Shown: in pieces, positions 1 through 64,000 of the stretch
Layout of the letters: each line of letters begins with the position of its first letter
Numbering within the stretch: position 1 is the stretch's first letter
From: Saksenaea vasiformis B4078
Lineage: Eukaryota > Mucoromycota > Mucoromycetes > Mucorales > Saksenaeaceae
DNA length: 64,000 bases
Assembly: GCA_000697055.1 (NCBI GenBank)
Contig: JNDT01001794.1
Coordinates: forward strand, 1 to 64,000
Direction: 5' to 3'
Notes under the pieces: model-generated
The model's database searches: none
What the model was told of the DNA's origin: nothing
The model's input: only the letters and a program-made list of their open reading frames with translations
Translations under genes and position numbers: made by a program

Positions 1-1433
1 AAGAGGAAGGCAGTCCTGGGTGCGCAACTCTGCGTTGGTTATATCGAGTGAAATTAGATGATTTAAGATCGTGGCCTCTTCCTAGAAATACTGAGCGACA
101 TACAGCCAAAGCGAGTATGGCTTGCCTTCCAAAGTTCGCGCTCAACTGACAACATCACAGCACTTCTGTTGACATCTCACACGGCCCCCTTATCACTGTC
201 ACGCTTCTGTCCTCATCTTTGACGATGATGCCCTTGTTTTATCACTTTTCAATAGAATATGTATCCCATTTCCGACTTAGTTAAAATAGCTATAATTATA
301 TCGAACACAAGAGATAAACGCGAGAAAGTTAACTACAAAATCCCATCTTGACAAAGTATGTCTACGAAACCCGTCTTCTTTTGTCATCCACTTGCTCTTA
401 GCCTTTGATACATGACTCAAAATAAACGTGTCCGTTGCTCACTATCAACCGATTTATCAACCGATTCATTGATAGACAGACTTTCTGCAGTCGACTTATA
501 TTTCAAGTTGTGTGTGTCCTTCATATATCACTCACCAACTCAACAACAGTTTGGTACCATTTCAGAAACCTTCCTTCGTAATTGGGTGTCTCTGGATGAT
601 CCTGAAGCTGATACAATGCAGTGCTACCTGCAGCAGTCAGTCCATGACACATGTTAAAGTCTATCACTTCGGGCTTCCACCGATATGACGCTGTGAATTG
701 CTAGGGATAGTACTCCTTTCCTCTTATATTATACATTCAATTTTCCGGTTCCATCAAATTTTCTCTGCCAACTGCCATCTGGTGCTTGTGAATTATTTAT
801 TTATCTTCAAAAAAAAAAGTTTTGTTCACAGGACAAAGTAGTAACACAAGTCGTGCTAAAAATGGCAGACAAAGGAAAAGAGAAAAAAGACGCATCGGTA
901 TTTTAAAAAATTGTCCTGCCTAAAAAAGATATGCCCGGCAAAGATACCATTCAACTCTGGCTGTTTGAATAAGAAAGATCCTAGGATAGCTATTCAGGCG
1001 TTAACAACAATAGTCGCAAGCTTTTTACAAGTAGAATACATGTTGTTCAGTTGAGTATAATGTTATAATGAAATCTTAAGTTCCACAACATTTTGACTTT
1101 CATTTCCTTTTTGGAATTCATTGTCAAAAGATATCTAACGGGATCATGCCTACAAAGTAGGCAAACGTCCTGCCGTTTCTCTTTCAACTCTTCTTACCTT
1201 TACTTTCTCCAAATCAGTCCTTTGACATATTTTCAGACAACAACTTTCAACAACTACAACTTCATATTTAAACGTTTTAGTGAGTATATTCTGGCGGTAT
1301 GAGTGGGTGATGAAATAACCAAAACGTACAAGGACACATCTGTATTCCGAACTGCTTACTAACCCGTACCGGTTGTGAGTACAATGCCTACAGCTGCTTA
1401 TTATATATATTGATTCCTCTTTTTGCTAGCTTC
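1..1433. other. Intergenic, left edge; no gene recognised
   Basis: AT-rich sequence with only short open frames and no recognisable product. It is the upstream flank of the XPG-Fanzor gene and would hold its promoter and any left end of a mobile element. I could not see a terminal inverted repeat matching the right flank by eye. Confidence 0.5.
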
Positions 1434-2097
1434 ATGGGTCTGAAAGGACTCCATGCGTTTCTGAAGCAATCAGGAGCAACGAGTGTGTGTCATATACCTG
1501 ATCATCTCCGGCAGCAACAGATCAGAATCGTATATATCGATTTTTGGTGCGATTTCTTTTGGCTCCTTCAAGACCACGCGAGAATCAGGCCAGCAACAGG
1601 AACACTACGCTGACGCCGCCAGACGATTCGTTGTTCGTGCAATGAGCGAACAAAATTCTTTTGCCAACGAAAGTGGAATTACCAAGATTTGTCTGGTCTT
1701 CGATGGTGCCCGGTTGCAAGCCAAGACCGCTACCCATGCTGCAAGACAAGCCAAGAGAAATCTAGCTTTTAAGAAGGCACAAAGACTAAGCGGAAGCTTG
1801 AGTCGAATATATGATGTGGCAAAGTGTCGTCTCCGTGATAAATATGCCAGGCAGTGGGTCAGCTTTACACCTGCTATCAAGAATGTGATCATCCAGCAGC
1901 TGGATAATCGCCAAGACACTCGACGTTACACCAGTGATTTTGCTAACGAAGAGTCTACCGTATTCATACACCAGGCTACATTCGAAGCTGATCCAGAAAT
2001 TGTGTATTTATGCAACACTGTTGGAGAAGGTATCCGTCCTGCCATATTGTCCCGAGATGGTGACCTATTTGCCTACCAGGGCGCTCTGGATGTTCCT

Positions 2098-2168
2098 GTA
2101 AGTTGCAAAGCAAATCCACTACTCTCTTTAGCACATATATGCTAATTGATATTGCTTATGCATTCTAG
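2098..2168 (+). other. Intron 1 of the XPG-Fanzor gene
   Basis: GTAAGT donor, GCTAATTG branch site and TCTAG acceptor, 71 nt, phase 0. It separates the SRDGD acidic motif from the exon leading to the CGNDY motif. Together with introns 2295-2349 and 4634-4691 it makes the nuclease and Fanzor parts one continuous reading frame apart from the two frameshifts. Confidence 0.8.
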
Positions 2169-4256
2169 CGAATAACAAAGATGAACTGGCAGCAGCGCTC
2201 TCAGCGATACAATGGACAAGTAGCAACTAAACGGTCCCTTTTGACTGTTTTCATGGGGCTATCAACTGCAATAGCGAACGACCAAGCTATCAATGTAGGT
2301 CCTCGATTGCTACATTTGAAATCGTGTTTACTGATACATTGGATCATAGGCTGAAATCCGTTTTTTCATTTTGGCGGCTACTTGCGGAAACGATTATGCC
2401 AACAACCTGCGCGGCAAATCGTTCAAAAGGGTCAAGGCAGCACTTGAAAAGCTCCAGCCATTTACTCACGCCGACAGCCTCCTACTGGCGTTGATGAATA
2501 ATATTGGCGCTTTTGTGTCAGACTTTCAAATGCACAGATTTAACGTTGCACTCCACCAGTTTTGCCGTCCGTATGTTTCCGGAATCCATTCCCAAGGTCC
2601 ATTTCATTATGGTCGTCTCTCTCTAGAAGGCGCAGACTCACATATTTTGGAAGATCTCGCTCATCCCGCTGTGAGAGCACCTCCACAGCGATCAAACCAG
2701 AATCCTGACTATGGAAGTCGTTACAGGTTGCTCACACCGTCACCCGAGCCTGAACAGGAAGTGATGGAAGAGGAATACTTCGGACATCTTGGCCGTAAAG
2801 ATACGGCCTCTTCTACTAGCAGCGGAACGCAGAGCAGGAGCTCGAAAAAGAGTAGGACTAGACGGGCCGTAGGAGCATCAAAGCGTCAGATACAATTCAT
2901 CAAGGATACTGCAAGCGGTGAAATCAAGGATACTTTCCCAGAAAGAGTTTCTTATACGGATCCCGGCACTGGCAAGCGTGTTTCATTTCATCAAAGTTCC
3001 CGATATACTGCTACGGCTGACGCTGGACTTTATTCCTCTATACTAGCTGCTGCTGTCAATAGAGCAAGGAAAAACAATAGAGACGAAGCTGAAGGAATAG
3101 CTGAGGCATCGCTTATTAACAAGGTTATTGGCAAGATCGTCAACGATATGTCTTATGTTCGTTTTGTCGGCTGTCACATCGACAATATTGCCATACACGA
3201 AGCGTACTACTTCGATAGCAATGTCATGTTGGCATTGTATAATCTGTTCTTCCGAAATGGCAAGCGTGGGGCTCAGGATATATGGAGACATACCCTTTAT
3301 TGCGCAACAAAATATACACCAATGACAGGACGTGGATCAGGCCTTTCAACACGACAGGCAGCCGAAGCAGCTGTCTTTACAACAAACTCGGGCATTTTGG
3401 AGACAAGCGGCTCCCTACGGGAAGGAAATAATAATCAAACAGACCTTTTCAAGGCCTTTGCGACGGATACTGCTTTCTCCTCTCTGACCTCAACGTTAAA
3501 ACATAATCTGGAGCGAAATATTCTCCTGCAGGCAAGAAAAATATGGTATAAGGACTGCCTGACCGAGATGTGCATGGCACCGACTTCGATGTATATGGGT
3601 GAAATGATCACCGAAATTGCAAATGGATGCAGTACCGACTTTCGTCGAAACATTGTTTACAATTTCAAAGATCGTTACTGCGAATATATTCGGTCGCGTC
3701 TCAAGGAATTGGCTCAAGTACCACTTGGATGGCCTGTCCCAAATGAGGCGATATTTGATACATTTATCCAAGATATTGTCAGTTCTGTTCGCCATAGAAT
3801 ACTGCTTTCAGTTCTGCAGGAAGCATCAAGACAAGGGTTTTACTACATTGGTGATGCTACCGTTCGCACTCAAGTCGACAAGTTTATAACGAACATGGTG
3901 CGCCTCTACAAAAACTCCGCGGAGCCATTTGATGAAGCAAAGTGCAGACTTGAGGTCGAAAACAACGCGACTGTACCACCAGGATGGCCGAAAAACAGAA
4001 ATAAGCTTATAGCAGCGTTATTTCAAAGAATCTGGGGAATGCCACTTGACCTAAGCGAAGCTGATGCCGACCCAGGAGATTTTGATGATCCCGAGGAACA
4101 AGAACAAGAAGGTCAAGCATCCGGCAATATACTTACTGGCTTAGGACATGATGTTCAGGAACAGATCGAATCCTTCATTGACATTGAGCGTGGTCTCGAA
4201 GTAAAGGGTATCCGGGTATCTGATGTAAATCTGTTTGAATGTTTTGGTGAGACCGG

Positions 4257-4304
4257 CCCTTCTACTACTGGGAAGCGGAGCCCTTCTACTACTGGGAAGC
4301 GGAG
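4257..4304 (+). repeat. Exact 24-bp in-frame tandem duplication
   Basis: Two perfect adjacent copies (4257-4280 and 4281-4304) of a 24-bp unit encoding PSTTGKRS-type residues, inside the linker ahead of the Fanzor core. The lack of divergence indicates a recent slippage duplication. Confidence 0.9.
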
Positions 4305-6117
4305 AAGAAGCGAGATGGATAAAAACGGCGAAGACAGCGAGGATGATGAGGACGATGTGTTCCATAGAGGTTATAAGGGCAAATTTGCCAAAGCAAAAGG
4401 TGCGAAATTGATCCCGTTCCTGTATCATTTTCTAGAAAGACGTGGTGGAGGTTTTCAGTCTTTCGTGTTGTGCCCACTTCAAGCGCACCATCAGATAGCT
4501 GTCCCTTTTAATATCTCATTTGCAAAAACTTTGCTCAAGAGTATCGAGAATTTGGCTCAACCCATAATCCAGCAAGTAGAGGAGCAACTAGCAAGCGCCC
4601 AAACTGTAGAACAAGCTGCTGCGTTGACCAGAGGTGAGTCGGAACTATTATCATACGTAGTTAGGCAAATTCACTTATATCACAGCTGTAGAGATAAATG
4701 ATCTAAAGAATGCATGCACAAGACTCAAAAACATTGACACCAGCGATCCATTCCACGTCCTTTTCGATATTCGTCAGCAAGCTACAATAAGAAGAGGTGG
4801 CAATGTCGATATCAAAAATCGGGGGTATATGCAATGGTTAGACCAGCGCATACCAGAGAATGACAACAAGCTTCGTTTTTCAAGGCGCAGAGTGTTTCGG
4901 ACAGATGGGATCCGCTTGTATTGTATATACAACGACTGGCTGAGAGGACGGTACGGAAATAGCACTTGCAAGTATTTAACCGAGCTGAGAAGAACTACAA
5001 GAGAAACGTTGAAAGAAATCTGGGAGCCTGACTCATCTGCTGATCAGTCCAATTTTCTTCAGCATTACGATGGTGTCATAGGACTTGATTTTGGAGAGGT
5101 GTGTGCGGCTGCGAGTGTTTTTAAGCCAACGCAACCGGGAGTGGAAAGCTCCCAACTAGTGATCAAGTGCGGTTATCTCTATGAAGGAGCATCCCAAACC
5201 GGGACTGGCTGGAAGCTCGTAAGGACGTCAGTAACATTGGCGGCATTGAAACTGGTTTGAGCGAAGGATCGAGCAGAAGTACCTATAGCAGATATCAAGA
5301 ATACCTCCGAAAACTCAAGGAGAATAACAACGGTCTTCAGCTGTGGAACTTCTACTCGAACCGATCTGTACGGCGAAAAACCTGGGATAATGCTATCTCA
5401 CGAAGATCGTGTCTGGACAAAGCCTGCTATCTAATCCTGAACCAAGCGAATCGTACCTTTACCATGAGTGGGGAATTACATCCTGACCGAGTACGTGGGG
5501 AGTCTCGCCCTCTTGTATACGCTTTTGGCCTAGATGGAACGAGCAAAAGATCAAGAAGAGGAGCCCTAGCACCCATGGATCACAAGATTGCCAACGCACT
5601 GTATCGGAAAATAAAGCAACGTAGTCGCGGTCGTGAAAACAAGAATATTGATATCTGTACAAGAGTTGATGAGTACCAAACCTCGAAAGTATGTTGTTAC
5701 TGTTCTAAGCGAGGCAGCGAGCAGCATGTCAGGTTTCTCCGGCGACCACCCATGGTACCAGTGCAAGATGAAGGTGGCCTTGAAAAGGTGATGAGAGTAG
5801 TCTGTTGTCAGAGTTGTAATCGAGCGTTCCACCGGGATGGCAATGCAGCGGACAACCAGGCGACTATCGCCCAATACATGTTGCAGTTTCAGCAACGTCC
5901 GCGTTGGTTCATCCGGCCGACAAGACGTCAGGAAGAAGGAAGCGAAGAAGAAACCACAGTGACAGCCAGCGAAGTTCAGACCACGGTTGAACCACCCTGG
6001 TCTCAGCAAAGCATTTTTCAACAAGCACAGGAAGCAGAATCGTCACAAGAACCACTAAGACGATCAGCAAGGCTACAACAGAAAAGACAAAAAAGGATCC
6101 ACAAGCCAAGTGGATAG

Positions 6118-6462
6118 GGCTTCCACGCCCGGTACTTGGTAAGCATTATTGAACCTCCTGGGCTGTTTCCTTTCATACTCACCAACCAAATTATTCACGC
6201 GTCTTGCATGAGCTTGGCGAGGGGCTGGGTATTGCGCTGTTGAAGGTCTAAACAGGTTCGTGGATGCGTCAATTCAAACAATTGCAACACGGCAGCTCAC
6301 ATCATCCATTAGCGCCAAGCTTAGCTTCTCAATTCCGCCAAGCAGATTTGCAAGATGCGACTTTATTTTTTGAAAAAACAGTACAAACAGCAATAGTATA
6401 TATACAACAAAAATCTCAGGACGAGATGAACTATGTAAAATGGTATGCACTGAGGCCATATA
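6118..6462. other. Convergent intergenic strip between the Fanzor gene and the MAPKK
   Basis: 345 bp between two facing stop codons. No ORF of its own. In characterised Fanzor/TnpB loci the guide (omega) RNA lies at or beyond the 3' end of the nuclease gene, so this strip is where such an RNA would be expected. I see no decisive structure by eye. Confidence 0.4.
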
Positions 6463-7748
6463 TTAAGCCCAGCCCCAGACTTGTTTTAGCCATGACTCGA
6501 GCTCTGAGGCTGGTACATCATGGGATTTGACAAACGGGTGATCAAGCATCGCCTCAGGCCCTGGTCGTTCTTTGGGGTCCTTGAACAAACTAAGATAACA
6601 AAATGAATTCGTGACAACATAATATCTTCAAACTGTTTACCATTTTGCAACAAAATCTCTGCATTCTCTTGATCTATCTTCCCCCAAGTTTGGCAGAGGT
6701 TGTTTGACAATGAATTCCAATAATTCAAACACAGCCATTGGAGGATGGCCAGGAGGTGGAAGAACAGGTCGATTCTGCGCTATCTCAATAATGGAGAGTC
6801 CAAGCGACCATATGTCGGATTGTACAGAGTAGGGTGCGCCTTGAATTCGTTCGGGCTACGTTTTTCTCTGTTATGGATATCAAATAAAAAAAATGCATAT
6901 ATACCTACCGCCATGTAGTACTGTGTTCCTGTGAATGTTTCTGCGATGGAATTAATCAGTTCACCTGAAACGCCTAGATCACATAGCTTGATTTCGCCTT
7001 TGCGCGTCATTAGAATGTTGGATGGTTTGACATCTCGATGGATCACGTGTTGTAGGCGGAGGTAACTTAATCCTTTGCATACCTATATAATCAATGAGAA
7101 AAAAAACATGTCAAATGCTTGGCTAAAAATCTACTTGCCGATTCTGCAATTTTGGCTAAAACAGGTTCACCAATGACGCCGCCCATTTCTCGGGCTCGCT
7201 TGTAGATGTCTTCAAGGCTGCCACCTTCGCAGTACTCCATACAAATGGCTACTGTTCTACCGCCGTCGTCTAAAAATGCCCCATGATAGGCAACAATATG
7301 AGGTGATCGGCACGTTTTTAAAGTGGACAGTTCTCGCAGTATCTGTCGTTGAAGTTTAGGCTCGGCTTCGATGGTGATTGTCTAGTTGAGCGGATTAGTC
7401 ATGGCCACCTTCTTTTTTGTTTGTTTGTTAAACCTTTTTCGCCATGATTTTTCCTGTGGGCTTGTAGCGAACCTTCCACACTGCACCGGCTGCACCTTCA
7501 CCTAGTTTTTGGAGATTTTCAAAGTCCTCCGGTTTCAGGTCGACATAGTCGCCTTCTTCACCGTTGTCTGTCTCCGGCTCAGACAAAAAGCTTTGTGATC
7601 GGTTCTGACTAACAATACGTTCAAGATTCTCGCGCCAGTCAGGGTCGCATGGGGAAGACGAAGACACGTTGCTGCTGTCAGTAGGTAGTAACGCGGGGCT
7701 CACGTCGAGTTTCAAACCAGGATTCTTTGGTCTGCTGATCTGTGCCAT
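6463..7748 (-). CDS. MAP kinase kinase (MAP2K, STE7/MKK family)
   Basis: Dual-specificity kinase that phosphorylates a MAP kinase. Reading from 7748 down: a ~70-residue N-terminal tail, glycine loop [12 protein letters not shown] lysine, HRDVKPSN catalytic loop, a DLG in place of the usual DFG, activation segment [14 protein letters not shown] with the S-x-A-x-T phospho-site spacing, and MAPERIQG spliced across an intron. The last exon ends in WGWA and a stop at 6463. It has at least five exons; the intron after the AES codons uses a GC donor (GCAAGT, ~7136). GVSGELINS and APERIQG are MAP2K signatures. Which cascade it serves (mating, cell wall or stress) cannot be read from the sequence. Its 3' end faces the Fanzor gene. 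Confidence 0.9.
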
Positions 7749-9881
7749 GATAAGAACTAAAGAAGAGAAAAAGGAAAAGGGAAAAAAAGAAGAAAAGAGA
7801 GAGGATAATCGGATGGTCGTTTTTAAGTTGCAGTCGACTCGAGTTAAAAAGGGAAACAGAACGAACGGATCCTGGAAAGGATAACGAACGCACTTTAAAC
7901 CTCCGCTCCTAGTGATGATGATTAGGCACCCGCTCAGGTGGTCATATCCTCACTACATGTTCATGTGGGATCCGTGGCCCGAACGTGCCTTTCAATGGAA
8001 AGATCGGACAAAAGGACAGAATTGGCGTTGCTTCATTATTAATATTTTACTGCCATCAATTGCACATTGAGCCCGTTACTCAGGAGCAAGTCGAAAATGA
8101 GCACACGTTGAGTCGGAGCGGGAAAGCGAACACTGACTTGTGCAACAGCTAAAAATGGCTAATTCGCCATAGATAAACTGGCCATTTTGAAACTCTAGCA
8201 CAATGTACGTCTGTCAGCATCTGTCACAGACCACTGAGACATGATAAAACAAAACGAATTGCCTGTACAATATTGGCACTGGTAATGATCACGTAAGGTG
8301 ATGGAGGTAAAACTTGAAAGGATAACATGACTATGAAGTACCTATCCCGCTTGCATGAATTCCATTAATAGATTGTTATCCGCTTTAAATTTATTTTAGA
8401 TACCTAGGTACTCGTTACAGATCAAACTACAACGAGGTTCCATGAAGTCAATATATGCGGATGAAATGTTTTGTGAGAAAGCGCGTCCATAAGTGATATC
8501 CATTTTAAGTAGCATTCATTGATTTCCCGCGTGTTACACCTGATCTAAAAACGTACTTCGGTATAGAGTCACTGAAGAAAAAAGCATTATGTGATTCGAA
8601 GGAACGTACGGCGTAAAGTATGAAAATGAACAAACGGCTATCCATAGTTACCGTTTATCGAAATATGTTTTACGCTTGTTTTAAATAAGTGATGCCTCTA
8701 GGAAGGACCAATTCTGTGTTGAAAAATAGATATAGGTCCTTGGCATTCCAATTATGGTAGAAGTTCGTATGTCACTTGCGTGAACAAGGTCCTCGCGTGG
8801 GTATAAATTTTATTGGAACAGTGTAAAGATATAACTGATGGTCAACATATAAAATGACAGTGGATGCGAACAAAAGTCGAATACGGAGTCCAGGAAAAGG
8901 ACATCTGGCACAATAAAGGTCCCCCGATCGTCCATTCACTGTCATACAAAGAATGATCTGTGTCCAGGGGTTTGTGAACTGCGAAAGAACTAAAATGGTA
9001 ATAGCCGACTACATTGGTTGCATCGCTTCTTAGTGCTTGATTGTACTTCGACCCCATGTCTAGCAAGTTCGCATTGCTTGTGATATACGCCATCGCTCTC
9101 AGTGGCAGACGCTTGCTGTAACCATCGACGTTAACACCAATTAATGAAAATCACGATTTGGTCAGAGATATTAAAGCATATGGGCGACAATCTATGATTT
9201 CTAAGGTTTAGATGGTCCCGCGTTAAAATATTGACTTCCCACCATTTGTCAAATACCTTTCTTTTTTTTTTGGGAGATACTTTATGCATATTACCCTCGG
9301 GATTTATGAATTAATGCCTGAACATATGAGTATTGTGGAATATATAACCTTTGTATTTCTTTCATTTACCAAATTGTTTTGCCATACATTGAATTGATAG
9401 AAATGATCGACATGTTAGATAATTGAGAATGAACAAATACAGAAAATTGCATCCTTCTTTCGATACCCATTACATACAGACATACAAAGCATTTTCTGTG
9501 GAAGTTAGTGGAACCAAAATCTGGCGCGAACGAGCAAGTGCGAAAAAAGTGGATTGTGCCGACAGAAGCGTTAGTTCAACGTAAATAAGTACGACTTTCG
9601 CAGCGCAATATTCTTTTGGGGATACCCCAACTTGTCTTGAACCAGCACAAAGTCCACAAGTGAAATACAGTGAATTCAACCTAGACATTATTTTGTTTAA
9701 TGTCTATTCAGTCGCCATTACTGAAGTGCTTCTTGGATCTTCTTTTAGGTTCTTGCCAAAATTGGAAATTAGTAAAAGCCCGCCGCATGGATGATGCCGT
9801 GCCGGGATGTTCGGACCGCCGGTTGTCACGGACAGCTCCCCATGGAGAGGTGTGCTTCCTCCTTTTTCTTTGCACTGAAAG
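7749..9881. other. Long intergenic region; no supported gene
   Basis: 2.1 kb between the divergent MAPKK and eL37 starts. The first ~200 bp, rich in GA/CT next to the MAPKK start, are probably its promoter and leader. A minus-strand open frame at 8842-9093 is not recognisable. No tRNA B-box was seen. The last ~150 bp, ending in a pyrimidine-rich stretch, lead into the eL37 start. Confidence 0.5.
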
Positions 9882-10398
9882 ATGGTATGTAGGCCTTTTT
9901 CCTTAGATTTCCCAAGCTCGTCGCGTGATGGATGGCAATAGGATGGATTCGATTTGATCAAAACCAATGGATGATGCTTTTCCGATATCGACGAGAAAAA
10001 AATAAAATAAATGCTGGATTTAAAGAAGAACCATTTGCTCATCATCATTGCTTAACAGACTAAGGGTACTTCCTCGTTCGGCAAGCGCCACACAAAGTCG
10101 CATACTCTGTGCCGTCGTTGTGGCAACCGATCCTTCCACAAGCAGAAGAAGACTTGCGCTCAATGCGGTTACCCTGCCGCCAAGATCCGTTCCTTCAACT
10201 GGTCTGAGAAGGGCAAGCGCAGAAAGACAACCGGCACCGGTCGCATGCGCTACTTGAAGGATGTTCATCGTCGTTTCAAGAATGGCTTCCGTGAGGGTAA
10301 GCAAAAAGACTTCATCGAGATCGCCGACTAATTTCCTTCTCTTTCTTTTTCCTGCAGGTACTCAGGCCAAGAAGCAGGTCCCAGCTGCTAGCGCCTAA
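9882..10398 (+). CDS. RPL37: 60S ribosomal protein eL37
   Basis: Small zinc-binding protein of the large ribosomal subunit, ~93 residues. Three exons are predicted: 9882-9884 (the ATG alone), 10059-10296 and 10358-10398. Exon 2 begins [15 protein letters not shown] and contains the CRRCG and CAQCG pair of the zinc site, then the basic [16 protein letters not shown] segment; exon 3 adds [13 protein letters not shown] and a stop. The introns have GTATGT/CTTAACAG and GTAAGC/CTGCAG ends. The start is placed at ATG|GTATGT because exon 2 opens with Thr-Lys-Gly, the usual residues 2-4, and follows an acceptor. A pyrimidine-rich leader precedes it. Confidence 0.93.
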
Positions 10399-11069
10399 AA
10401 AAAAGAAGCAACAGTTGTAATCGCTTTACGCAATCACTGTCAAGTGAAAAGAATAAACGGTTGTCTATTCCCAGTGTCTTCTCTTGCAGGATGGCACGGG
10501 TTTGGCGTGTTGATTGTGAATGACAGATTGGTAATACGGAATGTGACGATATAGGTAAGCTAAGGGGTGGAATATTGTATATATATCCTGAGCACAAGGC
10601 CTATGTTATTTCTGATGAGTCAGAGGAATCCATTGGAATCAGCCATGTGGTTTATGTGATCCTAGATATGCATTTCTTCGTACATAGGGTTATCATGGAC
10701 ATAAGAAAGAACTTCATCTAGAGAGAAAGGTTACATTACGTGATGAGATGAATTGATTGCGCTATTTTGTTTTATGTGTGGCAAACGAACATCCAAAAAA
10801 GAAAAGATTAAGCTATTTCGGTGTTAAAGTCGGTAACAAATAGCAGCAGGAAAAAGAAAAAAGAAACAAGAATGAAATACATGAATTTGATGCTTTACGT
10901 GGTCGTTCATTGTCATTGGGTAATGTCAACACGACAGTCTCCGCCTTTTTTTTCAGGAGCCAAACAAAGCAAAGGTGTGGGGGAAAGAGATCAAGCACGT
11001 GAGCATAAGATATAACCCCAGCGATACGATCGCAAACTTTTTGCTTTCTTTCTTTTCTACCCATTCCTC
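10399..11069. other. Intergenic, eL37 3' region to acyltransferase promoter
   Basis: AT-rich, no recognisable gene. It contains the eL37 3'UTR and, in its last ~100 bp, a CT-rich leader before the acyltransferase ATG. Confidence 0.55.
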
Positions 11070-14000
11070 ATGGCCAGTAAAGCAGAGAAACAACTTCAGG
11101 CGCTTGTTGATGAGTACAAAGAAAGTGCAAAAGACGATAGTCCTGCAACGCATTCTCGCGCTGTCATTCCTGCATATCCAACTGCGACTATCAACGTAGA
11201 TTCAGACTACAATGAACGAGAGCATCGCAACCTCTTGTAAGTACGAAAGGCGAGACACCGGAATAACCAACCTACTACACCCAGTGAAAGAGAACCTCGA
11301 AGAATTCGCGAAGACCCCGTCGCTTTCATGCTTAATGTTGGTCTTTATTATCAGGGAACGGTAAATGAGCCCAACGACAGTCTGGCTTGACATTATTGAC
11401 ACGCAGCGAATCTAGGGTTGGCGCGGCTATAAGTCTTACATCGGAACAAGAATTATCTATCCTGAATTCTCCAAGCGTATGAAGGAGACAGTACTGAATA
11501 GCAGACAAGGTTTTTTTTTTTGGAAATGTTAAGGGAAGAATGCGACTTTTGTTACTGACATGCAAATCTGATTTAGTGCAGAAAGTGATTGAAACCTTAG
11601 CCGATCGTCAGGCGGAACGACTGCAGGCGATACAAAAGAAATCAAAGTTATCCGAAACTGAAAAAGCCAAACTTTTGCATAAACAGCGAAAGGTGATGCG
11701 TAAAGAGCTGGAGGCCGTTGCTAAGGCGATTCTGGACAAATCTGTTGCCACAATGGATGACATTCGTATCGTTCGGTAGGACAAAACAAAAAATCGGAAC
11801 AACTTATGTATCACCACTGAAATTCTCACGAGTTTATCGGACGAAATAGGATGTTTGCATTTACGGTGAATAATATTTTGGTCCGATTGTACCATCAAGG
11901 CATTCACATCAAAGAAAGCGAATGGGTGGAGGTAAAACACGGTGTGATTTACGCCTTGCGCATACTGATAAGACGAATTAGTTAAAACGTGTCGCACTTC
12001 ATGCACAACAGCATAAACAATCGCTTCTTATCTTGCCTTCGCACAAGTCACATATAGATTATCTCGTGGTATCGTACATTATGTTTCGGTTAGGTAAAAG
12101 AAAAAAAAAGGAGGGAAAGAATATTCTGATAGTTGCTTATGTACCACACTGCCTTCTACAGGTCTCCAAATTCCGCACATTGTTGCGGGCAACAATCTGG
12201 ATTTACCGGTTGTGGGCAAGGTGTTGCGATCTTGTGGCGCATTTTTCATTCGTAGAGAATGGGGTGATGATGTTCTTTACAAAGCCATCATGGAAGAGTA
12301 CATTGCAACATTACTATCCCAAGGCAGTAAGTTACATGAAAAGCTTGTGTGACTTTGAGATTTTGCTGAGCATGATTTTTCAGTGAACTTTGAATGCTTT
12401 GTCGAGGGTACCCGCTCCAGATTAGGTACGTTTTCCGATCTGATCGTGTTACCGATTAACCTGGAAAGAACAGGAAAATTATTGACACCGAAGCTGGGCA
12501 TCTTAAAAATGGTTTTGGATGCATTTGTCAATGGTCGCTTCTCCGACTGCTATGTTGTCCCGATCTCACTAGGCTATGATAAAATTATTGAAACATCAAG
12601 GTTTGCTAGCATAATGGGGTGACCGATCTAATTCTATCTTTAGTTATGCAAACGAGTTGTTGGGCAATCCAAAGGAAAAAGAAAGTCTATGGTTTGTGTC
12701 ATTTATTCTGGTCCTATGACTTCCATCTCATTCCTATCTGTCTTTTTCAGGGGAATCATCACCAATACTAGATTGTTACAGCTGAAATGGGGACGAGTCG
12801 ATGGCAAGTAGACCGAGGACGAGGAGGATAGCGGCGTTTAATCTCTCTTTTTTTTTTTTCCTTTTAGTCCGCGTTGGTAAACCGTACTCTCTCAGAGGAT
12901 GGTTGGAGGACCAACTGAAGACACGAGGGTTAGTGTTAGGATGGTTGCATAAGTTTGTTCATCTTATCTTATTCCTTTTGTGTTTAGACCCATGGATCTC
13001 TCTGATAATAACCAAAAGTCGATCCTTCTGAAATCATTAGGCTATCGGTAAGCTAGACATTCACGTGAAGATACGTTTTCTGATAATCAACTGTAGCGTC
13101 CTCTCCGACATTGTGAGTAACATAACTAATACCGAAAGGCAGCTACTGATCACACGTGATTAATCTAGAACGCCATCTCCGTCGTTATGCCATCTGCATT
13201 GGTTGGTACCGTTATTCTGACGCTCAGAGGCCGAGGTGTTGGAAGAAGCGAGCTTATTCGACGAGTGGATTGGCTGACAAAGGTCATTACTGCGAAGGGC
13301 GGCCATGTGGCCGAAACCCATGGGATGCCTACGAGTTTGATTGTCGACAGGTTTGACAACAGTACTCTTGCATAGCGCTAATGGGAGCATGTTAGGACAC
13401 TTAAAATTCACAAAGAGCTCATTGGTGAACGCAAAGGCAAAGATATTTTGGAACCCACGTTTTACGGAATCAACCCGTTTGAGCTATCGTACTATCGTAA
13501 CCAAGTGATCCATCTGTTTGTAGAAGAAGGTTTGAGGAGGTGTTTTTTCCCTTGGCGTGTTGTCTCATGTTTGATATAGCAATCGTATGTGCATCTCTGT
13601 ATACAGTTGTTAAATTTGGAGGTGGAAAACAGCTGCAGCGCATGCGTTATGCAGATTTACTGGAAGAGATCTCCTTCCTTTCTGGCCTTCTGAAGCTTGA
13701 CATGATCTACAAACCGGGTGGCGTAGAAAATAATACTCAGCGCACGGTCCAATGGCTTGCGGATAACAACGTCATTGAGATTACGGATGATGGCTGGGTA
13801 GGCCTGTCGGATGTAGAACGAGCATGCGGTCGCGAAAATTATGGTAAGTAGAGAAAAAAAAGGGATATGGAATTTTTTTCTTTTTTGCAGATTTAACCTA
13901 TGCCTTTTAGATTTCCTTTGTTTCTTAATATGGCCATTCGTCGAATCTTATTGGCTGGCGTGTGTTAGTCTCTTCTCGCTTGCGCCCCCCAACGTGAGTG

Positions 14001-14558
14001 TGCAGAAGGAGTCAATCTGGGTTGAACCAAAGTTATTCGCCAATCGAGCACAAGCACTTGGAAAGACATTGTACTATCAGGGAGATCTGGTAAGTTTAAC
14101 TTTCTTTTTGTTATAAAAAAATAAGAGTTACCGATCAATGCGACGCTATTTTAGAGTTATTTGGAAGCTGTCAATAAGGAAACGCTTAATCAAGCATTTA
14201 CCCATTACGAAGAACAACATATCCTTGTTAAGCGGCGTCACCAAACTCCCAAGCCATGGTCCGAGATTTCACTGAATCCGGACTATTTACCTGAACGACA
14301 AAATGGAGTCCTTGTGCCACGAGGTCATTTATGGGAGTTAGTAGAAAGGATTGGCAAATTTAGACGGGAAGGGAAGAACAGAAGAGATAATGCCACGGGT
14401 AAGTAGACTCATGGTTCAGGAGATGATTAGATCTGAACTTTGTCAATTTTTTTTCTTTTGCAGTGAGCACGCGTGTCTTGCGGCTAGCGGAGGCCTTGGG
14501 TGAAAATAACGCCATTCCTTCTGCAAATCAGAAGAAAAGGGAGAAGTCGAGGCTGTGA
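11070..14558 (+). CDS. Glycerol-3-phosphate / dihydroxyacetone-phosphate acyltransferase (PlsB/GNPAT type) with a C-terminal SRL
   Basis: Transfers an acyl group to the sn-1 position of glycerol-3-phosphate or DHAP, the first step of glycerolipid or ether-lipid synthesis. The gene has a dozen or more short exons. Landmarks: start MASKAEKQLQ; block I PSHKSHIDYLV (HxxxxD catalytic motif, ~12033-12065); block II with FFIRREWGDD; block III FVEGTRSR; block IV VVPISLGYD. The overall order matches GPAM/GNPAT/PlsB rather than the membrane Sct1/Gpt2 enzymes of ascomycetes. The last exon ends KSRL-stop, a match to the PTS1 consensus [SAC][KRH][LM], suggesting peroxisomal import and hence a DHAPAT role; that is inference. 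No transmembrane segment is obvious. Some donor choices, for example near 11773, are uncertain. Confidence 0.88.
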
Positions 14559-15709
14559 GGATGAATCGGATATTTATCAACCTCACAGTATTCCCAATTG
14601 TGATTCCCACATTAAAAAATGTGCTTATAATATGCATGATAACATTAGCGTACTCCATTGTGACAAAAGAAAAAGAAGAAATACATTAGCGGAGTAAACT
14701 ACGCATCACCCCCACGTATGATAAGTCATGTATTGCATGCTGCACGCGAAAAAAAAAAAGTTATCTGTTTACTTCCCGCCTACAAAACAGAAAAGGTGCT
14801 TTAATGTGGCAAGTCTCCGAAAGACTTGTCACTGATTTTTAGGAGAAAGCGCGAGCCTTGAAGAGAAAGCATGAAGACCCTGGTCGTAGACTTGTTTCCA
14901 GCTAATAGCTCCTATCTTGTCATGTTATAGAAGAAGAAGAAGAAGAAATTAGATAAAACATTGTATGCTTCAAAATGGGGTATCCCGTGGTCGCCTTGCA
15001 TATGTACAAGCAGAACAGAAAAGTTACAAAAAGCGTGTGAGCCAGAGTTGTATTCTTTTCTGATACGTTTCCGTTCTCCTTCTGATCGAAAAAGAAGGGA
15101 AAAAAAGTACCTTCTTTTTTTTCGGTTCCAAAATAAGGAGCGATGGGCCCTATAGCGAACAATATTTCCTTCCAATAGTGACATTTAAGCGGGGTAGAAA
15201 GGGAAACGTTAACAACATTCGAGTTCTGTTTCTACCGACTCGTGATATTAGCAAAACGCGTTATGTTCTCTTTTTTCTCTTCTACTATAGCGATATTGCT
15301 TCTTATTTTCTTTTTGCGAGTTATCAATAGTGTAGTAAAATAGTGCAATAGCTGGGATACCCTTGTTCTCCTGAAATTACAATCTATCTTTTACTGCCAA
15401 ATGAGCGACATTGCATTTGGCGTTATGTGTAGTAAATTCTTCGACAACTACCTGCTTTTTTCGGGAACCGGAGGTGCAGATGAGTAGTTTCCTTATCGAT
15501 AGATACAAAGTTATCCTTTTTTTTTTTCTTATAGCTTGACTACTGACAAGGCCAGGAAATGATCTGATTCCAAGTCTATTATCCTCTTCTCGGCAAACCT
15601 TGTCCAATTGGCACTTGGCTATTTAAAGCAACAGTCGCCATTTTTTTTGTGTTTTTTTATGTCACAAAAAAAATTGTATGTTCCTCCTTTTCTTTTCTTT
15701 TTTCTTCCA
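14559..15709. other. Intergenic; poly-T-rich promoter region
   Basis: No recognisable gene. The last ~130 bp are strongly T-rich, typical of a fungal leader, and precede the 15710 start. Short open frames here have low-complexity translations and are not supported. Confidence 0.5.
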
Positions 15710-17560
15710 ATGTTGACTTCTAAAAGTTGTGGATATCCAGTTACACCGTTTTCGTACGATGATCCATTAGAAGTTCTGCTGCAGCATTACCTAGGACCTG
15801 TCTCACCTATTTCTCTGGTGGAGGATTCCCCACACTCCACTCCATCCGCTGTAGACATAGCAACCCCACGTTCGACCAATGAAGAGCTGACGGACCTTGT
15901 TCCGCTGGATGTAGTCGATGCAGTGAATAACGAACCCCCCATCCAATTTAACTTCACTCCAGCCATGTTCGAATTCAAATCATTTTCAGATCTTCAAGCA
16001 AAGTTGGGTATCGCAACTGAAAACACCACGGAGAATGCGGCGGAAAACGAAGTGCAAAATGCATCACCCAAGACAACAACCTCGTTACGTTCACCCTACA
16101 ACGGAGTTACAGTGCCTCCTTCAGTAAGATTTGACATCGAGGGTTCCTCTATGCTGGCCAAGCTGATGCATCAAGCCGCTTCTCATTGGTGTTGCATTGG
16201 ATTCAAAGTGGCGCCGCTTTCCCGATACTACGTCGACAACTGGCAAAATGCACCACGCGCAATTGTCTACTGTATCGCCAGTATCAGTTTGGTCACCTTT
16301 GGAGGACCACCGGGAGACCAGATGTTTTCGAGAACCTATGCTGATCAATTCTATAGCGAAGGGCGACGAAAAGTAGACGATGTATTTTTTGATCATGTCG
16401 ACCCGCTTATCATTCAGACTTATTTTTGTCTAAGTTATACGGCGAATCTATTAAGAAGGTACGAAGATCAAAGAACCTGGGGAGGACTTGCAGCGATTGC
16501 ACTTGGCCAAGTTGCACAGGAATGCATATATGGCCATATTATGCTCTATGATCCCATCATCCTGTGTTTGCGCCGGTGGTATTACATCGATACGTGGATG
16601 GCGATTACAACGGGTAAAGACTGCCTGATGGCAGATATGCCCCCTTTGATCGACGAAGCTATGGAGGTTCCTCCAGGGAACACCGATGCGGATACCTATC
16701 GCTCACTTCTTCATTTTGCAACGTTGACGCGATTTATGCGCATGTATATCCGTGCCATCAAACGTGGCGACATGTACGAAATTGAAAAGGACACAGGATT
16801 TGTCCATCCATCACGCTATTATTACGAAGTCACCGACGCGTTGACAAAATGGTATCAACATGTACTTGTGCAAAATAGTGAACATGGTGCCACACATGCA
16901 ACTGCAGGCCCCTCTACCGTTCACTCGGATCTCGACATGAACCTTCACCTGTGTTACAACGCTATGCGACTTGTAGTGATGTACAAGTTTCTGCCCTATT
17001 GTCATCCACCTCCTGATGATATTCTCGTTGACTGTCTCCAGACAAATCTAGAACTCCTTCAATCGCTGCGGCAGTTGAAGGAAATGGGATGTGATCAAAG
17101 CACTTATCATCACATGTTTTATGCGATACATAACGCCGCGAAACTTGTGTATCAACATGGGAAGACCGCCGGGTCATTGATGCAACTTTGTTCCAACGCA
17201 AAAGATCAGTTGCAAATGAACTTACTGCTGCTGCGCGGGACGCAAGCCTATATGAACGACGTCTTCCAGGCACGATCGTATGCAGAAACCATTGAAAACG
17301 AACTTCCGGCGCTAGGGATACCTCTGCCCGACAAGCTTCATAATAGCAATGTACAAATGATTGCGCAGACGTCTTCGGAAGAGGTCACGAGGTCTAATGT
17401 ACCAGGGGTCACGGTCTTCAAGTTGGGCTCTGCGGTCACAACTCGGCCACGGAAAAGCAGAAAGACAGGCCGCTCAAAAAATCACAAACCAGAAGCAACA
17501 CCTAACAACAGCGAAATGCGATACAATTCTACGCATACCATTCATGTGATGTGCAGCTAA
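15710..17560 (+). CDS. Fungal transcription-factor-like protein (middle homology region) without a Zn2Cys6 cluster
   Basis: Single exon, ~616 residues from the ATG at 15710. An in-frame ATG at 15659 is possible, but the codons between encode a poly-Phe/Leu stretch from T-rich leader. No N-terminal CX2CX6C cluster is visible. Residues from ~100 on read like the helical fungal regulatory domain: WCCIGFKVAPLSRYYVDNW, an FSRTYADQFYSEGRR segment resembling the 'F..ar......' region, QTYFCLSYTANLLRR, and ILCLRRWYYIDTWMA. The tail is basic (RPRKSRKTGRSKNHK), possibly an NLS. Family assignment is by overall look; a divergent regulator that binds DNA through a partner is possible. Confidence 0.55.
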   Translation: MLTSKSCGYPVTPFSYDDPLEVLLQHYLGPVSPISLVEDSPHSTPSAVDIATPRSTNEELTDLVPLDVVDAVNNEPPIQFNFTPAMFEFKSFSDLQAKLGIATENTTENAAENEVQNASPKTTTSLRSPYNGVTVPPSVRFDIEGSSMLAKLMHQAASHWCCIGFKVAPLSRYYVDNWQNAPRAIVYCIASISLVTFGGPPGDQMFSRTYADQFYSEGRRKVDDVFFDHVDPLIIQTYFCLSYTANLLRRYEDQRTWGGLAAIALGQVAQECIYGHIMLYDPIILCLRRWYYIDTWMAITTGKDCLMADMPPLIDEAMEVPPGNTDADTYRSLLHFATLTRFMRMYIRAIKRGDMYEIEKDTGFVHPSRYYYEVTDALTKWYQHVLVQNSEHGATHATAGPSTVHSDLDMNLHLCYNAMRLVVMYKFLPYCHPPPDDILVDCLQTNLELLQSLRQLKEMGCDQSTYHHMFYAIHNAAKLVYQHGKTAGSLMQLCSNAKDQLQMNLLLLRGTQAYMNDVFQARSYAETIENELPALGIPLPDKLHNSNVQMIAQTSSEEVTRSNVPGVTVFKLGSAVTTRPRKSRKTGRSKNHKPEATPNNSEMRYNSTHTIHVMCS

Positions 17561-19217
17561 GACTGCGTTCACTTTTTTTATACATGTACAAAGTCAATAA
17601 TACGTAACTTTTTTTTTCATCTCTTAGCAATTTTTGACCGTTGATTGGTCGTTGATTAAGAGTTACATAAAATATCTTTCTTTTTCAGAGACGAGGGGTT
17701 GATGCTACGTGTCATTTTTCTATAATATAGCTTATTCATGTCCTTCTGTTCGTTCTCGTTTCCGATTCGAAGCTTTTTATGATAATGACGCAAAGTTTTT
17801 ATAGTTAGAAAACGAGGGTGCAAAGAAAGAAAGAAATAAAGAAAAAGAAAACAAGCAATAGCGACACCCCTTCCCTGAACCCCTGAACTTCCACATCATT
17901 ACGGGAATCACATCATTATGAAAAAAAAAGAAGAGAGTGGGAATCATGGTACTACGTTGTCCATCAAACATTGAATCTGTGACACATAATTTCTGTCTTT
18001 GCAGTTGTCTTGTGTACAAATACATATCATGTACTTCTTCAGCATTGACAACTCGTTTTCTGCAAAAAGTCTATTTCAGGATTTTAGAGTGACTTGTATC
18101 TAAAGAGAACAAAGACACACATCATTTTAGCATAGAAACATGCGTGTTGATAACAAAAGGAGAATTCATTTGTCTAGATTCTTAAAAAAAGATAGAGAGA
18201 GGGAATGCAGTTTTTAGGCTACTCCCTAAATACACTGGACGAATGAGAATTCTCACCATACCTTTGGATTTGTTGCCATGGCTCACGCACAGACAAAGCA
18301 AGTAGACGTAAGAATAACAACGGAAGAAAAAAAAAGAAAGGAAAAAAGAAGGTCACTTGAATTTTACGGGAACCCTTTTGCATTAAAATACTTCTATTTA
18401 TCTGTTTATTTATTTTGATACGACCAGCGAAAATGCGCAATTGTCTCGAACATCCCATTGTTTTGGAACGTCAGCACGGTAATCAACCAAAACGGTTAGC
18501 TTCAAGCAAAGTTAACGTTTGATGATCGAGTGTATAGCTCAGACATTCTTTTTTTCTCCCTAGGCGATATGCCTAAAGTTATGGACCGGAAGTGAAGTCG
18601 ATCATTCGATCGCATGTTTCATCTCACACGGTTTGACGGGTTTGACGTGTCTTATGCATTCACTCAAAGGAAAAGGAGTCCATTCTCTACATGCGCTCCG
18701 GTAAGAGCAAGAAATCATTAGAGAGAGAAAAGTCCTCCATAATGTAGATCATCTTGGTTCCTAACGCGTGAAACATTCTCCATTTTTCTTTCTTCTGATC
18801 AAAAACCTATTCTCTCCTCGTGATAGAATAAACTCAAGCTTTTTGGATCGTTCATGGATTAGAGAGAGAGAGAGATAGCAGGAACAGTTTAAACTATGAT
18901 TTTTATCTGTATCATGGTTTTTTATTTTATTTTATTTTTTTTGTAAGGTGTAGCACACTGTTTCATTTGATCTTTTGTTCTTTTTAGGAGTACAGAAAAA
19001 AAAACAACATAGTTAACAAAAGAATGGAATGATTATACGATATGGACAAGGAAGGAACAGTATTTATAATGGAATGAAGGGGAAGACTCAGAGGTAGTAA
19101 TAGTGTAAGGAGAGGAAGAGGTAGCTATTTACAAGTAGTGACTGGGAAGGGTGTAACGAGAGGGTTGTGTAATATGAGAAAAAAGAAAAAAGAAAAGAAA
19201 AGTGAATGTGTACAGGG
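17561..19217. other. Intergenic; 3' regions of convergent genes
   Basis: No gene recognised. A/T homopolymers and GA-rich tracts, including an AGAGAGAGAG run near 18860. It lies between two facing stop codons, so it is probably two 3'UTRs plus spacer. Confidence 0.5.
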
Positions 19218-20531
19218 TTAGACAATGCAGCGCAAAGTAACTTTTTCAAGACGACTCCATTTGGTGTCCATGGCGTGAATAAGGTCCTGTTCTTTTCCAA
19301 TCAAGGTAACCGGGGATGAGGAGGATGTTGATGATGCTGATGACGAAGAGGAGCGGGCATCATTGAAGAGTAGGACAAAGTCCTTATCGAGCTCCAGAGC
19401 ACCCATGCTTGGATCCGAGAACTTCTGGGAAATTCTAGATCGAAGCTCTTCGAGGGTGATCGAGCGCGGGACTTGGATGACAATAATGTTGTCAACGTCG
19501 TAGATCACCTTGACCTTGATCTTGCGTAATGTTGGCGACGTTGTGGGACTCGGTGTGACACTCGTGGCGTTTGTACTTTGGCTGAGATAGCTGCTGGTGC
19601 TACTTGTGCTACTGGGACTTGGTAAGGGGTTCTGGAGCGGTAGAGTGATTGTCGAGAGGTTCATCATCATCATAGGGGATGCTTTTGTCGAGTTATAGGA
19701 GAGTGTATGATAGTGGGACTGTTTGGAGGTTGTCCAGGGCATGATTTTACAAGCGGCCTGCGCGCAAAATGAACTGATGGAAGTGGAAGGTGAGGGCGAG
19801 GGAGATGGACGTTCTCGGATAGACGGTAAGCGTTTCCATCGTGGAGAGGGTTCAAAATCCAAGTTGTAGGGTCTCGGGGAGAGTGGGTGAACGGGCATAT
19901 CCTTATCCCGGAAGACCAGGAATGGTTCTACCAAATTGGGCTGTGAGGCAGACTTTTGTATGGTTGGTTGTGGTGAGGCAGGTTGGAGTGTTTCAACGTG
20001 GGAACGTGATCGGGTGAGTCGGGATGGAAGGTGCTTGGTTGCAAAGTTGTCATGATGATGGTCACGCAAGACCTGTTGTTCCGTGTCCGCCTTTTGCAAC
20101 CCAAAAAACTCTTGGGCCGTCAATGACTTTGTGTAGGTGGATGATAACATGAAGAAAGCTTGAATAAACTTGTCAAGCTCTATACGGCGTTGCACGTGAA
20201 TATGCTTATTGGGCAAGATATTGAGTCGACCCTTAATTTTCGGGAGATCGAGTCGCGAACCGGCGCGATGTGCGATATCGTGTAGTCGTTGTGCGAAATG
20301 AACAAAATCGTCGTATCTACGTGCAATCACGTAGGGTTTGCGAACAATGGGCACGCCCATATTGACCTGTTGTGGATAGACTTTGACAATATACCATATC
20401 TTTTGATCCGCGCGTTTTTCAAATGAAATAATAGAGGCTTTTTCGATCAATGGGGCCAATTTAACACCAGGTGTTGAAGTCTTGGTGGAAGATGAACTGG
20501 ATGGTTTGGGATGTAGAAATTGTGGCGACAT
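19218..20531 (-). CDS. PX-domain protein with a C-terminal PB1-like domain
   Basis: Single exon, 437 residues, start at 20531 (MSPQFLHPK). After a Ser/Thr-rich head, residues ~30-150 form a PX domain: VRKPYVIARRYDDFVHFAQRL carries the RRYDDF phosphoinositide-binding motif, followed by LDLPKIKGR, HVQRRIELDKFIQAFF. The middle is Ser/Pro-rich and probably disordered. The C-terminus (from ~340) is PB1-like: RKIKVKVIYDVDNIIVIQV, ITLEELRSRISQKF and an acidic LDKDFVLLFND. PX plus PB1 is the C-terminal arrangement of Bem1/Scd2 and p40phox, but the SH3 domains are missing. A role in membrane-anchored polarity or NADPH-oxidase scaffolding is inference. Confidence 0.75.
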   Translation of the reverse strand: MSPQFLHPKPSSSSSTKTSTPGVKLAPLIEKASIISFEKRADQKIWYIVKVYPQQVNMGVPIVRKPYVIARRYDDFVHFAQRLHDIAHRAGSRLDLPKIKGRLNILPNKHIHVQRRIELDKFIQAFFMLSSTYTKSLTAQEFFGLQKADTEQQVLRDHHHDNFATKHLPSRLTRSRSHVETLQPASPQPTIQKSASQPNLVEPFLVFRDKDMPVHPLSPRPYNLDFEPSPRWKRLPSIRERPSPSPSPSTSISSFCAQAACKIMPWTTSKQSHYHTLSYNSTKASPMMMMNLSTITLPLQNPLPSPSSTSSTSSYLSQSTNATSVTPSPTTSPTLRKIKVKVIYDVDNIIVIQVPRSITLEELRSRISQKFSDPSMGALELDKDFVLLFNDARSSSSSASSTSSSSPVTLIGKEQDLIHAMDTKWSRLEKVTLRCIV

Positions 20532-20639
20532 GGCTGTAATAGAGAAAGAGAAAAGGAAGGGAAAAAACGGAAGAAGTGGCTTTCTTTTATTTCTTTTGGG
20601 GCGCCCAGGAGTTTCTTGTTTTAAGGGGTCGAGACACAT

Positions 20640-20760
20640 ACTTTTTCGCTCTCGCTCTCGCTCTCTCGTACACACATACATAGACTCGTACATACATACA
20701 CGCGAATTGTTATACACACATACACACACACACATAACTTTTTCTATATATATCTATCTC
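20640..20760. repeat. Microsatellite-rich leader upstream of the PX gene
   Basis: Successive (CT)n/(CTCG)n, (ACAT)n and (CA)n tracts, e.g. around 20645-20670 and 20715-20735, just 5' of the PX gene, followed by a TATATATAT stretch. Slippage-prone sequence, probably promoter or leader. Confidence 0.8.
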
Positions 20761-22690
20761 GTTTTACACATGACAAAATGAAAATTAAAACTAAGCGATG
20801 ACAGAGAGATTACATGCTGTAATTCATAACTACTATTCGTTTCACGTACATTCTTTACTAAAGGACTAAAAAAGGACTTAATGCAAGAAAGAATAAGAAA
20901 GAGCAAAGAAAGAAATTAAATCTTCTTTTTCTGGAAGGGGTCGAACGGCACAAAAAAAAACTTTCTTCTTTGACGTGAACTGTTATTTTGTTGTCGATGT
21001 ATGCAAATCGTTTGTTGTTCAATCTAAACACATGTGCATGCGTCATGCAACACCTTTCACTGTAAACACTGTAGATTTAAACTAATTGACAGCAACGAGG
21101 TCTATACGTTCCTATTGTAATAGTCCCTCATTGGCTGATTCTATTGCTGTCTATCTATTTTTGTCCTACACAACTCCATTTACGTGTTGACAGATGTGCA
21201 GGAGCCTGTTTTTCATAGCCCCTGTTCTTCTAGCTGAGTGCAAAAAAAAAAGAAGGCTAACTTTTTCATCTCTCTTCTCACCCCGGAAAAAGGTACAAGA
21301 TGTGATACAAAAAAGAAGTTCAAGTGCAACTACGATAATGAAATCTTACTGTGTGCGTAAAATACTGAAGGTGTTGATCGCCGGTCCTTCCTTCATACTT
21401 GGACAGAGGCAGGGAGATTTCTTGGGATTGCATAAAACCTTGTGACGAACTCCTTACTGTTCGTAAACGCCGTGTATGAAAAGGAAAGCACACAAGAATG
21501 GTAAATCGCATGCTAAGCGCACGCTGGTTTCACTACGCCTCAAACTGATTCAGGGACGAAAGCCTGTAAGCCATGCTTTTTGCACTAAACCTGTTATCTA
21601 GGATGAAAAATTAAACCTAGCAACCAAGTTTACTGAAAAGAAGAATAGAACAATATTATTGTTACTGTTCATTCTTCGCTACTTCCGTTCTCAATTTCTT
21701 TTTAGTGCGAAACCAATTTTCTCCCTATCTGTCAGCATGCTAAACGATCGTTTCCTATCCCAGATCTGGAGATTTACCCAACAAAAAAGATAAAAAAAAT
21801 TTGCCCCTGTGATCACAGGATAACAATTTCCATATTCATTTGGGTTTATCATCGAAATGCATCGTGTCTCTAACGAACATGTTCTATTGCAGTGTCGATG
21901 AACTAAAAGCAAAATTGGGAAGCCATGATCGTTATAGATAGAAAGTTCGTAGCGTATATAACGTTTGGGTTTGATAAAGGTGAAGGTAGTCGGTCGACGG
22001 GTAACAAAGAAGAGGAAGTCTATTCGAGTGCTTGTTGAGTCGGTGTCAAAGGCTTTAATGAATCAATACCGACAATAAAAAGAGGCAACGGAGATCAAGG
22101 AATAGTAAGGAAAACAGCTAATATAAGCAGAAAAATGGAAGAATAATGGAAGAATCAAAGACTAACCGAAGGGTTTGTGCCTATAACACTTGCTTGCAGA
22201 TTACTCGTGAACTGAGATCTACCTTTATTGCAATTCCCTTGAAGGGCATTTATATTAATTTGATGTCACAGTGTTTCAGAGCGTTGTTCGGCAGAAGAAT
22301 CACTTCTATGCGGTCATAGAAAGGCCGGAACCCTTCTATACGCCTGCTGTTGATGTTGTGTCTAAGTCCACACGTGAATGGCGGTCAGAGATGAAGGTCC
22401 TAATGTCAGGACGCAATGCAACAACTACAAGAAATAGTAAGTATATAGGGTCAGTTACGGTGATAATAAAGTCACTGCTGGCAAAGTGGGACATGAGTCA
22501 TTGTGCCTACTTCATCGCCAAGAGTTGCAGTTGCCCCTTCGAGTCATCGTCGTCGGAGCTTGGATAGCTCCTGTTTATTGGAATACACCTTATGCCATAC
22601 TGAACAAACCTTGCGTCCAGAAAGAACTAATGTTGCGATGAAAAGAAAGCAAAGGTACGTACTTGGCATAAGAATTATGGCAGAAACATT
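20761..22690. other. Intergenic; no supported gene
   Basis: About 1.9 kb of AT-rich sequence with short, unrecognisable open frames on both strands. Nothing supported. Confidence 0.45.
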
Positions 22691-23472
22691 ATACTACTTG
22701 CATAAATTTGGTCCTTCCGTGAATGCAAAAATATTGGAGCGGCATATATATATTCCATGATGAGTGAAATGAAATGACGCGACGATGACTTCTACTCACC
22801 CTAAAGGCATCCCGTCGCTTGTTCCTGGATGTATCTTCTCTCAGAGCCTTGTATGTTTCACTAAGACGTGATGTTAACGGCCGACGCCTGTCGTCGCCAA
22901 GACGCCCTTTATTGAAAGAATTCCACATCATGTTTATCCCTCTTCGTCTCATGCTTAGACAAACTGGACTCATATGGTTAGACAAAGCTTACTAACACGT
23001 CAAACATCTCAGGACGAATAGGATGCATTAAAAAAAGTCGATCTTCCTTAATACGTGTCTCTTGCACGAGACCATGAAACCCTATTCTTTGATGTATCTT
23101 TTGTCTCAGATAATGAAAGGCTATAAATGACATAAGTGTAAGATGGTGGAGCATGACATGACATATAATAGCGTTGAATGAACGTAAAAACACCTACCTC
23201 GAAGCGCAAAATTCATGCGGAGGTAATGTTAAGTGATTTCGAATGGATTCAAAATCATATGGACAATCCTGTAGGAAGACAAACGCTTTAGGTTGGGCTA
23301 GCTGACAGCGTTTTATGAAAGGAGTTGCCATACTGAGATCACGATTGTCCATCATCGGTCTTATTTTTCCCACATAAACTTTTCCTGCACTGTGCACGCG
23401 AAGAAGAAGAGGAGGAAGTAGTGGCAAAAGGTTACCGGACGTAAATGGTTGGGGGAAGATGTGACAAAGCAC
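22690..23472 (-). other. Candidate unrecognised multi-exon gene or gene remnant
   Basis: On the minus strand three protein-like stretches follow one another. The first (23472-23194) ends in LTLPPHEFCASR directly before a GTAGGT donor. The second (~23115-22985) contains HQRIGFHGLVQETRIKEDR and HPIRPEMFDVL before GTAAGC. The third (~22950-22795) contains RLSETYKALREDTSRNKRRD before GTGAGT. Each ends at a good donor, suggesting exons, but I could not join them into one open frame or recognise a family. It may be a decayed gene. Confidence 0.25.
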
Positions 23473-23848
23473 TATTACAGATAGCTGTCAGAGGTTCCAT
23501 CGCAGCAAGTGTCCACATCACCAATTGACGACAGGGTTGTATATGAGTTTAGCTTATTCAATGTAAGCTGATAAATCTATTTGGAATAAAAATCATCATG
23601 CGTGCTATCGTTCACGGGTAATTACACCCCTATGTGGCCAATCTCTTGGCGGGATCTACAGACCTTATTCATAAGTTAATATGTCAAGATTTGCTATGAA
23701 AAGAAAAAAAGAAGGCGAAGATAAGACAATAACGGTGCCTGGCTGTCGAGCATCATGTGCGTAATGGCTGTCCAAGAGGAAACTCCGGCATGAAATCTTG
23801 TAGTGACTTTGCAGTGCTCGCTTTCCTGCCAATTTTCCCTTCAACCCT
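23473..23848. other. Upstream region of dynactin p62 gene
   Basis: About 375 bp without a recognisable gene, ending in a pyrimidine-rich leader before the ATG at 23849. Confidence 0.5.
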
Positions 23849-25939
23849 ATGGCGACGACAAACTCGATCCCGTTTGTCCATTATTATTGTGCATGTCCTG
23901 ACTTAAGCAGGGATAATAATAATGCTGAATTAAGACGCTCGACTGATAAAAAAGAAGGAAACTTCGAAGAGAAAACCCATCATCTGACAACAAAAGATCA
24001 TACCGCCACCATCGCCACCCCTCTTCATCATTCAGGGAACACGCAGGAAGATAACGACAGCACAGCATCAGCAACTGGTCGTCATTTATTATCCAATCAA
24101 GCATCAAACTACCTGTACCCTTTATCTCGCCTTTATTTCTGCGAAGACTGCCACCAGATCCGCTGTCCATCGTGTGTACAAGATGAGATCGTGTCCTATT
24201 ACTGCCCCAACTGTCTTTTTGAGGTGACGATCGCGTCATGCCTTGCTTTGCTTTATTATCATGATTGTTTATAAACCTGTTCGTACATAGGTACCTACAG
24301 CAAGTGTGAAAAGTGAGAAGAACAGGCAAGTCACTATCTAGGTGGCCATGTTTAACTCACAAAAACGGTTTAACAACTAGATGTGCCCGAAACTGCTTCC
24401 AGTGTCCGATCTGTCAAAATACCCTGTCTGTCATGGCTGCACAGGAACCTAGTACATCGAGTGTTGGCATTGCTGCAGGGCCCTACTTCTTAGCCTGTAA
24501 TGTTTGCCGCTGGAACTCACAAGAGATCGGGATGACGTTTGAAAAGCCGACCAGCTTAGCTTGTAAGCTATTTCTCTCCTTCCTTGTCAGGTATACACTG
24601 ACTGTGGTCTTTGCTTGTAGTGCAATTACAGAAGAACGAAGAGGCGTTACAGGATGCCAAGGAATTTGATAATCTAAAAGATCATTTTGAAAAGCACCTA
24701 CGAGCCAACGCACCTCCTGTTCTCCCTTCGAGCTTCTTGTCCTTTTCAGGTTCAGGTGCATTTAGTAAGATGATTGGCGGCCAATTTCATGATACCCAAG
24801 CACAAGGCAAATTGGATGATATTAAGAGCTATGAACCCAGTCTGCAGATCCCAGATGATGATGCGAAGACATTAGATAAACTGATCACCCTACGCACAGT
24901 AGATCAAGGTAAGGAGGTTTATTTATTTTACTTCTTTTCCAATCAACTTGAATCCTCATAGTATCTACCATGGCTCAGCGGTACACGCAACTACATGATC
25001 AGCCCTACATGTTAAGGTAAATAGGATACTAAATGGACTGAATAACTGAAAATCTCTCCCTAAAAAATGATAGCAAGATCCACCCTCAGCGAATTCATCT
25101 CGCCATTAAACGTTCGAAACGATGTCGCACGTGTCGCCATATCTTGATCAAACCCGAACAAAAGGCACAAGCAACACGATTTAAAATTAAACTTGTCGCC
25201 ATGTCAGTGAACTATTGGTACCTGTCCCATTTGTCTAACATGAAGTCCATAGGAACTATATCCCCAACCTTACCATTGTCAAGCTTCCTAGAAAAAGCTG
25301 GCCTTTGCAGATGGGTGTTCCGAACCAATTTGTACTTAAGTTTACAAATCCATTGTACGAAGAGATGAATATTACACTCGCCACACCACAGATGCGTCGC
25401 AAATCTACCACGCCCGAAGAAGCAGAAAAATCCATGATCCGAGGCAAGGTGACAATTCTTTCCCCCCATTTTACAGTTGGTGCATACAACGAAACAATTG
25501 AATACGACGATGAGATGTATCCCACGGGAGCGACAGGACGACGAAACACTAATCTTGGCGGAGGTGGCCTTACATCTTCCTGGGCCAACGGCGTATACGA
25601 AAAGCGCAATAACTACACAAGCGTGATCGTTGAAGTTGTGCCGGAACAACCTGGCGAGTTCAAGGTAACATATAATTTTTGTCCCGCCCGTTCAGCGACT
25701 GATGTGGCCGATTGTTTTAGTTTCCTCTGTTGGTTACTTACAGTTATAAAATGGACGAGGACCGTATGGATGTATCCTCGGGTGATATTGATGTGGAAGA
25801 GTTTGATGATTTGGATGGTGACAGCATGGATGGATCCAAAAAAGCCAACTATTCTATGCGGTCGGATGACGAACGAATCAAGAGTTACTCTTTTTGGTGT
25901 CTCATTGGACTTGGCGAAACAGCGACTGGACAAGCATAA
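23849..25939 (+). CDS. DCTN4: Dynactin subunit 4 (p62)
   Basis: Pointed-end component of dynactin, the activator of cytoplasmic dynein. Starts MATTNSIPFVHYYC. The N-terminal third holds the RING-like cysteine array: CEDCHQIRCPSC, YYCPNC, then after an intron NCFQCPICQ and ACNVCRWNS. Next come a charged coiled segment (LQKNEEALQDAKEF) and LDKLITLRTVDQ. RSKRCRTCRHILIKPE is the conserved p62 motif, followed by the C-terminal beta-rich domain (PNQFVLKFTNPLYEEMNITLATP) and the ending SFWCLIGLGETATGQA. At least six introns of 50-80 nt. Its 3' end converges on the Yos1 gene. Confidence 0.92.
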
Positions 25940-26078
25940 TAAACATTTCTCACTTTGTTGGTATGGGTTGGGCTGAACGATGTATTATCTTGTTTAGCTG
26001 AGAAGAAAGGATGGTACGAGTATAAGAAAAAAGACAGGAAGAGGAGGTCAAAAGCTATAGCATTCTGTGTAAGGTCCT

Positions 26079-26438
26079 CTAGCCGAGTAATAGTTCGTAA
26101 ATGATAACGATAATATTGATGCCGATAAGTGGAACTGCAAATAAAATAACGATCAGTATACAAGACAGTGCACTTCAAGTGTCATTTACTTCGCATCAGG
26201 GTTCGCACAGCTGATATCAAGTTGATGATTTTATATTTGATGGATTGTTCACCACCAAATCCTGCATCGGGTTGTGCACTCCATCCAACTAAATTAGAAA
26301 GATGACGATTAGTTAAAATCATAGGTAACGCGACAAGCCATGTTTACTTCTAGCCAGAAATCGTTCTTCACTTAGTACAGCGATGGCATTGATGAAGAAG
26401 AGTAAGACATAGAACAGTTGACCGAGACTGAGTGCCAT
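26079..26438 (-). CDS. YOS1: Yos1 / IER3IP1 family ER-Golgi transport protein
   Basis: Small membrane protein that associates with Yip1-Yif1 in ER-to-Golgi transport. Three exons: 26438-26348, 26288-26190 and 26134-26079. It reads MALSLGQLFYVLLFFINAIAVL (first TM helix), then LSEERFLARIGWS, INLISAVRTLMR, and after the second intron IPLIGINIIVIIYELLLG-stop (second TM helix). The NAIAVLsEeRFLarIGW and NLIsAVRTLMRiPLI blocks are diagnostic of the family. Length (~81 residues) is normal. Convergent with DCTN4, divergent from the SET gene. Confidence 0.92.
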
Positions 26439-26955
26439 GATGTTTTAAGAACACGTAGCTTCCGTTCGTTCGCCCTCAGACGTGTAATAGCGGGGACTTA
26501 AAATGGACCGCTCAAAGATTTTGCTTTACTTTTCTTTCAGAGAGTTTTAAGGTCATACTAAACAGATTGACCATTGCTTTACCTCTTTCTTAAGAACAAC
26601 AATAATGCAGCTGCCACATAAGTCAGTAGTAGATGTGCGAATGTGCTGCCAATTCTGCCAATGGAATGGCCACGTACCTACTAGTAAAGACTTCAGCATC
26701 CCGACCTTTTACAACAAGAGGATTTGGCTGGACTTTCATGTTTTCTTCCTTCTTTATGGGATTCTACTTAAGATAGACTTTATTAATTAAACAAGATGTG
26801 GAAAAACTTGTATGAGGAAATACTATTTCAGGAACACTGCTTTAACAAAGTTGTCTGACATTTTCGCCAATCACAAAAAAAAAAAAAATTTGATCTCGGC
26901 CGCAAAGAATAAGAAACAAGAAAAAGTCCTATCGCGTTTCTCCACTTTCTTTGTT
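26439..26955. other. Divergent promoter region, Yos1 / SET protein
   Basis: 517 bp shared by two divergently transcribed genes. An in-frame ATG at 26812 precedes the preferred SET start, but the codons between run through an A-rich tract typical of a leader. Confidence 0.5.
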
Positions 26956-28779
26956 ATGGATCAGTATGATCTCAGCCCCATCCTGAACAAAGACGAATTT
27001 CTACAAACCGTCGAATTTAAATTATGTCCTGATGTCGGTCGATCGCTTGTAGCTAAACGACAATTGGTTCCGGGCGAGATCGTCCTGGTGGAGCATCCCT
27101 TACTGCAATACCCGCTGGAGCCCAACTGTAGATCGTCCGTGTCTCGTCATTTTACCAAGTCATTGTGGAAATCCTTGACTGAGTTAGTACAAAAGAAGGA
27201 ACTCGAGGTGTTTTCCGGCGTCAAAAAAGAAGAAGAAGAAGAAGAGGAAAAGGAGGAAGAGAGGAAGACGACTGATTCATATGACCAATACGACGACGAC
27301 GACAATGACAGTTACTATGACGAGGAAGAAGACGAAGAAAAAGCAGAAGAGGAGGGTCCAAATTCATCCTTTTGTCCTGGCGTTCCTGCAGCGATGCTGG
27401 CTTATCTGCGTGTCGCGGGTGAAGCACAATCCCCGTATGACTTTTTCTATTACCCTGAAGATATAACTCACCCTACGGTTCGTCTTGTCCATGAAGTTGC
27501 TCAGTTAGCAGTTGAAACCCTCGAACCATTTAAGCATGTTGATCCAAAGCGAATGAGCGCTTTTGTGCTCAAGATCTATGCCAATGCGCATACGATCGCT
27601 TACGAGAGCACCAGAACACAAACCCATCAACGCAAGAAGGAACGTCGACGTCAATCGAACCGTCTTCAAGAACATCAGTTACTTTCCTCCTCCGGTGTGA
27701 GCGGCCCTCGCATGACGCAGTCCAGGATCGCGCTGCTTAGCTGGGGATCCAAATTTGCTCATGCCTGCGCACCGAATATGTTTCTGCAGTACGAACCTTC
27801 AACTAACGCCATGGTGTACATCGTGATCCGGCCGGTTGCTGCTGGTGAATTACTGACGTTTTCTTACCTTCCTGAAGATGACCGGTCGATGGGTGGCCTG
27901 GTTTGCGGAACGAGAGTGTTGCGCCACCAGAAGCTCTGGCAGTTTAAATTCTTTGACTGTGCTTGCGGTCGTTGTGTAGATTGGGATTGGGCGCGGGGTG
28001 TCCTCTGCAATGCCTGCGAAGGTGCAATGTATACTAAAGAAGTGGGTACATGGGTCTGTCAGGCGTGTGGTTGCCAAACCACGGACGCTGAGGTCAAATT
28101 TCTACGACGGGAACCTCATGTTCAGCAGATTGTCTCAGCCTTTGCATCTAGAATTCACAGCACAAAGCCTGTCGGGTCGGATATGATTCGAATGCTCGAA
28201 TCGTATCTTGATGACCTACTGCACCCGGCCGCCGAGGAAGAGGGGGAAGAAGAAGAAGAAGAGCCAATTCCTGTGCCGCGTTACCATTGGACCTACGGTG
28301 TTATCCATTCTCTTCTGGCCATCTTCCATCTCAAGCTGTTCCCTCAGTCGTTCGGCAAAGGCTTGGCTTCTCGTTTAGGAATGACTTGCAAAGGTTTGAA
28401 GGAGGCGGCTGTCTATATGGATTCCCTGCATCGTACCCTTTGGACCCATGGCAATCATGCACCTGCATTTTTCGCTGGCTGGAGAGTTTTATCTGTCGTC
28501 ATAGACGTTGTGCTTGAAAGCACACAAAAGAAAACATATGCAACAGCGACAGACAGCGGCGATGAAGAAGATGGCGAAGAAGTAGAAGTAGGAAAGAAAG
28601 AGGTTATCTTGGAGCCGCTGCCAGAGGATTGGTCAGAATCTGTACGTGAAATCGCTGACATAGCAGAGAAGTGGCTTCCTCTGATGACAGAGGTTTTCCG
28701 ACTGCGACCATCGGCGACGATGGATGAAATGGTAGAAAGGATTCATTTATTCATAGAACGTATTCATGCCTTGTTATAA
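26956..28779 (+). CDS. SET-domain protein, SMYD-like, without a MYND finger
   Basis: Single exon, ~607 residues from MDQYDLSPIL; an upstream ATG at 26812 would add 48 lysine-rich residues. The N-terminal SET part has GRSLVAKRQLVPGEIVLVEHPL. A long Glu/Asp-rich insertion follows (~90-140). The SET core has SKFAHACAPNM in place of the SMYD NHSCxPN motif, RPVAAGELLTFSYL as the GEE.T.SY motif, and post-SET CACGRC, then two more Cx2C pairs (CNACEG, CQACGC). A C-terminal helical region follows a second acidic run. Probable protein lysine methyltransferase; substrate unknown. The Asn of NHSC is replaced by Phe-Ala-His-Ala, so activity is uncertain. Confidence 0.8.
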   Translation: MDQYDLSPILNKDEFLQTVEFKLCPDVGRSLVAKRQLVPGEIVLVEHPLLQYPLEPNCRSSVSRHFTKSLWKSLTELVQKKELEVFSGVKKEEEEEEEKEEERKTTDSYDQYDDDDNDSYYDEEEDEEKAEEEGPNSSFCPGVPAAMLAYLRVAGEAQSPYDFFYYPEDITHPTVRLVHEVAQLAVETLEPFKHVDPKRMSAFVLKIYANAHTIAYESTRTQTHQRKKERRRQSNRLQEHQLLSSSGVSGPRMTQSRIALLSWGSKFAHACAPNMFLQYEPSTNAMVYIVIRPVAAGELLTFSYLPEDDRSMGGLVCGTRVLRHQKLWQFKFFDCACGRCVDWDWARGVLCNACEGAMYTKEVGTWVCQACGCQTTDAEVKFLRREPHVQQIVSAFASRIHSTKPVGSDMIRMLESYLDDLLHPAAEEEGEEEEEEPIPVPRYHWTYGVIHSLLAIFHLKLFPQSFGKGLASRLGMTCKGLKEAAVYMDSLHRTLWTHGNHAPAFFAGWRVLSVVIDVVLESTQKKTYATATDSGDEEDGEEVEVGKKEVILEPLPEDWSESVREIADIAEKWLPLMTEVFRLRPSATMDEMVERIHLFIERIHALL

Positions 28780-28814
28780 TGAAACAATTATTATCATACA
28801 ACTTTTTTTTAGCG

Positions 28815-31800
28815 TTATCTACAGGTCGTTCCAAATTCCACAGTCTCAAATAAACAATAGCATCCGCAACCCGTCGGACACACTGTCTGCTCAGCATGAA
28901 CGAACCAGTCCTTCATGTGTGCGCTATGACCTCCGTGCTCGCATTTGATGCAAAAATTGACAGCACCCTTGACAAGCACGTGGCAGATGCTGCATCGAAT
29001 CTGTTTCCGTAACTTGCGGCAGGTGTAGCAAATGTTGTCTCGATTTGCTATTTCTGCGCTACACACAAAGCACCGGATCTGGATCTGCATCGTCTTTTCA
29101 ACCTCAGGAAATACCTGCCTCGTGTTGTACTTGAGCACTTCAGCCCGTTTCTCCAATAAGCCCCAGCGGTACAACATATCCGCATAAACCAATCGAAGCA
29201 CATCACGTTGTGCTGCATCTTTTGGTTCCAACAAAGGAACATCGTTGAACTGGAAAAGGCGCTCGCCATCAAAATATTCCATATTTGTAAATTCTACTGT
29301 CGTCTCATCCGTCGGCAATAGCTTTCCTTCTTTGTTGGAGACGATGGCATTGCATGACGTAACTACAGCCGGTAACGATGTTAATGAAACTTGAGACGTT
29401 GCACCTCCCGATGCATGACGTATACCAGGCGCCGTGTTGCTTGGTAATCGCAAAGACGGATGCCACAGCTGGTACAACCGTGATACTTGTTGTTGTGATG
29501 CAGCGGAGTCTTCCGTTTCTGCGCCTCTGTCGCTTAATGTTTTCTCTGTACCCGTGGCAGGAGGTGTCTGACGGTCACTATCCCAGAAATAGGATAAAAA
29601 GTTGACACCCTTTGTACCGTACGATGAACTGAACTGGCTCAAGGACGCACGCTCAGGTGAATTCGCCGCATTTGTATTACTCGGAACACGAATGGGCGAA
29701 TGCACATCCAAGGGCTCCTGTTTCTGTGGTGAACCTGTAGTAAAATAATCCATCACTCTCACTTCGGGTATCACTGCCGACATGGTGGACTACAATAACA
29801 ACAACAAAGCATCAACGTTTGGTTCCTTGCTATTTCCAAAACAAACCTTTCGTTTAGGTGCAATCTTGTGTAGAGGCAGGTGTGTATCTCTGAATACGCA
29901 GGATAACATGGCTGCTGTTTGTATATCACCAATACGAATAAAATGCTGTAGTCTAAAGCCCTCTTATAAGTCATCAAAAAAAAAAAATCGTGTTGCCACT
30001 CACAGATTATGTGCAAGTCTTTGTCCTAGCGGATGCAAACCCCACTTCACGCGTTGATGATCCAACCCAGGAACGATGGACTTGGGTTCGTTTTTCAGCG
30101 GCTTGATATACGGTTGACCTCGCTGATTTGCGTCGAGCAGCTTCCGCAGTTCGGCGAGTTTGAAGTCTCTTTTCGATGGCTGATCTATCGTATCATCTGC
30201 CGACGCCTTTGGTCGCTGAGGAACGTCTACAGGAACGCACTCCCGTAAAACTTCTAATGCAAGTGACCATACTTTGAAAAGGTCATATCGTCCATGTTCC
30301 TTGCACGCTTCCGCGTTACGGATACAAGCCGACACCGGGTCGTCTGGACATAATCTGTACGGTAGTCAGTAACATGTAGGCTAACACGATCATGGACGTA
30401 CATGTACTCCTTGGCAAGCCACGGACTGTAGGGCATCATGTGGCTAAAATCAGCGACAACAACATTATACGTTATCCGGTCGGTTTTGGCGCTACGATAT
30501 AGTAAGTTGTCACTATTTCCTATCGATCCTCCCATAGCAAGGCTCTATGAATGATGCGTGTGAGTCTACCGTTTCGTGCTGTGCAGAATCCTTACATCTG
30601 GTTTGAAATAGAGGGACGCCATATTCGTCAAGCCATCATCGATATCATCAGGATCATCGTCGTAAGCATATTCACCAAAGGCTCCTCCTGAACCACCTAC
30701 AAGGACCGTTGCATTCCGCCCTCTACGGGACATGGCCGCAATCTCCTTGTACTCCTCAAATTGTTCGTAGGTCCTCGGATGCTTATAGAAATCGCTGTAT
30801 GTGTTCTCAAAATATTCGCCATTACTAGCGTTGCTCGCCGGTGTTGCATCACGATTCTCTTGAGACTTGGATGTCGTATCATTTGTACGCTTAGAATCCC
30901 GCACACGAAGTGTCGAGAAGAAGCACACCAACTGACCTTTTGCAACAATGAGATTTGTACTGGAATACATGGTCTGTCCTTACCGTTTCCAGAAAACACG
31001 CCTCCACAAAGCCGAGGGAATGGGACTTTTTCATCTGCACTTTGTTTTGACGACATATCCACGACAATACCTTTCTCACTTTGCAGGCTGACTCGTTTAC
31101 CCATCCCATAGCCACCAATACCACCAACAAATGTGGGACCAATAAATATCTCGTCATCTGAATCCCCATTATCCACAGCGTTACTGCCATTCCAGTTGCC
31201 CACGTAGCCTGATTGACTTGGGTTACTTGTCAACGACGTAGCAGAACCGTTGTTATGATTATGCAATGGTACTCCGCCAGTAGATTCCGCATTTCCTGCG
31301 CCATGACCGCGTACAAAATCCGTATCTTCTGGAGCTGTTTCTCCCAGTAAATAACGTATACATGGTTCCAGACACCATCGTTTTTGTGAGGTATAACTGG
31401 AAGCCAAGGCGTTCAGGTCCTGAGCCATGTGTGCACGGTAATAGATAGACATCATACTGTTTTTCTGGATCTCAAACTCAGGAGGGCTGTTATCCGGGTA
31501 CTGAGCGCTGAACTGTATTGTGATACGCAGAAATGCTACACCCGTATCGGACCAAGGGCCATGAAGTGAGATGGTACAGGTACGCGAAGCGCCATTCACC
31601 TACAGATTGCATGTTTGTCAAACCGGAGATCGGATCGACTATTTTTTTTTTTTTTTACCTTTTCTGTTTTCACACCAGCACTAGCATATTTGTTTAGGAC
31701 AACCGACATTTCATCTGCCACCGACTGATATGTATTTTCTGTCGTGGCATCCCGTCGAAACTCGCTTGTTGGACCTACGGTTTTCACATTTTGCATCCAG

Positions 31801-33935
31801 AGTAGAGGATTAATCGAGTATTTTTGTTCCCGGTAAGTGTTGGACATCACATCGTAACCGCTAGAAAATCCAACTGTGCCCGAGGTGGGAGCAGCTGATC
31901 TGAACGGCATCATGGTGGACATATGGCTGCTAGGCGTGAGACGTAATGGTGCAACGGGTGCCGAGATGTAAGATGGATCATCTGCAGATTGTTTCTCACC
32001 CAGTGCCTGTTGAAACGAATGGGTTCGGTAGGAACCATCCGACGTGGTGGCATTGGTTGATGCAGCATGGCTACCTTCCTTACCACTTCGATCATGGCCT
32101 ACAGACTAGCCGGAGAAAGTAAGGTTAACATCTATCATGTGTCTCCCTTTTTTCCTTACTTTTAAGATGTCTTCGGGCACAGGCCATAGTCTAAGATTTT
32201 GATCCTTGGACCATGTCACCAACTGGAATTCACGGTTATCTTTTTACACAAAACATGTGTCAGTAGTCTGTATAAAATAGCTGCTACCGTCCTCTTACCT
32301 CCTTCACTGTTGTTGCCACCTTTCCATCGCCATACAAATTCTTTTACTGTATCTGTATGGCCTTCAAATGCATGCACTGGGACCTCAGGGCTGGCTCGGT
32401 TGTACAAAAACAAGGTTGATTCAGACCGCTGCGGCATTGTCAGCACGCCATTTCCAAATGGAGTATTTCTTGCTCGCCACACGGGCGTATTTGTTACGAT
32501 AACCTCTTCCGCATTTTCTGGAGAATGGATGTTCCAAAACTGCAATAACGTGGTCAGCCTCTTGTTTCATAGTAAAACGTATTAAATCCTCCACCTTGAC
32601 TAATTTATCCAAACTGCATGTAACAATATCGTGATCATTCTGTCGACTCCAATCAATACCGTAAATTTTCTTTGAGTGTGCTGTGATGCTTGTCATAGGG
32701 ACAGCTCCTTTCTACAAAAGTAGAAGTGGTCAATGCACATCTTTCTAAGGTCACGAAAGACTGACTCTGATATCCCATATTTTCACATCTTTATCATGAG
32801 CTGAAGCTAAAAGAAACTCGCTTTTCCTATTAAATTTCACTTGGGAGGTCGCAGCTGTGGAGTGGGAATAGCATTTAGGATCTTCCAGTTTAATGGGTCC
32901 TCGTATCTACTTACCGTTCCATGGGGTAAATGAATTCACTGGTCGCATGTATTTCCCATCCTCTGCATCCTCACTCTGACCCGCACATCGTAAATCCCAT
33001 AGATGAACATATGTATCCACGGAACATGTTGCAAGAAGATCTGGATGGTGGGGAGACCAGTTAATATCCGAGATGGCTCGTGAATGGGCGTGAAGAACAT
33101 GTTCGATTGCTTGCGAACCAGGATAATTTAGGTTCCACACAAGCAGCCGTTGATTTGACTATGATCAAGTCGTTTAAGGAAACTATTTTTTTTTCTTTGG
33201 CTATGTCCGACTTGCACATACCGTGGAAGCTACCCAGGATTCGCGCGATACATAGGGACTCCACTGCACATCGGCAACTTCCCATTTCGAAAGATGGGGC
33301 AAGATACGAGGAAGAAGCCATGGATCCTCTAGATCAATAATCACGAGGCCTTGTCGTCTTTTGGACAGGGACTTTTTTTTAATAAAATGCAAAAAGAGGG
33401 AGAGAGGTGTGGGCACTCACCCAGCCAGTACGACGTCTCTGCAGGTAGGACTAATACTCATGCTTCCCACAGAGTGGTGAAGCCTGATCTCCAGCGACTG
33501 ATAGAATGTGTCTTCCTGTGTCTGAGACTGTGAGGACTTTGCAGGATTTCTTTGTGTGCGTTTCAGCTGTCGTAGCTGTTGTCTCTGTGACATGATAGTA
33601 GAAAGTGATGATTTGAATGCTGTCTCGCGTTGCGAATAAGGCGCGGCATCCAAATGGGAAGTTCTCCGGCGAGTGCGCATAGGAGTTGCAGTATCCGGGG
33701 TATCTGGCCGTGCGAGCGGCATGTAGTGAATATTGGATTCTGATTTGCGTCTGCCATTGTTGTTGGTTTCTAGCGCATTATTCTCGATGGAAGGTGGCCA
33801 ATGGTTGGACCCTGTCTGGGGCTCAGGTGTCAGTTCCATCCGGGTGCATGTGCGTCGGCCAGCAAAGGAAACAGTACTCAAAGCAGAAAGTGGGAAATGT
33901 TCAGTTGCAGGAGATTCGACCGTCACGATTACCAT
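28815..33935 (-). CDS. WDR59: WDR59 homologue (SEACAT/GATOR2 subunit; yeast Sea3/Mtc5 type)
   Basis: Component of the GATOR2/SEACAT complex that regulates TORC1 at the vacuole in response to amino acids. Read from 33935 down: a disordered basic N-terminus; a beta-propeller with WD repeats (EVADVQWSPYVSRESWVAST, AISDINWSPHHPDLLATCSVDTYVHLWDLR, TAHSKKIYGIDWS, GHTDTVKEFVWRWKGG); an RWD domain (ISLHGPWSDTGVAFLRITIQF); an alpha-solenoid part (LCPDDPVSACIRNAEACKEHGR); and a C-terminal RING-type zinc domain ending in CGHGG-like HGGHSAHMKDWF and CPTGCGCYC. About ten introns. The junction around 30013-29760 is uncertain: the obvious donor and acceptor are out of phase, so an alternative acceptor is needed. 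The true start may be an internal Met. Confidence 0.88.
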
Positions 33936-33942
33936 ATTTAAA
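33935..33942 (+). promoter_or_regulatory. TATA-like box of the defensin-like gene
   Basis: TATTTAAA 48 bp before the ATG at 33990, followed by a pyrimidine-rich leader (CACTGTTTCTTTCGACTTC). It overlaps the first possible ATG of WDR59 on the other strand, so the two divergent genes share or overlap this control region. Confidence 0.45.
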
Positions 33943-33989
33943 GCATCTGCTTTCTGCTTGTTGATCCACTCACTGTTTCTTTCGACTTC

Positions 33990-34208
33990 ATGAAACTATC
34001 TATCGTTTGTACGCTTCTCTTTGGCACCGCTGTGCTCGCCGCTGCCGTCCCATCCGCCAAGGAAGTCGATTGCCATGATATGGACGACGAACATGCCCGA
34101 CGTGTCTGTCAAAGTCACTGTGGAAAGAATGGATTCAAGCTTGGAGAATGCGGTAACAATGGTATTTGCCTATGCTCCAAGTATACTGGCGATGCTTCTA
34201 CCAACTAG
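33990..34208 (+). CDS. Secreted cysteine-rich peptide with defensin-like CS-alpha-beta pattern
   Basis: 72 residues, single exon. Residues 1-19 are a signal peptide (MKLSIVCTLLFGTAVLAAA), then a short pro-like stretch. The rest has six cysteines at 28, 40, 44, 54, 60 and 62, i.e. C-x11-C-x3-C-x9-C-x5-C-x-C, almost exactly the spacing of insect and fungal defensins of the plectasin type (CxxxC in the helix, CxC in the last strand), with a G-E-C gamma-core at 52-54. The sequence between cysteines is charged. Known members are antimicrobial peptides with three disulphides; an antibacterial role here is inference. A clear TATA-like box lies upstream. Confidence 0.75.
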   Translation: MKLSIVCTLLFGTAVLAAAVPSAKEVDCHDMDDEHARRVCQSHCGKNGFKLGECGNNGICLCSKYTGDASTN

Positions 34209-36021
34209 CACGATTCATACATGAACGTAAGTCGGGTTGTTCTCTCTCTATAATCTGTTTATCCCGACACATTGGATAGTTCGCTACATGATCTCCCTTT
34301 TCTTTGTCAAGAAAAATAGCTATCAGCCTTTCATTGTCTCAAGCATTTGCAGATTGTTCTAGATATCCATGTTTCTTTGTTACTAGCAATTAAAATTTGT
34401 TTGTACCTTTTAACAAAGAAATATCCTCGTTTCTCAATAAGTTGGATATCCCCTTTTTCACACCACATGGTGCATTAACCCCTTCGGTTAGTTCTTCATC
34501 CCCGTTCTTTGTCACCTCTTTTCCTCGAGAAATCATTAACAAAAAGAGAGTATATATTGGAGCTTATAAAAGTGTAGGTGTGGTAGGTAAGTGATATGGA
34601 AGCGTCCAGGAACATATTGACAACTTCCTACGCCAGGGTGCATGTTAAACAAACAACACTTTTAACTGTACTCATGAGCCAACTGCAATTAATATTCGAT
34701 GTGACCCCTCAAGTTCTGTTAAATTTTTTTTCCTTTGGTAAAAATAAGAAATTTTATGCATCTGCCCACTGGTGCTCTTTCTTTTTTCGTGCTATTGGCG
34801 GAAAGTTATCCCATAGTTTTCTGGATCCGACGACGAGACGACTGCCATAAAGTGTCTTCTTTGTGCCTCAGTATGAATCTGTTACAGTGGCCGTTCGGTT
34901 ATAGAATACAATCCGCGGACAAAATTGTCATTCTTATATCGAACGTATTCTTCAAGTGAAAGACCATTCGAATTACTATTTTTGGCAAACAACATAGAAT
35001 TTGCAATTCCTATATATAGTAACGAATCAGAGACCTTTTAGTTAGGAGTCAGCCATTGTCAACGAGCGTGTTTTCCTCGACGCGTGTGATTTCAATCATG
35101 TCGGACTTGCTCTGATCGTGTTTCATTGGAGTCTCGTTTGCCGTCATAGGATGCATTCTGTCGTGTCTAACAACAGCTTTTTCTGGACTTCTTTTACTTA
35201 TTTGCATCCTCGAATTAATCTGTTTTGGTGATCAGAGAAAAAGGGCAGTTACGGGGGTTGACGATCAGAAGAAGATGATGGTGACAACGCCAGTGATAAT
35301 GTAGAAAGTGAAAATCTTAAATCCTTTTTGTTTGCCGACTGCGGAAAAATTAAGCATACTCACCCAAGCTTGTGTGATTTTAGAGATGGACGATGCCCTT
35401 GACTACTAACTAGACCATCGCTCCAAACTAAAAACTGACTCGTTTAGAGGCAAACTATCATAATTTGCTAAGATAGACAACGCTCAATAGTTACTTCACT
35501 AAGTAACAGGGAGGAAAGGGCACCCGCTCTTTATTGGAATATTTTTGGAAGAAATTATTCATCATTCGAATAAAGGATTGTTGGAATAATTTACTGCCTA
35601 CCAAAATTGTTCCCAAAATTGATATTCCATAAGTGTGACATATTCATTAAGAGAATAGTCATTAACCGAACGGCCACTGTATTTGTCTTATCATGACATG
35701 GCAATAGTTAACGCTGAAAGTGACAGTAATGTGAAGAGATCGACTGTCTTCGAAGAATATCGACGAGCTTGTAGTTGTGGAGAAAAGGGCTCTTAATATA
35801 ATTACAAATTTTGGATTGTTGCCAAACTCATTCAATAAAGTAATGAGAAAGCGATGCTCCCCTTTCTTTCAGATTTTAGAGAAGGAGTCGTTTAATTGAT
35901 CGTGAAAAACTTACATAGACTACTCTGTCTGGCTAGATCATGCATTCACGTTACATTAAGTACTGATACAGGTCTCCACCGTTTCTTTTATTCGACCATT
36001 GGTATAACAGTTTCACCTCTT
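34209..36021. other. Intergenic; no supported gene
   Basis: 1.8 kb of AT-rich sequence. A splice-like GTGAGT...CCGCAG pair on the minus strand near 35370 joins short open frames with a hydrophobic tail, but the phases do not give a convincing gene. Nothing else recognised. Confidence 0.45.
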
Positions 36022-37692
36022 TTACGCATGGGGGAAGGAATAATACGTAGCCAAAGATAACAACACATTTTTCAGTTCTCCTTTGACCTCATCGTCGGCT
36101 GCGCTAATGTGTGGCTTCATTTTCTCAGCTAAATCTTGTAGCGCCATACTCAGTGTCGCATTCCCTATGATGCTTATCTCTTCATTATCGCCAAAGATGC
36201 CAATAACATCCTCCATAGCTTTTCCTAGCTGATTTTCGACCTTTCCTCTAATCCGTATTACAGTTTTTTTCTTCAGTTTTGCATCGCTGGCGTCTTTGAT
36301 AACTTCAGTCGCGATTTCTTGGAACAATTTTGAGGCATTGCCGGCATCATCCCTGTCACTTTCTGAGGTTGAGTAATCGTACAATGTCCATATCGTGTAT
36401 GGACGATATAGAATGTTATTAGTGCAGAATGATGATGCACGACATAGATTGTAAGTGGAAAGGCAGCAGAATTTTGACACAACCTGTCTCAACTGTGAAA
36501 AGATGTCGAAGGGGTATAGAGCGCGGCATTCTTCACCTTTCTCCGCCAACCGCTTCGCAGCCGCAATAGACTCTGCATCCAGGTATATTCTCGTGTTTGA
36601 CGGCTGAAAATTGTTTGTGCTCGAGCCAACTTCAATATTCAAATGACCACCAACGGTGGAACTAGACGTTACAAGTATATCTGACACAAGCGTCGCAATT
36701 CTCAACCTGTTCCCTTCCGATAGCGAAACTGTAATTCCTTTGTAAATTTCTTCAGACCAAAGAGGAAGACACGCTGCCGTCGGCGGCGTCTCGCGAAAGT
36801 AGTCGAAATGTGCATCTACGCCGTTCAATCGCCCATAAGATTCCACACAATTGACTAGAATTGCCTTTGATCCTGAGATAAGAATTGATCCTGCGAACAG
36901 TTGCGATGTGGCATATCGCATGCTGGGCGAAAATTGCCAATCCTTATTCAAAAAATCAGCAACCGTCGAGTTCATCTCGACAAATTTCCTTTTCTGCAAT
37001 AGCGGCTTCAAAGCGCTGCTGCTCAGACAGCGAGAAAGTATATCCCCGTTCAAGTCTATAGTCGATGGCAGCACAAATCGACCACGGGGCTGATCGGCTA
37101 GAAGCTGTGTTGCAATAGATTTTGCGGCCAAAAAATGATATTCTTTCCGCCTGCCATCTATTTCAGTTACAAGTACAATCGGACAAAGACGCGCAAGTTC
37201 AACGAGTATAGATTTGTCGCGTTTTTCTCGTTCGGACAAATTAAGGGCATCACAAGCAGCCAAAACAGATGCTTCGCTGCCTTGATAATCCTTTCGAAGG
37301 TCATCAGATTGGATTCCAAGAGCGGTGACACCCAGATTTAGTTGTTCGACCGCATTCATCTTCTCTATTTCGCTAGTGCTGCTTCCAACGGTATTTTCTG
37401 CAGTGTATTCATTCGGTGACACCTTCTTTACTGTACCTTTGTGCTTCGTTTTGATATGCTTAGCGAAGCTACTCACTGCCGCCTGAACTTTTCTACAACC
37501 ACGTAGCGGACATCGATAGTATCCTTCGCTCTGCTGAACGATCACTGATCTTTTGCCAATTTCAACACGCAGTGTCGTCGTATGATAGTTATAGATGTGA
37601 AAATTAAGTGCATTTTCCGAAGCGCTTGTTTTTGAGCACGTTGGGCACGAAAAGGGCTTCTCTGCATCTGTGTCAGTTTCTATGGCTGCCAT
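36022..37692 (-). CDS. C2H2 zinc-finger protein of unknown function
   Basis: Single exon, 556 residues. Two N-terminal zinc fingers: CPTCSKTSASENALNFHIYNYH (Cx2C...Hx4H) and CPLRGCRKVQAAVSSFAKHI-KTKH (Cx4C...Hx4H). The remaining ~440 residues are an unrecognised domain with DGRRKEYHFLAAKSIATQLL, a Ser/Cys-rich centre and a helical, acidic C-terminus (EEISIIGNATLSMALQDLAEKM). No transposase triad or helicase motif is visible. The frame is fully open, which suggests selection. It could be a DNA-binding regulator or a lineage-specific family member. Confidence 0.7.
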   Translation of the reverse strand: MAAIETDTDAEKPFSCPTCSKTSASENALNFHIYNYHTTTLRVEIGKRSVIVQQSEGYYRCPLRGCRKVQAAVSSFAKHIKTKHKGTVKKVSPNEYTAENTVGSSTSEIEKMNAVEQLNLGVTALGIQSDDLRKDYQGSEASVLAACDALNLSEREKRDKSILVELARLCPIVLVTEIDGRRKEYHFLAAKSIATQLLADQPRGRFVLPSTIDLNGDILSRCLSSSALKPLLQKRKFVEMNSTVADFLNKDWQFSPSMRYATSQLFAGSILISGSKAILVNCVESYGRLNGVDAHFDYFRETPPTAACLPLWSEEIYKGITVSLSEGNRLRIATLVSDILVTSSSTVGGHLNIEVGSSTNNFQPSNTRIYLDAESIAAAKRLAEKGEECRALYPFDIFSQLRQVVSKFCCLSTYNLCRASSFCTNNILYRPYTIWTLYDYSTSESDRDDAGNASKLFQEIATEVIKDASDAKLKKKTVIRIRGKVENQLGKAMEDVIGIFGDNEEISIIGNATLSMALQDLAEKMKPHISAADDEVKGELKNVLLSLATYYSFPHA

Positions 37693-37984
37693 GATGCAAC
37701 AACAGAAGTAAAATCAAATGCGGTAAATCCTTTAGAGTTCTTTCTTAGCGAAAGTAGTTTCAGCGTAATCCTGAGCTATTCTACATGCATACCTCCAAAT
37801 AACGATATGTTCTCTGTTGTCCGCTAGCTCTTAAAGGCCCAGGCTCCCTCTCCATTTCCACAAGCCAGTTCCCAGCGAAAGAAATCCCGAACATCATCCC
37901 GATGATTGACTGCGTTTTTCGCTCACGCACGGCTCGCACCAAAATTATTAACTTCCATTGCAGGAACGATCGCAAAGGCTGATA

Positions 37985-39180
37985 ATGACATCCCATCAGC
38001 GATTTGCTTACAGTCCGCAAGAAAAGGGTCAGATCAAGGAGAAGTTGGATAAGAATTTGGGACCCGAATGGCTTAGTCAACGAGTTGGTGGAGGTAACAA
38101 GATCGATCAGCTTCATGTTGATTATCAACTGCTTGATTAGGCGGTCGATTGACATACATCGAGGGCAGAACGGCGATTAACCTTGCCAATGAGGTGTTCG
38201 GATTTAACGGCTGGTCTTCCGAAGTCAAATCGACCACCATCGATTTTGTATGTTCGTGTCAATGAGATCGCCTTTTGCTGATGAAGACTCTTTAGGTTGA
38301 TGTCACTGATCAAGGTCGAGTGAGTCTTGGTATGTCCGCAGTCGTTCGTGTGACACTCAAAGATGGGGCTTTTCACGAGGTATAATTTGTTTTGGCGCAG
38401 ATACATTGAATTGAAATTAAAGAAAATAAGGACGTTGGTTACGGTTCCGCGGAAAATAGCCGCAGTAAAGCCTGTGCATTTGAGAAGGTAAAACTGACAT
38501 ATTTAGAAATCTCAATCAGTAACTCATTTTCGTCTAATAGGCGAAGAAAGAAGCAACTACAGATGCAATGAAGCGCGCGCTGCGAATGTTTGGAAATGTG
38601 TTAGGCAATTGCATCTACGATAAAAACTACATTAGCAATATGAGCCGAGTGGCAAAACAAGAAGTAAGATACTCAGTTGCTGTAGTAAAAGCTTTGACCA
38701 CAGAATGGCGTAGATCAAATTCAACCCGCAGGATATGTTTCGCCATAAACAGTTTAGACCCGATCCGACAATAACAACAGCACCAGCAGCACCTGCACCG
38801 GCAGCACCAGCGACATCAGCAGCAGCATCACCACCGTCAATAACAACAACAACAACAACAACAACAACAAGGACACCTACCACTACTACTGTTACTACAA
38901 ATGCGGCCAAGTCTATGACCAAACCTGTGGCCACAACGCCAACTACCCCTGCAGTGAAAAGTGAGGAAACTCCCGTAGTCACTACTGCTCCTCAGGCAAC
39001 CCTTACACAAGATGCGAGTTTTACTTATGGTACGTTTTCACTTTCAATTGAGTTGCTCTCTAAATTGAATGTATAGACGATGGCGATGATGAGATATTTG
39101 CAAACCTAATTGAACAAGGATTTGATAAGCCAGATGTAGAAATACTGGCAGACATGGTAGCCGAACCGGATGAATGGTGA
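37985..39180 (+). CDS. RAD52: RAD52 homologous-recombination mediator
   Basis: Loads Rad51 and anneals single strands in double-strand-break repair. Start at 37985 ([14 protein letters not shown]); an in-frame ATG nine codons upstream is possible. Conserved core: [122 protein letters not shown]. Seven exons joined by short phase-consistent introns. The C-terminal part is short and Ala/Pro/Thr-rich with a (ACA)n-encoded poly-Thr run, and the last exon is acidic, ending EPDEW. It is shorter than yeast Rad52, so the Rad51-binding tail is not obvious. Confidence 0.93.
38838..38871 (+). repeat. (ACA)n triplet tract encoding poly-Thr in RAD52
   Basis: A run of about ten ACA codons inside the disordered C-terminal region of RAD52; prone to length variation without changing frame. 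Confidence 0.85.
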
Positions 39181-39908
39181 GTCCGGTAATATGTGGGGTG
39201 ATTTTTTTTTATATTTTAAAAAATATTCGGAACTTCGCCAGTGTCACAGCGCTTTCAGCAGTTGGCAGTGGAGTAGCAAAAAATGCGCAATCAAACACCG
39301 CTTTTGTGCAGGGTGGGTGGAATTGAGATTTTTTCAAATCTGGCTGAAAAAAAAACACACTATATAGATATACCCATTTCACCTATGCCACCTACCCGTC
39401 TTAAGCGTAGTTTTAGTCAGATGAAGTAACCATAGAAGCAACTTCTCACAAAACAAACTTCGCCTTAATCTCCGCTCCGGGATGGCATATAAATTTCTTT
39501 TATCAGATCGTTTATTATAAAGAAGTACACAATAGTTCATGTATTCTTTTTTATATGTATCGTACATAAATAGTATAAATTGCATCTTGTGTACCTCCAG
39601 TTATACTTCAACCCCTGCTTTTGCAACATCAAACAGTCATCGGACAAATACAACTACTGATTGCTCCATATGCCGTCCGTTTCAGACCCCAGCGGTCCAT
39701 CAATTTTATTCAGGCGAATTTTTTTTTTCCTTCATATAAAAAAAACATCGGACTCCTTTATCCGCTCCCCAAGATTTTTTTTTCCCTTCTCTCTTCTTCC
39801 ACTTACCCCTTACTTCTTATTTCTTTTATTTTTTTTTTCTCTCTGGTCACCACCTTCTTTGGATGGTAACGAGTTGATACCCAAATCTATCTATTACCAG
39901 CCATCCCA
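39181..39908. other. Intergenic; RAD52 3' region and copper ATPase promoter
   Basis: No gene seen. The last ~190 bp are T/C-rich with several T7-T9 runs, a typical fungal leader, before the ATG at 39909. Confidence 0.55.
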
Positions 39909-42900
39909 ATGACAATAGCAAACGATCCCGCGGACGCGCTGACAACCGTTACCCTACCTGTGGTTGGCATGGTTTGTCAGTCTTGTGTGAGAGCCATCAA
40001 CAACGCGCTGAAAGATGTCGACGGATTAAAAAGTGTTGAGGTTAGCCTTGATGAAGAGCAGGCAATTGTTGTTTTCGATCCTTCCGTTTTACAACAACAA
40101 AAGATCGTCGACGCCATTGAAGACTGTGGATTCGATGTCCCGCTGGATGGTTCATCAAAACCTCAACAAGCAAAGAAAGAAGAAGAAGAGGAGCCGTTAT
40201 TGATGGCACCAGCAAAGTTGCAGGTGGCGGAGGACATTGGGGCAACAACGACCCAATTTGAAGTACGTGGTATGACCTGTGCAAGGTAAGGCAACAATAA
40301 GCAAGCTGAGCCCCACCTGATGTGAATCTCTTTTTTTGTTCTTTCCTTAGCTGCGTAAACAGTATTGAAAAGGCCGTTAGCTCACAAGCCGGCATTGTGT
40401 CGATTAAGGTTTCCCTATTAGCTGAACGAGCGACAGTGGAATACGATGCGGCTGTGGTGGGAGAGGATCAGATTGTGGAGATGATCTGTGACGCCGGTTT
40501 CGAGGCAACGGTTGTGAGGCAAAGAAGAGACGATATGCTACAGTTACAAGTTTTTGGCATGACCTGTGCAAGTTGTACACGCAGTATCGAAAGCGGATTA
40601 GCGAAACTCCCGGGTGTCTTATCGGTGTCGGTCAATCTTATGACCGAGACGGCTAAAGTGCAATATGATTTCACCGCGATCGGAGCACGCGCCATTGTTG
40701 AAGCGATTGAAGAGCTAGGATTTAATGCGTTGATTATGGATAATGCAAAGAACGCCCAACTGGAAAGCCTGACGAAGGTGCGAGAAATTAAAGAATGGCG
40801 ATGCGCCTTTCTCCGCTCTCTGACATTGGGCATCCCTGTGTTCCTTATTGCCATGGTTTTTCCCATGTTCTCGTGGACAAAGCCTTTCTACGATGCCACC
40901 TTGTTCTGTGGTAGTCTCTACTTGTCGGATATCTTGCAACTTCTACTGACCATTCCGGTCCAGTTTGGCATCGGCTGGAGGGTTCTTTCATCTGCTTACC
41001 GTTCTATGCTCCATAGAGCTCCCACCATGGACGTTCTCGTCTCCATTTCCACCCTGGCTGCTTTTGTTTTCTCCATAGGCTCAATGGTTCGTGCTGTCGC
41101 CGCTGAATCATCGCAGCGACCTACGATCTTCTTTGAGACATCATGCATGCTGATTGCGTTTATTTTGCTGGGCCGGTACCTTGAAAATATGGCAAAAGGA
41201 AAATCGTCCAGTGCCTTGTCTAAATTGATGTCGCTGACACCATCGACTGCGTTGATGCTGACGGTGGATCCAACGACAAACCAGGTGGTTTCGGAGAAAA
41301 GTATTCCGTCTGAGTTGATTCAGCAAGACGATCTGTTAAAAATTGTTCCGGGCGACAAGATTCCAGCGGATGGTGTTGTCCACTCGGGTTCGTCAACGGT
41401 GGATGAAAGTATGGTCACGGGCGAAGTAGATGCTATTCCCAAGAAGCCAGGTGACGCCGTCATTGGTGGCACTGTCAATGGCCTAGGTACTTTTATAATG
41501 AAAGCAACCCGCGTCGGATCCGATACTGCGCTGAGTCAGATTGTCAAACTGGTCGAAGATGCTCAAGTCAGCAAGGCTCCCATCCAAGGTTTCACAGACG
41601 TTGTAGCGGGTTACTTTGTTCCCAGTGTGATTATGCTGGGCCTGGGTACCCTGGCTGTGTGGACAGTCCTGTTCAACATCCTAGGCATAGAAGGCTTACC
41701 ATCCATGCTGCGCATGGAGGTCCAAAACGAGAGTGATGGCGACTGGTTCTTTGTTTGTCTCAAATTCTGCATCAGTGTAATCATCGTTGCTTGTCCATGT
41801 GCACTTGGTTTGGCTACACCTACGGCCGTTATGGTAGGCACCGGTTTGGGTGCTGAAAATGGTGTGTTGTTCAAGGGCGGTGCCGTGCTTGAAAACGGCC
41901 AGAAAGTAAACAAGGTCATATTCGACAAAACTGGCACGTTGACCACAGGAAAACTGGAAGTGGCATCCTTCATCAGCTTTGACAACCAAACGTCGACACA
42001 GGAGCAAATGTTTTATCTTGCCGCTATCGCCGAAGCACATAGTGAACACCCCTTGGGAAGAGCTGTTGTGAACAAGGCCAAGGAAATGAGTCGTCTCGAA
42101 GTCTTGGACAACATCGCCATTGTCATGGATTTCAAAAGTACAACTGGTTTTGGTGTGGAATGCCAGATACAACTCACAGATGCTGTACGATCGGAACCAA
42201 CTTTGAAGCAGCTTGTCCCAATTCAGCATCAAACACATACCCTCGTGATCGGCAACCGAAAGTGGCTCGAAGAATATCATGGTATGGAGCTGACAATCGA
42301 ACAGATCCAGGCGTTCAAGGACGAGGTTGCCAAGGGTAACACTTGCATTCTGATTGGATGGAACGGTGCACCGGCGGGCTATATCTCCCTCTCTGACATG
42401 ATCAAACCTGAAGCACGCCGCGTCGTTGCCACCTTGCACTCGATGAATATCCAGACAGCCATGGTAACTGGTGACAATGAACTGACCGCACGATACATTG
42501 CTGCTCTCTTGGGTATCACCGAGGTGCATGCCGGCGTATCCCCGAAAGGTAAAACCGCCCTTGTTCAGAGGATGCAGGAACAAGCAATTGTACGCAAACG
42601 CTGGTGGGGTGGACTGAAGGAGGAACCTTCCATGATCGCTATGGTTGGCGACGGTATCAATGATTCACCTGCCTTGGTGGCAGCCGACTTTGGCATTGCT
42701 CTATGCAGTGGCACGGATATCGCTATGGAAGCAGCCGACGTTGTTCTGATGCGAAATGATCTGACAGATGTGGTGGTTGCGCTCGATCTCTCCCGTAGCA
42801 TCTTCCGAAGGATCAAAATCAACTTGTGGTGGGCGTGTATTTACAACGCCATTGGCATTCCTTTAGCTATGGGTGTATTCATGCCATGGGGTTATCATCT

Positions 42901-43222
42901 TCATCCAATGATGGCCGGTCTTGCCATGGCTGCCAGTTCTACCAGCGTGGTTGTTAGCAGCTTGATGCTTCGATGGTTCTGGCGCAAGCCGAAACTTGTG
43001 GCGGAGAGCGACATCGAGGATTCATCGGTACGGATATTTATCGAAGACGAAGAACTGCTGTCCAAACCTGCCCTACAAACGTCGTCCTCTTTCCTCGAAA
43101 GTCTCGCGCAGCGCATCCGCGGTATCTTTGGTATGCGTCGCGGAGGCGAGTATTCGGCTGTGGCGACAAACAGCCAAACGTTCGACTTGGAAAGCCTGCA
43201 ACCCATGTTGCAAGAACATTAG
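39909..43222 (+). CDS. CCC2: Copper-transporting P1B-type ATPase (Ccc2/ATP7 family)
   Basis: Pumps Cu(I) into the Golgi lumen for loading cuproenzymes. Two exons, 39909-40285 and 40351-43222, give 1,082 residues. Three N-terminal heavy-metal domains: GMVCQSC, GMTCA-SC (split by the intron) and GMTCASC. Then eight predicted TM helices, the TGE loop (MVTGEVDAIPKK), the metal-binding CPC in TM6 (IIVACPCALGLATPTAVM), DKTGTLTTGK with the phosphorylated Asp, SEHPLG (His-Pro), and the GDGINDSPAL hinge. Every catalytic motif is present and the frame is clean. Ascomycete Ccc2 usually has one or two metal-binding domains; three is slightly more. The intron has GTAAGG/CTTAG ends and interrupts the second CxxC. 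Confidence 0.96.
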
Positions 43223-45201
43223 AATCACAAAACTGTTCTGCGAATGCAACCCCCCTACTCTTTATTTCTCGTATACTGTTCATAGATGGCTTCATAATTT
43301 GTACATGATCTTCCTTTAATTGTTATTCTTTTAGCATAAAATTCATTTGTTAAACAAATCGAAAATATATACGTACATCGCTTTTTGGTTCTAACCATAA
43401 CGATAATTACAGCTTGACAAAAACATTGGTAAATGACTTGAGAATTACCAATGCCAAAAGGAACTTATCCTTTTTCCGCTGCAGCGAGGCGGTGTCAATG
43501 TTGAGAGACGTCTGGATCGTATACTTTGCATGGTCTATGGCAGGGCATACTATGTTAACTAGCCAGCTAAAGTGCCAAAGGAGTGTGCCTTAATTCTTAT
43601 GCCATCATCGCGAATGCAAGCTCCTATACTTAATAAAGGTAGGATTTTAATGACCACTTACTGTATGTATGACATGATGATGGACTAAGCCTTATTATGA
43701 CACCCTTTAGTCGCAAATGTCTCTTGCTTGAAAAGATCTGGAACAGCAAACCCAAGTCAAGATTGCATAATGAACCTAAAACCTATACTGTATTTCTTGA
43801 TTACGAGCGGAGTTCTACCGCCGGGGTCGAGGGTAAGTCTATAGTTTTAGGATATCGCGTTACAAAATGTATACAGCACGGATGATAAACGGGAAAGAAA
43901 CCACCCGGAATAGAATCTGAGAACATGAAAGCCTTGCGATTCTTCTCTGTCGCGACACTTGCCAAAGAATGGGATAGTGATAAAACAAAAGTGCAAAAAC
44001 TGATTGGCGTCAAACTGTGGCACACCTTGCTCTGGTCATTAACGTCTTTATTTCCAGAGATCCGTTACACTTAACTTTGTTCCTGACCATAGACCGGCTC
44101 GGATGCGACGAACGGCAGACATATTCGCTGATATCGCATAAGGGACCAAACAGAGATACTATCTTCGTGTTCCTTATAACCGATATCTTTCTACTATGTC
44201 GCATACAACACCCAGTTATGGTTCTATACGGGTGTCCTAGATCCATTTTCTTTTAATAATTGATTAATTACCCTTCAGGTGGAGTTCGCCAATTACATTG
44301 GATCAGTTGTGCTCTTGTGTTAGGAGCCGCCTCTACTGTAGTACAATTTCTCCTTGGCAGAGGAGCATCATATCCTATATCACAATCAAGTACATCCGTT
44401 GAAAGGACACTGTCATAACAATATGTTTCCTTCTGGTAAACTTGCAAACTTTGCCATTTGAAGGTTAATAATCCAATTTTTTTTTTCCCAAGAGAGCCAC
44501 GAGGTTCTCATCTGTTTCCGGTAGGAGCGATTCCTCGACCATCTCACTGAGAACGTATGTGCTAATTTATGTCTTTTATCTTCTTAAAAGACCTGCTAGG
44601 TTAAATTTAGCTTGATTTGCCTCTGTCCGTGCTGTAGAAGTACAAACAGCATCTGAGCGAAGATACCTGAATCCAAATATTTCCATCTTTGCCCGATGAA
44701 CTGGTTAAGCGGGATTCATGAAACATATACAAAAGCCCCAACTGTGTATTCAGAAGCTAATAACAACAATTACGTAACCGTCGAACTTTATGTACTCTTT
44801 TGAATTCTGAACTATTTGCATCCTCATGGAAATAGCGAGGGCCTAGTTATTCTGATCTGCAGTATAGCGATTATACAGGATCGCATATGATGCAGCAATG
44901 TTATTGTAATGGCTAGAAGTTTATGCGCCCTACACAATTTAGCTGTCGATGTGATAAGAAATAGTTAACGTCTATCTGGGAATATGTACCGGCTTAGCGT
45001 AAACTTTGTGGCGCTGTTTTGATGCTATGTTGATAAAAGAGGAATCGACCCGAAAAGATCTTTTCTTTTATTTTCAACGAGTCGACACGACATGAAAGAC
45101 CAGTCAACTTCAGATGTAAAATACAGCTTACTTTATACAAATGTTTGCTAAGACTTTAGAAGACAAATAGGTCCTCAGCGCAAGATGCCACCAATGGATG
45201 C
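43223..45201. other. Intergenic; no supported gene
   Basis: About 2 kb. A GTCGAGG|GTAAGT donor at ~43830 and a CTTCAG acceptor at ~44279 could join two short open frames, but the product is unrecognisable and the intron would be unusually long for this genome. Left unannotated. Confidence 0.45.
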
Positions 45202-46461
45202 ATGGGAAATCACAACTCTGAGGGACGAGACAGCGAGAGCGATTGGATGGAGGTTGATGATAATGTAGATACAAGCGATTTTGATCAGTATACAGAATAT
45301 GATGATTGGGACGAAACAGACGATAATCAGGAGGATGAAATCGCACAATGCCTAGGATATATGTAAGTGCGTGGGATCGAAATCGATCGGGATCGCTCTA
45401 AAGCCTTTGGCCGGTGCAAAGAAGCTGCGGATACAGGAAATATCTCCGCAAAAGGCAGCCTTGGGTTCATGTATGAATTTGGATATGGTACGGGCGAGAA
45501 CTACCATGAAGCGTTTCGATGTTACATGGAAGCCGCTCATCAAGGAGATGCATTCGCACAATCCAGACTTGGTCGGTGGTACCAGTACGGACGTGGTATA
45601 GACGAGGACTATGATGAGGCGTCCAAGTGGTATGAGAAGGCAGCTTCTCAGGACAATGATTTCGCACAATGCTGTCTTGGATACATGTATCAGCGTGGAG
45701 AAGGCGTAAAAAAATACCTATTTTAAAGCAATTGAATGGTTTGAAAAGGCAGCCAGTAAAGGAAACGGGAACGCAAAAGCCGGTTTAGGTTATCTATACC
45801 TATACAGCGATGGAGTAGCGAAAGACTACGTCAAAGCGATGGAATTCTACAAGGAAGCAGATGCTCAAAACGTTGTGAGGGCAGGATACTGGATTGGACG
45901 TATATATCAGGAGGGCCTTGGAATAACGCCAAACGACTATCAAGCTTTCAAATGGTATAAAAAGGCAGCTGAGCGTAACGATAAGGTGAGGCCAAACCAG
46001 TCTCGGATACATGTACGAGAAAGGACTCGAGGTGGATCGTGACAATGAGAAAGCAGTGGAATGGTATGAAAAAGCGGCAGCGCAGGAATATGCACCAGCA
46101 CGATACCAACTGGGACAGCTCTATCAGTATAACGGTGTCACAGATGGAAGACAAATCTACAGCTGTTGAATGGTATAGGAAAGCAGCAGAACAAGGTCAT
46201 GCAAAAGCACAAAACTCTCTAGCGTATTTGTACCAGCGGGGGATTGGCGTACGTCAGGACGACTTTGAAGCTTTTAAATGGTACAAAAGAGCTGCTATCG
46301 GAGGGAACGCGTCCACACAAAACAGTCTTGGATACAGGTACCAGCGTGGGTGTGGTATAACCCAAGACCATGACAAAGCTTATCAATGGTACCAAAGAGC
46401 CGCAGATCAGGGACATCAGAAAGCAAAAATAAGTCTTAAATTTCTACAAAGACGTGGATGA
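45202..46461 (+). pseudogene. Sel1-repeat (SLR) protein pseudogene
   Basis: Successive ~36-residue Sel1 repeats are obvious (e.g. AQSRLGRWYQYGRGIDEDY, AQNSLAYLYQRGIGVRQDD, TQNSLGYRYQRGCGITQDH) but lie in different frames. An in-frame TAA at 45364 interrupts the first GYMYxRG repeat. A one-base loss in the A7 run at ~45710 shifts the frame. Further shifts occur at ~46000 and ~46145. The N-terminus before the first repeat is acidic (start at 45202). Sel1 repeats are protein-protein interaction solenoids. The break pattern and the clean neighbours say this copy is dead. It is related in type to the MACPF-Sel1 gene at 58-61 kb. Confidence 0.85.
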
Positions 46462-46908
46462 ATGATAATAAAAAAAAAAGAAGTTTTTCAGCCAGCTTAT
46501 GCAAAACAGAGGCTTTTATTTTTGCACATAGTGCAATATGCTTCACAAATTATGAAGCGACTTTATAGCAGGGAATACTTGAAGATACTTATTTGATTGC
46601 ACGGATGTAACTCGTGTCATTGCAAGGAAATTGGAAATGCTAGGTTTGGAATAGCGGGATGCTTGATGCCTGTAGGATACGTGAGAGTTACAGGATGATA
46701 AGTTATGCAGTTAAACATGGATTCCAAGAACGTCACTGACATCGATAAACGGAAGGCTATTTCATGGACAATATTCACAAAAGAGGTTCAGATATGATTA
46801 CAGCTGAAATCAGATTGTTTTTTTATGTGTTGAAACTTTGTACAGTAGTATTAAAGAACGAAATACAAAAACAAAAACATGAAGGGTTGAACCATGATGT
46901 TGACAAGC
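46462..46908. other. 3' intergenic strip between Sel1 pseudogene and adenosine kinase
   Basis: 447 bp, no gene seen; contains the adenosine kinase 3'UTR. Confidence 0.5.
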
Positions 46909-48086
46909 TTAGAACTTGGGAACATTGGTTCTTTCAGCCATGGGAGGGTAAGCGGGACCGACACGCTTGATGACTTCACTGGCCAAATAGTGACCAGCGT
47001 TCACGCAGCGTTCCACTTCGTGGATACCCTGAGCATAGTAACCCATGAAACCACCACAGAAAGCATCACCAGCACCGTTACAATCAACGATATCCTTTGG
47101 CTCGACCTTTTCGACGGGGACAGACTTAACTTCATCACCGACGGCGTAGACAGTCTCGTCTGCACCCTGGGTGATTACAACGAGACGAGGGCGGCTGTTG
47201 CTCTTCTCCAACTGAGCAAACTTCTTAGCGATCTCCTTGACATCATCGGTGTTCCAGCCAGCCTGGGCGGAGTAGGTACGGGCTTCATCCTCGTTACCGA
47301 ACAAGATATCGGTGTTCTTGATAACAGCATCCAAACGGTCCTTGAAGAATTGGGACAAGAAGGGCGCGCTCAAGTTGATAGCAAAGACCTTGTTATTTTC
47401 AGCAGCGTGCTTAGACACGGCAACAGCAGAGGCATAACCGCCGTCGTGTGTAACGAAGAAACCACCAAAGTAGTAGTACTTTGCCTTCTCGACCAAACCC
47501 CAGTTCTCAGGCTTCTGGAGCCATTCGAACTTGAACTTCTCGGCAGCGGCAAGATTGGCGACAAGGGAGCTATCATTCAATACGCGTCAATAAATACAGT
47601 CGCCTTATGCACCACCGAAAAAAAAGAAGACATTACCGGTTATCACCCGTAATCAAACAAGCACAGGTACCAGTGGCAGCCTCATCAGTGACCATGTAGT
47701 TGGGATGCAGTCCATCGGCTTCAGCGGCCTTCTTCATGGTTTCAGCGTACTTATCGTCGGAAACACAGCCGATATAGACGGCAGAGTTGGGAGGCAAGTA
47801 GAACTGAGCACCACGACCCGTGTTCTGGGCGGCACCACCAGCGACATAAACGACGTTGGAGTCCTTTACGATCTCCTCGTACCTTTTATTCCGTGTTGCG
47901 TTAGTCATTTTCCGCACAAGTCTTCATGTATACCCATGACATTACTTACAAGGGCTTATGGGTCTCGTCAGCCAAGATAGCGTTGTTGGCCTTAAGACCG
48001 TACTTGTTCAGAAGCTCTTCGGTGGCATTGCACTGAATGTCGAGCAAGGGATTTCCCATAACGAGCAAATCGTAGGACGTAGACAT
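46909..48086 (-). CDS. ADO1: Adenosine kinase
   Basis: Phosphorylates adenosine to AMP, keeping the S-adenosylmethionine cycle running. Three exons: 48086-47950, 47882-47637 and 47569-46909, joined by 67-nt introns. Start MSTSYDLLVMGNPLLDI with the ribokinase-family GNPLLD motif; then GGAAQNTGRGAQFYL (substrate-binding GGAxxNT), TGTCACLITGDNRSLVANL, NLSAPFL, NEDEARTYS, and the PfkB signature DCNGAGDAFCGGFMGYYAQG with the catalytic Asp in GAGD. Ends NVPKF. Length and motifs are normal for the family. Confidence 0.95.
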
Positions 48087-50036
48087 GATGAGAGCTGACG
48101 ATGAAAAAGAGATGATAGACACTACTTCAAAGGGCCAGAAAAATTTTTAAAGGTTACTTGGAGATGCAAAAACACAGCCATCTTATTGGCCGAGGCCGGG
48201 AAACCACCATCTATTTGTGCAACTGTGCAAGAGATCAAATCACTCAGGTACAAGGTCCTCCCGGTCTTATTGGCTGTTTGTATTGAAAACTTATCATCAT
48301 GCTATTCGATGGACCGTTCACTGTTTGCGGTGATAATCGGGTTATGCGTTAAACACCAAGCAATTTTTGAGCTCAACACAGTTTTTCCCTCTCAAAAAGT
48401 ACTGTCGAACGTCACGTCGATAAAGTCGGCAACCTCGACCGATTGGTGGCATTAAGCCTATTTGCACTTGTAAGCATAATGTATCATGACATTGTACAGA
48501 TAGAATGGACCGACCATTGCAAGTTTATATTCAATCGCAGAAGCCATATTTGAGCATATCAGACGAGAAAGAGGACGGGAAGCTTGAAGCGCTGCAGCAG
48601 TTCATTAAATGACAGAGATACAAACTCACAAGACATAAAATATGATTCAGATCTCAGAAATTTACAATATAATTTATACAACAGACGCCACATCGTAGCG
48701 ACATCTTCTTCTGAAAAAAATAAATGCTTAATCGTCTCAAAACGGCGCTGCCGCAATTACTGGAGATATCATATGGTGAAGGTGACGGTCTGAAATAGGC
48801 GAAATGTCTCAAAAGGACATACACAAAAGTAATGCTGAAAAATGTAAAGGAAAGTGGGGTAGGTGTAACGTTTATGGAGCAAGCGACTCCGATAACATGC
48901 TCCAGCAAGAGGAACTTAGGGGAATCTCCTACGAGTCCCAGTAGCGAGACAATAAAGTTTTCCGAAAAAGGGAAGCTGGTAAAATGAATTGGAGTGCGTA
49001 TTGGCAGGAAGGTGTCCAACAAGGGAAGTCGACCCTTTATGACAGTGGCGAGATTCTATACTTGCAGTTTTACTCTCTTGAGGAACTGTAGCTCATTCTC
49101 AACTTACAGCAAATTCGTATTAGAGGCGCGAGATGAACCATTTGCATTGCTGTCATATAAAGCAACTCTTACGGCGTGCGTAGTTTTAAATGAGCTTTCG
49201 TTCCGAAGATCGAATGTAGTCTTTGATGACTAAACCCCCTTTTATGGAGTAGGTGTGGCTATTTTTGAGGTTTTTTGTCGAAGTACAGTACTCTTCTTTT
49301 GCCGTGGATCCTGTTCAACATGGAACCTACAAATGGCTAGAATACGTATTTCTTTTCATTTGCATACAGTTTCTATAAAAACGTCTTTTAATGCATTTAT
49401 ACTCTGTTCATGTTTATTGAACCTAGTTTTCCCTTAAAATGACGTCGTTGGGCAGCAGGTTGTCTAGAAATGAAGTAGCACCCCAAGGAGAAGGAATACT
49501 TGGTTTGTTAATCTCTGTATTGAAGTAGCCAAATCAAGTTTATGCAAAAAGATAACATCTTTTTGACTCTCATTGATCACTATTCCATCCCTGAAACCTT
49601 ATGCTTGCTTCTAGCATATGGATCTATATATAAGAAATATGGCTTGCACATCTCAGTAGCTTGAATATGAAATGATCGGGGAGTTAAAAATAGTGAACGC
49701 GCTAATTCATACTGTAATTTCCCCAACGCGATTGATCAGAGAGTTACTGTAACACACCACGTGCTTGACGATGTCTCGAGGCTTTTCTATTGTCGTGAGG
49801 ATTGATCTTCAAAGATGCACCTCCCATTTATTTTTATTTTTTTGAAGAAAAAATGCGACATCGATAATAGACTATTCTATGAGTCAAACTAGAGTCTGGA
49901 TATGTGGACGTATGCATCCCGATGTTCGATGTCGCTGTGGCAGTAATTGTTCAAGCGTCCTTGATTTTCCTGCTTGCACAGAGTTTGACTGCTTTTTCAA
50001 CTTGAGTTCTTCTCGTCTTCCATCACCGTTGCAATC
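48087..50036. other. Intergenic; no supported gene
   Basis: 1.95 kb between divergent genes. Short frames only, none recognisable. It holds the promoters of adenosine kinase and the NUFIP1-like gene. Confidence 0.5.
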
Positions 50037-51427
50037 ATGTCCAATCTAAACAGCCGAGACCCGAGATTACAAAAAGTAACACCATCAGCCGATTCACCTA
50101 ACGCATATGCTCGCTTGGGAGGTAGTCCAACGTATTCGGAGACCTTACAACAAACCGCAATACCACCGCCGAATCAGGCAGTTTCTCCAAGCTTTTACGA
50201 ATTTCAGCAAAAGTTGCAGCAGCAAGTGTCTGCTGCAATATCTTCGGAAAGCTTTCATAAAACAAATGTTACTGCATCGGTTAGTGGTGCAAATAAAGCA
50301 AGTGTTCCAGCATCGTGGGACATGAGACGACCGAAACGGGAAGATACGCGCCCTGCACAGACCGAGGTCAGCAGTGACGAAGGGTAAGCAGGGGCGAAGT
50401 AGTGGAGAGCCAGGGGGTTGACGACTAGGGTTAGTATTCAATGCTGTAATCGGTATTACAAGACAATTCAAGCGCTTCGACAACATGCTCAGAGTCATAT
50501 TCGATGTCCCGATTGCCAGTTTGAAGGACTTCACATGGTTTTGCTCAAACACAGGGAAATGGAGCATGGTTATTTGGATGAGAATGAGTATGTTTTGTAG
50601 AATTATTTGTACTGCATTTTCATCATAGCTAGGTCACCTCGCCGTCGTTCCCCCGAAACACCGGAAGAACTTGAACGATGGCTTGAAAATCGTCGACGAA
50701 ATTTCCCAAGAAGCCAGGTACGTTGCATGTTCTGTATGGTAGGAAATATTGACGAAAGAGATTATACAGAATACGAGCGAGGCGATAAAACGTAAAGCTG
50801 AGGAGAATGCCAATGTGGAAGCAAAAAGCAAAAAAACGCGGGTAGAAGCAACAATGGAATTGGGTGACGAGAAGTTTTTTGATGCAGCAGATGGATGGTC
50901 CGAGCGCAGAGGAAATGAACCAGATAGCAGGACACATATGGATCGTCTTGCTCTTATCCATAGTAATGATAATGACTATGTTGAAGAGAGAATGGACGAA
51001 AGGGGGGTGAACAAGGAGTTACTTCCGCAGTCGCGCACTTTATGCATTTATTTTGCTCGGGGATGGTGTCGTCGTGGCAATGCATGTCACTTTGCTCATG
51101 AATTGCCTCAGGTAAGCTGTGTTTTCATTCTAAAACAACCATGAACTTTGCTGCACGTTTGTAGTCCGACCAATTATCCCGCACAACGCGACTTACGGAA
51201 GAAGCATTGGAACAACGCCCTAATTTACTTTACACGGTAAAAGAAAACAAAAATAGCTCAGATAGCAAGAGATGGAGAAAGAGAAAGATACTAAGTTTGC
51301 GTCTTTTTAGCTGTATGACAAGGAGATTCGCTACCAGCGAAAGATTATTCTCCAATGTCTCAAGTATATAGTTGACAAAGACTTCTTTGGAGCGTCTTCC
51401 CGTTCGTCTCATGGTGGTAGACGATAA
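50037..51427 (+). CDS. NUFIP1-like protein (box C/D snoRNP assembly; yeast Rsa1 counterpart)
   Basis: Scaffold for snoRNP assembly with the R2TP machinery. Six exons. A disordered Gln/Ser-rich head starts MSNLNSRDPRLQK. Exon 2 encodes a C2H2-type finger: CCNRYYKTIQALRQHAQSH followed by RCPDCQFEG. Exon 3 holds the NUFIP1 signature ELERWLENRRRNFPRS. A basic/acidic coiled segment follows, then a CCCH finger (CIYFARGWCRRGNACHFAH), and a C-terminal helix ending FFGASSRSSHGGRR. C2H2 + RRxNFP + CCCH is the NUFIP1 order. All exon junctions are in phase. Confidence 0.8.
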
Positions 51428-52620
51428 ATAAATGAGGGATGAAGGATGACGATGAGCCTTCATGGGGGAAAAAGAACAAAAGAAAAGAAAAGAAAAGAAA
51501 AAAGAGGACGCCATTGTGGGGCATCGTCATTGTAACTTGGGATATCAAATAAAGAACAGAGTACTTAGCGCCTATCGAGATCAAGTAGGACAGAGAGAGA
51601 GAGACGTGGGGGAATTTTATTTTTGTTGTTCAAAAAAGAAAAAGGTTAACAGCTCGTTAACTATTTTAGTCTAAAGTCATTGTTTTTGGCTGTAGTACAT
51701 AAACGCTGTAAGTGGATCCGATTTGTTACCATCGATTATGAGGAAATCTTGTCGGGAAGTCAATAAAGGTTCGAATATGTATTATTTAAATGCCAGCAGA
51801 AATAAAGCTCTCTCTTTCGTGTTTTTAGCAAAATATGAAAATTAAAGATTCAGCTCCGCAAAGAATAGAGGAGCTATCAGAATTGCATTGTTGATCGTGA
51901 ATGAGCCACCACTTGCAGACTTCCGCGACAGGACCGATGTAACATATATAAAAAAAAAAAGGAAAAAAAAAACTTATCTCAGTTTCATGTACACCTTTGT
52001 CAAAAACTAAACAATCTTCTTCCTCTTTCATTTTTACATAGTTTATCATAATAAATATTACTTGTCAAACTCTCGAATGACATTTTTGTTCTCTTACAGA
52101 ATTTTAGTTTAAAGCTGAGATAGGTTTAAATTAGCATGTGGTGCCGAAAATTTGTGGTGCAACCATAGCAACAACCATAGGAGCAGAAAGAGTGTATAGA
52201 TGGCATGTGTCGATCGAACAAAGGGGAAAAATTGTAACAAACTGAGAAAAAAATCTACTCGTGTGTGCAACCCCTAAATCAACATGGCTTTATTTTAAGC
52301 TCTTCTACATCGCTTCCCGCTTCCCCTTTTTCGTAAAAAGTACGCCAAGTGTCCGACTTGAATTTTTTTTCTTTTCTCTCTCTCTCTCTCTGTCTCTCTC
52401 TTTTTCTCTCTTTCTCTTTTCCTTTTTTTTTTTTTTTTCCTTTTTACCTAAAAACTTGTACATACTTTTTTTTCTTACTTTGCGCGTCAATTCTTTTTTT
52501 TCGGATATTTCCATGACGACCCCCAGTTGATCCGTCATCATTGTCGTCCAACAAAGAAAAAAAGAAAAGAAACTTATACATAAATCAAAAAATATATAAC
52601 GACTATCGACCATACATAGA
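51428..52620. other. Intergenic with a long polypyrimidine tract
   Basis: No gene seen. It contains GA-rich tracts near 51480 and a long CT/T tract at 52376-52442, just upstream of the RasGEF gene, probably its promoter or leader. Confidence 0.55.
52376..52442 (+). repeat. (CT)n/poly-T tract upstream of the RasGEF gene
   Basis: Runs of CTCTCTCTCT and TTTCTC units passing into an 18-20 T homopolymer. Typical fungal core-promoter pyrimidine tract; unstable in length. Confidence 0.8.
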
Positions 52621-55600
52621 ATGACCTTCAATCCACCACGACCTATCCCACCAACAAGTCCAAAATCACCAGTTTCACTTTCACCACCAGCTTCTCTTCC
52701 TGCTTCACCTCGCAACTCTACCACTCCTTCCACTCTCACTTCTCATTTTGTACAAGCTTTACACGATTATTTACCTTCTTCCTCTACTCCTGCTGATGAT
52801 TCTGTTTCTTGCTTATTCTTTCAAAAAGGTGCCATCATTGAAGTATTCAACAGAGATAGCTCTGGATGGTGGGATGGTATCTCTGGTGATGTTAGAGGAT
52901 GGTTTCCAAGTAACTACGTCGGCAGGATCGGCGAAGTCGTACGACAAAGTGCTGATTTCGAAGATGAAGAATCACAGGAAGAATATGAAGCTTGGCGTCA
53001 ACATGTTAACCCTATCAACTATCAAACCACTGATTCTTTGGAGAAGTCTTCCATGGTCGTGACACCATCGTCTACAAACGCGTCTGAGGTAACAAAAGGA
53101 GTTTCAAATGCATCCTTGCCAATTATGTCATGTGATCATTTGTTACTATGCCTTGCGAGTAAAACTGGTCGCTTATTCCAATCTTTTCTTTTTCTTTTTT
53201 TTTTTTATCATTCCTCATTATTATTTATCATTGGATCTGTAAATCGTCCTTCCTACACAAAACTCGAAAAAAAAATGTCGAATAGTCACCACCGCCACTC
53301 GCTCAAAGCTCGCCCATCCCGAGTCGTGTCGAATTAGCACGCGCTTTGTTAAATCAGGACAGACGACGATCTATTTCATCAGATACGAATGTTTCCGTTA
53401 CAACAGACACCACGCAACATAATGATTCATCCGATTCGAAACTTCCACATATTCCTTCTTGGGACGTTTTAATGGACGATCTGTCGCGTTACATTTCCGA
53501 ATTAGTCGAAGCGTGCGCATCACCAGCATCAACAAATATACAGCTCACCATATTTCAGGTCGTTTCCTCCATTCGATCCGTGCTGACCGCCGCAAATACA
53601 GTCAATAGGGACAGTCCCTTGCTGAAATCCTACCCAGAACTGGCACGACAGCGAAAAATCGTACTAAGTGCTCTCAGCAAACTCGTACTTAAAGGAAAAG
53701 AACTACAATCAGCTGCAACAACGGATTCACTGGATGAACTGGTACCAGCTTTTGCTAACCAACTTTTGACGGAGATGGATGTGTTTGAAGGTATGCTACA
53801 AACGATATTTTCATCATCATCCGACACAACTTCTACACCCAATCAACAAATATCACCTCGTACATCATTACTATCATTGGCATCCACTGCATCGTCATCT
53901 ACAACCTCATTACGCCAACAGCTCATTGATGCCCGACTTTCCAGTGCCTCAATGATCGCCAAGGCTGTGCCCCTCACAGATGCTCAACACATCTTACAGA
54001 ACGTTATGGAGCATCAAGCAACCATCGAAGATCTGGTGATGACTCTGCTGGTCACCATTAAAAGGTTTCTTAGTAGTCAGCAGCGTGCAACGGAAATGTT
54101 GGAGATGACTCGCAAGGCAGTCGAGGCCGTACGTACCTTTCTTGCAGTAGTTGAACACGTGTGCTCAAATGTTGGGGAATTGGATTACAAACTCTATTCC
54201 ATTATACCGGATGATCCACATTTAGTTGCCCTCGTGTTGGCCAAAGAGGCAGTTTACAGTGCTATCACCAATTTGGTCACTGCAGTCAGGGCACTTACGG
54301 GATCCCGAGAGCTACAAGCAGGAGAGGATTATGAGCATCTGCGCGAGTGCTGCGAGAACGTGGTCCGTACTACCGATAATTGTGCCGCTTGTGTTCGGAT
54401 GTGTCTTCACGTGGACGATGCAGAGGCAAATGAGATGCAGAGCAATATCAGTGAGATGAGGGATCGCCTGGAAAACACGGTTGATTTGCGACGAAATCAA
54501 ACGCTGAGCGTTTTGGGACGAAAAGCAACAAGCCTCAACATCTTGCAAAGTCAATACGAGGACGGCTCTGTAGCCGATGTAGCCTGCACGCATACAGAAG
54601 AAACCAAAGAAAAAGAGGAGCAACGTGCGGTATCAACAGACGATTTGCCCTTGATTGAGAAAGTGGATGAAACGGAAGTCGAGGTACTGGAAGTTGCACG
54701 CAATGACGATCAAGGCGTAAAAGATATGCAAGAAGATGGAGAAGACACCGCATCATTGGGATCACCACTTGCTCAGCAGGGCAAGCGGGGAATTGCATCG
54801 ATGCTTCCTGACGCTAACCGATCAAGACAGTCCCTAAAAGATACAAAGATGGCTCTTAAAACTAGTCGCAATAGCAAGAACGTAAGATCCGAAACACTAA
54901 GACGATCGAACGCCACAGGGGGTCGTGTTTCCCTTGCCAATTCCGTTACTTCGACACTAACTAGCAATGCATTCCGCCAATCTGCGCGGTCGTCTGTTGA
55001 TTCTTTTAACCAAACTCCCTTGACGACGCCCGAACCGATGAGCCCCGTGAATGAGTCCGATGTCGCCCCTTCGGCGCAACAGCAACCATCCGCCGCTAAC
55101 AAGCTCGAATCAGCAAATCAAGCCCGGCCACGAGCCAGAACAAGCTCAATGAATGCAAACACTACAGGTTATCCCTTTCCGGTTGTTTCAGCATCATCCA
55201 CTGCAGCAATTCCACTTCCTCCCATCCCCCCACAGTCGACTAGCCAGCCTGACCTAAGGCTGGTGAGTTCCAAATCGACTCCTACGATTGATCAGTCATC
55301 GGGGAAAGCACGACGTCCACGTGGCATGAGCGTGTCGACACTGCGGATGTCATTGAGGCATAAGAATGATGAAAATCGTCTTGGTGCACAGACTGGCGAA
55401 GGTGAACAGCCGATTCGTCGGATGCAGTCATGGATGTCTATTTCATCCGTGAACAAACGCGGGAGCACCCAAGACTCCGAGTATTCGGGCAAGGTAACAC
55501 AGAGATTAATAGATTTTGTGTCAGTTGACTAATTAGGTTGGTTCGATTGCTATAGAGAGAAGACGAACCATGGTTCTTGAAGCAACGTACTTTTACTGAA

Positions 55601-57189
55601 GACGAACTGATGTTTAACGCGGAAGGACAAGTAACAGGCGCAACCCTCGAAGCACTTGTTGAACAATTAACGCTGCATCAAAAATCATCAGGTAAACCAA
55701 GAATTAAGTCAGATCGTTTGTTTATAACACGACAACAGATCTCGTTTTTACGCGCGCTTTCTTTTACAACTTCCGACTATTCACTACACCAACCGTATTT
55801 GTGGACCTACTGATCGCACGATTTGGGTTAAAACCACCGACTGAACCACCCTTGACGGAGGAAGAATTAAAATTATGGACAGATCGTGTCCTCTGGCCCG
55901 TTCGCCTCCGAGTTTACAATGTGATCAAGACCTGGCTCGAAAGTTATTTCAGTTTTGAACAAGATGCGTGCGTCGAACGTGCCTTGGTAAAGTTTGCCAT
56001 GACGGAAATGGAAGAAGCCATGCCTGTTCCCGCTAAGCGGATGGTGGAGCTGATTCGTCGAACGGTAATGAATAGGTTCTGGCATAGCCCCTCCTCTCAT
56101 TTCCTTTTCTTTCTTAGTTCACTTCCAAAGGTCTAGCCGCGACGGGTCGAAAACTGTCCTACACCAACGAGGCTCGTGCAGCTCTTCAAAAATCCTCATC
56201 CGGCTCACACATCTCGTTACCATCTGGTCCTTCTCTCTTTGGACGATCGGAAGATCACCACATGGAGCCTGGTTTAGCATCGCAATATCCGCCCCTAATC
56301 ATTTCACGATCCCTCCGTAGCGCACTACGAAAGGCGGTGAGTCAACGATCTCCCGCAATGGTCCACGTGCAAGACTTCGATCCATTGGAACTAGCACGGC
56401 AACTGACACTAATGGAAAGTTCTTTGTTCTGTCAAATCCAACCCAATGAAATGATTGGACAAGAATTTAAAAAGAAGACTGGTGTTAGTTCGGCAGTCCA
56501 TGTCAAGTCCATGATCCAAAAGAGTACCCAGGTAACAAGTTGGGTGTTAGACACCATTTTACGTGAACCAGATCCCAAAAAACGTGCTCAAATGATTAAA
56601 TTCTGGATCAAAGTTGGCGATGTAAGTTTCTGCCTTCTCTTTCCTTCAAAATGATGACTCATCTTTTCCTTAGTGCTGCCTCCAACTCAACAATTACAAC
56701 ACGCTGATGGCTATCCGGTCCGCACTCGATTCGACAAGTATCGTTAGATTAAAGCGGACTTGGGAACAAGTATCTGACAAGTACAAGTCATTATCTGAAC
56801 CCATTTTCCGAGCGACGGATTCCCAGCGCAATTTTGCCGAGTATCGTCAGCGGCTAAAGCAGGCGGTCGCGCCGTGTTTGCCTTTTCTGGGTGTCTATCT
56901 AACTGATATGACATTCATCGACGATGGCAACTCCAATCACCGAATGTCCCCTGGTGGCCATCAGCTGATCAATTTTGATAAATACATCAAGACCACACGT
57001 GTACTGAATGAGATCGACCAATTTCAGATACCCTACAAATTATTTGAGGTTGAAGATATTCAGTGGTATTTGACCCGGTGTCTCGACACAGTGGAGAAGG
57101 ACGATCAAGTGTTTTACTTGCGAAGTCTCAAGGCTGAACCAAGAGAAGAGGAGTTCGATATCCGTAGTGCCATTAGTGCTCTTCAATAA
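52621..57189 (+). CDS. CDC25: Ras guanine-nucleotide exchange factor with SH3 domain (Cdc25 type)
   Basis: Activates Ras by GDP/GTP exchange. Exon 1 (52621-53088) has a Pro/Ser-rich head and an SH3 domain: VQALHDYLPSS, GAIIEVFNRDSSGWWDGI, GDVRGWFPSNYVG. A long helical and disordered centre follows from 53286. The REM/RasGEF-N domain (55558-56070) reads WFLKQRTFTEDELMF, then across a 48-nt intron FRLFTTPTVFVDLLIARFG. The catalytic domain starts DFDPLELARQLTLMESSLFC and contains KFWIKVGD, CLQLNNYNTLMAIRSAL, FLGVYLTDMTFIDDGN and LINFDKY. Ends SAISALQ. About seven introns, all in phase; the first is unusually long (197 nt). Complete SH3-REM-GEF architecture as in yeast Cdc25. Confidence 0.93.
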
Positions 57190-58286
57190 GACAGAACGAG
57201 AAGCCGTTTGTGTTTGTTAACTACATTGTACATTTTATTTATTGTTTTGTTATCACCATTCTACATACAGAGAAGGTTTTGCTTTTGTTACATCACATAA
57301 AAATTTGTCGCAGGAGGACATCCATTTTTTTTTGTAGCTCAAGTCTGTTGCGTTGGTCTTTTCGATGAGCGATAGAGTGAGGCCGTTACAGTTGTTATTT
57401 GTCTGCCTGTAGTTGTAACCATGATCATTCAAAAAAAAAAAAAAGGCAGCCTTTCAAAGCTAGTCTTTGTCATCTCCTTGGCTTGTGCGCTGCCTCTCTC
57501 CAAAATAGATTGTCTTTTATTGACTTGTTGCTAGAGTTAGATAATCTTGATTCTTACACGTTTCTTTTCTCTGTCAAAGAAACTTTAACCAGTTCATTCA
57601 GGTACACTATTGAGGAAAGGAACGGCTGGTGGGCAAAGGATGAAACTCCAAATGAAACTCCAAATGATAACGCCAGAACAGTAAGCATCATCCTGGAGTA
57701 TAGCATTATTCACAGTACCCGGTCTAAAGCTTAGCTCTTCAGATTACTTGGATTGGCAAAGTCAATTAGTTAACTATAACAACTCTACGGTCTAATTACT
57801 TCAAGTAGTTTTGTGTCCAAACTTAATCATCCTATTTTCATTCAAAAGTTGAATATGCCGGCCAAATAGCAGTTTTTTCGGGTTCTGTAGATAACCCAGG
57901 ATATTCTGCTTCTGGAGTGGTGGGTGTCGTCGTACAATTTTCGTCAGGTTTTTGGAGCAAAGATGAAAGGCTAAAAGGTCAATGCTCTCGTCATGGGGTG
58001 TATCCCATTCCATTTAATCTACATTGAGAGAACAGCACTATCTTAAATATAAACATTTATTTAAAATCCAGCAATTTCTTCAGAGTTATTCTCATCTACA
58101 GTGGTAATCCATTTCCGATACTTAGTTTTGATTCAGAGACTCTGAGCAAATAGATTCTCGAGAGACAGACTGTAGCAACATGTTGAGCACAGACGCTGAC
58201 GGAGATGTATCTCTTTCTTCTTCTCGGATTACATGACACAATGTGAAAAACAAATGGGACACAGAGACTGAAGAAAAGGAAATTAA
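57190..58286. other. Intergenic; 3' regions of convergent genes
   Basis: 1.1 kb. No recognisable gene. Short frames at 57399-57734 (+) and 57801-58013 (-) have no known domain; the latter could be a worn fragment of an accessory gene. Confidence 0.45.
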
Positions 58287-60995
58287 TCAATTATCCATCC
58301 TTTTCTCTTTTAAATCATCAAGCGCCCATAGTGCCCTGTAATATCCTTGATCTGCTGCTTTTTGGTACCATTCAATTGCTTTGTCAATGTCTTTCTTTTC
58401 GTTGCTGTAAATATCTCCAAGTCTGTCTTGCGCATGTCCATGTTCTTGATCCGCCACTCTTTGGTACCATTTAATCGCCGTGTCAATGTCTTTCTTTTCG
58501 TGATAGTAAATATCTCCCAATATATACTGCGCATCTTCATTTCCTTGGTCCGCCGCTCTTTGGTACCATTCAATTGCTTTGTCAATGTCTTTCTTTTCAT
58601 CTCTGTAAATATCTCCAAGTTCGCATTGTGCGTATTCATTTCCTTGATCCGCCGCTTTCTGGTACCATTCAATTGCTGTGTGGATGTCTTGCTTCACTCC
58701 ATATCCCCAGCGGTACATATTTCCAAGTGTGTATTGCGCATCTTCATTTTCTTGATCAGCTGCATTTTTGCACCATTCGACCGCTTTGGAGTATAATTCC
58801 ATTGCCTTCCACCTGCCTCTTGTCACGCCACATCCCAACCAATACATACGTCCAAGATTGTGTTGCCCAATTGCATGTCCCTGATCTGCTGCTTTTCGGT
58901 ACCAATCAACTGCTTCCTTGTAATCTTTATCTACGCCTTGTCCATGTTTGTACATATCACCAAGTCTGGTTTGCGCATCAGCATTACCCTGGTCAGCCGC
59001 CTTTTTGTACCACTCGTATGCTTTCTTGTTGTCTCGACGTACACCTCGTCCACGTTTGTACATATTCCCAAGCTTCGTTTGTGCATCGCTATTCCCCTTA
59101 TTCGCCGCTTTTCTGTACCATTCCTTTGATTCGGTGTAATCTTTATTCTCGCCAGTATATGAATGGTAGATATCTCCAAGCGCAACTTGTGCCCATTCAT
59201 TACCGTGCTCTGCCGCTTCCTTGTACCACTTAATTGCTTTGATATAATCTTTTTCAATGTTAAGCCCGTAGAAGTGCATATTTCCAAGATGAAGTTGTAC
59301 ATCTTCATTCCCCTGATCAGCTAACTTTTCGTATAGCACCATATCGTTGGTGTAATCTGTGCCCTCATCGCTGTAAATAAGTTCAGGTCCTTCCTTAGTC
59401 TCGTTGCTCAGTTTGAAGTCTTTGTGATTTCCTCCTCCTCTATCGCCGTGACCATGTATATCTTCGTTTCTCAGATCTACAAGTGTTCCGTCTAAGTTCA
59501 CAGGGTCTTCATTTGCCGCGCTTTCGTGACTAAATACGCCCTCTTCAGGCTCGTTTTGCATATCTTCACTTTCTTGATTGACTGCTTTTGTGCTCAGGTT
59601 GACATCTTGCAGCTCTCTCTGCAAACTGTCTTCACGGCTGGCTAGGTCAATAGAGTCGCTTTGTGCCTCTTCACTTCCTCGGCCAACTACTTCCAGTTGT
59701 ACGTTGATATTGCTGTCATCATCAGAATCATCGCTGAATATATCTTTTTCAGGTTCGTTTTGCAAGTCTTCATGTCCATGGTCTATTGCTCTGTTGCTGC
59801 CTTGGTCCAGAAATTGTAACCAACTCAACTCTTCAACGTGGTCTTCCACACTTTCATTTCTTCTGGCACACTGTTTGAAAACTTCAGCGGGTTTCTCTTC
59901 CACTGTATGTCCAAGCTCATTATAAGAAAATGTTTTGTTGTAAACTTCCTCCACTTGAACTCGTTCATTTTCTTCAAGAATGCTATATATCGGCTTCATG
60001 TCTTTGAGCTGGACTATGGCTGGTTTGGATCTTGTAGTTTCTTTCCAGCTTCCTAATCCATCCGCGAAAAACAGTCCGGGATCACCGCCTACCACATGTT
60101 TCTCTAGCAAGTACCAGAGAGATATGATGAAAGTTACCTATAACTTCCCAGTATTTGTGATTTTTGATTGCATTTGTAACGTTTTCCGCTACGTGTTCGC
60201 TGGACTGTACTGTTTTATGCTCATCCTCCCATACATATCCGCTTCCATTCTGTATTTTTGGAGACTCTCCCTTACAAGCGATTAGACCACCTGAAACGTG
60301 AGACAGTTGAATAGCGTTATATATGTATTAATCGCAATACCAAGTAAGATTTTAGACGGATAGTAATACCCAAATCGTCCAAACGTATCTTGTAGGGCTT
60401 CGTACTTCTTCTTATTGGTATCTTCTTTCAGAGCGTTTCGCACAGCTTCCTTGAAATGCCCGGTTGTTTTGACATATTCCGAGGACAAATGTACCTATAG
60501 AAGTCCTATGAGCTGAACCATCTATAAGCGTCTACTTGATTTCTTACCTCTCCCCAAGAAATGTAAGAAACTGTGTACTCAACTGAGTCTTTTCCAAAAG
60601 ACAGTCTGCATCGTTTACGTGCATTGCAAATGGCTTCAGCAGCAATATCATAAGCAAATCTTTTAGATGGTAAGCGGTGGAAGCTATCATCCATCAGTAA
60701 TCTATTTATAGAAGTATCTTTCTCGATGGTTTGCATACGAGTAAATTCCACAAATGGCTTTTCGCAAGGTTGAGCATGAACGAGTCTTAGAACATTTTCC
60801 TTCCCTTCTTCAATCTCTATAGCAGAGTACTCGGCAGTGTATCCGTCAAAATGGATGCCTCGGGTGCATCGGTTGACAACATCATACGTCAAAAATTGAC
60901 TGAACTGTTGGAATTATTAGGTAACCGCACATAGAAAGAACACTTTGATTTGTTACATTAGGTAGCAATGTCTCGTTTGAACTGTACGAACTCAT
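58287..60995 (-). CDS. MACPF-like domain fused to a Sel1-repeat solenoid
   Basis: Five exons: 60995-60957, 60904-60548, 60494-60341, 60290-60138 and 60103-58287. The first four plus the start of the fifth form a MACPF-like head. Its landmarks are LQDTFGRFGYYYPSKILLGG (the conserved tyrosine/GG block before the MACPF hairpin) and YWEVI followed by VVGGDPGLF, LGSWKETT and PIYSILEE (typical end of MACPF). An acidic linker leads to about nine Sel1 repeats of 33-43 residues with A-D-Q-G-N, A-Q, L-G-D/N-x-Y and A-x-E-W-Y positions. MACPF proteins are membrane-inserting or immune/effector proteins; Sel1 repeats bind partners. Combined function unknown. No signal peptide is evident. The intron at 60104-60137 is only 34 nt, so that junction may be a small frameshift instead. 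Confidence 0.75.
58345..58690 (-). repeat. Near-tandem ~99-bp repeats encoding Sel1 units
   Basis: Three consecutive units share long nucleotide stretches (for example the segment around TTTGTCAATGTCTTTC recurs at about 58380 and 58580). The nucleotide-level similarity means recent unit duplication within the Sel1 array. Confidence 0.7.
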
Positions 60996-61773
60996 CAAAA
61001 GGGAAAAAGGAGCGTTTTAGCTTCTACGATCCTTTTTATCCACATGAGCTCTCGGGACTGCTCCGGTTAAGTTGCACAAGGTTTAGGCTAAGCAGATGCC
61101 AAATGCCAAACAAAAATCTCACCCTGTGTTGTGCATCTGACGAATGAAGAGAAAAACAGGATTTCATCAAGCTGCTGTAATAATCAAAAGAGATTGCAAG
61201 CAAAACTTCGGTGCATTTAAGAATTGTCTATAACGTCTTACATAACTGTGAAACGCGAAGTTCGGTTGAACGATCGAAAGGATCTGGAAGGCCAAAAATA
61301 CTGTGGGAGCGTAAAATTCGAGGCTTAATGAGAGAGGAAGAGAAGTCGCTGCGCAACATGAAATGAAATTGCAAATGCACTGCCAGTCGAAAGTCAACAA
61401 GTCATCTAAGCAAAGTCTTCCCTAAAAAAATTAGACCATTGACAAGTGGAAAAAGTTAGTTTGGACGGATTAAATGCCGTTTAGAAAAATGAAGAACTCT
61501 CCAAGTGCTCGTCTCCAGTATCTTGCGTATGAAGCAGACAAAGGTGCACCTATAGCTGAATATCAATCTTTGCAGAATGAAGTGATCAGCTTACCGCATT
61601 TAATCCAGTCGGATGCTAGTTTGATGTAGAAAACCGTAAAGCGTGGCGGGATTGATAAAGTACAAAATGCTGTCAGCTAAGCACCAGCTTGATTTGGAAA
61701 ATTTATCAGACAAAGAAGCGTTATGATATATAATACACCGTTACTTTGAAAACTCTATCTTCCACTTCAAAGG
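60996..61773. other. Divergent intergenic region, MACPF-Sel1 / Fanzor-like gene
   Basis: About 780 bp. A 51-codon plus-strand frame at 61474-61629 is protein-like but unrecognised. Otherwise this is the shared 5' region of two accessory genes. Confidence 0.4.
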
Positions 61774-64000
61774 ATGCCACCGAAAAAAAAAGGCAAAAAG
61801 GGTACTTTTGTAGCGATGCACTTAAGTTTGAAGATGCGTGCTCTGATAACAGGTCTTTAGGAAAGAGAAAGCGATAATAACAAAAAAGTTGCCCAGTCCG
61901 GATACATCGTAAGTTCGAATGAAAGAGCACTCAGCATTGCTTATGAATCCATCTCCAAGTGAGACAGAGGACATAGAACTTTAGGCGGCTATCACAGAGA
62001 GCCGCCACGTTCATAGTGGAACATCGGAGGCAGGTCCCTCCACCGTACCGGTACCGCCTCGCCAGCTGCTGCCAGCTAAATCTGCCCGTCGTCCCGAGCC
62101 CGTCGGACATCGCTACCCTGGTACGTCGCCTTTGGACATAATCCTACAGAAAAAGCGTGAAAAGGCGGAAAAGCTTGAACAAGAGGCAAAGGAGCAGGAA
62201 CAAGGTAGTGCCATGATACTTCCCTTACAAAGCTAGCTCACATACCCTTATTATCTGATAGTTGTATGCAAGCGATGCCACAGATTAGGCCACCGCGATG
62301 CCCGAAGCCGGCAATGTCCCTTAAACAAAAACTTTGATCCTACTGCTCAGGAAGGCAAGCACAATAGATGATATTTTATCTATTTTCTAATACATATATG
62401 TAGACAATACAGCATTCAGGAGCCATCGTAAGCGAAAGCTTTCTGAGGCTGAGAAAACAGTAGGGAAAGCTGAGAGACGTCGGGGAAAACGTCAGCGTAG
62501 AGAGGCCGTTCAAAACCTAGACGTGTCGAAACGGTGTCCTACCTGTGTTGCAAAAAGGTGCTACGATGATCAAGTCCCTCACGCCTCCCGGCGACATGGA
62601 CAGTGCCCATACCATATTGAGTCACTCGAAGAGAGGCTCAAACATACATTGGGTGACAAATACCAGAGATTTGTCCGAAAAATCGGGCTAAGCACCGTGT
62701 TACAGCTAACACCAAACCAGAGTGCTGAATTTATACGACATGTCGACGACTTGGTCGATTTTCAGCGAGAAGTTGCTGTCAAATCTCAGTGTTTTGCTTC
62801 ATATTATGTGCTGCAAGTTTTGGCTTCTAACCGCGAACCAATGCCTATTCTTTTTTCACAAACATTCTTCTATGCTTGTATCCAGCTGGTGCTTGGTACG
62901 TCGATCACAAGCAAAAACCGAAAACTTCCACGAACCGACATGAGACGGTCCTTCCAAGAATTTCATCGCCAATTTCCATCCTGTCTTGTAACAAGCCGTG
63001 ATCTACCTTATGCGCACGCAATGACATCTCTGGCCGTGCAATCGGCGACTATATTCGTCAATTCCATCACAGAACCATTTGAATCTCGCACAATCAAATA
63101 TTTCTTTTTTAAGTTACGAGACCTGGTACAGGTACATACTCACAACCACCTTCTTTACGAGAGTTATTCATCATTATCATATAGGAAATTACAAAGAACG
63201 ATGCGAATGTGATGGCTTGTTACATCTACGACCGTCTATCATTGGTGCGACCTCCAAGTTGGCCATCCACCGTTCGGCGCACCAATGCGTTGCAAACGGC
63301 CGTTCGTGATATCATTCAACGTTGCCGTCCTCGTCTTCCTCCTGGCCCAATTACTTTGGAAACTCTCTCAGCACATCCCGAGAAATATCTGCCTTTCTTG
63401 TATGATATTCTGCAAGGGTTAGAAACATATAACAGAGGAGAAGTGGCACTTGCTGAAGAAGTCCAAACCATTGCAAATCGTAGTTGGGCTTACTCTGTCA
63501 TCCGAACTCTGGATTAATTCGCCGGTCTAGGCCGCCGATATCGTTCTCGACTGGTTACAAGGATAGTTAACGCTGTCAATTCCTCGCAACCAACACCTCT
63601 TGTTGCAGAGCGCTTGTCGCAAGGAGCACTTCGGCAGCTGGAGAACACTGTTGAAACAGCAACGGCCCAAATACGAAATTCAAAGCGATACTTACAAGAA
63701 CTCCAGCAGCTGAGATTCCACAAGCATAAGGCAGGAGGAGTGCTTTTTACCTGAATCCTTCTTAACAGCGAAGCAACGTCGCGTGTTTTCCTTGATGCCA
63801 ATGTATGGTCTCAGAAGGCAGTATGTCACTATCGACATCCAAACGTTTCGACAGTTACTATGTCAGAGCAATATCCCTCTAATTGCGGAACCAGAGGGCG
63901 ATGACCGGACTACAGCACAGTATAAAATGACAACACGGCAGTTCGCATCAATCATGGACTTCAACGAGATCCGTTGCAGAAGGTGAGAAAGAGAAAAATT
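61774..64000 (+). CDS. Second Fanzor-like gene, N-terminal half with zinc knuckle; runs off the window
   Basis: Predicted exons: 61774-61801 (MPPKKKGKK), 61868-61908, 61985-62204, 62262-62356, ~62403-63131, 63185-63479, 63531-63981, then out of the window. It encodes a zinc knuckle (CKRCHRLGHRDARSRQCP), a second Cys/His cluster (KRCPTC ... PHASRRHGQCPYH), a helical region (FESRTIKYFFFKLRDLVQ) and, near the edge, FSLMPMYGLRRQYVTIDIQT. The last two blocks match corresponding blocks of the XPG-Fanzor protein, which there precede a RuvC/zinc-ribbon nuclease; no XPG domain is present here. The RuvC part should lie beyond 64000. One intron (62357-62402) uses a GC donor (GCAAGC). An apparent +1 frameshift around 63714-63750 is not explained by any GT-AG intron, so the copy may be decaying. 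Confidence 0.6.
61984..62006 (+). repeat. Perfect 7-bp GC-rich inverted repeat
   Basis: GGCGGCT (61984-61990) and AGCCGCC (62000-62006) with a 9-nt loop, in an otherwise AT-rich context. It spans the predicted acceptor of exon 3 of the second Fanzor-like gene and could fold in DNA or pre-mRNA. Confidence 0.7.

Follow-up and report, generated by a model that had tools for sequence, protein, structure and literature searches.

An EXO1-like nuclease joined to a Fanzor-like nuclease in a mobile element of Saksenaea vasiformis

The fusion gene, its element and its relatives

The stretch analysed here (the window) comprises 64,000 nucleotides of the Saksenaea vasiformis B4078 genome (contig JNDT01001794.1, positions 1 to 64,000). 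A gene on its forward strand (1434-6117) joins an XPG/EXO1-family nuclease, a long middle region and a Fanzor-like RuvC/zinc-ribbon part. Exon 1 (1434-2097) carries an XPG/EXO1-like module with the motifs MGLKGL, IDF, FDG, AK..R, FEAD and SRDGD; exon 2 (2169-2294) contains the rest of the XPG module, with a spliced frame that matches gene model P0001; exon 3 (2350-4633) holds the final XPG motif, CGNDY, and the middle region in an open frame that is co-linear in divergent loci; and exon 4 (4692-6117) encodes TDG (WED), RuvC-I GLDFGE, DEYQTS (with the alternative glutamate), two CxxC motifs and HRDGNAADN. The three introns (2098-2168, 2295-2349 and 4634-4691), whose borders were set by eye by matching spliced codons to P0001, leave the exons in phase. 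CGNDY and the entire middle region lie inside one 783-codon open frame (2350-4701). Two structure models were computed, both low in confidence (pLDDT 51 and 47); the middle region is mostly helical in the one of pLDDT 47, and it probably supplies the REC/WED parts.

The window copy of the gene is broken by two frameshifting deletions relative to four near-identical copies, of 32 nucleotides near 1571 in exon 1 (XPG N-region) and of one nucleotide near 5182 in exon 4 (RuvC); comparison with the same copies ruled out that these are introns. All five near-complete copies of the window family that were compared, the window copy included, have frameshifting indels. Thus, the XPG and RuvC/zinc-ribbon motifs named in the initial annotation are present in the window, and its phase-consistent introns are borne out for all three, but the frame that they were said to maintain is interrupted by the two deletions. 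The product of the gene is very probably one long protein, composed of an XPG-family 5' nuclease close to EXO1, the middle region, and a Fanzor-like RuvC and zinc-ribbon nuclease.

The gene is located in the 3' part of a mobile element (positions 1-6384, forward strand) whose left end is beyond the contig start. The element is about 7.5 kb long and multicopy in the 38.7-Mb genome, with two-ended copies C428 and C232 measuring 7.5-7.6 kb. Near-identical copies match from window position 1 (L009, L010, L012) or from a contig edge at 647 (L011) to 6384/6385, and unrelated flanks follow. Target-site duplications were absent by eye from all three two-ended copies of the window family (C428, C232, C395), and in the two copies inspected for one a transposase could not be recognised. 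A mariner-type TA duplication is unsupported in this family, since bases past the TA are also conserved. In a divergent second subfamily, visual inspection of two copies, L022 and L027, showed 9-bp target-site duplications in both; L020 contains a MULE domain (E 5.6e-4, below its cut-off), and relatives of its frames are present in L023 (first part only) and L021 (inverted). Some carrier elements look MULE-type.

The second subfamily has the same layout, and the XPG part is kept in both. Of 10 divergent loci that were compared, 6 have the XPG, middle and Fanzor pieces in co-linear order. When contigs with an XPG-module match were counted (28, one row each of 71 rows), 17 had a same-strand Fanzor match at most 8 kb downstream, 3 without such a match stop at a contig edge, and in 8 the Fanzor part was not detected. 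Second-subfamily comparisons gave dN/dS values of 0.17-0.20 for XPG, 0.18 for the middle and 0.18-0.21 for Fanzor (upper bootstrap bounds ≤0.31); judged from these sequences, all three parts are under purifying selection there. A single gene model of Lichtheimia hyalospora (P0002; K492DRAFT_200548), a chain of 1,416 amino acids, carries the XPG, middle and Fanzor parts, and one of Apophysomyces ossiformis, which is truncated at its two ends, runs from XPG into RuvC. No relatives were found in viral contigs with profiles A2 or A1, or in prokaryote genomes with profile A2. A protein search with the second-subfamily C-terminus returned none at E≤0.001 among 4,091 candidates, a result that says little about the spread of the family because P0002 was also missed. 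The fusion of an XPG-family and a Fanzor-type nuclease in a mobile element, as first proposed, therefore extends from this genome to gene models of two other species, of which the Lichtheimia protein provides the single Mucoromycota chain with both domains that the annotation had suggested seeking; its statement that no such Fanzor partner was described also holds, as no description of the pairing was found in the literature searched.

Identity of the two nuclease parts

Human EXO1 is the best solved match of the XPG module. A PDB search with the larger alignment A1 placed EXO1 first (E 2.2e-12, alignment range up to residue 241); A1 contains two rows that each combine segments from a pair of close copies, and when the search was repeated with five single-source rows EXO1 remained first with a weaker E-value (1.5e-9, residues 1-238). 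RAD2, XPG and FEN1 were well behind in these searches, and the XPG part of P0002 alone also placed EXO1 first (E 0.0025). A fold search with the weak first structure model (pLDDT 51), which is supporting evidence only, ranked EXO1 structures 1 to 14, with FEN1, RAD2 and XPG lower and XRN1 weak. Profile alignment to EXO1 indicates that the acidic active site and the XPG core are conserved. Pfam XPG_I matched 7 of 7 members at E≤1 (best 2.8e-5) and XPG_N matched 3 of 7 (best 0.013), with scores below the Pfam cut-offs wherever given, the best member's score not being among those. The XPG profiles matched no Fanzor chain in the PDB, SpuFz1 included, at E≤1.

At the other end of the protein, the window sequence matches PF07282 above the curated cut-off (E 2.2e-6), and the score of P0002 is under it. 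A chance match is unlikely, given this value and the EXO1 E-value of 1.5e-9. The Fanzor-part profile found SpuFz1 at E 8.1e-5 and PpFz1 at 0.4, and searches of NCBIfam and PHROGs gave TnpB and transposase matches, all weak. Five sequences were tested for the Fanzor1 pattern D-X(125,275)-[TS][TS]xx-C4-X(5,50)-RD (Bao and Jurka 2013): L022 and L024 contain it within a single frame, starting at the GLDLGE/GLDFGE aspartate, pieces of the window and L020 also contain it but begin past that aspartate, and P0002 departs from the strict pattern through loss of the second CxxC.

The Fanzor fingerprint of Yoon 2023 includes an alternative RuvC-II glutamate (Ealt), located six residues ahead of the zinc finger. 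In the context DEYxTSxxC, this glutamate is present in the window, P0002, L020, L022, L023, L024, L025 and L027; P0001 stops short of the site, and L021 has a stop codon there. The TDG motif (WED) occurs in the window, P0001, L020, L022, L024 and L025, its position reading TNG in P0002, TDS in L023, MDG in L027 and KDG at the frame break of L021. The DPG fingerprint at RuvC-I (Yoon 2023) is absent, the aspartate being followed by F or L at 9 of 9 sites (window, P0001, P0002, L020-L025); L023 reads DFV, and L027 reads DLG. Because this fingerprint is missing, the part is labelled Fanzor-like and not a typical Fanzor.

The assignments of the initial annotation thus need narrowing: the Fanzor label agrees with Ealt and with a mostly retained TDG, though not with RuvC-I; the flap-endonuclease (FEN1) label was too specific, the closest match among solved structures being human EXO1, which acts as a 5' exonuclease and flap nuclease; and of the domain profiles it proposed, PF07282 exceeded its cut-off in the window, whereas XPG_N and XPG_I fell short where scores were given.

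Right-end RNA and a possible mechanism

A conserved non-coding block on the forward strand (6100-6384), a candidate guide-RNA scaffold (omega/fRNA), stops at the right end of the element. It is 82-96% identical to C666, and 82-92% identical (to ~6300) to C391, whose coding DNA is ~70% identical; raised right-end conservation was not seen in C628 or C441. A coding explanation was ruled out, as codon-position bias is absent and stops occur in every frame. The block has a fold z of -2.85 and nine compensatory pairs. Two hairpins common to both subfamilies (6097-6102/6110-6115 and 6117-6120/6127-6130, forward strand, spanning 6097-6130) have 94.3% of cells paired across them (0 of 500 shuffles), and the first lies inside the coding end, touching the stop codon. 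The window had no Rfam match at gathering scores. Fanzor guide RNAs are described as products of the locus's 3' end that can overlap the coding end (PMC10432273), and terminal repeats are described as possible parts of the scaffold (PMC10711439). The elements appear, from these sequence patterns, to encode a guide-RNA scaffold at the right end, with the guide supplied by flanking DNA. A transposase may instead account for some of the conservation at the right end.

The best explanation as a whole, with about an even chance of being correct, is that one fused protein of a mobile element performs RNA-guided cutting and EXO1-like resection. The right-end RNA would guide the RuvC part to flank-matching DNA, meaning sites without the element, which the RuvC part would cut; the tethered EXO1-like domain would resect the 5' ends of the cut; resection would favour homologous repair from an element-bearing copy; and repair would copy the element back, so that it spreads or is restored. 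The resection role by itself is a possibility placed slightly below even. More tentatively still, the protein may be a natural all-in-one homing enzyme, whose EXO1-type resection would channel its own RNA-guided double-strand breaks into homologous repair and so copy the transposon into element-free alleles, and which would represent a lineage beside typical Fanzors that keeps Ealt and TDG but reads DF or DL at RuvC-I.

An unlikely alternative is that the XPG domain is a flap or structure-specific nuclease whose substrates are the R-loop or transposition intermediates, not broken ends. Cleavage of 5' flaps is also an activity of XPG-family enzymes, among them EXO1, the fold search matched entries titled as EXO1-flap complexes, FEN1, RAD2 and XPG rank below EXO1 in the fold and profile searches, and some carriers look MULE-type with 9-bp duplications; EXO1 is nevertheless clearly the closest solved relative, and because the window family lacks a visible duplication or a recognised transposase in the copies inspected, no known intermediate calls for a flap nuclease. 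It is improbable that the right-end block serves solely as an extended binding end for a transposase and not as a guide RNA: the block does stop exactly at the element end, and MULE-type copies have an inverted repeat inside it (by eye), but base pairs change in a compensatory manner within the block and across subfamilies, the block reaches into the coding end, and it lies beside a Fanzor-like gene. A role of the XPG domain in guide-RNA maturation, by trimming a scaffold 5' end that overlaps the mRNA 3' end, is quite improbable; the candidate RNA starts inside the coding end and therefore needs processing, and XRN1 was weakly matched, yet the nearest relatives are DNA nucleases, and SpuFz1, unmatched by the XPG profile, is reported to have been isolated from yeast together with its guide RNA (PMC10432273). 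It is very improbable that the XPG and Fanzor parts are separate adjacent genes within one element, or that the XPG part is a host nuclease captured as a passenger with no Fanzor role. The window-family copies compared are broken and eight XPG-module contigs lack a detected Fanzor part, but the two-gene model is ruled out by the shared open frame of the XPG end and middle, by intron 3 in phase against P0001 and by the continuous Apophysomyces and Lichtheimia gene models, and selection equal across the parts and retention of XPG in both subfamilies also count against this alternative.

The pairing of Fanzor-like and EXO1-like nucleases suggests a natural machine that may not only cut DNA but also ready the cut end for repair. 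For the question of what Fanzors do biologically, a conserved, fused nuclease of the end-resection type, retained in both subfamilies as well as in gene models from two named Mucorales, is a concrete clue that what follows the cut could be important for the element. It is also a natural model of how a programmable cutter can be combined with a repair-steering nuclease, and the Lichtheimia protein is a candidate for testing.

Comparison with known systems

Fanzor1 elements of Rhizopus, Phycomyces and Mucor are described as MULE-type members of the MuDr superfamily with 9-bp duplications (PMC3627910), like those seen at L022 and L027; compared by description only, that source makes no mention of an XPG domain in the parts available. 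The Mucorales Fanzor1 of Parasitella parasitica has an accessory FRI domain, described as a small RuvC insertion that binds cyclophilin (PMC11423790), whereas the accessory part of the fusion is an N-terminal nuclease. Fanzor1 proteins such as SpuFz1, GtFz1 and PpFz1 resemble the fusion in their C-terminal RuvC and zinc ribbon, Ealt, candidate structured RNA at the right end and carriage by mobile elements, and their TDG motif is present in most fusion members. The fusion differs from them in its added N-terminal EXO1-like nuclease, its long middle region, and DF or DL in place of DPG at RuvC-I. Within the EXO1/XPG-FEN1 family, the active-site carboxylates and two basic arch residues, presumably K85 and R92 of EXO1, align with the XPG module of the fusion, which is set apart from that family by Pfam scores below cut-off where given and by being joined, in a mobile element, to a nuclease of the RNA-guided type.

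A fused nuclease gene and its relatives

The window gene (positions 1434 to 6117, forward strand) belongs to a family in which an XPG-like part, a middle region and a Fanzor-like part are fused, and the XPG and Fanzor motifs named in the initial annotation are present in the window sequence. Read against the Apophysomyces ossiformis gene model, the exon frames are continuous across introns at 2098-2168, 2295-2349 and 4634-4691. Set against four near-identical copies (L009, L010, L011 and L012), the window copy has two frameshifting deletions, of 32 nt near 1571 and 1 nt near 5182; each of the other four has frameshifts of its own, so that all five near-complete copies compared are broken. Thus, the single clean gene model originally put forward is true of the family but not of the window copy.

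In the genome (38.7 Mb in 666 contigs), whose relatives point to a fungus and probably to the Mucorales, searches with pieces of the window protein found ten divergent loci (L018-L027). The XPG, middle and Fanzor pieces are co-linear in L020, L021, L022, L023, L025 and L027; L024 has the middle and Fanzor pieces, and L018, L019 and L026 have fewer still. Piece by piece, L020-L027 are 24-51% identical to the window gene. Between L020 and L021, identity is 79% over the N-terminal half and 66% over the C-terminal part; between L021 and L022 the pattern is reversed (63-65%, then 76%), and recombination seems to exchange parts of the fusion. Matches to the XPG module (E up to 0.01) occupy 71 rows over 28 contigs; in a count that took a single XPG row from each contig and a selection of 40 from 97 Fanzor rows, 17 of these contigs have a Fanzor match on the same strand no more than 8 kb downstream, 3 end at the contig edge and 8 are unlinked. 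In contigs C265, C380, C542, C551, C562, C451, C88 and C248 no Fanzor part was detected downstream of the XPG-module match; these may be decayed copies, modules that stand alone or members of a further subfamily.

A search of the protein database scored 7,993 candidates and gave two relatives; with one of them, the Lichtheimia hyalospora protein, as query the same two came back. The A. ossiformis relative (1,036 aa, 54% identity) begins within the XPG part and stops within RuvC. The L. hyalospora relative (1,416 aa, 34% identity over 96% of the query) runs from an N-terminal MGIKGL to a C-terminal end beyond HRDGNAAEN.

Affinities of the two nuclease parts and selection on the fusion

In searches of the PDB, a five-row XPG profile with one source per row matched human EXO1 (residues 1-238) with an E value of 1.5e-9, followed by RAD2 (0.01), XPG (0.33) and FEN1 (0.68), and a seven-row profile, two rows of which are mixtures of two close copies, matched EXO1 at 2.2e-12 and XPG, RAD2 and FEN1 at 0.011-0.029. 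EXO1 was also the top PDB match of the XPG part of the L. hyalospora protein alone (E 0.0025), and occupied rows 1-14 of a fold search with a low-confidence model of the XPG part (pLDDT 51). The alignment with EXO1 keeps the active-site acidic residues and, gap-free, the two basic arch residues. Of the two Pfam families, XPG_I was matched by seven of seven members and XPG_N by three of seven, at E values up to 1 and with printed scores below the cut-offs. Besides the fusion family, the genome has five further XPG_I loci above the cut-off.

The window piece matches PF07282, the Fanzor/TnpB zinc ribbon, above the cut-off (E 2.2e-6), and the L. hyalospora protein scores 22.7 bits, under it. A C-terminal profile matched SpuFz1 at E 8.1e-5; its match to Parasitella Fz1 was weak (E 0.4) and came after two designed proteins and the LaTranC nuclease, which themselves ranked below SpuFz1. 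By the Fanzor criteria in the available text of Yoon et al. 2023 (PMC10711439), the alternative glutamate is present and the Fanzor1 TDG motif occurs in most members, whereas F or L, and not P, stands after the RuvC-I aspartate. L022 and L024 show the pattern of Bao and Jurka, but the L. hyalospora protein does not. On these grounds the C-terminal part is labelled, from its sequence, Fanzor-like. The structure model of the middle and RuvC regions was poor (pLDDT 47), and its helix content alone was used. Genome-wide, PF07282 has 137 matches (E 0.001 or better) in 38.7 Mb, far exceeding the 28 XPG-module contigs; the genome is Fanzor-rich.

All three parts are under purifying selection in the second subfamily. 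For L020 against L021 and L025, respectively, dN/dS is 0.17 and 0.20 in the XPG part and 0.18 and 0.18 in the middle; in the Fanzor part it is 0.18, 0.21 and 0.19 (L022 against L021, L025 and L027), with every bootstrap upper bound 0.31 or less. In the L020 pairs, dS is 0.45-0.47 in the XPG part and 1.1 in the middle, a gap that is a sign of mosaic history. In window-family comparisons, synonymous sites are mostly saturated: dN/dS against contig C666 is 0.12 (middle) and 0.11 (Fanzor) at a dS of about 2.7, and a single pair with contig C391, in the middle region, gave 0.46, the C666, C391 and L024 comparisons being without the XPG part.

Carrier elements and the right-end RNA candidate

The fusion is carried by multicopy elements with defined ends. 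L009-L012 are 95.5-96.6% identical to the window; the similarity of L009, L010 and L012 spans window positions 1 to 6384/6385, after which the flanks are unrelated, and that of L011 begins at 647, the edge of its contig, and also ends at 6384/6385. Left ends, known from other copies, start with ATACAGTATTTCC or a close variant, right ends terminate in CAGTAC in most, two-ended copies measure 7.5-7.6 kb, and short inverted ends were noted by eye. Inspection by eye revealed no target-site duplication in contigs C428, C232 and C395, and no transposase was recognised on reading the translated frames of the 2.6 kb that precede the gene in L009 and L012, where the longest frame printed has 136 aa. 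The last 276 bases of the element have 20 matches genome-wide. A protein-kinase gene resembling MAP-kinase kinase by eye lies on the minus strand at about 6486-7950, its 3' end some 100 bases past the right end of the window element.

In the second subfamily, GTTGTACAA stands on both flanks of L022 and CGAGAAAGA on both flanks of L027, read by eye as 9-bp duplications like those of MULEs. Upstream in L020 there is a MULE transposase domain (E 5.6e-4, under its cut-off); upstream frames of L023 (the first part only) and, in inverted orientation, of L021 are related to those of L020. Upstream of the XPG-Fanzor gene, at L022:2081 and at L027:1632, there is a second zinc-finger remnant of Fanzor type (NVDEYNTSQVCSRCGE), apparently within the same MULE-type element.

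The right-end block (about 6100 to 6384) is 82-96% identical per 50 bases to C666, and 82-92% identical to C391 up to about 6300, where the C391 similarity stops, against about 70% in the adjoining coding DNA; in contigs C628 and C441 it is barely more conserved than the coding part. No codon-position bias was found in the block, which has stops in every frame. Its fold has a z of -2.85 (1 of 200 shuffles equally good). A consensus structure built on six sequences (two near-identical) has 91.9% of cells paired (0/500 shuffles; slid controls 36-45%) and compensatory change in 9 pairs (1/500), figures biased in its favour because the structure was drawn from these six sequences themselves. The right-end region of the second subfamily opens with the same two hairpins. 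Across nine sequences of both subfamilies these have 94.3% of cells paired (0/500) and 7 compensatory cells (0/500), in hairpin 1 only; counts of compensatory pairs (3; 45/500) and of further pair types (490/500) are unremarkable against shuffles. Hairpin 1 lies inside the coding end and abuts the stop codon. By eye, GTACT (6132-6136) is complementary to AGTAC (6380-6384), and AGGTGC to GCACCT in the second subfamily. The candidate right-end RNA is structured, as judged by sequence comparison.

Proposed mechanism and known systems

EXO1 acts in end resection. We propose that the right-end RNA would direct RuvC to sites without the element, that the EXO1-like domain would then resect the ends, and that resection would promote copying of the element through homologous repair. 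The role of the XPG part may instead be flap processing, or it may be RNA maturation.

Among 5.39 million open papers, a scope outside which subscription papers and most preprints fall, none mentions Fanzor together with XPG, or Fanzor together with the name Mucoromycota. The word "exonuclease" is absent from the available main text of Saito 2023, Yoon 2023 and Xu 2024, as is "flap" from that of Saito 2023, and the available part of the account by Bao and Jurka (PMC3627910) makes no mention of an XPG domain. That account describes MuDr-type elements with 9-bp duplications that carry Fanzor1 in Rhizopus, Phycomyces and Mucor, and published Fanzor guide RNAs, in the available text of PMC10432273, lie in the same place as the right-end block.
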